From assembly GCA_026004935.1 (NCBI GenBank), contig BPKC01000001.1, forward strand, positions 806,001 through 870,000: a stretch of 64,000 bases of DNA, written 5' to 3'. Below, piece after piece: positions 1-64,000 of the stretch. Under the pieces are notes generated by a model. The model was not told where the DNA came from. It saw nothing but the letters and a program-made list of their open reading frames with translations, and did no database searches. The number at the start of each line of letters is the position of its first letter. Positions within the stretch are counted from its first letter, which is position 1. Source of the DNA: Rhodothalassiaceae bacterium (GTDB taxonomy: Bacteria; Pseudomonadota; Alphaproteobacteria; Sphingomonadales; Rhodothalassiaceae). Made by a program: the position numbers and the translations under genes.

Positions 1-124
<124 letters not shown>

Positions 125-204
125 GGTCTCCGGGACACCGGGGTTCGCACCCGGGACCGGATGGATCAGCCGCATCTGAGCGAGCGGCCGCGCGCGCGCG
201 CCTT

Positions 205-762
205 CATCCGCCGGCACTCTCCTTTCGTCATCCGCCAGCTGCCTCTCTGCGTCACCCGCCGGCACTCTTTTTTTTCGTCACCCGCCGGCTTGACCGGCGG
301 GTCCAGCCGGCCGCGGGGCCAACGACGGGCGCCGGGGCTGTCATCACCGCCTCCTGGGTTCGCCGGTCAAGCCGGCGAACGACGCGATTGGGGGGAGTCA
401 CCGCCGGTGCGCGCTCCCTATCGTCCGTCGCCGCGCACTGTTCATCGTCACCCGCCGGCACTCTTTTTTTCGTCACCCGCCGGCTTGACCGGCGGGTCCA
501 GCCGGCCGCGGGGCCAACGACGGGCGCCGGGGCTGTCATCACCGCCTCCTGGGTTCGCCGGTCAAGCCGGCGAACGACGCGATTGGGGGGAGTCACCGCC
601 GGTGCGCGCTCCCTACCGTCCGCCGCCGCGCACTGTTCATCGTCACCCGCCGGCACTCTTTTTTTCGTCACCCGCCGGCTTGACCGGCGGGTCCAGCCGG
701 CCGCGGGGCCAACGACGGGCGCCGGGGCTGTCATCACCGCCTCCTGGGTTCGCCGGTCGGGC
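205..762. repeat. BIME-like palindromic repeat array, three copies of a 195-bp unit
   Basis: Each unit carries two small palindromes. Palindrome a has arms CCCGCCGG and CCGGCGGG around a CTTGA loop, at 281-301, 476-496 and 671-691. Palindrome b has arms TTCGCCGG and CCGGCGAA around a TCAAG loop, at 359-379 and 554-574. The unit period is exactly 195 bp. The third copy of b near 749 lost its right arm, so the array ends in a broken element. The two loops are reverse complements, so a and b are facing versions of one element, as in REP/iREP pairs. Long open frames across the array on both strands are repeat translations, not genes. Nothing else is recognisable between rpoD and the methyltransferase. 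Confidence 0.9.
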
Positions 763-812
763 GGGTCCGGACTGCGGCCCGTAGCCGGCGGGGGCGGTGC
801 CGGGGCGCGGGC

Positions 813-1925
813 TCACCAGTCCGAGAGCATGGTCGGCTTTTCGGCCTTCTTGCTGGCGAGGATGCGGCGGACCTGGATCTTGCCCTCCTTCAGCAGTTTC
901 ACGCGCCGCGACCAGAATTCCGCCTCGCGCAGAAGCGTCTTGACCAGTTCCTCGCCGTCCTCCTCGCGGGCGACCTCGGCGGCGACCTTGTCCGCGCCCT
1001 TCCAGCTCTCGTTGATGAGCTCGATGTAGTGCGGGCTCACATCCTCGTTGACGCGGATGTTGAAGCGCACCTTCTTGAGCAGCGCGATCATGTCCTCCGT
1101 CGTCGCAAGATAGGGGCGGCGGCGTTCCGCCTCGGCGTCGCGCCAGGCCCGGTATTCGTCGGTCGCCACCCAGGATTCGTCGGCGAGCACATAGTCCGTG
1201 ATGAGAAACAGGCCGCCCGGCTTCATGTGCTGCTCGACGACGGTGAGCAGATGCGCCTTGTTCTCGACCTGGTAGAGGGTCTCCTTGGCCAGCGCCCGGT
1301 CGAAGCGGCGGTCGAACTTGTCCACGGTGTTGGGGTCGTAGTGGAAGATCTCGGCCTTCTTCAGCAGTCCCTTCATGTAGGACATCTGGTTGCCCATCTC
1401 GACGAGCGTCGGCGAGGACTCGTAGCCGGACACCCAGACCCCGAACTTCTGCGCCAGCGTGCGCGCCGGGCCGCCGAGATTGGAGCCGATCTCGAGCAGG
1501 CTCTGTTTCGGCGAGAGCGCAAGCAGCTTGGACATCGAGATGACATGCTCCGGCCCGCCCGGGCCGCAGTAGCCCTCGCCCCAGATGTACTGGACGATCC
1601 TGGCGCGCCGCTTGTCCCAGGGATCGACGGGCAGCAGCGGATCCTTCGGTCCCTCGGGCTCGGGTTCGGGCTCGGGTTCGGGCTCGGGTTCGGGTTCGGG
1701 CTCGGGTTCCGGGGCCGGCGCGGATGCCGCGCGCGCGGCCGCCTTGCGCTCCAGCCACTCGGCGTACTGGACGGGGTCATACCCCTCCCACCACGCCTTG
1801 AAGCGCAGCGAGAAGGGCAGCTTGCCGGCTGACGGAGATGATCTCGTCGCGTCCGCCATCTCGGTGGCTGCCTGCGTCATCGTTCCGGCCTTCGAGGGCC
1901 CGGCGGCCGCCGGCGGCGGCCGCAT
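813..1925 (-). CDS. class I SAM-dependent methyltransferase with a Pro-Glu repeat
   Basis: 370 aa. Residues about 142-153 (SLLEIGSNLGGP) form the glycine-rich motif I of class I methyltransferases. A motif resembling the post-I acidic loop (VSGYESSPTLVEM) and KPGGLFLITDYVL follow, giving a Rossmann methyltransferase core similar to small-molecule or lipid N-methyltransferases. The substrate cannot be assigned. The N-terminal 100 residues are not part of the fold and contain ten consecutive Pro-Glu pairs (residues 72-91), encoded by ten hexanucleotide repeats at 1653-1712. The ATG at 1925 has GGGAG about 12 nt upstream. In-frame ATGs at 1880 and 1859 are alternatives. It is transcribed away from the pheT operon and has no obvious operon partner. 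Confidence 0.8.
   Translation of the reverse strand: MRPPPAAAGPSKAGTMTQAATEMADATRSSPSAGKLPFSLRFKAWWEGYDPVQYAEWLERKAAARAASAPAPEPEPEPEPEPEPEPEPEPEGPKDPLLPVDPWDKRRARIVQYIWGEGYCGPGGPEHVISMSKLLALSPKQSLLEIGSNLGGPARTLAQKFGVWVSGYESSPTLVEMGNQMSYMKGLLKKAEIFHYDPNTVDKFDRRFDRALAKETLYQVENKAHLLTVVEQHMKPGGLFLITDYVLADESWVATDEYRAWRDAEAERRRPYLATTEDMIALLKKVRFNIRVNEDVSPHYIELINESWKGADKVAAEVAREEDGEELVKTLLREAEFWSRRVKLLKEGKIQVRRILASKKAEKPTMLSDW
1653..1712. repeat. hexanucleotide tandem repeat encoding (Pro-Glu)10
   Basis: Ten copies of a six-base unit, alternating CTCGGG and TTCGGG on the plus strand (the last copy is TTCCGG). They encode Pro-Glu pairs in the minus-strand methyltransferase. Because the unit is two codons, slippage would change linker length without shifting the frame. 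Confidence 0.9.
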
Positions 1926-2029
1926 GCCTTCGTCCGCTCCCTTCGCGATCCCGTTCGCGCGATGCGCCAGTATCGCGGGGGATGGTTACCGGTCTCTTAG
2001 CGGAGTCCCGCGCCGTAACGGGCGGGCGG

Positions 2030-4420
2030 TCAGCCGCGCAGGCGGGCGCCGACGGCTTTCGCGGCCGCGGCGACCACGGCGCGCGCGATTTCGTCGATCT
2101 CGGCATCGGTGAGGGTGCGCTCGCCGGGCGTCAGCCGCACGCGCAGCGCGAGAGAGACCTCGCCCTCGCCGAGCGGGGGCCCCTCGTAGCGGTCGAAGAC
2201 GAGAACGTCGGAAATGAGCGGCGAGGCCCTGCGCACGGCCGCCACGAGGTCACCGGCGCGCACATCGCGCGAGACGATGAAGGCGAAATCCCGCTCCACC
2301 GATGGCAGGCGGCTCGGCGACCAGGCGGCGCGGGCACGGCCCTTCTTCGCCTTTTCAGCCGGCAGCCGGTCGAGGAACAGCTCGGCGGCGACCACCGGCA
2401 CCGCGACATCGCGCTCTTTCAGGATGCGCGGGTGGATCTCGCCGAACTCCGCGATCACGCGCCCCTTGCCCAGCATCAGCCGCCCCGAGCGGCCCGGATG
2501 ATACCAGGCCGGGCCCGGCTCGGCGATCTGCAGCCGCTCCGCCGGCAGGCCGAGGGCTGCGAGCAGGGCGAAGAGATCCGCCTTGATGTCGAACACGTCC
2601 ACGAGGTGGTCGCCTTCACGCCAGTGGGGCGGATGGCGCCGGCCGGCGCGCAGGAGGCCGGCCACCTCCTCCTGGTCGGCGGGTGCGAGTCCCCGGTAGA
2701 CGGCACCAACCTCGAACAGGCCCGCCTCCTTTGCGCCGCGGGCGAGATTGCGCGCGGCAGCCTGCAGCAGCCCGGGCAGAATCGACGGGCGCATCACCCT
2801 GAGATGCCGGGCGATGGGATTGTCGAGCGCGAGCGGCTGTTCCGCCCCGAAGGCGCGGGCGCTCTCCTCGTCGATGAAGGACCAGGTCACCGCCTCGCCG
2901 AGCCCCCGGCTCGCGAGCAGGCGCCTCGCGAGCCGCGCGCGCTTCTGGGCGGCGGTCAGGATGGGGCGGGCCACCGGCGTCGCCCGCGGCAGCGACACGC
3001 CCGGGATGCGGTCATAGCCGGCAATCCGCAGCACCTCCTCGACGAGATCCGCCGGCCCCTCGACATCCGGCCGCCAGCCCGGAACCGTGACGGTCACCTC
3101 TCTCGACGCCGCCTCCTTCCAGCCGAAACCGAGGCTCTCCAGGATGCGGCGCTGCTCGGATGCGGGAAGATCCAGGCCGCCGAGCCGCGCGGTGAACGCC
3201 GGATCGAAGACGATCTGGCGCCGCGCATCGGGGATATGGCCCGCCAGCACCACCTCGCCCGGCTCGCCGCCGGCAAGTTCCAGGATCATGCGGGTGGCAA
3301 GCTCGAGGCCCGGCAGGGTCGATTCGGGATCCACGCCGCGCTCGAAGCGGTAGCGCGCATCCGATTCGATGCCGTGGCGCCGGCCCGTCTCGGCGGTGAG
3401 CACGGGATCGAAGAGCGCGGATTCGACGATGACGTCCGTCGTCTCCGCCGTCACCCCCGATTCCTCGCCGCCCATCACCCCGCCGAAGCCGAGCGGACCG
3501 CGCTCGTCGGCGATCAGGCACTCGCCGCCCGCACAGGTGTAGCGCCGGCCGTCCAGCGCCAGCAGCGTCTCGCCGGGGCGGGCGCGCCGGGCCGTGATGG
3601 CGCCGTGGACCTTGGCCGCGTCATAGACGTGGAGCGGCCGCGCCCGGTCGAGCATGATGAAATTGGTGATGTCGACGAGCACCGAGATCGGGCGCAGGCC
3701 CACCGCCTCGAGCAGCCGTTTCAGCCAGGCGGGGCTTTCGCCGTTGCGCACCCCGCGGATGAGACGGCCGGCGAAGGCGGGGCAGGCGGTCTCATCCTCG
3801 ATCCGGATCTGAAGGCCCGAGCGGAAGGCGGCTGCCACCGGCTCGATGTCGCCGGGCTTGAGGGTCCCGAGGCCGGCAGCCGCCAGATCGCGCGCGATCC
3901 CGCGCACGCCCAGCGCATCGGGCCGGTTGGGCGTGACGGCGATGTCGATCACCGGATCGTCGAGCCCGGCATATTCCATGAAGGAGGCGCCCACCGGGGC
4001 ATCCTCCGGCAGCTCGATGATGCCCTCGTGATCGTCCGAGAGCATCATTTCGCGTTCGGAACAGAGCATGCCGCGCGATTCGACGCCACGGATCTTCGTG
4101 GGCTTCAGATGCAGATCGGTGCCCGGCACATGGGCGCCCGGCGGGGCGAACACGCCCTTCATGCCGGCTCTGGCGTTCGGAGCCCCGCAGACCACCTGCA
4201 CCGGTCCCTCGCCCGCATCCACGATGCAGACCTTGAGCCGGTCGGCGTTCGGATGGGGCTTCGCCTCCAGCACCCGCGCGATCCGGAAGGGCGCGAGCAG
4301 CCTGCGCGGGTCGCGGACGTCCTCGACCTCGAGCCCGATGCGGGTGAGCGTCCCGGCGATCTCGCCGACCTCCGCCGCGGTGTCGAGATGGCGCTTGAGC
4401 CAGGCGAGCGTGATCTTCAT
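2030..4420 (-). CDS. pheT: phenylalanine--tRNA ligase beta subunit
   Basis: 796 aa from the ATG at 4420, the usual length for bacterial PheT. The N-terminus MKITLAWLKRHLDT is the family signature. An EMAP/OB tRNA-binding domain follows (residues about 45-150, with HPNADRLKVC and VVCGAPN), then B3/B4 and B5 domains, the core, and a C-terminal anticodon-binding ferredoxin-like domain (SVERDFAFIVSRD). It pairs with PheS as an alpha2-beta2 synthetase charging tRNA-Phe. A GTG at 4429 overlaps the pheS stop (GTGA) and would add three residues. I chose the ATG because it matches the family N-terminus and sits 12 nt after AGGGGG. Last gene of the rpmI-rplT-pheS-pheT operon. Confidence 0.96.
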   Translation of the reverse strand: MKITLAWLKRHLDTAAEVGEIAGTLTRIGLEVEDVRDPRRLLAPFRIARVLEAKPHPNADRLKVCIVDAGEGPVQVVCGAPNARAGMKGVFAPPGAHVPGTDLHLKPTKIRGVESRGMLCSEREMMLSDDHEGIIELPEDAPVGASFMEYAGLDDPVIDIAVTPNRPDALGVRGIARDLAAAGLGTLKPGDIEPVAAAFRSGLQIRIEDETACPAFAGRLIRGVRNGESPAWLKRLLEAVGLRPISVLVDITNFIMLDRARPLHVYDAAKVHGAITARRARPGETLLALDGRRYTCAGGECLIADERGPLGFGGVMGGEESGVTAETTDVIVESALFDPVLTAETGRRHGIESDARYRFERGVDPESTLPGLELATRMILELAGGEPGEVVLAGHIPDARRQIVFDPAFTARLGGLDLPASEQRRILESLGFGWKEAASREVTVTVPGWRPDVEGPADLVEEVLRIAGYDRIPGVSLPRATPVARPILTAAQKRARLARRLLASRGLGEAVTWSFIDEESARAFGAEQPLALDNPIARHLRVMRPSILPGLLQAAARNLARGAKEAGLFEVGAVYRGLAPADQEEVAGLLRAGRRHPPHWREGDHLVDVFDIKADLFALLAALGLPAERLQIAEPGPAWYHPGRSGRLMLGKGRVIAEFGEIHPRILKERDVAVPVVAAELFLDRLPAEKAKKGRARAAWSPSRLPSVERDFAFIVSRDVRAGDLVAAVRRASPLISDVLVFDRYEGPPLGEGEVSLALRVRLTPGERTLTDAEIDEIARAVVAAAAKAVGARLRG

Positions 4421-4425
4421 GGCCG

Positions 4426-5502
4426 TCACAGTCCCCCTGCCAGGCTCGGCACGTCGAGCGGGGAAAAGCCGTAATGGCGGATCCAGTCCAGATCACCCTC
4501 GAAGAAGGGCCGCAAATCCGTCATCCCGTATTTGAGCATCGCCAGCCGGTCGATGCCCGCGCCGAAGGCGAACCCCTGCCATTCCGCGGGGTCTAGCCCG
4601 CAGTTCCGGAGTACTTTGGGGTGCACCATTCCGCAGCCCATCACCTCCAGCCAGTCGTCGCCCTCGCCGACGATCAGCCGTCCGCCTTCGAAGCGACAGC
4701 GCACGTCCACCTCCGCGGACGGTTCGGTGAAGGGAAAGTAGCTGGGGCGCAGCCGCATCTCGATGTCCTCGACACCGAAGAAGGCCGACAGCCAGGCCTC
4801 GATCGTGCCCTTCATGTGGCCCATGTGGATGCCGCGGTCGATCACCAGCCCCTCGACCTGGTGGAACATCGGCGTGTGCGTGGCATCCGAATCGGCCCGG
4901 AAGGTGCGCCCCGGCGCGATGATCCGGATGGGCGGCGGGCTCGCCAGCATCGTGCGGATCTGCACCGGGCTCGTATGCGTGCGCAGCAACCGCCGCTCGC
5001 CGGTTTCGGGGTCCGGCGGGAAGTAGAATGTGTCGTGCATCTGCCGCGCGGGGTGGTGCTCCGGGATGTTGAGCGCCGTGAAATTGTGGAAATCGTCCTC
5101 GATGTGCGGACCTTCGGCCACCGAGAAACCGAGGTCGGCGAAGATCTCGACGAGCTCGTCCATCACCCGGCTCACCGGATGGATCCGGCCGTCGGGAATC
5201 GGCGGCGGCGGGAGCGTGACGTCCAGCTTTTCGCGGGCGAGGCGGGCGGCGAGGGCCTCTTCCTCCAGCACGCGCCGCCGCTCCGCGATCGCCGCCGCGA
5301 TCTCCTCCTTGAGCGCGTTGAGCGCCGCCCCGGCCGAGCGCCGCTCCTCGGGCGCAAGCCGGCCGAGGCCCTTCAGCCGCTCGGAGATCACCCCCTTGCG
5401 GCCCAGCGCGCGCACGCGCAGCTCCTCCAGCGCGGAGAGATCATCGGCCTCCGCGATGCGCTGCAGCAGCTCCGCGCGCAGGGATGCCAGCTCGTCGGCC
5501 AC
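4426..5502 (-). CDS. pheS: phenylalanine--tRNA ligase alpha subunit
   Basis: 358 aa. The N-terminal coiled-coil arm (residues about 1-90) leads to a class II aminoacyl-tRNA synthetase catalytic core. Motif 2 is seen as [12 protein letters not shown] and [13 protein letters not shown], and motif 3 as [17 protein letters not shown]. It makes phenylalanyl-adenylate and transfers it to tRNA-Phe in the PheS2-PheT2 complex. Its stop overlaps the alternative GTG of pheT, so the two are translationally coupled. The gap to the rplT stop upstream is 60 bp. Confidence 0.97.
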
Positions 5503-5562
5503 GGCCTCCTCCTCCCTCGGGCTGGGCGGGGCGGGCGATGCGCCCGCTCGCCCGGCGGCGGC

Positions 5563-5934
5563 TCAGGCCTCGCCGGCCCCGGCGATCGCGGCCTTCGCCC
5601 GGTCGACGACGGACGCGAACCCCTTCGGATCGCGCACGGCGAGATCCGCCAGCACCTTGCGGTCGAGCTCGATGCCGGCCAGCTTCAGGCCGTGGATGAG
5701 GCGCGCATAGGTCATGCCCAGTTCGCGGGCCGCGGCATTGATCCGCTGGATCCACAGGGCGCGCATGCGGCGCTTGCGCTGGCGCCGGTCGCGGTAGGCG
5801 TACTGCCAGGCGCGCTCGACGGCCTGCACGGCCGTGCGGTAGGTGTTCTTGCGCCGGCCGTAATAGCCCTTGGCGAGCTTGATCACCTTCTTGTGGCGGG
5901 CGTGGGACGTGACCCCTCTCTTGACCCGGGCCAT
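5563..5934 (-). CDS. rplT: 50S ribosomal protein L20
   Basis: 123 aa, starting [16 protein letters not shown], the canonical L20 N-terminus. [20 protein letters not shown] and [14 protein letters not shown] identify the long basic N-terminal helix and the globular C-terminal part that bind 23S rRNA early in 50S assembly. It lies between rpmI and pheS, the usual rpmI-rplT-pheST order. infC is not next to it here. Confidence 0.98.
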
Positions 5935-6094
5935 GGTGGTTCTCCTCGTCAGTCAATCGGTTGCGATGGCGGTTCTTGAGCGTCCCGCATGGACGGTCAC
6001 GGCGGCTCGGCCGGCGGCGGATCGGGGACATCCGGCAAGCGGGCGCAAGACCGCCGCGCCCCCTGTGCGGCCCCTGCCGCGGCGCCGCCTTCCG

Positions 6095-6292
6095 TCAGCC
6101 GTAGGGCAGAAACTTCTTCACGATCCGGGCGTCCGAATCCGAGAGCACCTTGGTGCCGCGCAGGTTGCGGATCTGCTTGTTGGATTTCTTGATCATGTTG
6201 TGGCGCTTGCCGGACTGCTGAACCTTCACCTTGCCGGTCGCGGTCAGCTTGAAGCGTTTCTTTGCGCCACTCTTGGTCTTGAGCTTGGGCAT
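6095..6292 (-). CDS. rpmI: 50S ribosomal protein L35
   Basis: 65 aa from ATG 6292, preceded by AGGAG 8 nt upstream. An open frame reaches further upstream, but [14 protein letters not shown] is the conserved L35 start and has the ribosome-binding site. The highly basic sequence and the C-terminal KKFLPYG are typical. First gene of the rpmI-rplT-pheS-pheT operon. Confidence 0.98.
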
Positions 6293-6448
6293 TTTCGGCT
6301 CCTGTCCGTTGCGACGGCCCGCAGGCGGGCCGATCTCTTCTGTTCGCGGGGCCGCCGCGGCATGCCCTCTTGCGCCATGCGCATCCGGCCGGGCCGCCCC
6401 TTCTTTCACGACGAAAGCTCCGCGCGTGGCGAACGCCGGAGCGCGGCG

Positions 6449-6477
6449 CTTATAGCGGCACCCGCGACCCCGCGCAA
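6449..6477 (-). promoter_or_regulatory. candidate sigma-70 promoter for rpmI-rplT-pheST
   Basis: On the minus strand a TTGCGC (6472-6477) and a TATAAG (6449-6454) are separated by 17 nt. They sit about 160 nt upstream of rpmI and just downstream of the smc stop. Spacing is ideal and the hexamers are fair. The roughly 150-nt leader could hold ribosomal-protein autoregulation, but no structure was identified. Confidence 0.4.
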
Positions 6478-6491
6478 GGGCGCAGCGCGGC

Positions 6492-9400
6492 CTATTCCGC
6501 GGCCAGCAGCCGCTCGGCGCGCTCGAGATCGACGCTCACCAGCTGCGAGACGCCCTTCTCGCGCATCGTCACCCCGTAGAGCCGGTGCATCCGCGCCATC
6601 GTGAGCTCGTTGTGGGTGACGATCAGAAACCGCGTGCCCGTGCGCCGCACCATCTCGTCGAGCAGATCGCAGAAGCGCTCGACATTGGCCTCGTCCAGCG
6701 GCGCGTCCACCTCGTCCAGCACGCAGATCGGCGCCGGATTGGTGAGGAAGACGGCAAACACCAGCGCCAGCGCCGTCAGCGTCTGCTCGCCGCCCGAAAG
6801 CAGGGACAGCGACTGCAGCCGCTTGCCCGGCGGACGGGCCATGATCTCGAGCCCGGCTTCCAGCGGGTCGTCGGATTCGACGAGCGCAAGCTCCGCATGC
6901 CCGCCCTCGAACAGCCGCGCGAAGAGCTCGCCGAAATGGCGGTTGACCGCCTCGAAGGCCTCGAGAAGCCGCACCCGGCCCTCGCGGTTGAGGCTGGAGA
7001 TCGCCTGGCGCAGCCGCTGGATGGCGGCCTCGAGATCCGCCTTCTCGCCGCTCAGGTGCTCCAGCTGCTCGGCCAGATCCTTCATCTCGATCTCGGCGCG
7101 CAGATTGACGGCGCCGAGCCGCTCGCGCCGGGCGCGCGCCTCGGCCAGCTCCGCCTCGAGCGCGGCCGCGTCTTGCGGCAGGTCCTCCTCGCGTTCGGCC
7201 ATGCGCGTGCGGAACTGGGCCGCCGTCATCTGGAAGCGCTCGGAGATGTCGTGGATCACCTCCTCGAGGCGCCGGGCGGCGTGCTCGGCCTCGGCCTCGG
7301 CGCGCGCCCGCGCCTCGCGGGCGGTGGCCATCTCCTCCTGGGCGGTCTTCAGCGTCGCCTGCGCCTCGCGCCTTGCCGCTTCGGCCGCCGACAGCCGGTC
7401 GGCGATTCCGCGCAGACTGCGTTCCGCCTCTTCGCCGAGCCGCGCGAGCTCGGCGAGCCTGTCCGCGATCTCCTCCGGGCGCCGGGCGAGCGCGGCCTCC
7501 TGGGCGGCGAGCTCCTCGGCGCGCTTCTTCAGATTTTCGAGCCGGCGCGTGGCGGTGTCGCGCCGCTCGGACCAGGCCTTCCGCTCGGCGAGAAGCGTCT
7601 CGCGCCGGCGGGCGATGTCCTCGGCCTCGCGCTGGACGGCCTTGAGCTCGCCGTCGGCGGCGTCGAAGGCCTCGCGCGCCTCGCGCACCGCCTCTTCCGC
7701 CGCGGCGAGCGCGGTCTCGAGCCCGCCGGCGTCCGCGAGCGCCGCCCGCTCGGCCTCCAGGCTTTCGCGCCGTGCGACGAGCTCCGCCCGTTCGCGCGCG
7801 AGCGCCTCGAGCCGCGTCTGTTCCGCCTTGCGCCGGGCCTCTAGCTGAACGCGCGCGGCTTCCGCCTTCTGCAGGGCGTTGCGGGCCTCCCGCAGGGCCG
7901 TCTCCAGCTCGCGCTGGCGACTTGCGAGCGCCTCGCGCTCCTCGCGCGCGGCCGCTTCCGCCGCCGCGGCCGCCTCGAGGGCCTGACGGGCCTCGTCCTC
8001 CGCGCGGCGCGAGTCGGCGAGGCGGCCTTCGAGTGCCTTAAGCCGGTTGCGCGCCTCGAGCAGGCGCGCGTTCTCCGCCGCCGCATCGGGCCGTCCGAGC
8101 CGCCCGTCGGCCGCAAGCAGAAGCCCGCTCCGGGTCACGACCGCCCAGCCGGGGGGCAGATCCCGCTGAAGCGCGAGAAGCCGCCCGGCCTCCTCGGGGC
8201 CCTCCCACAACAGCACCGTCTCGAGCCGCCGCGCCGCCGGCGGCGGGCATTCGGGAAGCAGCCGGGCGAGCGGCACGAGCCCGCCCGGCGCCTCGGCCGC
8301 ATCCCCGAAGGGCGGCAGCGGGCGCAGGGCCGGCTCCTCGGGCAGCACCCCCGCATCGTCGACGACGGGCAGATGCGCCAGATCGGCAAGCGCGCCCGCC
8401 ACGGCCGCCTCCAGCCCTTCCGGGACGGAGATCCGCAGCCAGGGCTGTTCACGGTCCTGCGCGCGCGACAGCGAATCGGCGAGCGCCGCATGCTCCGATT
8501 CTTCCGCGACGCGCCGGGCGCGGGCGGCAGCCAGCTCCTCCTCGCGGGCCTTGCGCCGCTCCCGCTGATCGGCAAGCGTCGCATCGGCGGCCGCGATCGC
8601 CTCCGCGATCCGCCCGAGCTCGGCTTCGCAATCCGCGAGCGCCGCCCGCCGCTCGGCAATTTCCGCATCGAGCCGCTCGAGCTCCGCCGCATGGCGTTCG
8701 AGGCCGGAATCGGCGAGATCCTCCTCGATCGCCTCGATCCGGCGGGCGAGCGCAAGCAGGTCGCTCTCGAGCCCCGCCCGGCGCCCGCGCGCCTCCGCCA
8801 GCCGGCGCGCCGCCTCGTCGCGCGCGCGCTGGACCTCCTCGAGCGCGGCCCGTGCCGCCTCGCGCGCGGCTTCCGCCTTCCCCCGCTCGGCGGCCAGCGC
8901 GGGCAGACGCCCGTCCAGCCGCGCGATCTCCTCGGACAGGCGGGCAAGGCTCCGGCGCGCGTCGGCGAGACGCTCCTCCTCGTGGGCGACGTCCTCAGCC
9001 AGCAGCCGGCGCTGGCGGGCGAGTTCCGCGCTCTCGCGGGCCAGCCGCTCGCGCTCCTCCTCCGCGGTGCGGCGCTCGAGGAGAAGGCGATTCAAGGCCG
9101 CGCGCGCGGCGTCCATCTCCTCGCGCAGAGGCTGGATGGCCTCATCCGCCGCAAGCGCCGCCTTCTCCGCCTCGGCCAGCCGGCGCGCGGCTGCGGCCAG
9201 CACCGACTCGCCGCGGGTCAGCGCCTCGCGCGCGGCGATCCCGGCGGCCTCCGCCTCGCGCAGCCGGCACCACAGCAGCCAGGCCTCGAGCAGACGGATC
9301 CGCCGCGACAGCTCGCGATAGCGCTCGGCGCGGCGGGCCTCGCGCTTGAGCTGGGCGATGCGGGCCTCGAGGTCGGCGATGACCTCGGCGACCCGCGCGA

Positions 9401-9983
9401 GATTGTCCTCGGCATGGGAGAGCTTCTGCTCGGCCTCCCGACGGCGGCTGTAAAGGCCGGAAATGCCGGCCGCCTCCTCGAGCACGATGCGCCGGTCGGC
9501 GGGTCCGGCCTGGATCAGCTCGGCGATCCGGCTCTGACCGATGAGCGAGGGCGAGCGCGCGCCGGTGGCGGCATCGGCGAAGAAGCGCTGCACGTCCTTC
9601 GCCCGCACCTCGCGGCCGTTGATGCGGTAGAGCGAGCCCATGTCGCGCTCGATCCGGCGCAGGATCTCGATTTCGTCGGAATCGTTGAACTCGCCCGGCG
9701 CGTCCCGGTCGCGGTTGTCGATGACGAGCGCGACCTCGGCGATGTTGCGGGCGGGCCGCCGGTCCGTGCCCGCGAAGATCACCTCCTCCATCGCCTTCGA
9801 GCGCAGGGTGGAGGGCGCATGCTCGCCCATCACCCAGCGCAGCGCCTCGACGAGGTTGGACTTGCCGCAGCCGTTGGGCCCGACGATGCCGGTGAGCCCG
9901 TCCTCGATCCGCAGCTCGGTCGGATCGGCGAAGGACTTGAAACCCGCGATCTTCAGACGGTTGAAGTGCACGGCTCGGACCAC
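6492..9983 (-). CDS. smc: chromosome segregation protein SMC
   Basis: 1163 aa, the full length for SMC. The N-terminal head has Walker A ([16 protein letters not shown]). Two long coiled coils rich in Glu, Arg and Ala flank a hinge at about residues 500-650. The C-terminal head carries the ABC signature ([12 protein letters not shown]) and Walker B ([15 protein letters not shown]). It acts with ScpA/ScpB to compact and segregate the chromosome. The start is a GTG at 9983; a second in-frame GTG at 9971 ([14 protein letters not shown]) matches the usual family N-terminus and is an alternative. It follows the DsbA-like gene by 31 bp in the conserved mutY/dciA/dsbA/smc neighbourhood. Confidence 0.97.
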
Positions 9984-10014
9984 CCCGGCATTGCGCCCGC
10001 CGCCGCAGCGCCGC

Positions 10015-10740
10015 TCACGAGAGTTCCCTGTCGATCTCGCGCGCGAGCTCCTCGAAGCTGCCGATGGCAGGCAGCTTGCGGCCGTTCAGGATCAGGGTCG
10101 GCGTGCCCTGGATGTCGTAGCGCTCGCTTGCGGCCTTGTTTGCGTCGATCAGCTTCTGCTGCAGCGCCTTGTCGGCGATGCAGCGGTCGAAGTCGGCGCG
10201 GCTGACGCCGGCGCGGCGGAAGACCGCGGCGATGTCGGAGAGGATCGTCTCGCGGTCGCCCGAGCGCAGATTGCGCATCCACTCCGCCTGGCGCGCGAAG
10301 ATCATCTCGATGAGCGGCCACTGGACCTCCTGCGGCTGGCAGCGCACGGCCGTGGTGACCACGAGATCGAGGGGGTTGAGGATGAAATTGCGGAAGACGT
10401 AGCGGACCTTGCCGGTGTCGATGTAGGTCTCCTTGAGCTTGGGGTAGATCTCTTCGGCAAAATGGGCGCAGTGGGGGCAGGTCAGCGAGGCGTATTCGAT
10501 GAGGGTGAGCGGCGCATCCGGCGCGCCGATCACGATGTCCGGAATGCCGGCCGTCACCTCGGAATCGTCGATCGGCGCCCCCGCCTCCGTCGCGGCGCTC
10601 CCGGCCGCGCCCGAGGCCGAAGCCGGCTCCTCGGCCTTGCGCTCGCAGGCGGCCAGCCCCGCCAGCATCAGCAGCAGCACGGCGAGCACGCCAAGGCCGC
10701 CGCGCGCGCGCGTCATTGCGCCTGAAGCGAAACCCCGCAT
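10015..10740 (-). CDS. DsbA-family thioredoxin-like lipoprotein
   Basis: 241 aa from ATG 10740, which follows GGGAGAAGAAG; an upstream in-frame ATG at 10821 lacks such a site. A hydrophobic signal ends in the lipobox LAAC (Cys at about residue 32), so the mature protein should be a periplasm-facing lipoprotein. The thioredoxin active site is CPHC in ASLTCPHCAHFAEEIYP, followed by a DsbA-type helical insertion and a cis-Pro loop (GTPTLILNG). The family oxidises or isomerises disulfides in exported proteins. Located between dciA and smc on the same strand. Confidence 0.9.
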   Translation of the reverse strand: MRGFASGAMTRARGGLGVLAVLLLMLAGLAACERKAEEPASASGAAGSAATEAGAPIDDSEVTAGIPDIVIGAPDAPLTLIEYASLTCPHCAHFAEEIYPKLKETYIDTGKVRYVFRNFILNPLDLVVTTAVRCQPQEVQWPLIEMIFARQAEWMRNLRSGDRETILSDIAAVFRRAGVSRADFDRCIADKALQQKLIDANKAASERYDIQGTPTLILNGRKLPAIGSFEELAREIDRELS

Positions 10741-10872
10741 CTTCTTCTCCCTCGTCCCTCGGCCCGCGGCCTGCATCCGTCGCGTCCCGGCGGCCCGCGG
10801 CCCATGCATGTCGTGGTTCAAGCTGCGTGGGCCGCAAGATGTGCCGTTCCACAGGCGGGAAGTTACGCGAGA

Positions 10873-11460
10873 CTACCCCGCTTGGCCAGCCCCATTTTGC
10901 GGCCCGCCGCCGCGCTTGCTGCGCGCATCGGCCGCGGAAAGGACGAAGGCGCCCCAGCGCGCGAGCAGGGCGCCGAGCTCCGGGTCCGCGACGCGCGCAG
11001 CCAGCCGGCCCGCACGGGCGCTTGCCGCCGCCGAGGGAGCCGCCGGGGGGGCCGGCGCGGTGCGCTCGGGCGGCCGGACGGGGCCCTGGCGGATCTGAAG
11101 GCGCGCCACCGCGCGGTGACCGAAGTGCCGGTTGACGGCCGCCAGAATCCGCTCCTGGTCGTGCTGGACGGCCGGCGCGAAGCCCGGCGCGACCTTGAGC
11201 TCCAACGTGCCTGCCCCGTTCGGCCCGCGGGCGCGCCGGATGGCGAGCGGCAGCGTCACGCGCGCGAGATCCTCGCCGACGATGAGCGGCCAGCGCGCGA
11301 CGATCTCGTGATGGAGGAAGCCGCGCTTGCGGTAGAGCGCCACCACCTCCTTCGGCAGCAGGCGGCCGATGCGCATGGCCCGCGCAAGCCGTGCGGGCTG
11401 CCTGCGCCGCCGCACGGCGGGGCGTTCCGTCTGGCCGTTTCGTTCCGCATCCGCCGCCAT
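10873..11460 (-). CDS. DciA/DUF721 family protein
   Basis: 195 aa. Residues about 28-120 match DUF721/DciA: HHEIVARWPLIVGEDLARVT, then GTLELKVAPGFAPAVQHDQE and a final LQIRQG strand. DciA is the ancestral loader of the replicative helicase DnaB in bacteria without DnaC. The C-terminal 70 residues are Ala/Pro-rich and look disordered. ATG 11460 is preceded by GTGGAAGAG. The gene is divergent from mutY across a 47-bp gap that must hold both promoters. Confidence 0.85.
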   Translation of the reverse strand: MAADAERNGQTERPAVRRRRQPARLARAMRIGRLLPKEVVALYRKRGFLHHEIVARWPLIVGEDLARVTLPLAIRRARGPNGAGTLELKVAPGFAPAVQHDQERILAAVNRHFGHRAVARLQIRQGPVRPPERTAPAPPAAPSAAASARAGRLAARVADPELGALLARWGAFVLSAADARSKRGGGPQNGAGQAG

Positions 11461-11507
11461 GGCTCTTCCACTCGATCCCGCGCGCGCGCCATGCTAGCCG
11501 AGATGCC

Positions 11508-12674
11508 ATGGGCAGGCAAAGCACGAGCCGGCAGGATCTCGCGGCGGCGCTGGCCGCGGTGCTCGACGACGCTGCGGTGGTGGAAGTGCTGCTGGCATGG
11601 GAGCGCGGGCATCGCCCGCTCGCCTGGCGCAAGCGTCCGGCCGGGCGGCGCGACCCGTACGCCACCTGGATCGCGGAGGTGATGCTGCAACAGACGACGG
11701 TCGCCGTCGTCGCCGAGCGCCTGCCCGCCTTTCTCGCGCGGTTTCCGGATGCGGCGGCGCTCGCACGCGCGGGGGTGGAGGCGGTCGTCGACGCCTGGGC
11801 CGGGCTCGGCTACTACGCCCGGGCGCGGCATCTGCACCGGGCGGCCGAGGAAATCATCGCCCGCCACGGCGGGCGGCTGCCCGCGGACATCGACGCGCTC
11901 GCCCGGCTGCCCGGCATCGGGCCCTATACGGCGGCGGCGATCGCGGCGCTCGCCTTCGGAGCGCCGGTGATCGCGCTGGACACGAATGTCGCGCGGGTGC
12001 TGCTCAGACTGTCGGGCCAACCGGCGACCGTGGCCGAGGCGCGGCGGGCGACGGGCGGCCGACTGGAGCTTGCGCCGCCGGCCGCGGCACGGGCCGGGGC
12101 GCTGCTCGAGGCGCTCATGGATCTTGGGCGCGAGATCTGCCGGCTGCGCGGGCCGCGCTGCGATCTCTGCCCGCTCGCATCCTTCTGTGCCGCCCGGAGA
12201 TCCGGCCTCGTCGCGGAGATCCCGGCCCGCGAGACCCGGCGCCCGCGCCGCCGGCTCGAGGTCGACGCCTATGTGCTGCGCGACGAGCGGGACCGCGTCT
12301 TCGTCCACCGCCGGGGCAGCGGATTCCTGAAGGGAACCTGGTGCGTGCCCCTGGCGGCCGCGGCCGCGCAGGACGCATGCGGGAACGGCATCGGCACCGG
12401 CCCGCCGGCCGCGGTCGCCTGGCGGGCGGGGGCGGGTGTCGTGCGGCATCTTTTCACCCATGTCGAGCTCGTCGTCCGCCCCCTTGAGGGCCGGCTCGGG
12501 CGCGGGGATCCGGCGCCCCGCGGCGAGGGCGAATGGCTGTCGGCGGATGCGGCGCGCCGGCGCGGCAGCACGCTTCTGCGAAGGATCCTCGACGCCGTGG
12601 AGGCCGGCGGAGGGCGCCGCCGCCGCCCGCGCGCCCCCGGGGGTCAACCGCCGCCGAGCAGGGGATCGCGCTGA
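11508..12674 (+). CDS. mutY: A/G-specific adenine glycosylase
   Basis: 388 aa from ATG 11508; the frame is open further upstream but overlaps dciA. The order is: helical glycosylase domain with the catalytic Glu region WIAEVMLQQTTV, helix-hairpin-helix LPGIGPYTAAAIAALAF followed by the catalytic Asp in VIALDTNVARVL, and a [4Fe-4S] motif C-X6-C-X2-C-X5-C (CRLRGPRCDLCPLASFC). A C-terminal NUDIX-like domain recognises 8-oxoG (HRRGSGFLKGTWCVP). It removes adenine mispaired with 8-oxoguanine. The 3' end overlaps the convergent exported-protein gene by 31 bp. Confidence 0.96.
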   Translation: MGRQSTSRQDLAAALAAVLDDAAVVEVLLAWERGHRPLAWRKRPAGRRDPYATWIAEVMLQQTTVAVVAERLPAFLARFPDAAALARAGVEAVVDAWAGLGYYARARHLHRAAEEIIARHGGRLPADIDALARLPGIGPYTAAAIAALAFGAPVIALDTNVARVLLRLSGQPATVAEARRATGGRLELAPPAAARAGALLEALMDLGREICRLRGPRCDLCPLASFCAARRSGLVAEIPARETRRPRRRLEVDAYVLRDERDRVFVHRRGSGFLKGTWCVPLAAAAAQDACGNGIGTGPPAAVAWRAGAGVVRHLFTHVELVVRPLEGRLGRGDPAPRGEGEWLSADAARRRGSTLLRRILDAVEAGGGRRRRPRAPGGQPPPSRGSR

Positions 12675-13096
12675 GCCTGCGGCTTGCTGCGGCCGGATCC
12701 CGCACTGCGGCGCAGGGGGAGCCGCAGCCCGCACAGATCCGCGACCGTGCGCGCGCCCGAGCCGTCGGGGCCGATGGTCTCGATCCGTTGCGCGATGATG
12801 CGGTCACCCTGGAGCAGGAAGAAGCCCGCCCGGTCGCCCGGCTCGATATGGGCGCACAGGCGCCAGCCGTAGAGCCACTCGCCCGTCTCGGGATCGCGCA
12901 GCGCGTGCGGCCGCGGCGGCAGGAGGATCTCGACGCGGTTCGCGTCGGCGACCTCCCTGATGATCTGCTCGGGATGCCGCGGAAGCGGCCCGTAGCCGGA
13001 GCCGTCCTCCCCCGCTCCGGCCGCCGCCGGAAGAAGCACCACGATCGCCAGGTACGCGAAAAGCGGCCGGCATCCGCCCGTCGCAAGTCCCCGCAT
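12644..13096 (-). CDS. exported protein of unknown function
   Basis: 150 aa from ATG 13096, with GGGGGCGATC upstream; a TTG at 13144 would lengthen it. A Sec-type signal (LFAYLAIVVLLPAAAGAGE) is followed by about 120 residues without a domain I recognise, including PETGEWLYGWRLCAHIEPGD and a conserved-looking GDRIIAQRIETIG strand. Two cysteines remain in the mature protein (CAHIEP and LCGLR), which could form a disulfide. The 3' end overlaps mutY tail-to-tail by 31 bp. The region upstream contains a striking AT-rich island. Confidence 0.6.
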   Translation of the reverse strand: MRGLATGGCRPLFAYLAIVVLLPAAAGAGEDGSGYGPLPRHPEQIIREVADANRVEILLPPRPHALRDPETGEWLYGWRLCAHIEPGDRAGFFLLQGDRIIAQRIETIGPDGSGARTVADLCGLRLPLRRSAGSGRSKPQAQRDPLLGGG

Positions 13097-13503
13097 GTCT
13101 GATCGCCCCCGTTCTGCTCCCGGTCCAACCCTTGCGAAGCTCAAGCCCCGATCGGCGCCCGGATGTTCTCGTTATGCGCCCCGGGCTTCCGACATGACGG
13201 ATCGTCGCATCCGCCAATGGCGAAAATAGGGCGGCGGGATGGGAGAGACAAGTCCAGTTTGTTTCAAATGCAATATAATGAAAAAGGTGTTGGTGATGCG
13301 ATCGGACAGAGATCCATTGTCACGATGTAATTGGAAAAAATTTTCTGAAATTTACATTTTTCACATGTTATTTCTCTGATCCCCATCCTGACGCGGCCGG
13401 CCGGACCTGCGCCGGGCGGGGCCGCATCGGGCGGATTCCGGCACGGCGGATGCGGGATGGTCCTGCGGCCGGTGGTGCGGGAGGAATGCCGGGCGCCTTG
13501 CGC
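13097..13503. other. intergenic region with an AT-rich island
   Basis: About 400 bp between the ccrM stop and the start of the exported protein, both minus-strand genes. Bases about 13230-13380 are strongly AT-rich, including runs such as AAAAAATTTTCTGAAATTT, in otherwise very GC-rich DNA. A TATAAT occurs at 13274-13279 on the plus strand, but no -35 element at proper spacing was found. A 33-codon ATG frame (13278-13379) crosses the island without a ribosome-binding site and is not called as a gene. The island is more likely a promoter or regulator-binding region. Confidence 0.6.
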
Positions 13504-15421
<1,918 letters not shown>

Positions 15422-15478
15422 GGCGTCCTCCCGCCTCGATCCTTCCCGCGCGCCGCTTCCGCCTTCGTTCTCGCGCGG

Positions 15479-17335
15479 CTAGTCCGCTTCGTGCAAGTGT
15501 TCCCAGATCCGTCGCGCGAGGTCGCGGGAAATCCCGGGCACCGCCGCGATCTCGGCCAGTGAGGCGCCGGCGACCGCGCGCGCGGAGCCGAAGCGCGTGA
15601 TCAGCGCCCGCTTGCGCTTCGGCCCGATGCCCGGGATGCCGTCCAGCACCGAGCGGCGCTGGCCCTTCAGCCGTGCGGCGCGGTGGCCGGAGATCGCGAA
15701 GCGGTGGGCCTCGTCGCGCAGCCGCTGGAAGTAGAAGAGGACGGGATCGCGCTCGGGCAGGGTGATCTGCCGCCCGTCGGCGAGATGGAAGGTCTCGTGG
15801 CCCGCGTTGCGCTCCGGCCCCTTGGCGATGCCGATGACGGGGATGCCGGCGACCCCCAGCTCGGCCAGCGTCTCGCGCACCGCGGACACCTGCCCCGCGC
15901 CGCCGTCGATCAGCATCAGATCCGGCAGCCGCTCCGCCGCGCCACCGCCTTGGAAGCGCCGGCGCATCACCTCGCGCATCATGGCGTAGTCGTCGCCGCG
16001 CGCGCCCTCGCCCCCGGCGATCCGGAAGCGGCGGTAGGCCCGCTTGTCGAAGCCTTCCGGGGTCGCGACCACCATCACGCCATAGGGTTCGCGGCCCATC
16101 AGATGGCTGTTGTCGAAGACCTCGATGCGCCGCGGCGGCCGAGCGAGGCCGAAGCGCGCGGCGAGGGCGGCGAGCTGGGCGCGGGTGGCCTCGCGCTCGG
16201 ACAGCCGGCGGGCCAGCGCCTGCTCGGCGTTGCGCGCCGCCGCCTCGACGAGGCCGACGAGCCGCCCGCGCTGCGGCCGGTGCAGCCGCACCGGGCCGCC
16301 GCGCAGGGTGGCGAGCGCCGCCTCCACCTCCGGCGCGGCGGCGGGCATGACATTGACGAGGATGCGCGCCGGGACGGGATGCGTCTGGTAGAACTGGAGC
16401 AGGAACGCGGCCAGCACCCGCTCGATTCGCTCTCCCGGCTCGTGGCGCGGAAAGAAGACGGCGCTGCCCCGGTGCTGGCCGCCGCGCAGCATGAAGAGCT
16501 GCACGGCGCTCATGCCCGCCTGGGCGGCGATCGCCAGGACGTCCGCCTCTCTCACCCCCGCGCCCATCATCTCGGGCGTGCCGTGAACGAGAGCGAGGGC
16601 GCGCAACCGGTCGCGCAGCATCGCCGCGCGCTCGAAGTCGAGAGCCTCCGCCGCCTCCTCCATCTCGCGCCGGATGCGCTGCTCGAGCCCGCGGCTGCGG
16701 CCGGAGAGAAAGGCCGCGGCCTCCTCCACCAGCGCGGCGTAGTCGGCTTGCGCGATGCGGCCGACGCAGGGCGCCGCACAGCGCTTGATCTGGTGGAGCA
16801 GGCAGGGCCGGCTGCGCCCCGCGAACTCCGCGTCGCTGCACGAGCGCAGCAGAAAGGCCTTCTGCAGCGCGACCAATGTGCGGTTGACGGCGCCGGCGGA
16901 GGCATAGGGACCGAAGTAGTGGCCCTTCGCCCTGCGCGCGCCGCGGTGCTTCAGGATCTGCGGGAAGGGGTGATCCGTGCGGATCAGGATGGACGGGAAG
17001 GACTTGTCGTCCCGCAATACGATGTTGAAGGGCGGCTGGTAGCGCTTGATGAGGCTGGCCTCGAGCAGCAGCGCCTCAGATTCGCTGGCCGTGGACACGA
17101 AGGCCACCGAAGCCGTGCGCTGCACCATGCGCTGCAGCCGCACGGGCAGGCCGGCGAGGCGCGTGTAGGCGGCGAGCCGGCGCCTGAGCCGCTTCGCCTT
17201 GCCCACGTAGAGCACCTCGCCCCCCGCGTCGATCATGCGGTAGACGCCGGGCCCGGGCGGCGCCTCCTCCACCGCCCGCCGGATCACCTCGAGCCCTGCA
17301 AGGCGCTCCATGCCCGCTTCCATCCGCTCCGCCAT
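15479..17335 (-). CDS. uvrC: excinuclease ABC subunit C
   Basis: 618 aa from ATG 17335; in-frame ATGs at 17323 and 17311 are alternatives. The order is: GIY-YIG nuclease (GPGVYRMIDAGGEVLYVGKA), Cys cluster (PCLLHQIKRCAAPCVG), UVR motif (EEAAEALDFERAAMLRDRL), RNase H-like 5' nuclease (IEVFDNSHLMG, DLMLIDGGAGQ) and a C-terminal double helix-hairpin-helix (LDGIPGIGPKRKRALI). It makes the dual incisions in nucleotide excision repair with UvrAB. The minus-strand order is folB, 430-bp gap, uvrC, rnhB, ccrM. Confidence 0.97.
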   Translation of the reverse strand: MAERMEAGMERLAGLEVIRRAVEEAPPGPGVYRMIDAGGEVLYVGKAKRLRRRLAAYTRLAGLPVRLQRMVQRTASVAFVSTASESEALLLEASLIKRYQPPFNIVLRDDKSFPSILIRTDHPFPQILKHRGARRAKGHYFGPYASAGAVNRTLVALQKAFLLRSCSDAEFAGRSRPCLLHQIKRCAAPCVGRIAQADYAALVEEAAAFLSGRSRGLEQRIRREMEEAAEALDFERAAMLRDRLRALALVHGTPEMMGAGVREADVLAIAAQAGMSAVQLFMLRGGQHRGSAVFFPRHEPGERIERVLAAFLLQFYQTHPVPARILVNVMPAAAPEVEAALATLRGGPVRLHRPQRGRLVGLVEAAARNAEQALARRLSEREATRAQLAALAARFGLARPPRRIEVFDNSHLMGREPYGVMVVATPEGFDKRAYRRFRIAGGEGARGDDYAMMREVMRRRFQGGGAAERLPDLMLIDGGAGQVSAVRETLAELGVAGIPVIGIAKGPERNAGHETFHLADGRQITLPERDPVLFYFQRLRDEAHRFAISGHRAARLKGQRRSVLDGIPGIGPKRKRALITRFGSARAVAGASLAEIAAVPGISRDLARRIWEHLHEAD

Positions 17336-17764
17336 CGCCGCACCCGGGCCGCCTGCCCGTCTCCTTCTCAGATAGGTGCGCGGGCCGCCCCTTTGCAAAG
17401 AAACCGTCATCGACCGGCTGCATGATCCGCCCGCCGGGCACATGTGCGGCTGCGGGCAAACCTGTGCCCGCGGCACGATCCCGTCGTGGAATCAATGGCT
17501 TTGCGCGGCTGTCCACGATTACTGTGGACAACTCTGTGGACAGGCGCTGGGCGCCGCGCCGCGAGCCCAGCCGTTTCGCGGCCTTCGAGCCCCTTGCCCA
17601 ATTTTTGGGCATTCATGACAAGACTTTGAAATGCATATGCTTTTGTTTTGGCGCCCGGCGCGGGCGGGGCTGCGGGCAGGTGCCGGGAACGAAGCGCGAA
17701 GGCCCGATTCGCGCACATGCGCCGATGTGAACAAAGGACGCCGACCCAGGGTGGCGGACGGCGC
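17336..17764. other. uvrC upstream region with TGTCCAC repeats and a hairpin
   Basis: No gene is seen. Three TGTCCAC-type motifs cluster at 17510-17543: TGTCCAC (17510-17516) and GTGGACA (17524-17530) form a 7-bp inverted repeat, and a second TGTGGACA follows at 17535-17542. TGTGGACAA on the plus strand is one base away from the reverse complement of the DnaA box TTATCCACA. A separate hairpin with arms GCCCAA and TTGGGC lies at 17596-17610. A GAATC (GANTC) site is at 17489-17493. The rest is unremarkable. Confidence 0.55.
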
Positions 17765-18175
17765 TCAGCCGTGCTTGCGGCGGGTGATTTCGACGCCGAC
17801 GCTGGCCGCCTCGGGAATCGCCTCGAGCTTTTCCACCCGGACGTGGACGCCTTCCACCCGGTGGTCGGCCAGCGCCACGGCGGCGATGCGCTCGGCGAGC
17901 GTCTCGACGAGGTTGACGTGGCCCGCCGCCACCACCGCCTTGATGCCGTCGACGATGCGCTCGTAGCAGACCACGTTCTCCAGCCGGTCGCCATGGTCGC
18001 GGTCGTCGACGACCTCGATGTCGAGATTGATTCGGATGCGCTGGCCGGCATGCTTTTCGTGGTCATGGGCGCCGATGCGCGCCACGAGTTCCAGATCGCG
18101 CACGAAGACCTGCCGCAGGCCGCGCCGGCCGGTCTCGAGCCGGATGGGGTGAAGGCGCCGTGCCTCGCGGTCCAT
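17765..18175 (-). CDS. folB: dihydroneopterin aldolase family protein
   Basis: 136 aa from ATG 18175; a longer frame to 18253 would overlap the reductase gene and lacks a ribosome-binding site. VFVRDLELVARIGAHDHEK is the FolB N-terminal strand, and VNLVETLAERIAAVALAD contains the conserved Glu and helix. VHVRVEKLEAIPEAASVGVE closes the T-fold. FolB cleaves dihydroneopterin to 6-hydroxymethyl-dihydropterin in folate synthesis. The adjacent FolM-like reductase upstream supports a pterin role. Confidence 0.9.
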   Translation of the reverse strand: MDREARRLHPIRLETGRRGLRQVFVRDLELVARIGAHDHEKHAGQRIRINLDIEVVDDRDHGDRLENVVCYERIVDGIKAVVAAGHVNLVETLAERIAAVALADHRVEGVHVRVEKLEAIPEAASVGVEITRRKHG

Positions 18176-18218
18176 TCCTGCGCATTCCCTGTTCGTGCCG
18201 CCGCGGACAGCCGGGAGC

Positions 18219-18998
18219 TCAGCCCCCGCTTTCGCCGCCGCTTGCTGCCACATCGGGCGTCAGCCACGCAAGATGCTGGCCCGAATCGACCGCGATCATC
18301 TGGCCCGTCACCTTGTCCGCCGTGACGAGATAGCGCAGCGCCGCGGCGAGATCGGCAGGGCTGACGGGCACCCCCAGCGGGGTCGCCTGCGCCTCGGCGA
18401 GAAAATCCTCGGGCTTCTGGTAGGGGCTCGGCAGCACGGGGCCGGGGCCGATGGCGTTCACCCGGATGCGCGGGGCGAGCGCCTGGGCCATTGTGCGGGT
18501 GAGATGCCGGAGGCCGGCCTTGGCGAGGGTGTAGGTCATGAACTGCGGCGTGGGGCGCAGCACCCGCTGGTCGATGATGTGGACGATGAGGCCGCGCGCA
18601 TCCGGCTCGGCCAGCACGTGGCGGGCGAAGGCCTGGGAGAGGAAGAAGGGCGCCTCCAGATTGACCGCCATGTTGCGCGCGAAGCTGTCCGCCGTGGCGG
18701 AGAGAAGGTCGTCGCGCAGGAAGACGGAGGCGTTGTTGACGAGGATCCGCAACGGCCGGCCGAGCGCGGCCGCCGCCCGCTCCACGAGCCCGGCACGCGC
18801 ATTCCCGTCGGCAAGATCGCAGGCCACCACCGCGGCGCGTCCGCCGTCGGCCGCGATCAGCTCCGCCAGCTCCCCGGCCTCCTTCACCGAGCGGTGGCAG
18901 TGGATCGCGACCGGGTGGCCGTCCGCGGCGAGCGCCAGGGCGAGCGCGCGGCCGACGCGTCGGGCGGCTCCGGTGACGAGGGCGGCGTCCTTGGTCAT
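18219..18998 (-). CDS. short-chain dehydrogenase, FolM/pteridine reductase-like
   Basis: 259 aa. The cofactor motif is TGAARRVGRALALALA; the Arg-Arg in place of the usual glycine spacing resembles pteridine reductases (FolM, PTR1), which use NADPH. NNAS, YTLAK (catalytic Tyr and Lys) and RVNAIGPGPVLPSP are in order. The usual catalytic Ser region reads VHIIDQRVLRPTP, as in FolM-like relatives. The likely role is reduction of dihydropterins to tetrahydropterins. It is directly upstream of folB in the same direction, and the two are probably co-transcribed. Substrate is inferred. Confidence 0.82.
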   Translation of the reverse strand: MTKDAALVTGAARRVGRALALALAADGHPVAIHCHRSVKEAGELAELIAADGGRAAVVACDLADGNARAGLVERAAAALGRPLRILVNNASVFLRDDLLSATADSFARNMAVNLEAPFFLSQAFARHVLAEPDARGLIVHIIDQRVLRPTPQFMTYTLAKAGLRHLTRTMAQALAPRIRVNAIGPGPVLPSPYQKPEDFLAEAQATPLGVPVSPADLAAALRYLVTADKVTGQMIAVDSGQHLAWLTPDVAASGGESGG

Positions 18999-19018
18999 CG
19001 CTGGGCGATCCTTCTTTC

Positions 19019-20008
19019 TCAGGGGTGGGCGCCGGCCAGATAGGCGAGCGAGGCGCCGTCATGAACGAGCCAGGCGAGATAGAGACCATAGCACAGCAGC
19101 ATCAGCGCCCCCGCCGGCCGGCCGACGGGGCGGCGCGGAAGAACGAAGGCGAGCAGCATGGCGGATGCGGCGAGCATCACCCACAGATCCACGCGCATGA
19201 AGGCGAGCGGCACCGGGATGCGGCCGATGAGCGCGGTGATGCCCAGGATCGCCAGCAGGTTGAAGAGATTGCTGCCGATGACGTTGCCGATGGCCACCGC
19301 GCCCTGGCCCTTGCGCGCCGCCACCAGCGTGGTGGCGAGCTCGGGAAGCGAGGTGCCCACGGCGACGATGGTGAGTCCGATCACCGCCTCCGCCACCCCC
19401 ATCAGCCGCGCGATCGTCACCGCGCCGTCCACCAGCCAGTCCGATGCGATCGGCAGGCCCACGAGTCCGGCAAGCGTCAGCAGGATCGCCCGCGCCAGCG
19501 TCAGCCGGGCGACATCGAGCTCCTGCTCGAACTCCAGCACGTCGCGGGCGGCATCGGGATGCGTGCGCGCATAGCGGACCGCCGCGAGCACGAAGAGCAC
19601 GAGTCCGGTGATCAGGATCGCGCCGTCCGCAAGCGCGAGCTCGAGATCGATCGCAAGCGCGATCGTCGCCAGCGTCGCCGCCAGCATCGCCAGCAGATTG
19701 CGGGCGAGCCGGCGCGCGGTGCAGGCGACCGGGGCGACGAGCGCCGCCGCGCCGAGAATCAGCCAGACATTGGCGATGTTGCTGCCCACGACGTTGCCGA
19801 TCGCGAGCGCGCCGGCACCCCTCAGCACCGCCTGAACCGACACGAAGAGCTCCGGCAGCGAGGTGCCGAAGGCGACCACCGTGAGGCCGATGATGAGCGG
19901 CGGCACCTTCAGCCGGTCCGCGATCCCGACGGCGCCGCGCACCAGCAGCTCGCCGGCGACGAACAGCAGCACGAGTCCGGCCAGGGTCTGGATCAGGGCG
20001 ATGAACAT
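19019..20008 (-). CDS. calcium/sodium antiporter (CaCA family, YrbG-like)
   Basis: 329 aa inner-membrane protein with about ten hydrophobic segments and two internal repeats. The alpha-repeats both carry GTSLPEL (VVAFGTSLPELFVSVQA near residue 48 and VAVGTSLPELATTLVAA near 215), each followed by GN(V/I)(V/I)GSN motifs. This is the cation-exchange signature of the K+-independent Na+/Ca2+ exchanger family. The gene ends 20 bp upstream of the reductase start, so it may lead that operon. Confidence 0.9.
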   Translation of the reverse strand: MFIALIQTLAGLVLLFVAGELLVRGAVGIADRLKVPPLIIGLTVVAFGTSLPELFVSVQAVLRGAGALAIGNVVGSNIANVWLILGAAALVAPVACTARRLARNLLAMLAATLATIALAIDLELALADGAILITGLVLFVLAAVRYARTHPDAARDVLEFEQELDVARLTLARAILLTLAGLVGLPIASDWLVDGAVTIARLMGVAEAVIGLTIVAVGTSLPELATTLVAARKGQGAVAIGNVIGSNLFNLLAILGITALIGRIPVPLAFMRVDLWVMLAASAMLLAFVLPRRPVGRPAGALMLLCYGLYLAWLVHDGASLAYLAGAHP

Positions 20009-20186
20009 GCGATCAGGGCCTCCTTCAGCGTCCGGCTCTCCGCTCGCCGAGGCTCATACGCGCAAGCCGGACCCGCTGCCAAGGCCGTCCGGCGGCGGAA
20101 GGGGCGTCCGGCCTGCCGGTTGCGGGCCTTTCCAGCCGGCTCGATCCGCGGCATGGAGGAGGCGGATGAGGAGGGAGAAGACGCGC

Positions 20187-21176
20187 ATGGCCAGCTTTCC
20201 GCCGGGCGAAAGCATCGCAACGAACGGGATCCGGCTCGCCGTCCACCGCGCCGGTCCGCCGCCCGGCGAGGCGCGGGCGACGGTGCTGCTGCTTCACGGC
20301 TGGCCGGAGCTCGCCTATTCCTGGCGCCACCAGATTCCGGCGCTGGCGGAGGCGGGCTTTCACGTCGTCGCACCGGACCTGCGGGGATTCGGCGAATCGG
20401 ACAAGCCGGCCGGGCGCGAGGCCTATCTCATGAGCGCCCTCGTCGGCGACGTCACGGGGCTGATGGATGCCATCGGCATCGAGCGGGCCGTCGTCGTCGG
20501 CCACGACTGGGGCGCGATCATCACCTGGGCGCTGCCCTTCTATGCGCCGGACAGGCTGCTGGCGCTGGCCGGACTCAACGTGCCCTTCCGCCCGCGCGGC
20601 AGCACGCCGATTCTCAAGGCCATCGAGGCCGTCTACGGCCCGCAGATGTACATCCTGCGCTTCCAGGAGGAGGGGCCGGCGGAGGCGATCCTGGAGCGCG
20701 ATGTCGCACGCACCATGCGCTTTTTCTACCGCCGGCCGCGCGCCGGCGAGAGGCAGGGCGGCGGCGCCTTCTCGACCCCGGACCTCGACCTGCTGTCCTG
20801 GCTGGAGCGCGAGGAGGAGACCTGGCCGGGCGAGCCGCTGCTCGATGAGCGGGATCTCGCCGTCTACGTCGAGGCGTTCCGCAAGGGCGGCTTCCGCCAG
20901 ACGCTCCACTACTACCGCAACCTCGACCGCAACTGGGAGGAGATGGCGCGCCACCAGCCGCCGATCGAGCGCTTGCGCATCCCGCATCCGGCGCTCATGA
21001 TCACGGCCGAGCTCGACGGCGTGCTGCCGCCGCGGCTGGCCGACGGGATCGAGGCGTTCTTCGAGCGCTACAGACGCGTCGACATCGAGGGCGCGGGTCA
21101 CTGGGTGCAGCAGGAAAGGCCCGCCGAGGTGAACGCGGCGCTCCTCGGCTGGCTTGCGGAAGACGTGGGCGTCTAG
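20187..21176 (+). CDS. alpha/beta hydrolase, epoxide hydrolase-like
   Basis: 329 aa from ATG 20187, preceded by GGGAGAAG. The oxyanion motif HGWPELAYSWRHQ (HGxP), the nucleophile elbow VVGHDWGA with Asp as nucleophile, and the C-terminal GAGHWVQQERP with the catalytic His match soluble epoxide hydrolases. Tyr residues in the cap (HYYRNLDRNWEEM) are consistent with epoxide-opening tyrosines. Cytoplasmic. It begins a plus-strand run into the GST and molybdenum hydroxylase genes. Related haloalkane dehalogenases share the Asp nucleophile, so the substrate is not certain. Confidence 0.87.
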   Translation: MASFPPGESIATNGIRLAVHRAGPPPGEARATVLLLHGWPELAYSWRHQIPALAEAGFHVVAPDLRGFGESDKPAGREAYLMSALVGDVTGLMDAIGIERAVVVGHDWGAIITWALPFYAPDRLLALAGLNVPFRPRGSTPILKAIEAVYGPQMYILRFQEEGPAEAILERDVARTMRFFYRRPRAGERQGGGAFSTPDLDLLSWLEREEETWPGEPLLDERDLAVYVEAFRKGGFRQTLHYYRNLDRNWEEMARHQPPIERLRIPHPALMITAELDGVLPPRLADGIEAFFERYRRVDIEGAGHWVQQERPAEVNAALLGWLAEDVGV

Positions 21177-21217
21177 CCGCGGGCCGGGTGCGCCGGAACG
21201 GAACAGGGAGGACCGGG

Positions 21218-21887
21218 ATGACGAAACCGAAGCTCTATGGTGCGCGGGTAAGCCCCTATTACGAGCGGGTGTGGCTCGTGCTCGACGCGAAGGGCCGGCT
21301 GGACGCCGTCGAGGAGGCGGGGGTGCCCGGCGGCACGCCGCAGGCGGGCGAGTACCGGGCGATCACTCCGATCGGCAAGATCCCGGCGCTGCATCTGGCG
21401 AATGGTCGGGTCATTCCCGAATCGGACGTGATCTGCCGCTACTTCGACCGCCTCTACCCCGAGCCGCCGCTATGGCCGGCCGATGCGGAGGCCGCGGCGG
21501 TTGTCGAGGCGGTCGCCCGCATCGCCGATCTCTACGTGGCACCCGAGATGGGCGCACTCTTCCAGGCCATGCGCGAGAACTGGCAGCCGGGGCCGAAGCT
21601 CGCCGCGGCGACGACGGCGCTGGCCGAGGCGCTGGGCAGGCTCGAGCACTTCTTCACCCTGACCGCGCCGAAGGATGACGAGGGCTGGACCTATGCGGAT
21701 TGCGCGCTGCTGCCGCTCGCCTTCTATTTCCGGCTGGCGGGCGACCGCTTCGCCTTCGATCCCTACGCCCATGCGCCCAGGATCAGGGCCTGGCACGAGG
21801 CGATCGCGGCCACGCCGCGGGCCGGGCGCTCGCGCGAAGGCATGCGGGCCTCGCTCGCCGAGCTCATGAAGCGGATGCAGGAGCAGC

Positions 21888-21895
<8 letters not shown>
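21218..21895 (+). CDS. glutathione S-transferase family protein
   Basis: 225 aa from ATG 21218, with CAGGGAGGACC upstream. The N-terminal thioredoxin-like domain starts [20 protein letters not shown], where the Ser of SPYY occupies the usual activating position. GKIPAL and [14 protein letters not shown] are the cis-Pro and glutathione gamma-glutamyl contacts. The C-terminal helical domain contains [12 protein letters not shown] with the N-capping Asp. Its end overlaps the next gene by 8 bp. The physiological substrate is unknown. Confidence 0.9.
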
Positions 21896-22414
<519 letters not shown>

Positions 22415-22415
<1 letters not shown>

Positions 22416-23218
22416 TGCAGCCCTTCGCCTTCGCGCGCCCGCAGACCGTGGAGGAGGCGGCGCGGATTCTCGCCGAGGCCGGCGGCGAGGCACGGCTGCT
22501 CGCCGGCGGCCAGACGCTGATCCCGACCATGAAGCAGGGGCTGTCGAGGCCGGGCGTGCTCGTGAGTCTGGCCCGCTGCCGGGAGCTTGCGGGGATCGCG
22601 GAAGAGGACGGCGCCATCGCCGTCGGCGCGATGACGACCCATGCCGCCGTCGCGGCCGACCCGTTCATCCGGCGGGCGCTGCCGGGGCTTGCGCGGCTCG
22701 CCGCCCTCATCGGCGATCCGGCCGTGCGCAGCCGGGGGACCATCGGCGGCTCCGTCAGCAATGCGGATCCGGCCGCCGACTATCCGGCGGCGCTGGTCGC
22801 GCTCGATGCCGAGGTCGAGACGGACCGCCGGCGGATCCCGGCGGCGGCTTTCTTCACCGGGCTGTTCGAGACGGCGCTGGAGGACGGTGAGATCGTGACC
22901 GCGATCCGGTTCCCTCCGGCCCGGCGCACGGCCTACGCCAAGTTCCGCCATCCGGCCTCGGGCTATGCGGTGGTCGGCGTTTTCGTCGCGGAGGCCGCCC
23001 ACGGCAGCCCGCGCGTCGGCGTGACGGGCGCAGGCGCCCACGCCTTCCGCTGGCGCGAGGCCGAGGAGGCGCTCGCCCGTCACGGCTGGCGGCCGGATGC
23101 GCTTCGCGATCTCGCGCTGGAGCCGGAGGGGCTCAACAGCGATCCGCACGCCGATGCGGATTACCGCGCGCATCTAGCGGGGGTGATGCTGCGCCGGGCC
23201 GTGGAGGCGGCGGCGTGA
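22415..23218 (+). CDS. FAD-binding subunit of a molybdenum hydroxylase (CoxM-like)
   Basis: 267 aa from ATG 22415. The FAD-binding motifs are LLAGGQTLIPTMKQGLSRP and the second flavin loop GTIGGSVSNADPAADYPAAL, followed by the CO dehydrogenase flavoprotein C-terminal domain (KFRHPASGYAVVGV). It accepts electrons from the CoxS-like partner. The next gene starts at the GTG overlapping its stop and is a thioesterase, not the expected catalytic subunit. Confidence 0.93.
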
Positions 23219-23700
23219 GCCGGACGCTTGCCGACGAGCCGCCGGTCGATGCCGATCCCGGGCTGCTCGCCCGCTTCCTCGACATCTTCAAGAGTCCGGC
23301 CTTCGATCTCGTGGGCGGCGAGGTGCTCGCGCTCGACGGGCGGCACGGCCGCGCGCGCCTGCGCTTCCTGCCCGGCGAGCATCTGCTCAACCCGCTCGGC
23401 ACCGTCCAGGGCGGGATGCTGACGGTGATGCTGGATTCGACCGCGGCCATTGCGGCGATTGCGAAAAGCGGGGTCACCGTCTTCCTGCCCACCCTCGAGA
23501 TCAAGACGAGCTTCATCGCCCCGGCCCGGCCGCGTCCGCTCATCGGCATCGGCCAGTGCATCCATCTCGGCCGCTCCGTCGCCTTCGTGGAAGGGGCGCT
23601 CTATGACGAGGCGGGCGGGCACCTCGTCGCCCGGGCATCCGCCACCGCGCGGCCCATTCTCATGGCCCGGGCCATGGCCGGAGGGGGCGTCAAAAGCTGA
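23215..23700 (+). CDS. PaaI-family hotdog thioesterase
   Basis: 161 aa from a GTG at 23215 that overlaps the coxM-like stop (GTGA). The hotdog core has NPLGTVQGGMLTVMLDSTAA, where HGG of the family appears as QGG and the catalytic Asp/Glu position is occupied by Asp. TLEIKTSFIAPARPRPLIG and the GRSVAFVEGALYDEAG strand follow. The family hydrolyses acyl-CoA thioesters. Coupling to the molybdenum hydroxylase subunits suggests aromatic or xenobiotic acid metabolism, an inference only. Its end overlaps the convergent lpxR-like gene by 11 bp. Confidence 0.85.
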   Translation: MSRTLADEPPVDADPGLLARFLDIFKSPAFDLVGGEVLALDGRHGRARLRFLPGEHLLNPLGTVQGGMLTVMLDSTAAIAAIAKSGVTVFLPTLEIKTSFIAPARPRPLIGIGQCIHLGRSVAFVEGALYDEAGGHLVARASATARPILMARAMAGGGVKS

Positions 23701-24760
23701 TGCTGAGGCCGGCGTGGCCGAAGGCCTGGCCTTCGCTCTGGCCGCGGAACTCCTTGCCGCGCAGGGTGTAGCCGTAGGTGAGCGCGACGTGACGCCAGGA
23801 AAGGCGCCCGCCGATGGTGAGCTCGAACAGCGCCCGCTGGACCGGCACCGTCACCGGCGCATCGCGCAGGAAGGGCCCCTGGAGCAGCCGGTTCCAGCCG
23901 ACGAGGCGTCCTCCGAGCCCGGCGAAGACCTCGAAGCTCGCGCGCCGGTCGGCCTCGGGCACGAACGGGCTGCCGACGATCATCGGCCCGATCCGGGCGG
24001 GCAGCCGCCGGCCGATGCGCCAGCCGCCCCGCAGCACCACGCCGGCATCCGCCGCCAGCGACACGGTTCCGATCTCCGCGCCCGCAAACGGGGCGAGCTG
24101 CAGCGCCGCGCCCTCCGGATCGCCGGCCAGCGTCAGATACCGGCTCTGGCGGTAGGCGAGCTGAAGCGCGGGAGAATTGGGCAGCTGATTCGCCCAGCCG
24201 AGCGGGCGCGGCGAATCGACGAGCTCGTGGACGGCGGTCTGCGTCTGGCGCGCGAGCGCGGCCGGCCCCACGACCCCCGCCGAGATCAGCCATTCGTCGC
24301 GGCGGTCGCCGGCAAGCGCCGTGCTGCCGGCCTCCAGATACAGCCAGCCCGCATAAGGCCGGTCCCCGAAGAGGGGCGAGGCCACCTTGATGGTCCGCGG
24401 CGTGTACATGTTCTGGCCGAGCGCGAAGAGATGCCGGTGGGCATGGGGTTCGGCGGCGAGATCCGCGCGGTCAAGGCCGAGGCTCAGACGGAGCAGCGCG
24501 TCGCTCGCCCGGTTCGGCCAGGGTGTCGCCCGATCGCGCGCCCGCCAGGTGACGACGAGCCGCGCGCCGTTCGTGTACCAGCGGTCCTCGCCGTCGCCGT
24601 AGAGGTCATTCTCGCTCTGGAAGGTCACGGTTCCGGCCGGTGCGGGAGCGGGTGCCAGGGTGCAGAGCAGCAGCGCGCATCCGGCAGGAAGAAGCCGCCG
24701 CGCCCGGAGCTTGCGCCCGCCGCGCGCGCGGGAGGCTTCTCGTGGGGGAATTCTGGTCAT
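23690..24760 (-). CDS. LpxR-family (DUF2219) outer-membrane lipid A deacylase-like protein
   Basis: 356 aa from ATG 24760, preceded by GGAGAGCGC. A signal peptide (LLPAGCALLLCTLAPAPAPAG) is followed by TFQSENDLYGDGEDRWYTNG, the LpxR/DUF2219 signature with the Asn and Asp that bind metal. A beta-barrel ends in a C-terminal Phe (GHAGLSISF), fitting BAM-dependent insertion. LpxR removes the 3'-acyloxyacyl group of lipid A. Its 5' side faces the PBP-like gene across a 345-bp divergent region with an AT-rich island. Confidence 0.85.
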   Translation of the reverse strand: MTRIPPREASRARGGRKLRARRLLPAGCALLLCTLAPAPAPAGTVTFQSENDLYGDGEDRWYTNGARLVVTWRARDRATPWPNRASDALLRLSLGLDRADLAAEPHAHRHLFALGQNMYTPRTIKVASPLFGDRPYAGWLYLEAGSTALAGDRRDEWLISAGVVGPAALARQTQTAVHELVDSPRPLGWANQLPNSPALQLAYRQSRYLTLAGDPEGAALQLAPFAGAEIGTVSLAADAGVVLRGGWRIGRRLPARIGPMIVGSPFVPEADRRASFEVFAGLGGRLVGWNRLLQGPFLRDAPVTVPVQRALFELTIGGRLSWRHVALTYGYTLRGKEFRGQSEGQAFGHAGLSISF

Positions 24761-25105
24761 GCGCTCTCCGTCACGGGTTGGCGATGCGGCACGGTCGCGA
24801 TGCCGCATGCTCCAATCGCGGGAAGATGTCCATTTTGCGGCCGCTTGACGAAGGCCGGGGGCCTGCGGCGCCGGGCGGCTGCTTCCGCAACGTTCCGGCG
24901 AGGCAACATATTACTGATCAACCGAGTGAGTTTTAAGCATTTTTAAATAAATTTTTTCACATTTTTTCCGCGGCAAGGGTGCAGGGGGCGGCGAATCGCC
25001 GGCAGTTGAGCCGGCAGTCCCGCCTGGCGCGGAAGGCGGCCGGGCAATCACCGCGAGAATGTCGCGCCGTCCCGAGGCACGAGAGGCGCAAGGGAGGGAA
25101 CGTCC
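24761..25105. other. divergent intergenic region with an AT-rich island
   Basis: 345 bp between the lpxR-like gene (minus) and the PBP-like gene (plus). Bases about 24904-24972 are strongly AT-rich, including TTTTTAAATAAATTTTTTC. They must contain or lie close to both promoters, yet I see no clear -35/-10 pair. GAGAGGCGCAAGGGAGG lies before the PBP-like start. Confidence 0.55.
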
Positions 25106-25975
25106 ATGAGCCTTCATGAGGAGGGGCGATCGGAGGATGCCGCCGGCAGCCGAGGGGGCTGCGCAAGGGTGGCCCCGCTCGTCGCGCTGACGGTGACGCT
25201 GCTTGCGGGCCTGATCGCGGCCGATGCGTCGGCAGACGGTGACGGCCTGGCATCCGCCTCCGCGGCGGTGGCCACCCCCTTCGGCGCCCTGCCGTCTTCC
25301 CTGATGGCCGGCGCCCGCCCGCCCGCCGGGCCGGCCTCCGGGAGCTTGTCGGCGGTGGCGGTGGAGCGGGGGGAGGTCAGACAGCTTGCGGCCTGCCGGT
25401 CGCTGTTCTTCGTCGTCACGCACGAGGCGGGCTACGCGCCGCCCGAGGACGGGCAGGCCCTGCGCGCGCTGCTGCGCGGCTTCTATCTCGGGCTCGAGCC
25501 GGAATGGCCCGACGGGCTGCGCGCCTATCCGCTGGCGCGTCCGGCCGACCATCCGGCGAGCCGCATGATCGAAAGGGAGGTGATCGCTGCCGCGCCGGCG
25601 GAAATCGCCCATCACTGGCAGGTGATGGCGCAGCGCTTCGGCCAGACTCCGCCGCCGGTGGTCGAAAGCCCGCGCCTGATTCTCGAGCTCGTGGCGCGGC
25701 GCCCCGGCGTCGTCGCGATCCTCGCCGGCGACGAGCTGCCGCCGCTGGCCCACTGGCCGCGCCAGGTGGTGATCGCGGCCACGCTCGGCGCCCCGGCGGC
25801 CCGCGCGCAATGCCCGCTCGCGCAGCGGCGGCTTGCCTCCGTGCGCCACGAGGGGCCGCAGTCCACCGATGCCACGGGCCTCCTGGCGGCTGCGGGCGGC
25901 CGCGCGAGTTCCGACGGTCGAGACCGGGCGGGCGGGCTTGGGCCATCGTTCGTGCCCGGTTACCGCGTCCCATGA
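25106..25975 (+). CDS. periplasmic binding-protein-like protein (PstS-like half domain)
   Basis: 289 aa. A hydrophobic segment at residues about 23-44 (VAPLVALTVTLLAGLIAADA) is a signal peptide or anchor. Residues about 110-220 align with the shorter protein at 28678-29151: both contain PLARPAD followed by PA, an HW dipeptide, G(Q/E)TPP and a following Leu-rich helix. That segment resembles one lobe of phosphate-type substrate-binding proteins. The C-terminal 50 residues are unlike the paralogue and low in recognisable structure. The stop overlaps the next start as ATGA, so the two proteins are probably made together. Ligand unknown. Confidence 0.65.
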   Translation: MSLHEEGRSEDAAGSRGGCARVAPLVALTVTLLAGLIAADASADGDGLASASAAVATPFGALPSSLMAGARPPAGPASGSLSAVAVERGEVRQLAACRSLFFVVTHEAGYAPPEDGQALRALLRGFYLGLEPEWPDGLRAYPLARPADHPASRMIEREVIAAAPAEIAHHWQVMAQRFGQTPPPVVESPRLILELVARRPGVVAILAGDELPPLAHWPRQVVIAATLGAPAARAQCPLAQRRLASVRHEGPQSTDATGLLAAAGGRASSDGRDRAGGLGPSFVPGYRVP

Positions 25976-27057
25976 GCAGGGCCCGCCGATCGCCGCCGCG
26001 CCCGCTTGCGCGCATCGCGCCGCCCGTGCTCGACGAGGCGCCGGTGCTGGCCGACTGGCGCGGCCGGCTGATCGTCGTCACGCTGCTGTTTCTCGTCGTG
26101 ATCGTCTTTGCCGTCATTCAGGTGGCCGGATCGGCGCATCGCGCCGAGCGCGCGGTGCGCGCGGTCGACGGCGACATCGAGGCCTTCCGCATGCTGTTCG
26201 AGGCGCAGGCGGCGCTGGACGAGCTCAAGCGCGCCGCCTTCGCGCTGGTGCAGACGCGCAGCGAATGGGCGCTGACGGAGACCGAGCGGGCCGAAAGCCG
26301 CTTCCTCGCCCTCGTCGAGCGCCTGCCCGAGGCCGACGAGATCGACCGCAAGGCGCTTGCCTACAATGCGAAGCGCGTGCGCGACCTGCTGGAGGATGTT
26401 ATCGCGCGCTCGGTGTTCGACGGCGCCTCGCGCATGAGCGAGAGCATGCATGCGCTGCGGGTGCTCTTCGAGGAGAGCGGCGAGATTCTGACCACGCTCC
26501 ACGCCAAGCAGGAGCGGGCGACCAGCGCGCGCCTCGCCGCACATGCCCGCGCGCTGGGATCGGCGGTCACCCGCAGCATCCTGCTGCTTGCGCTCACCGC
26601 CGCCTTCCTGATCGCCATGGCGGCGCTCTTCGAGTGGCTGTCCGCCCGGCGCCGGCGATTCCTGGCAAGGAGCGTCGCCGCCATCGCGGAAGGGGCGCGC
26701 GATCTGCGCTTCGGCGCCTACGACATCCGCAGCGATCTGGGGCGCACGCTGTCCCACCTCGAAGAGCTGCAACAGCAGCTCACCGACCTCGAGCTTGCGG
26801 TCTCCTCCTCCCAGCTCGAGATCGGGGACCTGCGCAAGAGGCATGCGGACGAGCGCAGCGGGCTCGAGCGCGAGCTTGCGGCCCTGCGCGAGGAGCTGGA
26901 GAAGACGCGCCTGCGCGAAGAGGCGCTGCGGGATCTGCTCGCCCGCCACGCCCCGGCCGTCGGGCGCGGCGATGCACCCGCACAAGGGGCAACCGATTCG
27001 CCGGGCGGGGCGGTGCATCCGCTGCGCAACCAGTCGCCACGCTCCGCCCGCGCCTGA
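25972..27057 (+). CDS. two-TM HAMP/coiled-coil transducer-like protein without output domain
   Basis: 361 aa from ATG 25972. TM1 (LIVVTLLFLVVIVFAVIQVA, residues about 33-53), a periplasmic helical region of about 150 residues rich in Glu and Ala, then TM2 (ILLLALTAAFLIAMAALFEW). A HAMP-like stretch (AAIAEGARDLRFGAYDI) leads into a long coiled coil with heptads (LEELQQQLTDLELAVSSSQ and ERELAALREELEKTRLREEA). The architecture matches the N-terminal half of chemoreceptors or histidine kinases, but there is no methyl-accepting, kinase, GGDEF or receiver domain before the tail. Coupled by ATGA to the PBP-like gene. Function unknown. Confidence 0.7.
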   Translation: MSRARRSPPRPLARIAPPVLDEAPVLADWRGRLIVVTLLFLVVIVFAVIQVAGSAHRAERAVRAVDGDIEAFRMLFEAQAALDELKRAAFALVQTRSEWALTETERAESRFLALVERLPEADEIDRKALAYNAKRVRDLLEDVIARSVFDGASRMSESMHALRVLFEESGEILTTLHAKQERATSARLAAHARALGSAVTRSILLLALTAAFLIAMAALFEWLSARRRRFLARSVAAIAEGARDLRFGAYDIRSDLGRTLSHLEELQQQLTDLELAVSSSQLEIGDLRKRHADERSGLERELAALREELEKTRLREEALRDLLARHAPAVGRGDAPAQGATDSPGGAVHPLRNQSPRSARA

Positions 27058-27349
27058 CGGCCGGCCGGATGCGGCGCGGACGGGCCGTCAATTTCCACAA
27101 CGGCTTGTTAAAACCTCAAGGCGATTCCGCGCGTCCGCCCAATTTCCAGAAAAACCATCAGTAGCATATTCCAAGCTTGGCAAGTAACGAACTACCAATT
27201 CTTCTAAGGCACCCCTCGTCAAGCCGCGGGCGTTCCCTTTTTAGCTTCCCGTTAACTTTATTCTGCGAGGATCCCTCCCGCTGTTGAGAGGGGCTGCCAT
27301 CCGCCACAAACCAGGAGAGGACGCCGTGATCATCACGAGAGGGACGGAC
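27058..27349. other. intergenic region before the porin operon
   Basis: About 290 bp. It is less GC-rich than its surroundings between about 27070 and 27270, with stretches such as TTTCCAGAAAAACCATCAG and CCCTTTTTAGCTTCCCGTTA. It probably carries the promoter of the porin/PBP-like/MCP operon, but I could not assign -35/-10 boxes, a PHO box or an intrinsic terminator. Confidence 0.5.
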
Positions 27350-28660
27350 ATGGCGCGCCGGCGCACAGCTTCTGCGGGTGCGCTCGCGCTTGCGTTGCTG
27401 GCCGCGGCTGCGGCCGGTACCGCGGCCGCCGCCCAGCAGCCGGCGGGCGACGACGAGGTCGCGCGGCTGCGCAAGGAGGTGGAGGTTCTCAAAGGGCTGG
27501 TCGAGCAGCTCGGGGCCGAGGTCGCGCGGCTCAAGGCCGAGAAGGCGGCCGGCGGCGGCGACGTCTCGGCCCTGCCGCTCGCCGAGCGCATCGACAGGCT
27601 GACGAGCAAGGTCGAGGCGGCCAATGCGCGCCTCGACGAGGTGGAGAATATCGTCATCGAGACCGACGAGAAGGTGGGTTCGCGCGCGATCGCCCATGCC
27701 TTCAACGCCGACAAGCTGGACATCGGCGGCTTCCTTCACACCGCCGCGACCCTGGTCGACGGGCGGGACAATACGGAGGTCGCCGTCAACCGCCTGACCT
27801 TCGAGCTGCTGGGACGCGCGCAGCTGTCGGAGAACTGGTCGGTCTTCGTGGCCCAGGCCTTCATCCGCGAATCGGACATCAACTACACCGATCCCTTCGG
27901 GCGCTTCGACCCGAATTTCAATGTCGTGGTGAAGACGCCGCTCGTCATCGCGACGGCAAGCTACCGTCAAAGCGACCTGCTCGCCATCGATCTCGGCCGC
28001 TTCATCACGCCGCACGGCATCATCAACATCGAGCACTTTCCGGCGATCCTGCTGGATACGGAGCAGCCGCAGTTCCTGCGCCCCTTCGGCGGCCAGACGA
28101 TCTTTGCGAACTTCATGAACGGGGCGCGGATCTCCGGGCAGACCTTCACGGGCTTCGGCGGCAAGGGCACGCTGGGCTACGCCGCCTATGTGGGCAGCTT
28201 CGTCAACAACGCCGACAGCTTCAACTACGGCGGCCGCCTGTTCTACAGCTTCGGCGACAGCGGGGTCACCGCGGGCCTCAATCTCGGCGGCGGCCGGCGC
28301 GCCGGCGAGGGTTCGCAGTACTGGCTGTTCGGCGGCGATCTGCTCATCGACCGCGGCCCCGTGCTGTGGAAGAGCGAGATCTTCGCAACCGACGAGGATC
28401 TGGGCGGCAACCGGCTCGCCTTCTACACCCAGCCCGCCTGGCGCATCGACGACCGCTGGACGGCCTTCTACCGCTTCGACTTCCTGGACGACGGCACCGG
28501 CACGGGCGACCGCATCGAGCATGCGGCGGGCATCACCTTCAAGCCGGATCCGGACATCCATCTCAGACTCATCTTCCACCGCGACCGGTTCCGCGCGGCG
28601 CCCGGATTCCCGAAGGCGAACGCCGAATCCTACCAGTTCGCCGCAACCTTCTCGTTCTAG
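27350..28660 (+). CDS. outer-membrane porin with N-terminal coiled coil
   Basis: 436 aa from ATG 27350, after GAGAGGGACGGAC. A GTG at 27326 with an even better ribosome-binding site (AGGAGAGG) would add eight residues. A signal peptide (LALALLAAAAAGTAAAAQQ) is followed by a coiled coil (DDEVARLRKEVEVLKGLVEQ and ERIDRLTSKVEAANARLDEV), then a beta-barrel of alternating aromatic strands ending FAATFSF with a terminal Phe. The coil-plus-barrel layout resembles DcaP-type trimeric porins. It lies 17 bp upstream of the second PBP-like gene, suggesting delivery of the same ligand into the periplasm. Specificity unknown. Confidence 0.78.
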   Translation: MARRRTASAGALALALLAAAAAGTAAAAQQPAGDDEVARLRKEVEVLKGLVEQLGAEVARLKAEKAAGGGDVSALPLAERIDRLTSKVEAANARLDEVENIVIETDEKVGSRAIAHAFNADKLDIGGFLHTAATLVDGRDNTEVAVNRLTFELLGRAQLSENWSVFVAQAFIRESDINYTDPFGRFDPNFNVVVKTPLVIATASYRQSDLLAIDLGRFITPHGIINIEHFPAILLDTEQPQFLRPFGGQTIFANFMNGARISGQTFTGFGGKGTLGYAAYVGSFVNNADSFNYGGRLFYSFGDSGVTAGLNLGGGRRAGEGSQYWLFGGDLLIDRGPVLWKSEIFATDEDLGGNRLAFYTQPAWRIDDRWTAFYRFDFLDDGTGTGDRIEHAAGITFKPDPDIHLRLIFHRDRFRAAPGFPKANAESYQFAATFSF

Positions 28661-28677
28661 GGCAGGGGAGGGACGCC

Positions 28678-29151
28678 ATGATGAGAGCATGCGCAGGCTT
28701 CCGGTACGCGGCGGCGCTGCTGCTGGCCGGAGTGATGCTTGCCGCCGGCGGGAGCCCGGCGGCGGCCGCCGAATACGCGGTGATCGTGAACGCCGCCAAT
28801 CCCGATGCGGGCAAGGGCGAGGCGCTGCGCGAGGTCGTCAAGCGGCTCTTTCTGAAGGAGCAGACGACCTGGCCGTCGGGCACGCCCGCCCAGCCGCTCG
28901 CGCGGCCGGCGGATTCGCCCGCCCAGAAGGCCTTCGTGGCCAAGGTGCTGGGCATGGATCAGGCCGCGCTCGACCAGCACTGGCTCAGACTGAAGCAGAC
29001 GAAGGGCGAAACCCCGCCGCGCGAGGTGGGCTCGGCGCTGATCCTGACGCGGCTGGTGAGCAAATACGAGGGCGCCTTTTCGGTCGTGAGCGCCGAGGAG
29101 GCCGCCGCTCTGCCGGAGGGTGTGGCGGTGCTGTTCCGCTTCACCGACTGA
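28678..29151 (+). CDS. short periplasmic binding-protein-like protein (PstS-like half domain)
   Basis: 157 aa from ATG 28678, with CAGGGGAGGGACGCC upstream. A signal peptide ends near GGSPAAAAEYAV. The mature protein (VIVNAANPDAGKGEALREVV, then TWPSG, PLARPAD, HWLRLKQTKGETPP and SALILTRLVSKYEGAFSVV) resembles one lobe of phosphate-type substrate-binding proteins. It is about half the length of a bilobal PstS, so it is a truncated or single-lobe form rather than an ABC-transporter component; no permease or ATPase is nearby. It is paralogous to the protein at 25106. Position between porin and MCP suggests a ligand-presenting role. Confidence 0.75.
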   Translation: MMRACAGFRYAAALLLAGVMLAAGGSPAAAAEYAVIVNAANPDAGKGEALREVVKRLFLKEQTTWPSGTPAQPLARPADSPAQKAFVAKVLGMDQAALDQHWLRLKQTKGETPPREVGSALILTRLVSKYEGAFSVVSAEEAAALPEGVAVLFRFTD

Positions 29152-29226
29152 ACGGGTCCCGCATCCCGGTGCGAACGGGGGCGCCGGGATGCGGGAACGG
29201 AAAGGCCGACGAAAGGGCGCACGCCG

Positions 29227-31011
29227 ATGAGGAAGAGGTGGCAGACAATGCTGTCGTGGATCACCGACCGTCTCGCCCGTGCCTCGGTGCGCGCCCGGAT
29301 CTTCGCGCTCGTCGGCGCGCTCGCCGGCGTCGCGCTGCTGGGCTCGCTCGTCGTCGTCGTCCAGAACATGCGCGCGCGCTCGGCCGTGGAGGAGCAGGCC
29401 GCGGAGCTGGCCGCCCTCGAGACGGCGAACGCCGCGGTGCGGGCCTTCGACCGCATGCGCTACTGGTATGCGGATCTCGCGATCTCGCTCGCCGATGACG
29501 CGCTCAAGAACGCCGAAGCCGCCGGTGCCGAATACCGCGAGGGGCTGGCGGGTATCGCGGCGCTGGCGGATGCGGACCGCGCCCGGCTGCTGGCGGATGT
29601 GGAGAAGGTCAAGGCCCTCTCGCTCGAGGCTCTCGACCATTTCGTCATGGAGGAGCAGAAGGAGGGCGCGGCGAAGATGGCCGAGATCCGCGCCATCGTC
29701 GCGGCGGACGACCTGATCCTCGCCGATCTCCTCGAACGCCTGCGCGCGGGTGCGCGCGCCCGCGCCGCCGCCGTCGAGGCGCGCAGCGTCAGCGCAAGCT
29801 GGTCGGCCGCGGTGACCCTCGTCCTGATCCTGCTCGGCGCCGGTGCGATCGCGTTCACCACGGAGCGCACGGTCATCCGCCCGCTCGTCGCCATCACCGG
29901 GGCGACCGAGGAGGTCGCCGCCGGTGCGCTCGATACGCCGGTGCCCTTCACCGATCAGACGAGCGAGCTCGGGGCACTGGCCCGCGCGGTCGAGATCTTC
30001 CGCGAGAACGCGAAACGCATGCGGGACATGCAGGCCGAGCGCGAACGAATGGCGGCCGAACGCGAGGCCGAGCGCGCGCGGTTGGAGGCCGAAAGGCGGG
30101 CCGCGGAAGAGGAGCAGCGCGCGGCGCTGGAGCGGGAATTCGCCCGTCAGCGCGCACTCGCGCAGTCGGTGATCGAGCTTCTGGAAGGCCGCGTCTTCCA
30201 GTCGCTGGACGCCGTGGTCGCGTCGGCCCACGAGCTCGAGACCGCATGGCGCAGCATGGACCATTCGCTCGCCACCTCCCAGAAACGCGCCGCCGAGGTC
30301 TCGAGCGCGTCCGAGATCGCGAGCGAGAACGCGCAGATGGTGGCTTCCGCGGCCGAGCAGCTTGCGGGCTCCGTCAAGGAGATCACGCAGCAGATCACCC
30401 GCTCGTCCGCGATCGCCCGTGAGGCGGTGGCCAAGCAGGAGTCGGTGGCGGCTTCCGCCCAGCGGATGCATCAGCTCACCGGTGAGATCACCAATGTCAT
30501 ATCGGTCATCGACGACATCGCCGACATGACCAATCTGCTGGCGCTCAACGCCACGATCGAGGCGGCGCGCGCCGGCGAGGCCGGGAAGGGATTTGCGGTG
30601 GTGGCGGCCGAGGTGCGCGCGCTCGCCGGGCAGACCCAGCGCGCGACCGAGAGCATCGCCGAGCAGCTCTCGCTCATCCGCGAGGCCAGCGAAGAGACGG
30701 TGCGCGCCGTGGCCGAGATCGGCGACCGGATCCGCGCGATCGACGAGGTCTCCTCCACGGTCGCGGCGGCGGCCGAGGAACAGGAGGCCTCCACCGGCGA
30801 GATCAGCCGCACCATCGCGGATGCGGCCGAGGCGACCCGGGGGATCTCCACCAAGATCGCGGAGGTCGTCCAGGACATCCAGGAAACCGGCGCATCCGCC
30901 CGTCAGGTGGCGGAGGCGGCCGCGCAGCTCAAGACGATCGCCTCGCAGCTGCGCGCGGAGGTCGAGCGGTATCTCGCCGGCCTCGACACCGACCAGCGCG
31001 CCGCCTCCTGA
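29227..31011 (+). CDS. methyl-accepting chemotaxis protein
   Basis: 594 aa. TM1 ([20 protein letters not shown], about residues 25-45), a periplasmic helical domain of about 150 residues, TM2 ([19 protein letters not shown]) and HAMP ([19 protein letters not shown]), then a long charged coiled coil and the signalling domain. The hairpin tip is [20 protein letters not shown] with [16 protein letters not shown], the CheA/CheW contact region. There is no C-terminal CheR/CheB pentapeptide. It lies 75 bp downstream of the PBP-like gene and likely senses ligand through it. No che genes occur in this window. Confidence 0.93.
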
Positions 31012-31126
31012 GACCCGCGCGGCTCCCGTCCGCCGGGCGATTGCCAAGAGGCCCGCAATCCGGCTAGCGTCCCGCCCCGGGACGGCGGGACGGCCGGTCC
31101 CGCACGCGGCTTGCGGGTGGAACGGC

Positions 31127-32083
31127 ATGGACGAGACGAGGGCAGGGCGGGCGATGGACGGCGCGCGGGAGACCGGGGCGCCGGCGCACCGGCTGACGCT
31201 TCAGGACAAGGCGGCGATCCTGTCGGAGGCGCTGCCCTACATGCGCCGCTATGCGGGTTCCATCTTCGTCGTCAAATACGGCGGCCACGCCATGGGCGAC
31301 GAGGCGATCCAGCGCCAGTTCGCCGAGGATGTCGTGCTTCTGCGCCAGGTCGGCATCCGCATCGTCGTGGTGCACGGCGGCGGCCCCCAGATCGGGGCGA
31401 TGCTGGAGCGGCTCAAGATCAAGAGCGCCTTCGTCGACGGGCTCAGGGTCACCGACCGCGAGACGGTCGAGATCGTCGAGATGGTGCTCTCCGGGGCCAT
31501 CAACAAGGCGCTGGTGGCGGCGATCACCCGGGCGGGCGGGATTGCGGTCGGGATCTCCGGCAAGGACGGCGGCTTCGTCGAGGCGCGGCCCCTGCGGCGC
31601 AGGCGGCGCGACCCGACGAGCCACATCGAGGAGGTGCTGGATCTCGGCTTCGTCGGCGAGCCGGCGCGGGTGGATGCCGGTCTGCTGCTGCGCTTCCTCG
31701 ATGCCGGGCTCATTCCCGTCGTGGCGCCGATCGGGCTGGGGCCGGCGGGCGAGACCTTCAACATCAACGCCGACACCATGGCCGGCGCGGTGGCGGCGGC
31801 GCTCAACGCCGAGCGCTTCATGCTGCTGACAGATGTCGACGGCATCCTCGGCCGTGACGGGCGCCTGATCCCCGAGCTCGATCACGACGAGGCGGCGGCC
31901 ATGATCGCGGACGGCACCATCCACGGCGGCATGATCCCCAAGGTCGAGACCTGTCTGAAGGCCGTCGAGAACGGGGTGAAGGCGGCGGTGATCATGAACG
32001 GCCGCGTGCCGCACGCGCCCCTGCTCGAGATCTTCACCGAGACCGGCGTCGGCACCCTGATCCGCGCGGCGGGCGGGGCTTGA
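31127..32083 (+). CDS. argB: acetylglutamate kinase
   Basis: 318 aa from ATG 31127; ATG 31154 is an alternative. The amino-acid kinase fold is marked by [51 protein letters not shown] and LLTDVDGI. It phosphorylates N-acetylglutamate in arginine synthesis. [20 protein letters not shown] matches the arginine-responsive C-terminal part of feedback-regulated enzymes, though inhibition cannot be read from sequence. The ZIP transporter starts 4 bp after its stop. Confidence 0.97.
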
Positions 32084-32087
32084 GGCC

Positions 32088-32843
32088 ATGGCCGGCGCCG
32101 CCCTTCAGGCCCTGCTGGCGAGCCTCGTCGCCGCCGCGCTCGGGGTGCTCGGGATCGTCGCGGCGCGGGCCGCGCGCGGAATCGAGTCGCGGCATGCCAC
32201 CGCGATCACGGGGCTGGCGGCGGGGCTGCTGCTGGGTGCCGCGCTGCTGCATCTGCTGCCGGAGGCCGGGCACCGGCTGATTCTCGCCGAGCGGCCGCTG
32301 GTGGAGGCGGGGCTGGCCGCGCTCGCCGGCTTCCTGCTGCTGTTCCTCATCGCCGCGGCGATCGGGCGGGCGCGCGATGCGAGCGCCCATGAGGAGGCCG
32401 AGGCGCTCTTCTGGCTGCCGGTGGTCGCCATCGCGCTGCACGCGGCCAGCGACGGGCTGGCCTACGCGATGGCGGCGGCCGCGGGCGAGCCGACGCTCTG
32501 GCTGATCCTGCCCGGGCTCGCGCTCCACAAGGTCCCGGAAGGCTTTCTCGCCTATGGCCTCGTGCTGGCGGCGCGCCGCAGCCCGGGCGCGGCGCTGGTC
32601 GCGGCGGGGCTGGCTGTCGCGGGGGCGACGGTGGCCGGCACCGCGGGGGGGATCCTGCTCCTGTCCCGGCTCGATCCGGCGGCGCTCGCGCTCATCATGG
32701 CGTTCACCGCCGGCGCGCTGATCCATGTCGCCGCCGCCCATCTGCTGCCCCATATCGAGCATGACCGCGGCCGCGGCGGCGGCCCCGCCTTCGTCGCGGG
32801 TCTTGGGCTCACGGCGCTCGCCGCCCTCGTCTTCGCGCATTAG
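32088..32843 (+). CDS. ZIP-family divalent metal transporter
   Basis: 251 aa with about eight hydrophobic segments. The metal-binding signature is present on adjacent TM helices: HAASDGLAYA (H-x3-D) and HKVPEGFLAYG (H-x3-E). A short His/Glu loop (HEEAE) lies between helices 3 and 4. ZIP proteins import Zn2+ or other divalent metals into the cytoplasm; the metal is not predictable. Almost contiguous with argB. Confidence 0.9.
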   Translation: MAGAALQALLASLVAAALGVLGIVAARAARGIESRHATAITGLAAGLLLGAALLHLLPEAGHRLILAERPLVEAGLAALAGFLLLFLIAAAIGRARDASAHEEAEALFWLPVVAIALHAASDGLAYAMAAAAGEPTLWLILPGLALHKVPEGFLAYGLVLAARRSPGAALVAAGLAVAGATVAGTAGGILLLSRLDPAALALIMAFTAGALIHVAAAHLLPHIEHDRGRGGGPAFVAGLGLTALAALVFAH

Positions 32844-32861
32844 CCGCCGGCCGAAGGATAT

Positions 32862-32880
32862 TGTTTCGATGTCGAAACGA
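32862..32880. promoter_or_regulatory. inverted repeat across the nitrilase start codon
   Basis: GTTTCGA and TCGAAAC form perfect 7-bp arms around a TG that belongs to the start codon (ATG 32869-32871). The position would allow a bound regulator or an RNA hairpin to block translation. No ribosome-binding site is obvious upstream. A similar GTTTC/GAAAC repeat occurs near the 3' end of the gene (about 33963-33979). Confidence 0.35.
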
Positions 32881-34035
32881 GCATGCATCGCGCTGACAGG
32901 CCTGGTGGCGCTGCTCGCGCCGGCGCTGCTGGCGCTCGCGCTCGTGCCGCCTCCCGTGGCGGGGACGGAGCCGGCCGCCCCGCCGGTCGTCACGGTGACC
33001 GGCCCGCCCGGCGCGCGGACGGCCGCCGGTCCGCATCTCGTGGGCATCTCGCCGGTGATGGCGGCGTCCGACTACGCTACGCCCGCGGCCTTCCGCGCGA
33101 AGATCGCCGGTTATCTGGAGACGGCGCGGGCCGCCGGGCTGCTTGCGCCGGGCAGCGTCGTCGTGCTGCCGGAACATCTCGGCACCTGGCTCGTCGCGCT
33201 CGATGCGCCGGGGCTCGTCTTCCGCGCGCCGGGCGCGGGTCCTGCGCTGGCCGCGCTCGCGCTTGGCGAGCCCGTGGCGCTGTGGCGGGCGCTTGCGCGT
33301 TCTCACGAAGAGGACCGGCTGGCCGCCGCCATCTTCCGCAGCCGTTCGCAGATCATGGCGGCCGCCTATCAGGACGTGTTCGGGGATCTGGCCGCGCGTT
33401 TCGGCGTCACCATCGTGGCCGGCTCCATCGTGCTGGAAAATCCGGCCGTGGTGGACGGACGGCTGCGCGCGCGGCCGGGGCCGCTCTACAACGCCAGCGT
33501 CGTTTTTCACCCGGACGGCCGAGCGGATCCGAAGCTCGTGCGCAAGGTCTACCCCATCCCGAGCGAGCAGCCGTTCACCACCGCCGCCGATGTCGCCGAC
33601 CTGCCGACATTCGACACGCCGGCGGGGCGTCTGGGCGTGCTGATCTGTGCGGACTCCTGGTATCCCGAAACCTTCGCGCAGCTCGCCCGCCAGGGGGTGG
33701 AGATCGTCGCCGTTCCCTCCTTCCTCCAGCCGCGGGGCGTCTGGGACCGGCCCTGGGGCGGCTACGTCACCCGCTGGGCCGCGGATGCCGACCGGGCCGA
33801 TGCGGGCCGGCTCACCGAAGGCGAGGCCTGGCTCAGATACGGGCTCGCGGGCCGGTTCCCGCGCACGCATGCGAAGGCGGGGACCAACGTCTTCCTCAAG
33901 GGAAACCTGTGGGGCCTCGGCGGCGACGGCCGCACCACCGCCGTCTGGCGCGGCGGGACATTCGTTTCGCATGTGAAACGGAATGACGAAATCGTCGCGC
34001 TTGCGCTGGCAAGCGCCGAGGCGCCCGCCCGCTAG
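32869..34035 (+). CDS. exported carbon-nitrogen hydrolase (nitrilase superfamily)
   Basis: 388 aa from ATG 32869. An N-terminal hydrophobic signal (ALTGLVALLAPALLALALV) suggests export or membrane anchoring, unusual for the mostly cytoplasmic superfamily. The catalytic triad is recognisable: Glu in VVLPEHLG, Lys in RKVYPIPSEQ and Cys in LICADSWYPE. The C-terminal GTNVFLKGNLWGLGGDGRTT completes the fold. The amide or nitrile substrate is unknown. The 3' end overlaps the convergent ybjQ-like gene by 4 bp. Confidence 0.8.
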   Translation: MSKRACIALTGLVALLAPALLALALVPPPVAGTEPAAPPVVTVTGPPGARTAAGPHLVGISPVMAASDYATPAAFRAKIAGYLETARAAGLLAPGSVVVLPEHLGTWLVALDAPGLVFRAPGAGPALAALALGEPVALWRALARSHEEDRLAAAIFRSRSQIMAAAYQDVFGDLAARFGVTIVAGSIVLENPAVVDGRLRARPGPLYNASVVFHPDGRADPKLVRKVYPIPSEQPFTTAADVADLPTFDTPAGRLGVLICADSWYPETFAQLARQGVEIVAVPSFLQPRGVWDRPWGGYVTRWAADADRADAGRLTEGEAWLRYGLAGRFPRTHAKAGTNVFLKGNLWGLGGDGRTTAVWRGGTFVSHVKRNDEIVALALASAEAPAR

Positions 34036-34346
34036 CGCAGCTTGACCGCCGTGCCGTAGGCCAGCACCTCGGCGGCCGAGGGTGCGATCGTGGAGGTCGC
34101 AAGCCGCACGCCGACGACGGCGTCCGCGCCCTTTTCGGCCGCGGCCTCGGCGAGACGCCTCAGGGCCTCGTCGCGGGCTCCCGCAAGGAGCTTGCTGTAA
34201 CCGCCAAGCTCGCCACCCACGACGTTCTTCAAGGCCGCAAGCATGTCGCTGCCGATATGGCGGGCGCGCACCGTCGCCCCCGTGACGACGCCCAGCGTGC
34301 GGGCGATCTCGCGCCCGGCGACGGTCTCGGTCGTGGTGATGATCAT
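34032..34346 (-). CDS. YbjQ/UPF0145 family protein
   Basis: 104 aa from ATG 34346, after GAGGGAGAAAAGCG. The family pattern is complete: MIITTTETVAGREIARTLGV, then GATVRARHIGSDMLAALKNV, GGELGGYSKLL and GADAVVGVRLATSTI. The protein is expected to assemble into pentamers; its biochemical role is unsettled. The start overlaps the stop of the ribbon-helix-helix gene (ATGA). Last gene of the SPFH operon. Confidence 0.92.
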   Translation of the reverse strand: MIITTTETVAGREIARTLGVVTGATVRARHIGSDMLAALKNVVGGELGGYSKLLAGARDEALRRLAEAAAEKGADAVVGVRLATSTIAPSAAEVLAYGTAVKLR

Positions 34347-34564
34347 CGCTTTTCTCCCTCTTTCGGATCGGCTGACCCCCTGCCCGCGTCTTCCTGCGGA
34401 CGCGGCAGGCGTCCCGCGCGGCGCAGCGCCTCGCGCAGCACCCATTCGATCTGGGCGTTGAGCGAGCGCAGCTCGTCATCCGCCCAGCGCTGCATGGCGG
34501 CATAGATGCGGGGATCGAGGCGCAGCGGCAGGGACTTCTTCCGGCCTTTCGTCTGACGGGCCAT
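34343..34564 (-). CDS. Arc-like ribbon-helix-helix protein
   Basis: 73 aa from ATG 34564; an adjacent ATG at 34567 precedes it, and GAGG lies 6 nt upstream of the chosen start. KKSLPLRLDPRIYAAMQRWA forms the beta-strand and first helix and DELRSLNAQIEWVLREALRR the second helix, the pattern of Arc/MetJ DNA-binding dimers. It could autoregulate this operon. No toxin partner is present, so an antitoxin role is unlikely. It sits between the SPFH and YbjQ-like genes. Confidence 0.8.
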   Translation of the reverse strand: MARQTKGRKKSLPLRLDPRIYAAMQRWADDELRSLNAQIEWVLREALRRAGRLPRPQEDAGRGSADPKEGEKR

Positions 34565-34631
34565 CATCTTCCTCGCTGTCGTGACCCGGGCCTGCCGTCT
34601 GCGGCCTCGATCCTCCGCCGCCGCGGGTTCC

Positions 34632-35510
34632 TCAGTAGAGGCTGCCGGTGTTGATCACCGGGCGCGGTGCATGATCGGCGCAGAGCACGACGAGAAGATT
34701 GGAGACCATCGCCGCCCGGCGCTCGTCGTCGAGGGCGATGCGCCTGCTCTTCTCCAGATGGTCCAGCGCCATCTCCACGATCGAGACCGCCCCGTCCACG
34801 ATCCGCCGGCGCGCGGCGATCACGGCCGCCGCCTGCTGACGCTGGAGCATGGCGCCCGCGATCTCCGGCGCATAGGCGAGATGCGAGATGCGCGCCTCGA
34901 TCACCTCGATGCCGGCGCGATCCAGCCGCTCCTCGATGTCCGAGCGCAGCTGATGCGAGATCTCTTCCGCATTCGAGCGCAGGGCCAGCTGGCCGGCCTC
35001 CGCCTCGTCGGCGTCATAGGGATGGCGGGTCGCCGTCTGCCGCAGGGCGGCTTCCGCCTGGGTGGCGACGAAGTCCTCGTAGTTGTCGACGCCGAACAGC
35101 GCCTCGGCGGTGTCCCGCACCCGCCAGACGACGACGGCGGCGATTTCGATCGGGCTGCCGCCGAGCTCGTTCACCTTCAAGGTCGCGGTCTCGAAATTGC
35201 GCACGCGGGTCGAGACCTTGTGGCGGCGGTAGAAGGGGTTGGTCCAGCGCGGCCCCGTCTCGCGCACGGTGCCCTTGTAGCGCCCGAAGAATGTGAGCGC
35301 GGCGGCCTGGTTCGGCTCCAGCATGAAGAAGCCGGCAAAGCCGATGAGCTCGGCAACGAGCGCCAGCGTCCACAGGCCGCCGGCCAGCGGCGCCCGGGCC
35401 TCGAAGCTGACCGCCATCTGCCAGACCGTCGCGAGCATGACCCCCAGCAGCAGGACGAACATGAGCACGCCGTTGATGCTCCAGCCGGGCCGTTCACGAA
35501 GCTCCGTCAT
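34632..35510 (-). CDS. SPFH/Band 7 domain membrane protein
   Basis: 292 aa from ATG 35510, after GAGAACGATC. Two N-terminal hydrophobic segments (INGVLMFVLLLGVMLATVWQ and LALVAELIGFAGFFML) anchor the protein. The SPFH domain follows (EPNQAAALTFFGRYKGTVRE, VRNFETATLKVNELGGSPIE), then an Ala/Glu-rich helical region (RAGIEVIEARISHLAYAPEI). Such proteins oligomerise into membrane microdomain scaffolds. First gene of the SPFH/RHH/YbjQ operon, with its own promoter candidate upstream. Confidence 0.9.
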   Translation of the reverse strand: MTELRERPGWSINGVLMFVLLLGVMLATVWQMAVSFEARAPLAGGLWTLALVAELIGFAGFFMLEPNQAAALTFFGRYKGTVRETGPRWTNPFYRRHKVSTRVRNFETATLKVNELGGSPIEIAAVVVWRVRDTAEALFGVDNYEDFVATQAEAALRQTATRHPYDADEAEAGQLALRSNAEEISHQLRSDIEERLDRAGIEVIEARISHLAYAPEIAGAMLQRQQAAAVIAARRRIVDGAVSIVEMALDHLEKSRRIALDDERRAAMVSNLLVVLCADHAPRPVINTGSLY

Positions 35511-35544
35511 GATCGTTCTCCCCGAATCGCTTCTGACATACACA

Positions 35545-35573
35545 TTAATATCATTTTGTATCTCCATGGTCAA
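35545..35573 (-). promoter_or_regulatory. candidate sigma-70 promoter for the SPFH operon
   Basis: On the minus strand TTGACC (35568-35573) and TATTAA (35545-35550) are separated by exactly 17 nt, 35 nt upstream of the SPFH ATG. The surrounding sequence is AT-rich relative to its neighbours, as expected for a promoter. Confidence 0.6.
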
Positions 35574-35639
35574 CAGGCTCGGTGCGGGCCGGTCCGCCGG
35601 TGATCCGGGAGGGGGAAAGACCGGCCGTGCTGTCTTCTG

Positions 35640-36345
35640 CCCTGCGCGTCGTCCGCTGGCTTGGCCGGCGAACCACTGGGTTCGTCGCGGCGTCCCCGGC
35701 GCAAAAGGTTGGCTCGGCCGTCGGCTGGACCCGCCGGTCGAGCCGGCGGGTGACGAACGAAGAAATGCCGGCGCATGACCATGAACGTGGTTACGGCGGG
35801 TGATGAGTGGGCGTGCGCACGGGCGGTGACGCATCCCCGAACGCGTCGTTCGCCGACTTGATCGGCGAACCCATCGGACGGCGCTACGTCTGCCGGCGCT
35901 GGTAGTTGGCTCCTCTGGCGGCTGGACCCGCCGGTCAAGCCGGCGGGTGACGAAGAAAAAATGCCGGCCGATGACGATGAACGTGCTTACTGGGGCCAGT
36001 GAGTGGAGTGCGCACCGGCGGATGACTCTTCTCCATTCGCGTCGTTCGCCGGCTCGACCGGCGAACCACTGGGCTGGTCGTGGCGTCCCCGGCGCAGGGG
36101 ACTGGCTTCCCTGCCGGCTGGACCCGCCGGTCAAGCCGGCGGGTGACGAAGAAAAAATGCCGGCCGATGACGATGAACGTGCTTACGGCGGGCGAGTGAG
36201 TGGAGTGCGCACCGGCGGATGACGCTTCTCCATCGCGTCGTTCGCCGACTTGATCGGCGAACCCATCGGACGGCGGCACGTCTTCCGGCGCCGGTAGTTG
36301 GCTCCGCTCGCGCTTGGACCCGCCGGTCGAGCCCGCCGGCGGTGC
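35640..36345. repeat. BIME-like palindromic repeat cluster, inverted orientation
   Basis: Three units of about 197 bp, reading as the reverse complement of the array at 205-762. The CCCGCCGG/CCGGCGGG palindrome is at 35730-35750, 35927-35947 and 36123-36143. The TTCGCCG-type palindrome is at 35849-35869, 36045-36065 and 36241-36261, with compensatory changes (for example GACTTGATC in place of GGCTTGACC) that keep the stem. It fills the region between the divergent SPFH operon and efp. Long open frames here are repeat translations. Confidence 0.88.
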
Positions 36346-36455
36346 ATTGCCTCGCGCGCATCGCCTCTGCTAAGGGGCCGCGGGACGCGGTCGGCGGCGC
36401 GGCGGTCAGGCCGTGCGGGCCGCCCGCATATTCCGGACATCGGCGAGGACGAGCG

Positions 36456-37022
36456 ATGAAGATCGACGGCAACGAGATCCGCCCCGGCATGGTGATCGAG
36501 CACAGGGGCTCGCTGTGGCGGGCGGTCAGGATCCAGCACACCCAGCCGGGCAAGGGCGGCGCCTACCTGCAGGTGGAGCTCAGGAATCTCCTCGACGGCA
36601 CCAAGCTCAACGAGCGCTTCCGGGCCGCGGAGAAGGTGGAGCGCGTGCGCCTCGACCAGCGCGACTTCCAGTTCCTCTACCGCGAGGGCGACATGTTCAC
36701 CTTCATGGATCTGGAGACCTACGACCAGATCCAGCTGCCGCTCGAGCAGATCGGCGAGGATGCCGCGCGCTTCCTGCAGGAGGGCATGACGGTCAAGATC
36801 GACCTCTACGAGGGCCGGCCCATCGGCCTCGAGCTGCCCGAGCAGGTGACGCTCGCCGTCGCCGAGACCGAGCCGGTCGTCAAGGGCCAGACCGCCGCCT
36901 CCTCCTACAAGCCCGCGATTCTCGAGAACGGCGTGCGCGTGATGGTGCCGCCCTTCATCAATGCGGGCGACCGCATCGTCGTGGCGACGGCGGACGCGAC
37001 CTACGTGAAGCGGGCCGACTGA
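36456..37022 (+). CDS. efp: elongation factor P
   Basis: 188 aa from ATG 36456, with GAGGACGAGCG upstream. Domain I carries the modification loop QPGKGGAY, whose Lys33 is the residue beta-lysylated by EpmA in species that have it. [20 protein letters not shown]-like sequence leads into the OB domains II and III ([35 protein letters not shown]). EF-P relieves ribosome stalling at polyproline. efp-suhB order is common in alphaproteobacteria. The preceding 945 bp contain the SPFH promoter and the repeat cluster. Confidence 0.97.
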
Positions 37023-37089
37023 GCCGGCCGCAGGCGAACCGCCCGGCGCGCGCGCCGGGATCGAGGAGACAGGGGCCGGACCGAGCGCG

Positions 37090-37917
37090 ATGTCGAGACG
37101 CCACCCGCTTGTGACCTGCATGCTGCGCGCCGCGATGAAGGCGGCCCGCTCGCTGCTGCGCGACTTCGGCGAGGTCGAGCATCTGCAGGTCTCGAAGAAG
37201 GGGCCGGCCGACTTCGTTTCCCATGCCGACCGCGCCGCCGAGCGGATCCTGAAGGAGGAGCTGGCGCGCGCGCGGCCGCATTTCGCCTTCCTGATGGAGG
37301 AGGCCGGCGAGGAGCCGCCGCCGGCGGGCGGCGCACCGAAGGGCCGCTGGATCGTGGATCCCCTCGACGGGACCACCAATTTCCTCCACGCGATCCCGCA
37401 TTTCGCGATCTCGCTCGCGGCCGAGGAGAAGGGCCGCGTCGTGGCCGCGGTGGTCTATGATCCGGTGCGCGACGAGCTGTTCTGGGCCCAGCGCGGCGGC
37501 GGCGCCTTCCTCAACGACCAGCGGCTGCGGGTCTCGGCGCGCCAGAAGCTGGAGGAGGCTCTCGTCGCGACGGGCATTCCCTTCGCCGGCCATGGCGAGC
37601 ACGAGCGTTTTCTCGCGGAGCTCGGGGCGATCATGCCGCGGGTCGCCGGCATCCGCCGCTTCGGCTCGGCGGCGCTGGATCTCGCCTATGTCGCGGCCGG
37701 CCGCTATGACGCCTTCTGGGAGCACGGCCTTCATCTGTGGGACATCGCCGCAGGGGCCCTCATCGTCCAGGAGGCGGGCGGGCTGGTGAGCGACCATGCG
37801 GGGCTGCCGCGCGCCCTGGAAACGGGCGAGATTCTGGCCACCAACGGCCATCTTCACCGGCCGATGCTGCGTCTGCTGGCGGGCGTCCGCGGCGCGGCGG
37901 CGAGGAAGCGGGCATGA
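37090..37917 (+). CDS. suhB: inositol monophosphatase family protein (SuhB-like)
   Basis: 275 aa. The metal-binding motifs of the family are in order: DRAAERILKEEL, MEEAGEE with the Glu ligand, WIVDPLDGTTNFLHAIPHF (DPxDGT) and the C-terminal LHLWDIAAGALIVQEAGG (WDxAAG). It dephosphorylates inositol-1-phosphate or related substrates with Mg2+; SuhB also associates with transcription complexes in E. coli. It follows efp by 67 bp and overlaps the next gene (ATGA). Confidence 0.93.
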   Translation: MSRRHPLVTCMLRAAMKAARSLLRDFGEVEHLQVSKKGPADFVSHADRAAERILKEELARARPHFAFLMEEAGEEPPPAGGAPKGRWIVDPLDGTTNFLHAIPHFAISLAAEEKGRVVAAVVYDPVRDELFWAQRGGGAFLNDQRLRVSARQKLEEALVATGIPFAGHGEHERFLAELGAIMPRVAGIRRFGSAALDLAYVAAGRYDAFWEHGLHLWDIAAGALIVQEAGGLVSDHAGLPRALETGEILATNGHLHRPMLRLLAGVRGAAARKRA

Positions 37918-38624
37918 AGCGCGCACCGGCGATCGCGATCGCGGTGATCGTCGCGGCCTCGGCGGCCGCCGCGCAGGCCTTCGCCCAGCAGGCGGACGAG
38001 CCCGTCGGCTGGCCGCTGCCGAAGCCGGAAAAGAGCGCGCCCAGGCCGGAGCGCCGGCCGCTGCTGCCCGTCGCACCGGAGCCGAAGGCGCCCGCGGGCG
38101 GGGCGCAGCCGGCCGACGAGACGCCCGCTGAACCCGCCGCAGGCGGGCCAGTTTCCGCGGCTGTCGGCGCGGCCCGCGTCCCGGACAGGCCGAGCGAGGA
38201 CCGGACGCCGGGCGACGAGGAGACGCTGCGCAGCCTCGTGCCGCTCGAGCAGGTGACGCTGGGGGCGCGTCCCCTCGTCTTTTCCTTCGCGCCGGACCAG
38301 GTGGCGCTCACGGCCGACGACGTGCGCCTGCTCGAGCGCTTCGCCTCGGGCGTGCGCAGCGCGAACGGCGTCATCGACGTCTTCGTCTGGGTGCCGCCGC
38401 CGGCCGGCGAGAATGCGGAGGCGCGCCGGGCGGCGCTCGAGCGGGCGTTCGCCCGCGGCCTGTATCTGAGGGAGCTGCTGCGCGAGGCCGGGATCCCGGC
38501 GGCGCGCATCGACATTCTCGCAAAACTCGCACCGCCGCCCGCGGACAAGGAGATGCCGTCGCCTCCGCCGGCCGAGGGCGCGCGCATCCGGCTCGTCTCC
38601 GATTTCATGACCGGCGTGCGCTGA
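37914..38624 (+). CDS. exported Pro/Ala-rich protein with a possible OmpA-like C-terminal segment
   Basis: 236 aa from ATG 37914, overlapping the suhB stop. A signal peptide (AIAIAVIVAASAAAAQAFAQ) is followed by about 100 residues of Pro-, Ala- and Glu-rich low complexity. The C-terminal segment (LVFSFAPDQVALTADDVRLL, AEARRAALERAFARGLYLRELL, GIPAARIDILAKLA) resembles the strand-helix pattern of OmpA/MotB peptidoglycan-associated domains. The usual NxxLSxxRA motif is degenerate (ENAEARRAALERA). Periplasmic location is likely; function is unknown. Confidence 0.65.
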   Translation: MKRAPAIAIAVIVAASAAAAQAFAQQADEPVGWPLPKPEKSAPRPERRPLLPVAPEPKAPAGGAQPADETPAEPAAGGPVSAAVGAARVPDRPSEDRTPGDEETLRSLVPLEQVTLGARPLVFSFAPDQVALTADDVRLLERFASGVRSANGVIDVFVWVPPPAGENAEARRAALERAFARGLYLRELLREAGIPAARIDILAKLAPPPADKEMPSPPPAEGARIRLVSDFMTGVR

Positions 38625-38633
38625 GCACGCTGT

Positions 38634-39515
38634 ACCGGTCATCGGTCGTCAGTCATCGGTCTTCAGTGATCCGAATACCGGCGGATCTGCGCGGCCTTCG
38701 GCAATGCCCCGTGCGCTTTCTTCTTCGCGTCACCCGCCGGCCTGACCGGCGGGTCCAGCCGGCAGCGGGGCCAACGACGGGCGCCGGGGCTGTCATCACC
38801 GCCACATGGGTTCGCCGGTCAAGCCGGCGAACGACGCGATTGGAGCAGAGCCATCCGCCGGTGCGCTCTCCCATTCACTGCCAACAGTAAGCACGTTCGT
38901 AGTCATCCGCCGGCACTTCTTCTCCGTCACCAGCCGGCTCGACCGGCGGGTCCGTTCCCTTCCCTCGTCACCCGCCGGCTTGACCGGCGGGTCCAGCCGA
39001 TGGCCGGGCCGGTACCCGGCGTCCGGGCCGTGCCCACCGCCTCATGGGTTCGCCGGTCAAGCCGGCGAACGACGCGATTGGAGCAGAGCCATCCGCCGGT
39101 GCGCTCTCCCATTCACTGCCAACAGTAAGCACGTTCGTAGTCATCCGCCGGCACTTCTTCTCCGTCACCAGCCGGCTCGACCGGCGGGTCCGTTGCCTTC
39201 CCTCGTCACCCGCCGGCTTGACCGGCGGGTCCAGCCGGCGGCCGGGCCGGTACCCGGCGTCCGGGCCTGTGCCCACCGCCTCATGGGTTCGCCGGTCAAG
39301 CCGGCGAACGACGCGTTGGGGAATGCGTCACCGCCCGTGCGCACCCACCCGCGTCACCCGCCGGCTTGACCGGCGGGTCCGTTCCCTTTCCTCGTCGCCC
39401 GCCGGCTTGACCGGCGGGTCCAGCCGATGGCCGGGCCGGTACCCGGCGTCCGGGCCTGTGGCCACCGCCTCATGGGTTCGCCGGTCAAGCCGGCGAACGA
39501 CGCGAGAGGGGAGGG
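38634..39515. repeat. BIME-like palindromic repeat cluster
   Basis: The palindrome with arms CCCGCCGG/CCGGCGGG lies at 38733-38753, 38972-38992, 39209-39229, 39357-39377 and 39398-39418. The palindrome TTCGCCGG/CCGGCGAA lies at 38811-38831, 39049-39069, 39288-39308 and 39477-39497. Two central units form a tandem duplication with a 238-bp period (from 38838 to 39076 and on). The orientation matches the array at 205-762. The left edge (38634-38665) is a degenerate GTCATCGG-type short repeat. No gene is supported between the exported protein and yggT. Confidence 0.88.
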
Positions 39516-39631
39516 CGCCGGCCGCGGGTGCCATCCACCGGGCGCCGCGCCCCGCCCTTGCCCCGGGGCGGGTTTTGCGGCTAGGCATCGGCGGCGGACG
39601 GGAGACGGACGCGCGGAAAGGCGGCGAGGCG

Positions 39632-39925
39632 ATGCACGCTCTCTTCATGCTGATCGACGCGGTGCTCGGCATCTACCAGTGGGTGCTGATCATCTGGGTG
39701 ATCATGAGCTGGCTCGTCGCCTTCAACGTCATCAACACCTGGCAGCCCTTCGTGCGCACGGTGATGCAGGCGCTTGATGCGCTGACCCGCCCGGTGCTGC
39801 GGCCCATCCGCCGCATCGTCCCGCTGATCGGCAATGTCGACATCTCGCCGCTCATCGCGCTGCTCCTCATCTTCTTCCTGCGCAACTTCCTGTGGCTGGA
39901 TCTGAGACCCATGCTGCTCGGCTGA
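39632..39925 (+). CDS. YggT family membrane protein
   Basis: 97 aa from ATG 39632, after GGCGAGGCG. Two hydrophobic segments (AVLGIYQWVLIIWVIMSWLV and ISPLIALLLIFFLRNFLW) flank the family loop TRPVLRPIRRIVP. YggT proteins are small inner-membrane proteins of unsettled function, linked to cell division and osmotic stress. Followed 11 bp later by the DUF167 gene and folD, a common trio. Confidence 0.93.
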   Translation: MHALFMLIDAVLGIYQWVLIIWVIMSWLVAFNVINTWQPFVRTVMQALDALTRPVLRPIRRIVPLIGNVDISPLIALLLIFFLRNFLWLDLRPMLLG

Positions 39926-39936
39926 GGGCGCGGGCG

Positions 39937-40395
39937 GTGACGGAGCCCTCCTTCTTCCGCGCGCGCGCCGATGGGGTGGAGATCGCCGTCCGCGTCCTGC
40001 CCAGGGCCGGGCGCGAGGGGATTGCGGGGCTGAGGCCCGATGCGGACGGCCGTGCGCGGCTCGTCATCCGCACCACCGCCCCGCCCGAGAAGGGCCGCGC
40101 CAATGCCGCCGTCATCGCGCTGCTGGCGAAGGCGCTCGGGGTGCCGAAGGCGGCGGTGACGCTTGCCGCGGGCGAGACCGCGCGCGAGAAGACGGTGCAT
40201 GTGGCGGGCCCGCCCCGTGAACTCGTGGCGCGGCTTGCGGCGCTGGCGGCCCGTGATGGGGACTTGACGGCGCCCGGGCGCGCGGGCGACAGGCGCCCCG
40301 CTGAGCGGCGCCCGCGGCCGCCGGGCCCGCCGGCCGCCGCATCGGCGTACGCATCAGATGAGTCAGATGAGAATGAAGGGATCGGGCGAGGATGA
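39937..40395 (+). CDS. DUF167/YggU family protein
   Basis: 152 aa from a GTG at 39937 with GAGGGCGCGGGCG upstream. The first 95 residues are the complete DUF167 fold ([54 protein letters not shown]). The C-terminal 50 residues are Pro/Arg-rich and then acidic ([11 protein letters not shown]) and look disordered, an extension beyond the usual length. The stop overlaps folD (ATGA). Confidence 0.88.
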
Positions 40396-41291
40396 CCGCC
40401 AGCATCATCGACGGCAAGGCAGAGGCCGCGCGCATCCGCGCCGGGCTGAAGGAGAAGGCGGCGGCCTTCCGCCGGCTCGCCGGGCGGCCGCCGGGACTGC
40501 ACGTGATCCTGGTCGGCGAGGATCCGGCGAGCGAGGTCTATGTGCGCAGCAAGGCGCGGGCGGCCGAAGAGGCGGGCTATGCCTCATGGGTCGAGCGCCT
40601 GCCGGCGGAGACGACCGAAGAGACGCTGCTGCAGCGCATCGAGGCGCTCAATCTGGATCCCAGGGTGGACGGCATCCTGGTCCAGCTCCCGCTGCCCGGC
40701 CACATCGCCGAGGAGCGCATCATCGAGGCGATCGATCCGGCAAAGGACGTGGACGGCTTCCACCCCGTGAACGCGGGCCGGCTGCTCACCGGCGGCGACG
40801 GGCTCGTGCCGTGTACGCCGCTCGGCTGTCTCCATCTCATCCGGACCGTCCGCCCGGATCTCTCCGGCGCGCGGGCCCTCGTCATCGGGCGCTCCAACAT
40901 CGTCGGCAAGCCGCTGGCGCTGCTGCTGCTCGCCGCGCATGCGACGGTGACCGTCGCCCATTCGCGCACCCGCGACCTGCCGGCGCTCGCGCGCGAGGCG
41001 GAGGTCGTGGTGGCGGCCGTCGGCCGGCCGGAGATGGTGCGCGGCGACTGGATCCGGCCCGGGGCCGTCGTCATCGACGTCGGCATCAACCGCCTGCCGC
41101 CGGAGGACGGCGCGGGCAAGGGCCGGCTCGTGGGCGATGTCGCCTTCGCGGAGGCTGCCCAAGTGGCGGGCGCCATCACGCCCGTGCCGGGCGGCGTGGG
41201 CCCCATGACCATCGCGATGCTGCTCGCCAACACCTTGAAGGCCGCGACCCGCCGCGAAGGCCTCTCGGACCGCCTGCCGACCGACCTGTAG
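40392..41291 (+). CDS. folD: bifunctional methylene-THF dehydrogenase/cyclohydrolase
   Basis: 299 aa from ATG 40392. Signature regions are [20 protein letters not shown] (Tyr and catalytic Lys), [55 protein letters not shown] (NADP site) and the C-terminal [14 protein letters not shown]. FolD interconverts 5,10-methylene- and 10-formyl-tetrahydrofolate. Last of the yggT-DUF167-folD run, convergent with glnA. Confidence 0.97.
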
Positions 41292-41331
41292 AGGGGTGCT
41301 CGTTTTTTCAGTGACCCCCGAGTCCAAGACG

Positions 41332-41366
41332 CGGGCGGCGCCCTGCGCGGAGCAGGACGCCGCCCG
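41332..41366. terminator. strong hairpin between convergent folD and glnA
   Basis: CGGGCGGCG (41332-41340) pairs with CGCCGCCCG (41358-41366), with an inner CCTGC/GCAGG stem after one mismatch. The symmetric position between two convergent stops fits a bidirectional terminator. There is no T-tract directly after the hairpin in either direction (a TTTTTT lies at 41303-41308), so it is not a textbook intrinsic terminator. Confidence 0.5.
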
Positions 41367-41392
41367 GGAAGGCCGTGCGGCCGTGTGCGGCC

Positions 41393-42817
41393 TCAGGCGC
41401 TGTAGTACATGTCGAATTCCACCGGATGCGGGGTCAGCTCGAAGCGGGTGACCTCCTCGAATTTGAGATGGATGTAGGCCTCGATCTGGTCGCGCGTGAA
41501 GACGTCGCCCTTCAGAAGGAAGTCGTGGTCCTCCTGCAGCGCCTCCAGCGCCTCGCGCAGCGAGCGGGCGACCGTCGGCACGCCGACGAGCTCCTCCGGC
41601 GGGAGCGCGTAGAGGTCCTTGTCCATGGCGTCACCCGGATGGATCCGGTTCTCGATGCCGTCGAGCCCGGCCATCAGCATCGCCGCGAAGCCGAGATAGG
41701 GGTTGGCGGTCGGATCGGGGAAGCGGACCTCCACGCGCTTGGCCTTCGGGCTCGTCGCGAAGGGGATGCGGCAGGAGGCCGAGCGGTTGCGGCTGGAATA
41801 GGCGAGCAGCACCGGCGCCTCGAAGCCGGGGGTCAGCCGCTTGTAGCTGTTGGTCGTCGGATTGGTGAAGGCGTTGATGGCCCGCGCATGCTTGATGATG
41901 CCGCCGATGTAGTAGAGCGCGGTGTCTGACAGATCCGCGTAGCCGCCGCCGGCGAACAGCGGCTTGCCGTCCTTCCACAGTGACTGATGCACATGCATGC
42001 CCGAGCCGTTGTCGTCCTTGACGGGTTTCGGCATGAAGGTCGCCGTCTTGCCGTAGGAATGCGCCACCTGCTGGACGACGTATTTGTAGATCTGGACGTT
42101 GTCCGCGGTGCGCAGCAGGGTGTCGAAGGCGATCCCCAGCTCGTGCTGCGAAGCGCCGACCTCGTGGTGGTGCTTGTCGGTCTTCAGCCCCATCTCGCGC
42201 ATCAGCGCCACCATCTCCGAGCGCAGGTCCTGAGCCGAATCGACCGGTGGAACCGGGAAGTAACCGCCCTTGATGCGCGGCCGGTGGCCGGGATTGCCGT
42301 CCGGATACTCCTTGTCGGAGTTGTAGGGGCCCTCGATGTCGTCGAGGACGTACATCGCGCCCTTGTAGTCGACCTTGAAGCGCACGTCGTCGAAGACGAA
42401 GAACTCCGCCTCCGGCCCGAAATAGGCGGTGTCGCCGATGCCCGAATACTTGAGGAAGGCCTCGGCCTTCTTGGCGGTCGAGCGCGGGTCGCGGTCATAG
42501 GGCTGGCCGGTGGCGGGTTCCAGCACGTCGCAGAAGACGAACAGCGTGCCCTGGGCCGTGAAGGGATCCGTGAACACCCGCGACAGATCCGGCTTGAGGA
42601 TCATGTCGGACTCGTTGATCGCCTTCCAGCCGGCGATGGACGAGCCGTCGAAGAGGATGCCGTCCTCGATCTGCCCGGGATCGAGCGCCGCGGCGTCCAT
42701 CGTCAGATGCTGCCACTTGCCGCGGGTGTCCGTGAACCGGAGATCGATCCACGGCAGGTCCTCGTCGCGCGCCAGCCGCAGCAGCGCTTCCGCATCCAGA
42801 TTCTCGTACATCGCCAT
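41393..42817 (-). CDS. glnA: glutamine synthetase type I
   Basis: 474 aa from ATG 42817, after GGTGAGGAACACGACG. An open frame upstream reaching glnB is not genuine. Motifs include [93 protein letters not shown] and [28 protein letters not shown] contains the adenylylation Tyr of GSI-beta enzymes. It condenses glutamate and ammonia. Downstream of glnB by 50 bp and probably co-transcribed. Confidence 0.98.
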
Positions 42818-42867
42818 CGTCGTGTTCCTCACCTTGCCTTGCCCATGTGGTCGCGCGCACCCGTCCG

Positions 42868-43645
<778 letters not shown>

Positions 43646-43646
43646 G

Positions 43647-43723
43647 GCGGGCGTAGCTCAACTGGTTAGAGCGCCGGGTTGTGGTCCCGGAGGCTGTGGG
43701 TTCAAGTCCCATCGCTCGCCCCA
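43647..43723 (+). tRNA. tRNA-His (GTG)
   Basis: Complete cloverleaf of 77 nt. Acceptor GCGGGCG (43647-43653) pairs with CGCTCGC (43713-43719) with one G-U pair. The D-arm is GCTC...GAGC. The anticodon stem is CCGGG/CCCGG with loop TTGTGGT, so the anticodon is GTG. The T-arm is GTGGG-TTCAAGT-CCCAT. The discriminator is C with encoded CCA. A G precedes the acceptor (43646) and can act as the genomically encoded G-1 required by HisRS. Confidence 0.97.
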
Positions 43724-43727
43724 TTCC

Positions 43728-43995
43728 GGTCGTCGGTCATCAGTCATCAGGCTTCAGGCTCCAGGCTCCAGGCATCAGGGACGGGCGGCCGGCCCTGCCT
43801 TTGCCGCCCCCGCAGGTCAAGCCGTCGGGTGATGCGGGGAGGGAATGGACCCGCCGGTCAAGCCGGCGGGTGACGAAGGGGAAGTGCAACGGCGGGCGAC
43901 GCCTGCCTTCCGCGTCGTTCGCCGGCTTGACCGGCGAACCCATCGTGCGGTGATGGCAGCCCCGGTGCCGGTGACCGGGTTCTTTTCCGGCTGGA
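43728..43995. repeat. short degenerate repeats and one inverted BIME-like unit
   Basis: 43728-43778 is a degenerate tandem of GTCATCAG and CAGGCTTC/CAGGCTCC-type 7-9-mers. A palindrome with CCCGCCGG/CCGGCGGG arms follows at 43850-43870 and TTCGCCGG/CCGGCGAA at 43918-43938, in the orientation of the cluster at 35640-36345. The remaining sequence to 44246 shows no gene. Confidence 0.8.
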
Positions 43996-44246
43996 CCCGC
44001 TCAGGCCAGCGGATGAGGAGTGCGGGCCCGGCTCCTCCGAGCGGGCGGACGGCCGACAAAGAGAAGAAAGGCGGGTTCGCCACCCTCATGGGGGGCGGGA
44101 GCGGGACGGCCGGTCGCGCAGCCCGACCGGGATGCGGGAGGCGCCGGCCTGCGGTGGCGGGGCCGCCGCAGCCATGCTACATCATGCCGCTCAGGTGACG
44201 CAGGCGGCGCGCAGGCGGCGCAGCGCAGAGCGGGGAGGTGACCGGC

Positions 44247-45791
44247 ATGCGCTTCTTCGATCCGCGGGATCCGGCGGTGCTGCTCACCAACGCCGAGTCG
44301 CGCGCGGCGGACGAGGCCGCGGTGCGGGCCGGGGTGTCATTGGCCGCGCTCATGGAGCGGGCCGGCCGGGCGGTCGCCGAGGTGGCCTGGCTGACCTGGC
44401 GGCCCCGGCGCGCGCTGGTGCTGGCCGGGCCCGGCAACAATGGCGGCGATGCCTTCGTCGCGGCGGAGCATCTGCGGCGCATGGGGGCGGAGGTCGCGAT
44501 CGCCGCGCTGCCGGCTGCCGCGCGGGAATCCGAGGAGGCGCGCGCCGCCCGCGCCCGCGTCGCCGATCTTCCCCATCTGGAGCCGGCCGCGCTCGTGGCG
44601 CGGGAATGGGGCGGCTGGGACCTCGTCATCGACGGGCTGTTCGGTGCGGGGCTCGCCCGCCCGCTCGCCGGTGTGGCGGCGCAGATGGCGGCGTTTGCCA
44701 ACGACTGCCCGGCCCCGACGCTCGCCATCGACATCCCGAGCGGGGTGAGCGGAGACGACGGCCAGGTGCGCGGCGAGGCGGTGCGCGCGGATCTCACCGT
44801 CACCTTCTTCCGGCCGAAGCGGGGTCATCTGCTGATGCCCGGCCGCCTCCACTGCGGCCGGCTGGCGGTTGCGGACATCGGCATTCCGGAGGACGTGCTG
44901 GGCGAGATCCGGCCGGGCGCGATCGCCAACGACCCGCGCTGGTGGCGCGGCTTCTTCCCGCATCCTGCACCTGACGTCCACAAATACGCCCGCGGCAGCC
45001 TGCTCGTCATCGGCGGCCGGCCGCCGACACTGGGCGCCTGCCGTCTGGCCGCGCGGGCCGCGCTGCGCACGGGGGCCGGGATCGTGACGCTGGCCACCCC
45101 CGCGGACTGCTGGGCCGTGCAGGCGGCGGCTCTGGACACCGTGCTCGTCGCGCCCTTCGACGAGCCCGATGCGCTGACGGAGCGTCTCGAAGATCCGCGG
45201 CTCAAAGCGGTCGTCTTCGGCCCGGGCGCGGGGCGCGATGCCTGGACGCGCCGGATCGTCGGCCTCATCCGTGCGGCCGGGCGCCCGGCGGTGCTGGATG
45301 CCGATGCGCTCTCCGCCTTCGCGTCGGATCCGGACGCGCTGTTTGCGCTGCTCGGCGACGACGTCGTTCTCACACCCCACGAGGGCGAGTTCGCGCGGCT
45401 GTTTCCCGATCTGGCCGGCATTCCCGACAAGACGGAGCGCGCCCGGCTTGCGGCCACGCGCGCCGGCGCGGTGGTGCTGCTCAAGGGCCCCGACACCGTG
45501 ATCGCGCATCCCGCCGGCGCCATCGTGATCGATGCCGCCGACACCCCCTGGCTCGCCACCGGCGGCAGCGGCGACGTGCTGGCGGGGATCATCGGCGCGC
45601 TGCTTGCCCAGGGGCTGCCGGCGCTGCTGGCGGCGGCCGCGGGCCAGTGGCTGCTGAAGACCGCGGCCGGCCGCTTCGGCCCGGGCATGATCGCAAGCGA
45701 CCTGATCGACGCCATTCCCGCCGCCCTCGCCGCGCTCGATGCGCCGCCCGGCGCCGCCGGCCCGCTGCCGCCCGGTGTGGCGTGGGCATAG
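44247..45791 (+). CDS. nnr: bifunctional NAD(P)H-hydrate epimerase/ADP-dependent dehydratase
   Basis: 514 aa from ATG 44247, with GGGGAGG 8 nt upstream; a GTG at 44238 would overlap that site. The N-terminal YjeF epimerase domain (residues about 1-215) has ALVLAGPGNNGGDAFVAAEH and AIDIPSGVSGDDG. The C-terminal dehydratase domain (about 230-500) has VFGPGAGRD, VLDADALSAFA, VLTPHEGEFARLFP, VLLKGPDTVI and the ribokinase-like ATGGSGDVLAGIIGALLAQG. Together they repair hydrated NADH and NADPH. Confidence 0.96.
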   Translation: MRFFDPRDPAVLLTNAESRAADEAAVRAGVSLAALMERAGRAVAEVAWLTWRPRRALVLAGPGNNGGDAFVAAEHLRRMGAEVAIAALPAAARESEEARAARARVADLPHLEPAALVAREWGGWDLVIDGLFGAGLARPLAGVAAQMAAFANDCPAPTLAIDIPSGVSGDDGQVRGEAVRADLTVTFFRPKRGHLLMPGRLHCGRLAVADIGIPEDVLGEIRPGAIANDPRWWRGFFPHPAPDVHKYARGSLLVIGGRPPTLGACRLAARAALRTGAGIVTLATPADCWAVQAAALDTVLVAPFDEPDALTERLEDPRLKAVVFGPGAGRDAWTRRIVGLIRAAGRPAVLDADALSAFASDPDALFALLGDDVVLTPHEGEFARLFPDLAGIPDKTERARLAATRAGAVVLLKGPDTVIAHPAGAIVIDAADTPWLATGGSGDVLAGIIGALLAQGLPALLAAAAGQWLLKTAAGRFGPGMIASDLIDAIPAALAALDAPPGAAGPLPPGVAWA

Positions 45792-45890
45792 GGGCTTGCG
45801 CATCCGCGCGCGCATTGCGTAAAGCGTCAGGCCGAAAGTCCGCCGGATCGGCGATCCGCGGGCGGTGCCGCTTGGCCGGGTCGATGCGCG

Positions 45891-45977
45891 GCGGGCGTGG
45901 CGGAACTGGTAGACGCGCCAGATTTAGGTTCTGGTGTCCGGCAGGACGTGGGGGTTCAAGTCCCTCCGCCCGCACCA
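45891..45977 (+). tRNA. tRNA-Leu (TAG)
   Basis: 87 nt class II tRNA. Acceptor GCGGGCG (45891-45897) pairs with CGCCCGC (45967-45973). The anticodon stem is CCAGA/TCTGG with loop TTTAGGT, giving anticodon TAG. A long variable arm (TGTCCGGCAGGACG) is typical of tRNA-Leu. T-loop GTTCAAGTCCC, discriminator A and encoded CCA at 45975-45977. Confidence 0.97.
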
Positions 45978-46112
45978 CGGGCCGCCGCCGGCCGGGCGAA
46001 CTTTCCCGCACACGCTTGAGCGGGCCGGGCGCTCCAGCACGGCGGTGCGCCGGGGCGGTGGGCGGAAAACCGCCGGCGGGTGCCGCGGCAGGTGAGATGG
46101 AAACACGCGAAG

Positions 46113-47669
46113 ATGGCCTGTGAAGTCGAGGAAATCGAAAAGGTCGGGCTGCGGCGCAAATTCGCCGTCAGCATCGACCGCGCGGAAATCGACCAGCGCA
46201 TGCAGATGGCGCTGATGGACCTGCGCGACAAGGTGCGGCTGAAGGGCTTCCGCCCGGGCAGGGCGCCGCTGTCGCTGCTCGAGAAGCTCTACGGGGATGC
46301 GATCTTCGGCGAGGTCGCCGAAGAGGCGATCAAGGAGCACACCGAGCGCCTGTTCCGCGACCGCAAGCTGCGCCCCGCGCTGCAGCCCGACGTCTCGGTG
46401 GACAAGGTCGACCGCGAGGAGGGCATCCGCTACGAGGTGGCCGCCGAGGTCCTGCCGGAGATCGACGTCTCCGGCTTCAAGGCGCCGGAGATCGAGCGCC
46501 TGGTCGCCGAGATCACGGATGAAGACGTCGATGCCGCGCTCCGGCGGCTCGCCGAGCAGGCCAGGCGCTACGAGCCCAAGGGCGAGAAGGCGAAGGCCGA
46601 GGAAGGCGACATGGTCGTCATCGACTTCGAGGGCCGCATCGATGGCGAGCCCTTCGAGGGCGGCCGCGGCGAGGACGCCCAGATCGTGCTCGGGGCCGGC
46701 CAGTTCCTGCCCGGCTTCGAGGAGGGGCTCAAGGGCGCGAAGGCCGGCGAGACGCGCGATGTGGAGGTCACCTTCCCGGCCCACTATCCGCGCGGAGAAA
46801 TGGCCGGCAGGACCGCGGTGTTCACCGTCACCGTCAAGGAGGTGCGCAAGCCCGTCGTCCCGGCGATCGACGACGATCTCGCCCAGCAGTTCGGGATGAC
46901 GGATCTCGAGGCGCTGAAGAAGGCCGTGCGCGACCAGCTCGAGCAGGAGGCCCGGGCGCTTTCGCGCCAGGCCGCCAAGCGCATGCTGCTCGACAGGCTC
47001 GCCGCCGATCACGACTTTCCGGTGCCCGAGGGGATGGTGACGCTGGAGTACCGGCAGATCTGGGATCAGATCAAGCGCGACATGATCGCCTCGGGTGCGG
47101 CGACACCGGAGGAGCTCGAGGGCAAGGAGGAGCCCGACGACGAGAGCGAACGCGCCGAGTTCCGGGCGATCGCCGAGCGGCGCGTGCGCCTCGGCCTGCT
47201 GCTGTCCGAGATCGGACTCGCCAACAACATCGACATCAGCCGCGACGAGCTGATGCGCAAGGTGGCGGAAGAGGCGCGCCGGTTCCCCGGCCAGGAGCGG
47301 CAGGTCTACGAGTTCTACACCAGGAACCCCCAGGCGATGGCCCAGCTGCGCGCGCCCATCTACGAGGACAAGGTGGTGGACTTCGTGCTCGAGATGGCGC
47401 CGGGTGAAGAGCGCAGGGTGCCGCTCGAGACGCTGAGGCGCGTGGTCGAGGAGGGGCCGGAGGTTCTCTCCGAACGGGCGGTCGGCGCCGGCGGAGCCGC
47501 AAAGAAGAAGGCTTCTTCCAAAGAGAAGGCCGCGGCGAAGAAGAAGGCGGACGGGAAGGCGGACAAGGCCGCATCCGCAGAGAAGACCGGCGCCAAGAAA
47601 AGCGGCGCAAAGAAGGGGGGCGCCGCCAAGACGGCTGCCGCGGCCGCGAAGGCCAGGAAGAAAGAGTGA
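46113..47669 (+). CDS. tig: trigger factor
   Basis: 518 aa from ATG 46113; GTG codons upstream would add an uncharacteristic basic stretch. The N-terminal ribosome-binding domain carries [10 protein letters not shown]. The FKBP-type isomerase domain has [20 protein letters not shown] and [18 protein letters not shown]. The helical C-terminal chaperone domain follows. The last about 70 residues are an Ala/Lys/Gly-rich tail ([20 protein letters not shown]) not found in E. coli Tig, probably disordered and polycationic. It folds nascent chains at the ribosome exit. First gene of the tig-clpP-clpX-lon cluster. Confidence 0.96.
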
Positions 47670-47713
47670 GCGCTCCCCCTGGACGCAATGGCCGAATGAA
47701 GGATGGTGAGGCG

Positions 47714-48352
47714 ATGACGGACAGGATCGAGGAGATCACGGCCCAGCTCGTGCCCATGGTGGTCGAGCAGACACCGCGGGGCGAGCGGGCCTTCGACATC
47801 TACTCGCGGCTTTTGAAGGAGCGCATCGTCTTCCTCACCGGCCCGGTGGAGGACCATGTCGCGAGCCTCGTGGTCGCCCAGTTCCTGTTTCTCGAGGCCG
47901 AGAATCCGAAGAAGGACATCTTCTTCTACATCAACTCGCCGGGCGGCGTGGTGACCGCCGGGCTCGCGATCTACGACACGATGCAGTACATCAAGCCCGA
48001 TGTCGCGACGCTGTGCATCGGCCAGGCGGCCTCCATGGGCTCGCTGCTGCTGGCCGCCGGCGCGCCCGGCAAGCGCTATGCGCTGCCCAATGCGCGGATC
48101 ATGGTCCACCAGCCGTCCGGGGGATTCCGGGGACAGGCCACCGACATCGAGATCCAGGCCCGGGAGATCCTGCGGCTGAAGGAGCGCCTCAACCGCATCT
48201 ACGTCCGGCACACCGGTCAGCCGCTCGAGGAGGTGGAAAAGGCGCTCGAGCGCGACCGCTGGATGAGCGCGGACGAGGCGCGCGAATGGGGGCTCGTCGA
48301 CGAGGTGATCGAGAAGCGTCCCGGCGGCGGCGAGGAAGAGAACAAGGGCTGA
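47714..48352 (+). CDS. clpP: ATP-dependent Clp protease proteolytic subunit
   Basis: 212 aa from ATG 47714, after GGTGAGGCG. The catalytic Ser lies in [14 protein letters not shown], His in [20 protein letters not shown] and Asp in the [16 protein letters not shown] region, completing the triad. [20 protein letters not shown] and [20 protein letters not shown] are family signatures. It forms the double-heptameric chamber used by ClpX. It follows tig by 44 bp. Confidence 0.98.
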
Positions 48353-48443
48353 GGCCCCGCGCGCGCCTTCCGGCCCGCGCGCCCCGAGGGCCCGCGGGAC
48401 GCGTTAACCCGGAAGGAAGACTTGAAATCCATCATGCGAAGGT

Positions 48444-48459
48444 GCCATCTCTAGATGGC
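48444..48459. promoter_or_regulatory. perfect inverted repeat between clpP and clpX
   Basis: GCCATCT (48444-48450) and AGATGGC (48453-48459) flank CT. There is no following T-tract, so a terminator is unlikely. An upstream CTTGAA (48420-48426 region) resembles a heat-shock -35, but its spacing to a -10 is poor. Function is unassigned; an operator or mRNA hairpin before clpX is possible. Confidence 0.35.
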
Positions 48460-48548
48460 GGCCTTGCGGCCGGCCTGCCGCGGAAGGGTGCGGGACCGGC
48501 GGCGCGCCGGCGGGTGGCGCCGGCGCAGAACCGGAGGATCGGAGACGG

Positions 48549-49811
48549 ATGAGCAAGATCGGCGGCGATTCGAAGAACACGCTCTACTGCTCGTTCTGCG
48601 GCAAGAGCCAGCACGAGGTGCGCAAGCTCATCGCCGGGCCGACGGTCTTCATCTGCGACGAGTGCGTCGAGCTGTGCACGGACATCATCCGCGAGGAGAA
48701 CAAGAGCAGCGTCACCCGCTCCGGTGACGGCGTCCCGACGCCGGCGACCATCCGCAAGGTCCTCGACGACTACGTGATCGGCCAGGACCGGGCGAAGAAG
48801 ATCCTCTCGGTCGCGGTCCACAACCACTACAAGCGGCTGCAGCACCAGGGCCGCAACGACGTCGAGCTGCAGAAGTCCAACATCCTGCTCATCGGCCCGA
48901 CCGGCTGCGGCAAGACGCTGCTGGCCCAGACGCTCGCCCGCATCCTGGACGTGCCGTTCACCATGGCGGACGCGACGACGCTGACCGAGGCGGGCTATGT
49001 GGGCGAGGACGTCGAGAACATCATCCTGAAGCTGCTTCAGGCGGCCGACTACAACGTCGAGCGCGCCCAGCGCGGCATCGTCTACATCGACGAGATCGAC
49101 AAGATCAGCCGCAAGTCCGAGAACCCCTCGATCACCCGGGACGTGTCGGGCGAGGGCGTCCAGCAGGCCCTGCTCAAGATCCTGGAAGGCACGGTCGCGA
49201 GCGTGCCGCCCCAGGGCGGGCGCAAGCATCCGCAGCAGGAATTCCTGCAGGTGGACACCACCAACATTCTGTTCATCTGCGGCGGGGCGTTTGCGGGGCT
49301 CGACAAGATCATCGCCAACCGCCTCGAGGGCCGCTCCATCGGCTTCGGGGCGAACGTCGCCGCGCCCGAGGAGCGCAAGATCGGGGACATCCTGGCCGAG
49401 GTCCAGCCCGAGGATCTGCTGAAATTCGGCCTGATCCCCGAGTTCATCGGCCGGCTGCCGGTGATCGCGACGCTCGACGATCTGGACGAGAAGGCCTTGA
49501 TCGAGATCCTCTCCAAGCCGAAGAACGCGCTCCTGAAGCAGTACCAGCGCCTGTTCGAGATGGAGAACGTGAAGCTGACGTTTACCGAAGAGGCGCTCAA
49601 GGCCGTCGCGCACAAGGCGCTGGAGCGCAAGACGGGCGCCCGCGGCCTGCGCTCGATCATGGAGGACATCCTGCTCGATACCATGTTCGAGCTGCCGTCT
49701 CTGGAAGGCGTGGAGGAGGTGGTCGTCAACGCCGACGTCGTCGAAAAGCGCGCGCGGCCCCTCTATATCTACTCAGAACGCGCCCGGCCCGAGGCGGGCA
49801 AGCCGGCCTGA
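48549..49811 (+). CDS. clpX: ATP-dependent Clp protease ATP-binding subunit
   Basis: 420 aa from ATG 48549, with GGAGACGG upstream. The N-terminal zinc-binding domain has CSFCGKSQ and ICDECVELC. The AAA+ module has Walker A ([20 protein letters not shown]), Walker B ([11 protein letters not shown]) and the [20 protein letters not shown] pore-loop/sensor region. The C-terminal domain has [20 protein letters not shown]. It unfolds substrates for ClpP. Separated from clpP by 196 bp, which contain an inverted repeat. Confidence 0.98.
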
Positions 49812-49886
49812 CGCTGTCATTGCTGGCCGCCGCGGCGCGGGCATGCGGCGCAGGCGGCTCGCGCGGGCGAATCATTCCCGCAAATT

Positions 49887-49915
49887 CTTGAAGAGCTTGG
49901 CCCGCATCCCCACAT
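49887..49915 (+). promoter_or_regulatory. candidate heat-shock (RpoH) promoter for lon
   Basis: CTTGAA (49887-49892), 15 nt, then CCCCACAT (49908-49915). This closely matches the sigma-32 consensus (CTTGAA and CCCCATNT), about 105 nt upstream of the lon start. lon is a classic heat-shock gene, so sequence and context agree. Confidence 0.7.
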
Positions 49916-50026
49916 CGTGATGCGAGCGCGGCTTGCCCTTCGGGGCCGGTCGCGGAATGATGCGGGAGTGGCATGCGGCCTGCTTCGGGGGAGGGCCGTG
50001 TGCGGGAAGATGCAAGATGGTCTGCC

Positions 50027-52450
50027 ATGACAGAGATGACTGAAAAGTTCGAAGCCGCCGAAATCCTGCCCGTGCTGGCGCTGCGCGACATCGTGGTCTT
50101 TCCCCACATGGTCGTGCCGCTGTTCGTCGGGCGCGAGAAGAGCATCGCGGCGCTCGAGGCCGTGGTGAAGGAGGACAAACCGATCCTTCTGCTCACCCAG
50201 AAGGATCCCTCCGAGGACGATCCCGGGCCCGACGGGCTGTATCACGTCGGCACGCTCGCCCAGGTGCTGCAGCTTCTGCGCCTGCCGGACGGCACCGTGA
50301 AGGTGCTGGTGGAAGGGCGCGAGCGCCGGCGCGTGTGCAGCTTCACCGACCGCAGCGAATATCTCGAGGCGGTGGCGGAACCCGTGGTCGGCACGGTCCG
50401 CGACGAGGCGGAGAAGCGGGCGCTGATGCGCTCGATCCTCTCGCGCTTCGAGGAATATGTGAAGCTGAACAAGAAGGTGCCTGGCGAGGTGCTCGTCACC
50501 CTCACCCAGATCGAGGACGCCTCGAAGTTCGCCGACACGGTCGCCGCGCATCTGGCGCTCAAGATCGCGGACAAGCAGGCGCTGCTCGAGACCGCCGACA
50601 TCGTCGAGCGGCTGGAGAAGGTCTTCGCCTTCCTCGAAGGCGAGATCAGCGTGCTCGAGGTCGAAAAGCGCATCCGCGGCCGCGTCAAGCGCCAGATGGA
50701 GAAGACCCAGCGCGAGTATTATCTGAACGAGCAGCTCAAGGCGATCCAGAAGGAGCTGGGCGAGGGCGACGACAGCCGCGAGGAGATCGCCGAGCTCGAA
50801 AAGAAGATCAAGAAGACCAAGCTGTCCAGGGAGGCGCGCGAGAAGGCGCTGGCCGAGCTGAAGAAGCTCAAGGCCATGAGCCCGATGTCGGCCGAGGCCA
50901 CCGTCGTGCGCAACTATCTCGAGTGGCTGCTGTCCCTGCCCTGGGGCAAGCGCACGAAGGTCTCGAACGACATCGCGAAGGCCGCCGAGATCCTGGACGC
51001 GGACCACTACGGTCTCGAGAAGGTCAAGGAGCGGATCCTCGAATATCTCGCCGTGCAGGCCCGCTCGGGCAGCGCGCGCGGGCCGATCCTGTGCCTCGTG
51101 GGACCGCCGGGTGTCGGCAAGACCTCGCTGGGCCGGTCGATCGCGAAGGCGACGGGCCGCAACTTCGTGCGGTTCTCGCTGGGCGGCGTGCGCGACGAGG
51201 CGGAGATCCGGGGCCATCGCCGCACCTATGTCGGAGCGCTGCCGGGCAAGATCATCCAGTCGATGAAGAAGGCCGGGTCCATGAACCCGCTCTTCCTGCT
51301 GGACGAGATCGACAAGCTCGGCCAGGACTTCCGCGGCGATCCGGCCTCCGCGCTTCTCGAGGTGCTGGATCCCGAGCAGAACGCCCATTTCCAGGATCAT
51401 TATCTGGAGGTCGATTTCGATCTCTCCGACGTGATGTTCGTGACCACCGCGAACACGCTTGCCATGCCGCAGCCGCTGCTGGACCGCATGGAGATCATCC
51501 AGCTGTCCGGCTACACGGAGGATGAGAAGGTCGAGATCGCGAAGCGCCATCTCATCCCCAAGCTGCTCGAGCGGCACGGGCTGAAGCCCGAGGAGTGGTC
51601 GATCTCCGATGGCGCGCTGCGCGACCTCATCCGCTACTACACGCGCGAGGCCGGCGTGCGGAATCTCGAGCGCATGCTGGCGAAGCTTCAGCGCCGCGCC
51701 GTGCGCGAGATCGTCCAGGGCGAGGCGAAGGCGGTGCATGTCACGCGCCGGAATCTCGCCAAATACGCCGGCGTGCGGCGCTACCGCTTCGGCCGCGCCG
51801 AGGAGCAGGATGCGGTGGGTGTCACCACCGGTCTCGCCTGGACCGAGGTCGGCGGCGACATTCTGATGATCGAGGCGGTGGTGACCCCCGGCAAGGGCCG
51901 GGTGCGCACCACCGGCAAGCTCGGCGAGGTGATGAAGGAGTCGATCGAGGCGGCGCGCTCCTACGTGCACTCGCGGGCGATCGCCTTCGGCATCGATCCC
52001 AGGCTGTTCGAGACGCGGGACATCCACATCCACGTGCCCGAAGGCGCAATCCCGAAGGACGGTCCGTCGGCCGGTGTCGCGATGGTCACCTCCATCGTCT
52101 CGGCGCTGACCGGGATTCCCGTGCGCGCGGACGTCGCCATGACCGGCGAGGTCACGCTTCGCGGCCGGGTGCTGCCGATCGGCGGGCTGAAGGAGAAGCT
52201 GCTCGCCGCCCAGCGCGCCGGCATCAAGACGGTGCTGATCCCGGAAGAGAACGTGAAGGATCTCGCCGAGATTCCGGACAAGGTGAAGCGCGGCCTCAGG
52301 ATCCTCCCCGTGAAGACGGCGGAGGAGGTTCTCAGGCACGCGCTCACGCGCCCGCTGGTCCCGCTCGAATGGGATGCGGAAAGCGAGACGCTGAAGCCCG
52401 TGCCCGCCGAGCGGGCCGAGCAGAAGCCGGAGCTGCCCGTCGCCCACTGA
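50027..52450 (+). CDS. lon: endopeptidase La (Lon protease)
   Basis: 807 aa from ATG 50027; ATG 50036 is an alternative and neither has a strong ribosome-binding site. The LAN substrate-binding domain ([20 protein letters not shown]) comes first, then a coiled coil. The AAA+ ATPase follows ([31 protein letters not shown]). The Ser-Lys protease domain has the catalytic Ser in [20 protein letters not shown] and Lys in [13 protein letters not shown]. It degrades misfolded and regulatory proteins; in alphaproteobacteria CcrM is a known Lon substrate in Caulobacter. A heat-shock-like promoter precedes it and an intrinsic terminator follows. Confidence 0.98.
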
Positions 52451-52486
52451 GGTCTCGAATCGGCGGAAATCCCGGAAATCGAACGG

Positions 52487-52524
52487 CCGCCGCCGGCCCC
52501 GCGCAGCCGGCGGCGGTTTCTTTC
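52487..52524 (+). terminator. intrinsic terminator after lon
   Basis: CCGCCGCCGG (52487-52496) and CCGGCGGCGG (52507-52516) form a perfect 10-bp stem with a 10-nt loop, followed by TTTCTTT. It lies 36 bp after the lon stop. Confidence 0.88.
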
Positions 52525-52633
52525 GGGCCGTTTCCAGCCGGAACCGGGAGGGGTCGGCGGCAGGCGGTGCGCGCCGGGAATTCATCTCCACGACAAAGCT
52601 GTGGAAAACCGCACGGATCCCGCATTTTTCCTT

Positions 52634-52663
52634 TTGACAGCCCGCCCGCCCGCCGCCTACACT
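52634..52663 (+). promoter_or_regulatory. sigma-70 promoter for the HU gene
   Basis: A perfect TTGACA (52634-52639) and TACACT (52658-52663) are separated by 18 nt. Initiation would fall near 52670, giving a leader of about 45 nt to the HU start. One of the best promoter matches in the window, as expected for a highly expressed nucleoid protein. Confidence 0.8.
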
Positions 52664-52714
52664 CCGGTCACAATCCTTGGAGGAAACCCACAGCAGCCAC
52701 GAGGGGGTTTGACC

Positions 52715-52990
52715 TTGAACAAGAACGATCTGATCTCCAAAGTCGCCGAGACCACGGGCCTTTCCAAGGCGGACGCCGGCAAGGCCGTGGACGCGGTGTT
52801 CGCTGCCATCACCGATGCGCTGAAGAAGGGTGACGACGTCCGTCTCGTCGGCTTCGGGACCTTCTCGGTCGCCAAGCGCGCCGCTTCGACGGGCCGCAAT
52901 CCGCGCACCGGTCAGACGATCCAGATACCCGCCTCGAAGCAGCCCAAGTTCAAGGCGGGCAAGCAGCTCAAGGACGCGGTGAACGGCTGA
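52715..52990 (+). CDS. hupB: DNA-binding protein HU
   Basis: 91 aa starting at TTG 52715. The encoded [20 protein letters not shown] replaces the usual MNKxxLI start, GAGGGGG lies 8 nt upstream, and there is no ATG or GTG nearby, so TTG initiation is well supported. [20 protein letters not shown] and [20 protein letters not shown] are the DNA-binding beta-arm and surrounding signature. Its own promoter and terminator make it monocistronic. lon-hupB order is typical. Confidence 0.96.
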
Positions 52991-53052
52991 TCGCGCGGCC
53001 GGAACCGACGTCCGCACCGAGGGGGCCGCATCCGTGGCGGCCCGAGATATTG

Positions 53053-53085
53053 CGGCTGCCTCTTGTCATGAGAGGCAGCCGTTTT
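53053..53085 (+). terminator. intrinsic terminator after hupB
   Basis: CGGCTGCCTCT (53053-53063) and AGAGGCAGCCG (53071-53081) form a perfect 11-bp stem with a 7-nt loop, followed by TTTT. It is 62 bp past the hupB stop. Confidence 0.92.
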
Positions 53086-53113
53086 CTATGGGGCTGCCGG
53101 GGATGGCGGCGAC

Positions 53114-53189
53114 GGGCGGTTAGCTCAGCTGGCAGAGCGCCTCGCTTACACCGAGGAGGCCGGGGGTTCGACTCCCTCACCGCCCACCA
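53114..53189 (+). tRNA. tRNA-Val (TAC)
   Basis: 76 nt. Acceptor GGGCGGT (53114-53120) pairs with ACCGCCC (53179-53185). The D-arm is GCTC...GAGC and the anticodon stem CCTCG/CGAGG has loop CTTACAC, giving anticodon TAC. T-arm with GTTCGACTC, discriminator A and encoded CCA at 53187-53189. The position just after hupB is conserved in alphaproteobacteria. Confidence 0.97.
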
Positions 53190-53285
53190 TTTCGCGCCCG
53201 GCACGCCCCCGCGACCGACGGTGCCGCCCCGCGGCCCGGCGCATGCGCGCCGGCAGGGGACAGCGTTCCGGAAGGGACGGGCAGG

Positions 53286-54923
53286 ATGACGAGCGCGCCG
53301 GCCGAAAACGGGGCGCAGCCCTGGATCGCCGCCCTCGCCCGCCGCGGGCTTCCGGACGGCGGCGCGGTGGGGCGGATCGACACGCACATCTCCGTCGTGC
53401 TGCTGACCCGCCGGCGGGTCTTCAAGTTCAAGAAGGCCGTGCGCCTGCCGTTCCTCGACTACGGCAGTCTGGCGGCCCGCCGGCGCATGGCGCTGCGCGA
53501 ATACTGGATCAACGGCCTGTTCGCGCCGCCGCTCTATCTCGGCCTGCGGCCCGTGCTGGCGGCGGAGGATGGGGCGGGCTGGCGCCTCGGCGCGCGCATC
53601 TCGCCGCCGATGCCCGATGATCTGGAGGCGGCGCTTGCAGCGCTTGCGGACCCCGGGTGCGCGGCGCGGATTCCGGGCGAGCCGGAGGAGGGTGCGGCGG
53701 TCGTCGACTGGGCCGTCGAGATGCGGCGCTTTCACGACGGCGACCGGTGGGACCGCCTCGCCGAAGAGGGCGGGCTTTCCGATGCCCTCGTCGATGCGCT
53801 GGGTGACGTCATCGTCGCGAACCACGCCCGCGCTCCCGTGCATCGCGCGCGCCCGGCCGCGCCCGCGTTCGCCCGCAGCCTCGCGGGGGTGGTCCGCACG
53901 CTCGAAGAGGAGGGCTGCGGGCCATGGAAGGAGAGAGCGGCGCTCGCCGCGCATCACCGGCGGCTTGCGGCCGCGCTCGATGCGCGCGCGCCCCGTCTCG
54001 AGGCGCGGCGCCGCCACGGCTTCCAGCGCCGCTGTCACGGCGACATGCATCTCGCCAACATCTGCGCGCTCGACGGCCGGCCCTGGCCCTTCGATGCGAT
54101 CGAGTTCTCCGACGACATCGGGATCATCGACTGCGCCTACGATCTCGCCTTTCCGGTGATGGATCTGCTCGCGCGCGGCCACCGGGCGCTCGCCTGGCGG
54201 CTCATGAACCGCGTGCTGGAGGCGCAGGGCGATGTCGGCGCCCTCGGCTTCTGGCCGCTGTTTCCGGCGCTCAGGGCCACGATCCGCGCGATGGCCGAAT
54301 GGGGTGCCGGCAACGCCGATGGGGCGTGCCGCTACCGTGCGCTCGCGGACGCCCTGCTTGCACAGCGGCAGGGGCCGTCCCGGCCCGCGCCATGGATCGC
54401 GATCGGCGGCCTGTCGGGCAGCGGAAAATCGGCTCTCGCCCGGGCGCTGGGGCCGCTTCTCGACCCGGCGCCGGGGGCGCTGTGGCTGCGCAGCGACGGG
54501 ATCCGGAAGCGCCTGTTCGGCCGCGCGCCGGAGGAGCGGCTCCCGCCCGAGGCCTACGCGCCGGAGGCGCACCGGCGCACCTACGGCCGGCTGATGGCGC
54601 GCGCCCGGGGCGCCGCGCGCGCCGGCTGGCCCGCGCTGCTGGATGGCACCTGGCTCAACCCGGACAGCCGCGCGGCGCTCGTGAACCAGGCGGCCCGCCT
54701 CGGCGTGCGGTTCTTCGGTTGCTGGCTCGATGCACCGGCGGATGTGCTGCGCGCGCGGGTGGCGGGGCGCGGGCGGGACGCATCCGATGCCGATCTCGCC
54801 GTGCTGGAGAGGCAGCTTGCCGAATACCGCGGTCCGCCGCCCGGCTGGCACGCGGTCGGCGCCGACGCGCCGCCGACGGAGCTTGCCGCGCGCGTTCTCG
54901 CCGCCATCCGTTCCCGCGGCTGA
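53286..54923 (+). CDS. fusion of aminoglycoside-phosphotransferase-like kinase and P-loop ATPase
   Basis: 545 aa from ATG 53286. Residues about 25-340 are an APH-like kinase: VFKFKKAVRLPFLDYG has the ATP-binding Lys, RRCHGDMHLANICAL has the Brenner catalytic Asp and Asn, and FDAIEFSDDIGIIDCAYDLA has the metal-binding Asp. Residues about 370-540 are a separate P-loop kinase-like domain with Walker A (IAIGGLSGSGKSALARALG) and later Asp/Arg motifs (RSDGIRKRLFG). This two-kinase fusion is a known family of unknown substrate; antibiotic resistance should not be assumed. Confidence 0.87.
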   Translation: MTSAPAENGAQPWIAALARRGLPDGGAVGRIDTHISVVLLTRRRVFKFKKAVRLPFLDYGSLAARRRMALREYWINGLFAPPLYLGLRPVLAAEDGAGWRLGARISPPMPDDLEAALAALADPGCAARIPGEPEEGAAVVDWAVEMRRFHDGDRWDRLAEEGGLSDALVDALGDVIVANHARAPVHRARPAAPAFARSLAGVVRTLEEEGCGPWKERAALAAHHRRLAAALDARAPRLEARRRHGFQRRCHGDMHLANICALDGRPWPFDAIEFSDDIGIIDCAYDLAFPVMDLLARGHRALAWRLMNRVLEAQGDVGALGFWPLFPALRATIRAMAEWGAGNADGACRYRALADALLAQRQGPSRPAPWIAIGGLSGSGKSALARALGPLLDPAPGALWLRSDGIRKRLFGRAPEERLPPEAYAPEAHRRTYGRLMARARGAARAGWPALLDGTWLNPDSRAALVNQAARLGVRFFGCWLDAPADVLRARVAGRGRDASDADLAVLERQLAEYRGPPPGWHAVGADAPPTELAARVLAAIRSRG

Positions 54924-55012
54924 GGGGGTCGCGCCTTTTTTTCGTCGCGGATCGCGTCTAGATAGCCGCGCCGAGGCCGCGACGGGCGAGCAGGAGGACG
55001 GGACCGAAGATC

Positions 55013-57682
55013 ATGGTGACCCGCCGCAGCATCGAGGGCTTCGTGGAAGGCTGGGTGCGGCACGTCGTCGCCCGCCCCCGGCTCTGGCTTGCCGCGGTCG
55101 CGACGCTCTCGCTGCTGCTCGGGATCGTGGCGGCACGCGATCTTGCCATCAACACCGACAGCTCGGACATGATCGACCCGCACGAGACCTTCCGGGTCGT
55201 GGGCGAGCGGGTGAAGAGGCTGTTCCCCCTCGTCAAGGATCAGATTCTCGTCGTGCTCACGGGCGACAATCCGGATCGCCTGGACGCGCTCGCCGCGGAT
55301 CTCGTCGCACCGCCTCAAGCGGCGCGGATCGACGTCTTCTCCGACATCTTCGCGCCCAGCGTGGATCCCTTCTTCCTCAGCGAGGCCCTGCTGCTGATGA
55401 AGCGTGACCGCCTCGACGATCTCATCACCCGCCTCGGCCAGGGCGCGCCGCTGCTGCAGGACCTCGTGGAAAAGCCCGATCTTGCGACCTTCTTCGACAA
55501 TCTCTCGCGCGCGGGCAAGGCCGAGGAGCACGGGGTCAAGCTCGGCATCGTCGCGCGCCTCTACGACGAGGTCGCCCGCGTGCTCGACGAGACGGCGGCC
55601 GGCCGGGATGCGGTGCTGTCATGGCAGCGGCTGTTCGCCTTCGACGATGACGCGGCCGGGCCGGCGCAGCGCGTGATCGCGATCAAGCCGCGGCTCGACT
55701 TCGGATCTCTCACCCCCGCGAAAGAGGCCATCACGGCCGTGCGCGAGGCGGTGGCGGCGCTTCCGGCCGACGAGACCGCGGGAGTCCAGATCGGGATCAC
55801 GGGCGACCCGGTCCTGCGCACCGAGGAGCTCGCTTCGGTCGCGAACGGCATGGAGGTCTCGGCGGCCCTCTCGCTGCTGCTCGTCGCCATCCTGCTGGCG
55901 CTCGGCATCCGCTCGCCGTCGGGGGTGTGCGCGAGTCTCGTCGCTCTCATCCTCTCTCTTTCGGCCACCGCGGGATTTGCGGCGCTGGCGGTCGGCACGC
56001 TCAATCTCGTGTCCATCGCCTTCACGGTGCTGATGATCGGACTCGGGATCGACTTTGCGATCCATCTGCTGCTGCATCTCGAGGAGCGGCTCGGACCCGC
56101 CGACACGCCCGCGCGCGTGTGGCCGATGGCGGCGCGGCATGTGGCGCGCGGGCTGCTGCTGGCGGCGGTGACCACCTCCGCGGCCTTCTTCGCCTTCTCG
56201 CCGACGCGCTTCGTGGGCATGGCGCAGCTCGGCGTCATCTCCGGCACGGGCGTGCTGATCGCGCTCGTCGTCACTCTCGTCGTCGTGCCGGCGCTGACCA
56301 CGATCTGGAGACCCCGCATCCGGGCCCGGCGCGCGCTGCCGCATCGCGCCCGGCTGATCTACGCCCTCGAACGGGCAAGCCCGTGGACGGTGCTCGTCAC
56401 CCTTGCCGTCGTGGCGCTGGCCGCGATGCGGCTCGGCGATGTGCGTTTCGATGCCGATCCCATGAACCTGCGCGATCCGGCAGCGCCCTCGGTGCGGGCC
56501 TTCCGCGCCCTCGTCGCCCATGGCGAGGATTCGCCCTACCGGCTCGATTATGTCGGCGAGGATCTGGCGGCCGTGCGCCGCTTCGCGGCCGCCGTCAAGC
56601 CGCTGGCCGAGGTCAAGGAGGTCATCAGCCTCGACAGCTTCCTGCCGGCGGATCAGGACGCGCGCATGGCGGACATCGACTTTCTTGCCGGCGACCTCTG
56701 GTTCCTCGACGGGGTGGACCCCGCATCCTGGCGGGCCGGCCATGGCCCGGCGCCGGCTGCGGAGGTCGCCGCCGCCCTCGCCAAGCTCGGCCGTGCGGCG
56801 CGGGAGATGGAGAACGAGGACCCGGCCGTGCGCCGGGCGGCCGACCGGCTGGCGGCGGCAGTGGCGGCGGTGCTGGCGCACGTGAAGGACGGCGAGGACG
56901 GTGAACTTCTCGTCCGCCTCGATCACGCCGTCTTCGCCCATTATCCGGACGTCCTGCGGCGCCTGAAGGCGATGCTGGCGCCGCAGCCGCTGACGCTGGA
57001 GACGCTGCCCGATCGCATCAAGCGCCGCTATCTCGCGCCGACGGGCGAGGCGCTGGCGCAGGTCGTGCCGGCGGTGGATGCGAGCGAGCCGCAGGCGCGC
57101 GCGCGCTTCGTGCGCGCGGTGCTCGCGGTCGAACCCGCCATCGCCGGCAGCGCCTATGCGGTTCTGCGCGCGGGCGAGGTGGTGGCGGAGGCGATGATCG
57201 AGGCCACCCTGCTGGCCTTCCTGCTCGCGACGATCCTGGTCGCCGCGGTGCTGCGGCGGCTGTGGGCCGTCGTGATGGTGATGCTGCCGCTCGCGTTTGC
57301 GGGCGTGCTGACGCTGGGCGCGGGCGTGTGGCTCGACATCCCCTTCAACTTCGCGAACGTCATCGTGCTGCCGCTCATGATCGGCATGGGCGTGGACGCC
57401 GCGATCCATCTGGTGGCGCGGGCGCGTGACCTGGATCATGCCGAATCCGTGTTCGACACCAGCACGCCGCGGGCGATCCTCTTCAGCGCGCTGACCACCA
57501 TGGCCTCCTTCGGCACGCTGATCCTCTCGCGCCACCGCGGCACCGCAAGCATGGGCGAGCTGCTGCTGATCGCGCTCACGCTTACCCTGCTCGCAACCCT
57601 CATCGTGCTTCCCGCGATGCTGGAGCTCAGGAAGCGCTGGCTGCTGCGCGCCGGCGCGGCGGCCGCCCGTGACGGAGACTGA
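55013..57682 (+). CDS. RND/MMPL family transporter, HpnN-like
   Basis: 889 aa. Twelve expected TM segments in two halves, each with a large periplasmic loop. TM1 is at about residues 26-42 (LAAVATLSLLLGIVAARDLA). The TM4-region signature TVLMIGLGIDFAIHLLLHLE in the first half is mirrored by NVIVLPLMIGMGVDAAIHLV in the second, both with the intramembrane Asp used for proton coupling. The size and motifs match HpnN, the hopanoid exporter to the outer membrane. No hpn biosynthesis genes are in the window, so cargo is inferred. The dehydratase gene starts 3 bp after its stop. Confidence 0.8.
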   Translation: MVTRRSIEGFVEGWVRHVVARPRLWLAAVATLSLLLGIVAARDLAINTDSSDMIDPHETFRVVGERVKRLFPLVKDQILVVLTGDNPDRLDALAADLVAPPQAARIDVFSDIFAPSVDPFFLSEALLLMKRDRLDDLITRLGQGAPLLQDLVEKPDLATFFDNLSRAGKAEEHGVKLGIVARLYDEVARVLDETAAGRDAVLSWQRLFAFDDDAAGPAQRVIAIKPRLDFGSLTPAKEAITAVREAVAALPADETAGVQIGITGDPVLRTEELASVANGMEVSAALSLLLVAILLALGIRSPSGVCASLVALILSLSATAGFAALAVGTLNLVSIAFTVLMIGLGIDFAIHLLLHLEERLGPADTPARVWPMAARHVARGLLLAAVTTSAAFFAFSPTRFVGMAQLGVISGTGVLIALVVTLVVVPALTTIWRPRIRARRALPHRARLIYALERASPWTVLVTLAVVALAAMRLGDVRFDADPMNLRDPAAPSVRAFRALVAHGEDSPYRLDYVGEDLAAVRRFAAAVKPLAEVKEVISLDSFLPADQDARMADIDFLAGDLWFLDGVDPASWRAGHGPAPAAEVAAALAKLGRAAREMENEDPAVRRAADRLAAAVAAVLAHVKDGEDGELLVRLDHAVFAHYPDVLRRLKAMLAPQPLTLETLPDRIKRRYLAPTGEALAQVVPAVDASEPQARARFVRAVLAVEPAIAGSAYAVLRAGEVVAEAMIEATLLAFLLATILVAAVLRRLWAVVMVMLPLAFAGVLTLGAGVWLDIPFNFANVIVLPLMIGMGVDAAIHLVARARDLDHAESVFDTSTPRAILFSALTTMASFGTLILSRHRGTASMGELLLIALTLTLLATLIVLPAMLELRKRWLLRAGAAAARDGD

Positions 57683-57685
57683 CGC

Positions 57686-58720
57686 ATGGACCAGGATGCC
57701 GGCGACGAGAGGATCTGCACACAGGTCACGGCCGGGGCGATCCGCGAGGCCGCGGCGCGGATCGCGGACGTGCTCCATCCGACGCCGCTCATGCCCGTCC
57801 CGGTGCTGGCGGAGCGTCTGGGGCGCCCCGTCTACGTCAAGCCGGAATGCCTGCAGCGGACCGGCTCCTTCAAGATCCGGGGCGCGATGAACCGGCTCGC
57901 GCAGCTTTCGGCGGCCGAGCGGCGCGCAGGCGTGGTGGCCTTCTCCTCCGGCAACCACGCCCAGGGCGTGGCCGAGGCCGCGCGCATCCTGGGCATCCGC
58001 GCGACCATCGTGATGCCGGCGGACGCTCCCGCGATCAAGATCGCGCGCACCCGCCGGGCGGGGGCCGAGGTGGTGCTCTATGATCGTCGCGCGGAGTCGC
58101 GCGAGGAGAAGGCGGCGGCGATCGCGGCCGCGCGCGGGGCGGTGCTGGTGCCCTCCTTCGACGATCCCATGATCATCACGGGTCAGGGCACGGTGGGCCT
58201 CGAGATCGCCGAGGAGGCGGCCGGGCGCGACATCATTCCGGGAACCGTGCTGTTTCCGATCGGCGGCGGCGGGCTTGCGGGGGGCAGCGCCGTCGCGCTG
58301 AAGGCGCGCTTTCCCGAGGTCCATCTCTACGGCGTCGAGCCCGCGGGCCATGACGATGCCGCGCGCTCGCTGCGTCTCGGCCGGCGGGAGACGGGAAGCG
58401 ACCCCGGCCGGGCGAGCCTTTGCGACGGGCTGCTCGCCGCGCACCCCGGCCGCCTCACCTTCCCGCTGCTCCACCGCTATCTCGAGGAGGGGCTGGTGGT
58501 GACCGACGAAGAGGTGCGCGCCGCCATGCGCTTTGCCGCTGCCGAGCTCAAGCTCGTGCTGGAGCCGAGCGGGGCCGTGACCCTCGCGGCGCTCCTTGCG
58601 GGCCGGCCGCAGGTGCTGCGCGGGGCGGTGATCTGCGTGCTCTCGGGCGGCAACGTCGATCCCGCGCTGCTTGCGGGCGTACTTGCCGGCGAGGACGGGA
58701 CGGAGCCGCTCGCGCCATGA
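57686..58720 (+). CDS. PLP-dependent serine/threonine dehydratase
   Basis: 344 aa from ATG 57686, with GGAG 8 nt upstream. The fold-type II PLP enzyme has the Schiff-base Lys in QRTGSFKIRGAMNRL, the SSGNHAQGVAEAARILG loop and the phosphate-binding GGGGLAGGSAVA. The length fits a catabolic-type threonine/serine dehydratase without the C-terminal ACT regulatory domain of biosynthetic IlvA. It deaminates threonine or serine to the 2-oxo acid. The stop overlaps an ATG at 58717 that begins the folP N-terminal frame. Confidence 0.88.
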   Translation: MDQDAGDERICTQVTAGAIREAAARIADVLHPTPLMPVPVLAERLGRPVYVKPECLQRTGSFKIRGAMNRLAQLSAAERRAGVVAFSSGNHAQGVAEAARILGIRATIVMPADAPAIKIARTRRAGAEVVLYDRRAESREEKAAAIAAARGAVLVPSFDDPMIITGQGTVGLEIAEEAAGRDIIPGTVLFPIGGGGLAGGSAVALKARFPEVHLYGVEPAGHDDAARSLRLGRRETGSDPGRASLCDGLLAAHPGRLTFPLLHRYLEEGLVVTDEEVRAAMRFAAAELKLVLEPSGAVTLAALLAGRPQVLRGAVICVLSGGNVDPALLAGVLAGEDGTEPLAP

Positions 58721-58866
58721 CGGACCTTCCGCCGCTGCCGCAGGATCCGCCCGCGGATGCGGACTGGCTCGTGATCCCGCGCGGGCCGCTGCCCGCGGCG
58801 CGGCGGGCGAGCGGCGTGCGGTGCTGCGCCTTCACGGCGGCGCCGCCTTCGCGGCGGCCGAGGTAA
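58717..58866 (+). other. out-of-frame N-terminal fragment of folP
   Basis: An ATG overlapping the dehydratase stop (ATGA at 58717-58720) opens a frame of 49 codons (MTDLPPLPQDPPADADWLVI) that ends at TAG 58864-58866. The folP frame lies one base behind it and continues from this point without its own clear start. The ATGA coupling and the plausible N-terminus suggest this is the real start of folP, shifted by one missing base (or two extra) at about 58780-58830. The GC-rich tract there makes sequencing error plausible. Confidence 0.55.
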
Positions 58867-59840
58867 TCCTCCACAGCGGTCCCGGGCGGCTGTGGCGGGC
58901 GCTGCTGCCGGCCCCCGTGCTTGCCGATCTCGCGGCCCGGCTGCCGGCACAGCTTGCGGCGCGGCTCGGCAGGCGACTCGATGCCCTGAGCCGGCCCCTG
59001 CCGCCGCTGAAGCTCGCCGACGGCCGCAGGCTGGCCTTTCGTGACCGGCCGCTCGTCATGGGCATCGTCAACGTCACGCCGGACAGCTTCTCCGACGGCG
59101 GGCGCTTCGCCGACGCCGGGGCCGCCGTCGCCCATGGGCGCGCGCTCGCGGCGGCCGGGGCCGACATCCTCGATGTCGGCGGCGAATCGACGCGTCCGGG
59201 TGCGGAGCCGGTGCCGGCCGACGAGGAGCTGCGGCGGGTGCTGCCGGTCGTGGAGGCGCTCGCGGGCGCCGGCCACGTCGTCTCCATCGACACCCGCAAG
59301 GCGGCGGTCGCGCGCGCGGCGATCGCGGCGGGGGCGGCCATCGTCAACGACGTCTCGGCCGGCACCCATGACCCGGAGATGGCGCAAACCGTGGCCGATG
59401 CTGGCGTGCCCGTCGTGCTCATGCACGCGCGCGGCGACCCGCGCGAGATGCAGCGGGATCCGCGCTACGAGGATGTCGTGATCGAGGTCCGCGCCTGGCT
59501 CGAAGAGCGCATCCACGCCTTCACCGCGGCCGGTGTCGCGGCGGAGCGGATCATCGTCGATCCCGGCATCGGCTTCGGCAAGCGCGTCGCCGACAATCTC
59601 GTCCTGATCCGGGACCTCGGCGCTCTTCACGGCCTGGGCCGTCCGGTGATGCTCGGCGCCTCGCGCAAGAGCTTCATCCGCGCGCTCGGCGGGGCGGAGG
59701 CCGCCGCCGGCCGGCTCGGCGGCTCGCTTGCGGCCGCGCTGGCCGGCTGGCAGGCGGGCGCACAGATCCTGAGGGTGCACGACGTGGCCGAGACCATGGA
59801 GGCGCTGACGGTTGCGCGCGCCGTCGCGACCGGCGCATAA
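58821..59840 (+). CDS. folP: dihydropteroate synthase
   Basis: 339 aa from a GTG at 58821, as far as this frame can be read with a start; the true start is probably the ATG at 58717 in another frame. The TIM-barrel core has [80 protein letters not shown] and [10 protein letters not shown]. It joins p-aminobenzoate to hydroxymethyl-dihydropterin pyrophosphate. The roughly 75-residue N-terminal extension is usual in alphaproteobacteria. folB, folD and pabB elsewhere in the window serve the same pathway. Confidence 0.9.
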
Positions 59841-59881
59841 GGGCGCAGGAAACGGCGTGGCGGATCGGAGGGAGAAGAGGC

Positions 59882-61238
59882 GTGGGCCGGCGCTATTTTG
59901 GAACCGACGGCATCCGCGGCCGCGTCAACCGGCCGCCGATGACGCCCGAGATGGCGCTCCGGGTCGGGCTTGCGGCCGGGCGCAGCTTCCGGCGGGGCAC
60001 CCACCGGCACCGGGTGCTCATCGGCAAGGATACGCGGCTGTCCGGCTACATGTTCGAGCCGGCGCTGACCGCGGGGTTCACCGCCGCCGGCATGGACGTC
60101 ATCCTCGTCGGCCCGATGCCGACACCGGCGGTGGCGATGCTGACGCGGGCGATGCGCTGCGATCTGGGGGTGATGATCTCCGCCTCCCACAACCCTTACG
60201 AAGACAACGGCATCAAGCTCTTCGGACCCGACGGCTTCAAGCTCTCGGATGCCCGCGAAGCGGAGATCGAGGAGCTGATCGACTCCCCGCTCGATGCCGG
60301 GCTCGCCGCGCCGCCGGATCTCGGCCGCGCGCGCCGCCTGGAGGACGTGGAGGGCCGCTACATCGAGTTCGTCAAGGCGACCCTGCCGCCGGGTTTCACG
60401 CTGGATGGTCTCAGGATCGTCGTCGACTGCGCCCACGGCGCCGCCTACAAGGTGGCGCCGACCGTGCTGTGGGAGCTGGGCGCGGAGGTGATCCCGATCG
60501 GGGTCGCCCCGAACGGCTTCAACATCAACGACGGCTGCGGCTCCACCCATCCCGAGGCGATGGCCGGGCGCGTGCGCGAGGCGGGTGCCCATGTCGGCAT
60601 CGCCTTCGACGGCGATGCGGACCGCGTGCTGTTCGCCGACGAGACGGGTGCGGTCGTGGACGGCGACCAGCTGCTCGCGCTTCTCGCCGAAGGCCTCGCG
60701 CGCGACGGGCGGCTCAAGGCCGGGGCGGTGGTCGCCACCGTCATGTCCAACCTCGGCCTCGAGCGCCATCTCGCGGGCCTCGGCATCCGCCTCGAGCGCA
60801 CCAGGGTCGGCGACCGCTACGTTCTGGAGCGCATGCGCGAACTCGGCGCCAATCTGGGCGGCGAGCAATCGGGGCACATCGTGCTGCTCGACCACACGAC
60901 CACGGGCGACGGCCTGCTGACGGCGCTGCATGTGCTGCGGCTGGTGCAGGAGGCGGGCCGGCCCGCGAGCGAAACTCTGCCGCCGCTTCGCCCCGCTCCC
61001 GCAGGTGCTGCGCAACCGCCGCTTCGACCCGGCCGCCGGCGATCCGCTGGCGGATCCGGTCTTCCGGCGGGCCCTGCGCGAGGCGGAGGCGCGTCTTGAG
61101 GGCTCGGGCCGGATCCTCGTGCGCAAGTCGGGCACCGAGCCCGTCATCCGGCTGATGGCCGAGGGCGAGGACCGCGCACTCGTCGAAGAGGTGCTGGATG
61201 CGCTGGAGGCGGCGCTTGCCGGCGCCCCTGCGGCCTGA
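59882..61238 (+). CDS. glmM: phosphoglucosamine mutase, frameshifted as read
   Basis: GTG 59882 follows GGAGGGAGAAGAGGC. The first frame (to about 60973) gives [20 protein letters not shown], the phosphoserine loop [20 protein letters not shown], the metal site [10 protein letters not shown] and the sugar-binding [20 protein letters not shown]. After RPASE the frame diverges, and the expected continuation ([14 protein letters not shown] ... [20 protein letters not shown]) is found one base later, ending at 61238. Removing one A from AAA at 60972-60974 restores a protein of about 451 aa, the family length. GlmM makes glucosamine-1-phosphate for peptidoglycan and LPS and is essential, so a sequence error is likely. 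Confidence 0.92.
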
Positions 61239-61268
61239 GCGCGGCGCTCCACGGCCGGGGAGAGGGCG

Positions 61269-62090
61269 ATGGCGCGGCCGCGCGTGCTGATCATCGCGGG
61301 ACTGGATCCGTCCGGCGGCGCCGGGGTCGCGGCGGACATCCGCACCGTCTCGGCGCTCGGCGGCTACCCGATGCCGGTGCTGAGCGCGGTGACCGTGCAG
61401 AACACCTGCGGCGTGCGCGCGATCAGCATGCTCGCGCCCGAGCTCGTCGCGGACCAGATCCGGACCGTGGTGGAGGACATCCGCCCCGATGCGGTCAAGA
61501 CCGGGATGCTGGGCGATCCCGCCATCGTCGCCGCGGTGGCCGAGGCGCTGTGCGGGCTCGCCGACGTGCCGCTCGTCGTGGATCCGGTGCTCGTGGCCGG
61601 CACGGGCGACAGCCTGACGAGCCGCCCCATCACCGAGGCGCTGCTTCGGCATCTCATCCCGATGGCCGCGGTCGTGACCCCGAACGTGCCGGAGCTTGCG
61701 GCGCTCACCGGCCAGACCGTGACCGACGACGCCGGTCTTGAGGCCGCCGCCCGCGCGCTGCTCGCGCGCACGGGGACGGGCGCCGTCTTCGCCAAGGCGG
61801 GGCATCTGGAAGGCGCCGTCCACCGGGATCTGCTGATCGCGGCGGGTGGCGCGGCGCTCGTGCTCGAATCGCCCCACATCCCCGCGGTGCGGGCCGGTCA
61901 CGGCACCGGCTGCACGCTCGCAAGCGCTCTGGCGGCCGGGCTGGCGGCGGGGCTTGCGCTTGCCGAGGCGGCGCGCCGGGCGCACGCCTTCGTGCGCGAG
62001 GCGCTGCGTCACGCCGAAGCCGGGCTCGGCCACGGCACCGTGCCGGTCGATCCGATGTGGATGGTCCCGCCCGCCGGCGGCACCGGCTAG
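61269..62090 (+). CDS. thiD: hydroxymethylpyrimidine/phosphomethylpyrimidine kinase
   Basis: 273 aa from ATG 61269, with GGGAGAGGGCG upstream. [20 protein letters not shown] is the ThiD N-terminal motif. [58 protein letters not shown] and the catalytic loop [20 protein letters not shown] follow. It phosphorylates the pyrimidine precursor of thiamine twice. It lies 30 bp after glmM. Confidence 0.95.
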
Positions 62091-62200
62091 CGCCCGGCTC
62101 CCGTCTCGGCGGGCGCCCCCTTGTGTTTTGCCGCGTTCTCGCCCATTTTGCCGGCGAAGGCGAGACACCGTGCCGGGCACGGCTGACGAGGGCCGGATTG

Positions 62201-63358
62201 ATGAGCGTCAGACCCTATCGCGACATCCATCGCCGCAAATCCCGCCAGATCATGGTGGGCTCGGTGCCGGTCGGGGGGGACGCCCCGATCTCGGTGCAGT
62301 CGATGACCAACACGCTCACCTCCGACGTGCGGGCGACCATCGACCAGATCCGCCGGCTCGAGGAGGCCGGGGTGGACATCGTGCGCGTCTCCTGTCCGGA
62401 CGAGGAGTCGACGGCGGCGCTGAAGACCATCGTCCGCGAGGCGAAGGTGCCGATCGTCGCCGACATCCACTTCCACTACAAGCGCGCGCTCGAGGCGGCG
62501 GATGCGGGGGCGGCGTGTCTCAGGATCAACCCCGGCAACATCGGCTCGGCCGAACGCGTGAAAGAGGTAGTGCGCGCGGCCAAGGCCAACGGCTGCGCGA
62601 TCCGCATCGGCGTGAACGCCGGCAGCCTCGAGCGGCATCTGCTCGAGAAATACGGCGAGCCCTGCCCGGAGGCGATGATCGAATCCGCGCTGGATCACAT
62701 CCGCCTGCTGGAGGACAACGACTTCTTCGAGATCAAGATCTCCTGCAAGGCCTCGGACGTGTTCCTGGCGGTCGCGGCCTACCAGGGCCTGGCGGAGGCC
62801 TGCGACTACCCGCTCCATCTCGGCATCACCGAGGCGGGGGGGCTGAGAGACGGCACCGTGAAATCCGCGATCGGGATCGGCTCGCTGCTGTGGGCCGGCA
62901 TCGGCGATACCATCCGCGTGTCGCTGTCCGCCGATCCGGTGGAGGAGGTCAAGGTCGGCTTCTCGATCCTGAAGGCGCTGGGCCTGAGGCACCGCGGCGT
63001 GCGGATCGTCTCCTGCCCGTCCTGCGCCCGCCAGGGCTTCAACGTCATCAGGACCGTCGAGATCCTGGAGGAGCGGCTGGCGCACATCGCGACACCCATG
63101 TCGCTGTCGATCATCGGCTGCGTGGTGAACGGGCCGGGCGAGGCGCGCGAGACGGACATCGGCCTCACCGGCGGGGGCAACGGCATCCACAAGGTCTACA
63201 TTTCCGGCGTGCCGGACCACAATGTGCCGAGCGAGGAGATGATCGACCACATCGTCGCCCTCGTCGAGCGCAAGGTGGCCGAGATCGAGGCGGCGAACGC
63301 CGCAAAGGCGCAGGAAGAGACCGCCGCGGGCCCCGTGGCCGAGTCGCCGGCGGCCTGA
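62201..63358 (+). CDS. ispG: (E)-4-hydroxy-3-methylbut-2-enyl-diphosphate synthase
   Basis: 385 aa from ATG 62201, with GAGGG upstream. The TIM-barrel half has [35 protein letters not shown] and [10 protein letters not shown]. The C-terminal [4Fe-4S] domain has [13 protein letters not shown] (C-x2-C), the third Cys in [20 protein letters not shown] and the fourth ligand region, then [10 protein letters not shown]. It makes HMBPP in the MEP isoprenoid pathway, which feeds hopanoid and quinone synthesis. A 14-nt palindrome (GCGGACGCGTCCGC, 63359-63372) follows the stop. Confidence 0.97.
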
Positions 63359-63436
63359 GCGGACGCGTCCGCCGTCGGGTGGCGGGGGCGGCGCCCGGGA
63401 GCCTTGAAGGCTGCGTCGTGAAGCGGTGTTTCCATC

Positions 63437-64000
63437 ATGGCCCGCCCGCCTGAACCGCCCTTCCTGCTGTTCGAGGACCACGGCGCAGCGGACCGGCCCT
63501 ATCGCGGCCGGCTGTATGCGGGCGCGGCGCGCATCCTGCAGGCCCGCCGCTTCGACGAGGTGGGGCCGCTGCTGGACGAGCTCGACGCCGCGCGCCGGGC
63601 CGGTTTCCATGTGGCGGGGTTTCTCGCCTACGAGGCGGCCGGCGCCTTCGAGCCGCGGCTTGCCCGCGTGCTGCGGGAGCCGGGACCGGGCGAGCCGCCC
63701 CTCGCCTTTTTCGGCATCTTCCGCAGCGTCCGCCATCTCGACCGCACCGCCCGCGACGCGCTCGTGCCTTTGGGCCGGGAGGGGCCGCAAGAGGTGGGGC
63801 TCCGGCCGGCATGCTCGCGCGAGGTCTTCACACGGGCGGTGGAAGCCGCGCGCGAGGCGATCGCGGCGGGCGAAATCTATCAGCTCAATCTCACATTCGC
63901 CGTGCGGCTCGAGGGGATCGGCGAGCCGTTCGCCTTCTATGACCGGCTGTGCGCGATGCAGCCGGTGGCGCACGCGGCGTATCTCGATCTCGGAGAGCGG
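63437..64000 (+). CDS. pabB: aminodeoxychorismate synthase component I, 5' part (partial)
   Basis: 188 codons from ATG 63437 run off the end of the window without a stop. VAGFLAYEAAGAFEPRLARV and the following PLAFFGIFRS match the N-terminal domain of PabB. FTRAVEAAREAIAAGEIYQL and NLTFAVRLEG are the start of the chorismate-binding domain, where I-x-A-G-(E/D)-x-(Y/F)-Q is diagnostic. It converts chorismate to 4-amino-4-deoxychorismate for folate. The start has only a weak ribosome-binding site. A fused PabC domain downstream cannot be excluded. Confidence 0.9.
   Translation, partial: MARPPEPPFLLFEDHGAADRPYRGRLYAGAARILQARRFDEVGPLLDELDAARRAGFHVAGFLAYEAAGAFEPRLARVLREPGPGEPPLAFFGIFRSVRHLDRTARDALVPLGREGPQEVGLRPACSREVFTRAVEAAREAIAAGEIYQLNLTFAVRLEGIGEPFAFYDRLCAMQPVAHAAYLDLGER

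Follow-up and report, generated by a model that had tools for sequence, protein, structure and literature searches.

Single-lobe PstS-like proteins encoded with an outer-membrane barrel and a chemoreceptor in a Rhodothalassiaceae bacterium, and a diverged pair beside them

Layout of the locus

The window analyzed is a 64,000-nucleotide stretch of contig BPKC01000001.1 from a Rhodothalassiaceae bacterium. It contains five forward-strand genes, which are referred to as A to E and whose coordinates and order had been given correctly in the initial annotation. The features of the locus are as follows.

23690-24808 (-): LpxR (PF09982), lipid A deacylase type, upstream of A and B
25106..25975 (+): A, single-lobe PstS-like domain (residues ~98-225) in a secreted or anchored protein, preceded by a 55-residue Ala/Pro/Gly-rich linker
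25397..25780 (+): PstS-lobe-like domain of A, model pLDDT 84.7, top fold matches to PstS proteins
25972..27057 (+): B, two-TM protein with a C-terminal coiled coil and without an output domain, probably a diverged E-type receptor
26125..26568 (+): periplasmic helical region of B, from hydropathy and a profile match to the E-type sensor
27350..28660 (+): C, outer-membrane barrel with a coiled coil at the N-terminus
28678..29151 (+): D, single-lobe PstS-like protein with a signal peptide
29157..29196 (+): 16-bp hairpin in the D-E gap; the 78-nt gap folds at -45.8 kcal/mol (z -4.4)
29227..31011 (+): E, methyl-accepting chemotaxis protein (MCP) with a helical periplasmic domain that has no Pfam name
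29362..29796 (+): periplasmic sensor domain of E, with the family motifs YWYxDLAxSLSxE and YxMEE/DR..G

The genes A and B overlap by ATGA, so that the start codon of B lies within the stop codon of A. Third-position GC by frame is 0.87 for A and 0.89 for B, and 0.89-0.91 for C, D, and E. Hence, A and B look coding, as third-position GC tracks their frames in the same way as in the other three genes. The domain of A is flanked by the low-complexity linker (25232-25396, 55 residues) and by a 60-residue tail (25781-25972), neither of which is present in D; the codon-phase signal is lost over this tail, the last 60 codons of A. A sigma-70 promoter scan at the locus returned no match. The hairpin between D and E (29157-29196) is a perfect 16-bp stem without a T run, and its core TCCCGCATCCCGG has two further copies, an exact one at 44127-44139 (-) and one with a single mismatch at 15247-15259 (-). 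The D-E gap in the related genome J084 folds no better than chance. The hairpin is possibly an element for processing or for setting the D:E ratio.

Single-lobe proteins and their neighbors

A and D are true homologues. The segment that had been noticed as shared by the two aligns by BLASTP with 34% identity over 96 residues (E=1e-18), and the motifs PLARPAD..PA, HW, and G(Q/E)TPP were confirmed in both. With D as the query, a whole-genome search matched no protein other than D itself and A (E=9.5e-16). A tree of 69 rows nests A in a D-type clade of 15 rows with a support of 100/98, and the end branch of A is 2.11 compared with a median of 0.33. The AU test gave p values of 0.39 and 0.32 for placing A beside the family's own D, values that neither favor nor reject this position. 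All 70 homologues have Trp72 (numbered as in mature D), and 68 have Pro84.

The models of A and D share the fold of one PstS lobe, in line with the half-size PstS-like reading of the initial annotation. The D model, which was built with four relatives, has a mean pLDDT of 95.6 and best matches the PstS proteins 4exl and 1twy in the PDB (E about 2e-6 to 4e-6), with a TM-score of 0.66 by query length and about 0.35 by target length. The same two structures are the best matches of the A domain model, with E about 1e-3. Mature D has 127 residues and is modeled as one lobe rather than two enclosing a ligand. As one lobe of a PstS-like clamshell, D would thus be unable to form a closed two-lobe pocket. 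In Pfam, PBP_like_2 (PF12849) matches D with 16.2 bits (E=0.009), which is under the curated cut-off of 27, and the best of nine relatives with E=9e-7; a PBP_like_2 scan of A gave no match.

The gene leading the second set had been described as a coiled-coil porin. A Pfam scan of C itself returned no porin match, but the barrel assignment stands because of the profile match of its family and its terminal aromatic residue: in profile-profile comparison the C family matches, with 97.7% probability, barrels of which some have a Porin_4 or Porin_O_P match. C-D-E is a conserved operon. This genome is placed close to Iodidimonas, and its relatives are I. muriae (L020), strain Q-1 (L021), and MAG J084 (L019). 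C, D, and E are adjacent and in unchanged order in 12 other genomes, namely these three and nine other alphaproteobacteria. Among 251 genomes of the order, an E-type receptor is present in 11 of the 12 with a D-type gene versus 1 of the 239 without (Fisher p=3e-17, by a test that ignores shared ancestry). The operon conservation and the co-occurrence support the earlier proposal that porin, single-lobe protein, and chemoreceptor make up one unit. At the locus L028 (genome G024; 8058-10543, minus strand), C and D are paired but no E-type receptor is present, and a candidate ECF sigma factor gene comes next; D may therefore work independently of E. In three family members (L023, L024, and L025), an LpxR-type gene lies divergently upstream of the barrel/binding protein/MCP unit.

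The single-lobe family is spread across Proteobacteria, with an outer-membrane barrel as the usual neighbor. In the samples searched, it was found in 6 of 385 class, 15 of 251 order, and 56 of 399 phylum genomes, with up to six gene copies per genome. About 60 of 69 single-lobe loci have a barrel-like neighbor by a crude rule (330-520 residues and an aromatic last residue); A is not among these loci; the barrel that the rule indicated beside it was a spurious frame. Pfam assigned Porin_4 to 8 and Porin_O_P to 3 of 35 such barrels. The 34 long proteins scanned downstream of single-lobe genes contain HAMP (22), HisKA (14), MCPsignal (13), and GGDEF (3). The transducers downstream of the 69 loci (A excluded) are 13 MCP, 14 histidine-kinase, and 3 GGDEF proteins. 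For many gammaproteobacterial copies, the barrel is the sole one of these partners nearby, so that in the family at large it is the barrel, not the receptor, that stays constant. A second single-lobe unit is present in J084 (L022, 3223-6029), composed of a barrel, a single-lobe protein, and a large two-TM transducer that is truncated by the contig end; it belongs to a different subfamily and groups with histidine-kinase-linked copies. A plasmid search gave one distant match and a phage search none. A search of the open-access literature yielded no study of single-lobe PstS proteins in connection with porins or receptors.

The E-type receptor and the A-B pair

Each binding-protein-like gene had been said to be followed by a two-TM transducer with a periplasmic region of about 150 residues. 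Such a protein was found in both places, as E and B each have two TM helices with about 145 residues between them. E is a complete MCP as previously described, with HAMP (40.4 bits) and MCPsignal (97.3 bits) both above Pfam cut-offs. Among the E-type sensors outside C-D-E, those of four genomes (L180, L181, L182, and L183) are preceded by a Tll0287-like protein (PF11845, E 1e-13 to 8e-18), one (L178) comes after a type-2 binding-protein-like gene (read by eye, with no Pfam assignment), and three have no partner adjacent. The strongest argument for these receptors sensing via soluble partners is the recurrent layout, in which the gene of an E-type receptor comes after that of a soluble periplasmic protein; this layout supports indirect sensing through a partner that appears swappable. 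Tll0287 domains are c-heme Cache domains that are often stand-alone, and redox roles have been suggested for the stand-alone ones (2026 preprint, PMC12889525). The four stand-alone Tll0287-like proteins here are encoded directly 5' of E-type receptors, and this position suggests that they may be soluble sensory inputs rather than redox proteins only.

B probably descends from an E-type receptor, judging from profile comparisons. Its first 240 residues align colinearly with the E-type sensor profile at 36.2 bits, compared with 11.6 for the best of 2000 shuffles, and its periplasmic part alone reaches 20.7 bits, compared with at most 10.4. With B as the query, the top five matches (L086, L023, L087, L178, and L025) are all E-type. 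BLASTP detects no similarity between B and E, and B is absent from the matches of an own-genome search with the E-type profile, which was a coarse first pass. Two generic four-helix MCPs, L184 (40.1 bits) and L185 (35.1 bits), match B in score when the full E profile is used, and the descent of B from E therefore falls short of proof. On the periplasmic part of the profile, these two score 14.7 and -0.5 bits, respectively, compared with 18.9 for B in that comparison, and this part gives nothing with six further MCPs encoded in the genome. Most of the near-invariant positions of E-type sensors (F, Y, W, S, L, and G) are lost in B.

The initial annotation had B ending after HAMP and a coiled coil. 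The coiled coil is present and preceded by HAMP-like sequence, but Pfam does not detect HAMP in B even at E up to 1. MCPsignal was not matched in B either, and A-B would hence be incapable of signaling to CheA alone, as B has no kinase-control domain. A remnant MCP domain was sought downstream of B and dismissed, the only matches being weak and either reverse-strand or coiled-coil.

A-B is located between LpxR and C, and is absent from every relative searched, as is B by itself. J084, I. muriae, and Q-1 lack A-B and have LpxR immediately beside C, and no intergenic similarity marks an insertion point. The condition set in the initial annotation, that the pairs be kept together in close genomes, has a split outcome: D-E stays paired, but A-B was found nowhere else. 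The description of the first module as a diverged copy is borne out for A by the tree and is probable for B by the profile. The notion of two parallel modules as equals is not supported, since the first lacks its own porin, a signaling domain, and any known relative beyond this genome.

Proposed mechanism and alternatives

On balance we favor a reading in which C-D-E is an indirect-sensing chemotaxis unit and A-B is a fast-evolving copy of D-E without output, most likely a modulator or a relic. The barrel C would admit or bind a solute at the outer membrane, and soluble D would capture the solute or report on C. D would then dock on the helical periplasmic domain of E, which would control CheA, with the signaling direction and the ligand passage presumed to follow this order. 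The missing half of the D pocket would have to be supplied by E, C, or a second D; otherwise D would be a pure adaptor. A-B might modulate the main unit or persist as a relic beside it.

That D is a Pho-type phosphate or oxyanion sensor seems quite improbable. Phosphate-binding PstS proteins are the nearest folds to D, and 14 of 15 D-clade sequences have an Arg (Arg46) close to where PstS binds its anion; yet family-wide only 21 of 70 homologues retain this Arg, the SGT anion motif occurs in none of the 70, and half of the PstS pocket is missing in D. PHO box matches around the genes are rarer than by chance, no pstCAB-type transporter genes are beside D or A, and a canonical PstS is encoded elsewhere in the genome (L187) with a PstC-like gene adjoining. 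Phosphate as the ligand of D appears disfavored, and the motifs do not favor phosphate-type ligands, which the initial annotation had listed for binding assays. Its statement that these are not ABC importers agrees with the surroundings of both genes. It is rather unlikely, though less so, that D chiefly partners the barrel C as a periplasmic plug, assembly factor, or transit protein, and that the receptor senses that complex rather than a D-delivered ligand. A barrel is beside about 60 of 69 single-lobe loci compared with about 31 followed by signaling proteins, C-D exists without E in L028, and the N-terminal coiled coil of C is periplasmic. The tight co-occurrence of D-type and E-type genes (11 of 12) argues against this alternative, and so does the repetition of the soluble protein and E-type receptor layout without any single-lobe protein.

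As for A-B, it is conceivable, but doubtful, that the pair is a decaying and functionless relic of a duplicated D-E pair. Such a fate would agree with the long branch of A, with the loss from B of most near-invariant sensor positions and of a signaling domain, and with the absence of the pair from all relatives searched. It is less easily reconciled with the frames of A and B, which stay open for 289 and 361 codons with third-position GC of 0.87-0.89 following each, with the retention of W, GxTPP, and WPxG in A, and with the start-stop overlap of the two genes behind a good ribosome site ahead of A. We regard it as possible, again only tentatively, that A and B act as a decoy or mixed receptor damping E signaling. 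A resembles D and B probably resembles E in the domains expected to touch each other, and the kinase-control tip is missing in B; the motif residues common to E-type receptors are lost in B, however, and the docking face may be among them.

Soluble binding proteins feeding receptors are an established principle, and indirect sensing through them is represented by LuxP-LuxQ, TorT-TorS, and MBP-Tar. Like these systems, D-E pairs the gene of a soluble periplasmic protein with that of a two-TM receptor; unlike them, its soluble partner is half-size and a barrel is part of the unit. D shares a one-lobe fold and a weak profile match with PstS/PBP_like_2, but it is a single lobe without the SGT motif and has no adjacent ABC transporter. 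The E-type sensor resembles 4HB_MCP_1 (PF12729) in its two TM helices with a helical stretch of about 145 residues between them; this family matches one of nine E-type members (E=0.003), with no other curated match, and the E-type sensor differs in its own conserved motifs. The stand-alone DUF3365/Tll0287 sCache_heme proteins (PMC12889525) are, like D, soluble and periplasmic, and in four genomes lie directly upstream of E-type receptors, but they have a heme Cache fold, not that of PstS.

A bolder generalization, which we offer as a speculation, is that the E-type helical domain serves as a general docking receptor with three exchanged kinds of partner (single-lobe PstS, type-2 binding protein, and c-heme Cache), that the single-lobe protein contributes one half of a composite ligand site and its receptor or barrel the other, and that A-B is a natural signaling-dead copy of such a pair. 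The half-size protein, its barrel partnership, and the partner range of the receptor are seemingly undescribed in the open-access literature searched. The locus provides a working hypothesis for a widespread half-size family, in which its members would be barrel partners and soluble inputs to chemoreceptors, kinases, and diguanylate cyclases. Through the E-type receptor, this family is linked to the stand-alone heme-Cache proteins, and A-B would be a naturally occurring example of how a sensory pair loses its output after duplication.

Follow-up and report, generated by a model that had tools for sequence, protein, structure and literature searches.

A chemoreceptor-like transducer without an output domain and its binding protein-like partner gene, a probable diverged copy of the neighbouring receptor pair

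We found that P0001, a transducer gene in a 64,000-nucleotide stretch of DNA from a Rhodothalassiaceae bacterium (the window), encodes what its sequence indicates is a derived, output-less member of a family of membrane sensors. Together with the upstream gene P0002, it is best interpreted as having diverged from a copy of the P0003–P0004 PBP–MCP pair, lying between the lpxR-like and porin genes (Table 1). The account that we favour, with a probability of about 0.4, is that this copy is specific to the lineage and that P0001 would act as an accessory or decoy subunit toward P0004. Decay of the duplicate ranks next, and after it signalling through a separate partner, as proposed for GlnX of C. 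glutamicum.

Table 1. Positions within the window of P0001, its parts and the neighbouring genes
Feature	Position	Strand	Remark
LpxR-like outer-membrane protein	23690..24808	-	Pfam LpxR 256.9 bits; left boundary of the extra pair
P0002, single-lobe PstS-like binding protein, transducer partner	25106..25975	+	Domain at residues ~100–230
P0001, transducer without output domain	25972..27057	+	361-aa ORF
P0001 TM helix 1	26068..26130	+	Residues ~33–53; hydropathy, limits by eye; AF2 helix 23–95
P0001 periplasmic four-helix-bundle sensor	26137..26556	+	Residues ~56–195; AF2 model, structure matches, profile
P0001 TM helix 2	26575..26640	+	Residues ~202–223; hydropathy, alignment, limits by eye
P0001 degenerate HAMP	26641..26757	+	Residues ~224–262; co-linear with HAMP of MCPs
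P0001 cytoplasmic coiled coil	26734..26949	+	Residues ~255–326; AF2 helix 255–326
P0001 disordered tail	26950..27054	+	pLDDT <50 at 328–361; codons 323–361 without codon-position signal
P0005, porin-like, first gene of the conserved porin–PBP–MCP locus	27350..28660	+	Outside the P0002–P0001 pair
P0003, paralogous single-lobe PBP-like protein	28681..29151	+	Weak PBP_like_2 match
P0004, MCP sharing the P0001 sensor type, with HAMP and signalling hairpin	29227..31011	+	Full-length paralogue of P0001

An earlier note on this DNA had assigned P0001 two TM helices and a periplasmic helical domain, and both hydropathy and an AF2 model agreed with this assignment. The model, which was run with an alignment of six related MCPs, gave block mean pLDDT values of 77–95 across residues 61–180 of the bundle and predicted the cytoplasmic coiled coil at fair confidence; overall it had a mean pLDDT of 71.9 and a pTM of 0.43, with low confidence at residues 1–27, 243–258 and 328–361. 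The coiled coil, which had been put at about 100 residues, is present but has a length of about 70 (residues 255–326 by AF2). It is co-linear with the post-HAMP linker coil of MCPs, and a full-length MCP profile aligned to P0001 as far as residue 321. The tail that follows is probably little constrained. The HAMP-like linker that had also been claimed is retained by position, being co-linear with the HAMP of the relatives, but not by profile. The hallmarks of a HAMP domain are a conserved proline in AS1 and a glutamate at the start of AS2, both of which we saw as conserved columns in this family. In P0001 the proline is replaced by R227 and the glutamate by D255, with A239, G241 and G257 retained; having lost both hallmarks and having no match to the curated Pfam profile, P0001 falls outside PF00672, and its linker is recognizable only through alignment to relatives. 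The ATG of P0001 shares an ATGA overlap with the TGA of P0002, as the note had reported. No RBS-like sequence was seen by eye ahead of this ATG and the first 18 codons are without codon signal (GC3–GC2 of 0.06), so that the exact start of P0001, and hence ATGA coupling of the two genes, is plausible but unproven.

We found no recognizable output domain in P0001. Pfam returned no match at its cut-off and listed neither MCPsignal nor HAMP at E ≤ 1, and a search of Pfam/NCBIfam for an output domain gave sub-threshold matches only, most of them coiled-coil-like. A profile built on the output regions of 11 MCP relatives, which scores P0004, itself one of the 11, at 412 bits, found nothing in P0001 or in the six frames of 25972–27400 (best, −1.0 bits). 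The MCP hairpin tip motif is absent from P0001, which without a signalling hairpin bearing the conserved tip lies outside PF00015, and codon-position signal is absent over the ~290 bp from 27057 to the porin gene. Pfam, the output profile and the six frames to 27400 thus bore out the claim that the output domain is missing and that no frameshifted remnant of one follows. Two candidates for a residual output were rejected: the output profile ruled out an in-frame or frameshifted hairpin remnant past residue 326, and a pairing of the P0001 tail with the hairpin tip that MAFFT produced was unsupported by the profile.

On sequence comparison, the first ~260 residues of P0001 are a divergent homologue of the sensor and HAMP of P0004. 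A sensor-plus-HAMP profile made from the N-termini of 11 related MCPs, with P0001 excluded, scored P0001 at 40.1 bits across residues 33–257, whereas controls shuffled in 12-residue blocks reached no more than 12.2 bits in 1,000 shuffles and 11.5 bits in 3,000 more. The first ~250 residues aligned in MAFFT with few, short gaps beyond residue 30; identity is low (13–22%). This profile match across sensor and TM2/HAMP places P0001 in a PBP-coupled four-helix-bundle sensor family that we define here from P0004 and its relatives, and the pair also shows the gene arrangement of the family, a single-lobe PBP gene upstream of the sensor gene. A profile of the periplasmic part only gave 16.3 bits for the fragment 56–195, with like-for-like shuffles peaking at 9.0 (n = 3,000), and 11.3 bits for the whole protein against a best shuffle of 11.1 (n = 3,000). 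When residues 41–210 were block shuffled, two of 1,000 shuffles (12.4 and 11.7 bits) beat the whole-protein score of 11.3 and neither beat the fragment score. With the same profile, five true family members scored 75–87 bits and the three other TM-bearing MCPs of the genome scored 4.7 bits or went unreported. The bundle alone is a thin but real match, the TM and HAMP parts supplying the remainder of the 40.1-bit score.

Structural comparison of the bundle with VIA-align gave Z values of 15.7 for the sensor of a histidine kinase (4k0d), 13.6 for the LytS sensor (5xsj), 12.7 for NarQ, 12.3 for QseE, 11.6 for Tsr and 11.4 for Tar; a designed bundle (6egc) reached 13.5, and values below ~13 may signal only the common arrangement of helical bundles. 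Foldseek found zero matches to the P0001 model at E ≤ 0.001, and the sensor profile, run against the sequences of solved structures, found HAMP entries and a few helical ones at chance level. Generic matches of this kind, the low identity to relatives and a whole-protein periplasmic score close to the best shuffles are what one might expect if P0001 were an unrelated four-helix-bundle membrane protein that merely follows a PBP. We consider this highly improbable: the sensor-plus-HAMP score lies far above its shuffles and runs through a co-linear TM1–bundle–TM2–HAMP–coil order, the fragment score likewise exceeds all 3,000 of its controls, the other three TM-bearing MCPs barely respond to the periplasmic profile, and P0002 is independently homologous to P0003, the PBP of the MCP.

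An output was found in nearly all of the sensor relatives examined. In the order, a search of 396 genomes (E ≤ 1e−25) identified 11 sensor relatives besides P0001, all 11 of which have the MCP hairpin tip. A search of 385 genomes of the class, which scored up to six candidates per genome and may miss further members, added seven more, among the matches listed, that span at least 200 of 259 positions and are not cut by a contig end. At class level we found MCPs (G532, G452 and G504) and histidine kinases (G733 by Pfam; G717 and G547 by motif), as well as G518, the cut frame of which ends in receiver-like sequence; the part of G518 examined yielded no kinase motif, and its output is probably a hybrid kinase. 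Two further contigs, L054 and L064, encode MCPs. A phylum sample of 249 genomes gave matches of at least 200 positions solely from genomes already seen. The sensor query of the order, class and phylum searches contains P0001, whose own rows there arise by construction. Altogether, 20 sensor relatives other than P0001 were examined, of which 16 carry the MCP hairpin, three a histidine kinase and one a probable hybrid kinase. As an output is identified in 19 of these 20 and probable in the other, P0001 is a derived truncation; the earlier note had named homologues that all carry an output domain as grounds for refuting its reading, and this is largely what we see. We found no other output-less family member among the relatives examined (matches listed).

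Four loci were left out of the 20. G624 gave a near-full-length match in a 395-amino-acid frame running to the contig end, and G808, a shorter match from the phylum sample, covered positions 62–255 only, in a 660-amino-acid frame in which neither the MCP-tip motif nor the kinase motif was found. In the Robiginitomaculum MAG contig L055 (6269–8095), an MCP is seemingly split, its sensor-like part and its hairpin tip lying in different frames. The fourth, L019 (3223–6027), belongs to G001, a genome of the same genus, and holds a second porin-like, PBP and sensor locus in which the transducer is cut by the contig end. The 455-amino-acid frame of G092 reaches a contig end yet already contains the hairpin tip. 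The gene ahead of the sensor encodes a single-lobe PBP in most loci examined and a Tll0287-like protein in G733, G717 and G504. As a separate observation, the sensor bundle (L068, L069, L072 and 29227–31011) had no Pfam sensor-domain match and occurs with MCP or hybrid-kinase outputs.

The partner gene P0002 encodes a probably exported protein with a low-complexity N-terminal linker and C-terminal tail. Within the genome it is 33% identical to P0003 (59 bits), and its AF2 model resembles a portion of phosphate-binding proteins of the PstS type (best E, 1.1e−4); a PBP profile found no match among the sequences of solved structures. Codon signal is present in residues 65–240 and weak in residues 241–289. 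P0002 keeps 13 of the 22 columns that at least 85% of its relatives conserve; those kept in the PBP core include W, R, HW, Q, G and TPP. P0001 keeps 7 of the 30 columns that are conserved in at least 85% of 14 sensor-plus-HAMP relatives, so the binding lobe looks better conserved than the receptor. The residues retained in P0001 are L92, S97, M159, R163, A239, G241 and G257, and those lost include most of the F....YW...LA.SL stretch, G155 and the HAMP proline and glutamate. As a control, each of the 14 relatives when left out kept 80–100% of 18–21 columns, in a somewhat stricter column set. Both genes also have very long terminal branches, with 8.08 changes per column for P0001 (median 0.84) and 5.11 for P0002 (median 0.82). 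We rejected the placement of P0001 and P0002 in these trees as unusable because of the long branches, which drew a long-branch warning; the branch of the other PBP in G001 (L019) is long too, at 4.28.

We also examined whether the genes look maintained. Codons 19–322 of P0001 have a GC3–GC2 of 0.46, which none of 5,000 shuffles attained and which can be compared with 0.41 for P0004 and 0.45 for the porin-like P0005. The signal fades near the end of the MCP homology, and the last 39 codons (323–361) have a GC3–GC2 of 0.08, attained by 1,239 of 5,000 shuffles. The intact frame and codon bias suggest that P0001 is, or until recently was, under protein-level selection, the last 39 codons excepted, and it does not obviously look dead. 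Among the 60 nearest genomes, only the one that carries P0001 gave a match to it; scanning the GTDB r220 species collection by peptide pattern yielded no close homologue, and a plasmid collection gave no relatives at E ≤ 0.01. Across the order, a search with P0001 at E ≤ 0.1, scoring up to five candidates per genome, matched 51 of 396 genomes including its own. Matches in the other 50 were weak, none exceeding 23.4 bits, and many fell on the coiled coil; the one in G094 is an MCP from this sensor family.

These data bear on a second reading, in which the pair is a decaying duplicate, under relaxed selection since the hairpin was lost and with no function or a leftover one. The very long branches of both genes also fit relaxed selection, and the absence of relatives from the 59 other nearest genomes, the GTDB r220 scan and the plasmids (E ≤ 0.01), the loss of most conserved residues in P0001, the signal-free final 39 codons and the presence of an output, identified or probable, in all 20 other family members examined point the same way. 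However, the frames of P0001 and P0002 are both intact, a GC3–GC2 of 0.46 persists across 304 codons despite the large divergence, P0002 keeps the listed residues of the PBP core, and 361 codons without a stop would arise with a probability of ~0.002 at this base composition, a crude estimate; another frame there is also stop-free. On balance we hold decay to be somewhat doubtful, and place it behind an accessory or decoy role.

The surroundings of the pair suggest how it arose. Since P0002 is homologous to P0003, the PBP–transducer gene order is present twice. P0004 matches MCPsignal (97.3 bits) and HAMP (40.4 bits) in Pfam. P0005, which we take to be porin-like, had no Pfam match beyond the cut-off and is 49–72% identical to its counterparts in six relatives. 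Neighbouring porin and PBP genes occur in six of 59 other nearby genomes, and in five of the six (G001, G005, G006, G038 and G045) an MCP of the same sensor type comes next. In three of six family genomes, those with the locus (G001, G005 and G006), lpxR on the minus strand directly adjoins the porin gene on the plus strand, and the P0002–P0001 pair was not found in these three; tblastn of P0001 at E ≤ 10 gave chance-level matches only (best E across the seven stretches searched, 0.63). The simplest reading is that the pair was gained by duplication in this lineage, and repeated loss in the relatives, instead of one gain, could still produce this distribution. A search for a trace of duplication at the DNA level, by blastn of the pair against 28601–31050, gave short matches only, some on the wrong strand, and repeats within 24800–27400 were not telling. 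The link to the MCP 2 kb downstream that the earlier note had raised is therefore meaningful, and stronger than claimed, in that by the PBP and sensor homologies both genes look like diverged copies. The pair resembles the Iodidimonas/Kordiimonas porin–PBP–MCP locus (P0003–P0004 and relatives) in gene order and in its homologous PBP and sensor. By contrast, the PBP–MCP relatives examined there have the hairpin, whereas P0001 lost the hairpin together with HAMP and other conserved residues.

In the account of P0001 as an accessory or decoy receptor, the receptor copy has lost the signalling hairpin that follows the linker coil in MCPs, and a single reading frame still holds the sensor, the membrane helices, the degenerate HAMP and the coiled coil. 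P0002 would bind a small anion-like ligand and dock on the P0001 bundle. Such docking is plausible from the model: the PBP XylFII docks on the four-helix bundle of LytS (PMC9769921), and LytS is the second VIA-align match of the P0001 model. Without a hairpin P0001 presumably could not itself control CheA and so would act in trans, either by dimerizing with P0004 or through competition for the binding proteins, and in this way would alter the sensitivity of the P0003–P0004 receptor. This account is consistent with the homology and co-linearity with P0003–P0004, the lack of an output, the position between lpxR and porin genes, the codon signal to codon ~322, a binding-lobe core that P0002 has largely preserved, and the much faster divergence of both genes. 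In Tsr, mixed chemoreceptor dimers form, a defective subunit can spoil them and dominant lesions spoil heterodimers, as described in PMC4692393. Mixed oligomers of P0001 and P0004 are possible, although the retention of 7 of 30 columns seems to speak against a normal dimer and signal path in P0001, and the loss of most family-conserved residues, two in HAMP included, weakens the mixed-oligomer idea.

The closest functional model for P0002–P0001 is GlnH–GlnX. The cytoplasmic part of GlnX is without domains typical of bacterial sensors, and GlnX is proposed to act together with GlnH, a PBP, and PknG, a kinase (PMC9769921). Compared by layout, both systems have a PBP gene coupled to a four-helix-bundle transducer without a recognized output; the bundles of GlnX are described as Tar/LytS-like (PMC9769921). 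P0001 shares with GlnX the extracytoplasmic bundle, the adjacent PBP gene and the missing output; it differs in not having two bundles and four TM helices or a soluble kinase in the operon. PknG lies in a putative operon with GlnX (PMC9769921), whereas the next gene after P0001 is porin-like and follows after ~290 bp. In a GlnX-like mode of action, loaded P0002 would act on the P0001 bundle and the coiled coil would relay the signal to a distinct soluble protein, such as a kinase or soluble MCP, whose gene lies elsewhere. The shared layout and the coiled coil predicted at fair confidence are in keeping with this, and three of the seven MCPs of the genome (L044, L045 and L047) lack a predicted TM helix, which makes them conceivable partners. 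We nevertheless judge this mode unlikely: a candidate partner was not found in the operon, P0001 has one bundle and two TM helices where GlnX has two and four, most family-conserved residues are gone, and the GlnH–GlnX and GlnX–PknG contacts are themselves a model, presented in PMC9769921 as not yet demonstrated.

Other known systems share single features with P0001. In XylFII–LytS (5xsj/5xsd) a PBP docks on a four-helix-bundle sensor that resembles the P0001 model (Z 13.6), although LytS is a histidine kinase, the identity is 8% and helical-bundle matches are generic. The split receptor Tlp7 of C. jejuni (Cj0952c/Cj0951c) has its other half in the adjacent gene (PMC3461409), whereas no hairpin fragment lies behind P0001. 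AF1503 of Archaeoglobus fulgidus is, like P0001, a membrane protein whose cytoplasmic end is without the usual output domain, in its case a HAMP; unlike P0001, it is also without a typical periplasmic input domain (PMC3585426). Its HAMP is the prototype and that of P0001 is degenerate, and the passages of PMC3585426 cited here mention no PBP pairing for it. A literature search for output-less or truncated chemoreceptors found none under the phrases searched, and other wording may exist.

The interest of P0001 lies mainly in its apparent retention beside its full-length paralogue P0004. If functional, it would be a natural output-less receptor subunit and would permit a direct test of whether bacteria tune chemoreceptors with such subunits; if not, the pair documents the duplication of a PBP–MCP unit and the loss of its output. 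We put forward only tentatively, and with slightly less confidence than the accessory or decoy role itself, the broader proposal that P0001, having given up its hairpin, was kept with its own PBP, either as a dedicated modulator (a decoy or mixed-dimer subunit) of the receptor from which it derives or to signal to a separate cytoplasmic partner, which would make the pair a proteobacterial counterpart of GlnH–GlnX.

Three further observations concern the conserved locus. The lpxR–porin–PBP–MCP block (23690–31011) is inverted in the same-genus genome G001 (L018, 5770–11302) relative to argB, CoxM-like and GST-like genes, names that were given by eye. In G024 (L023, 8058–9211), a gene that by eye is sigma-factor-like stands in place of the MCP behind the porin and PBP genes. 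Finally, PBPs 43–47% identical to P0003 occur on contigs (L057–L060) labelled as Planctomycetota or Kuenenia MAGs, which may reflect either horizontal transfer or mis-binning.
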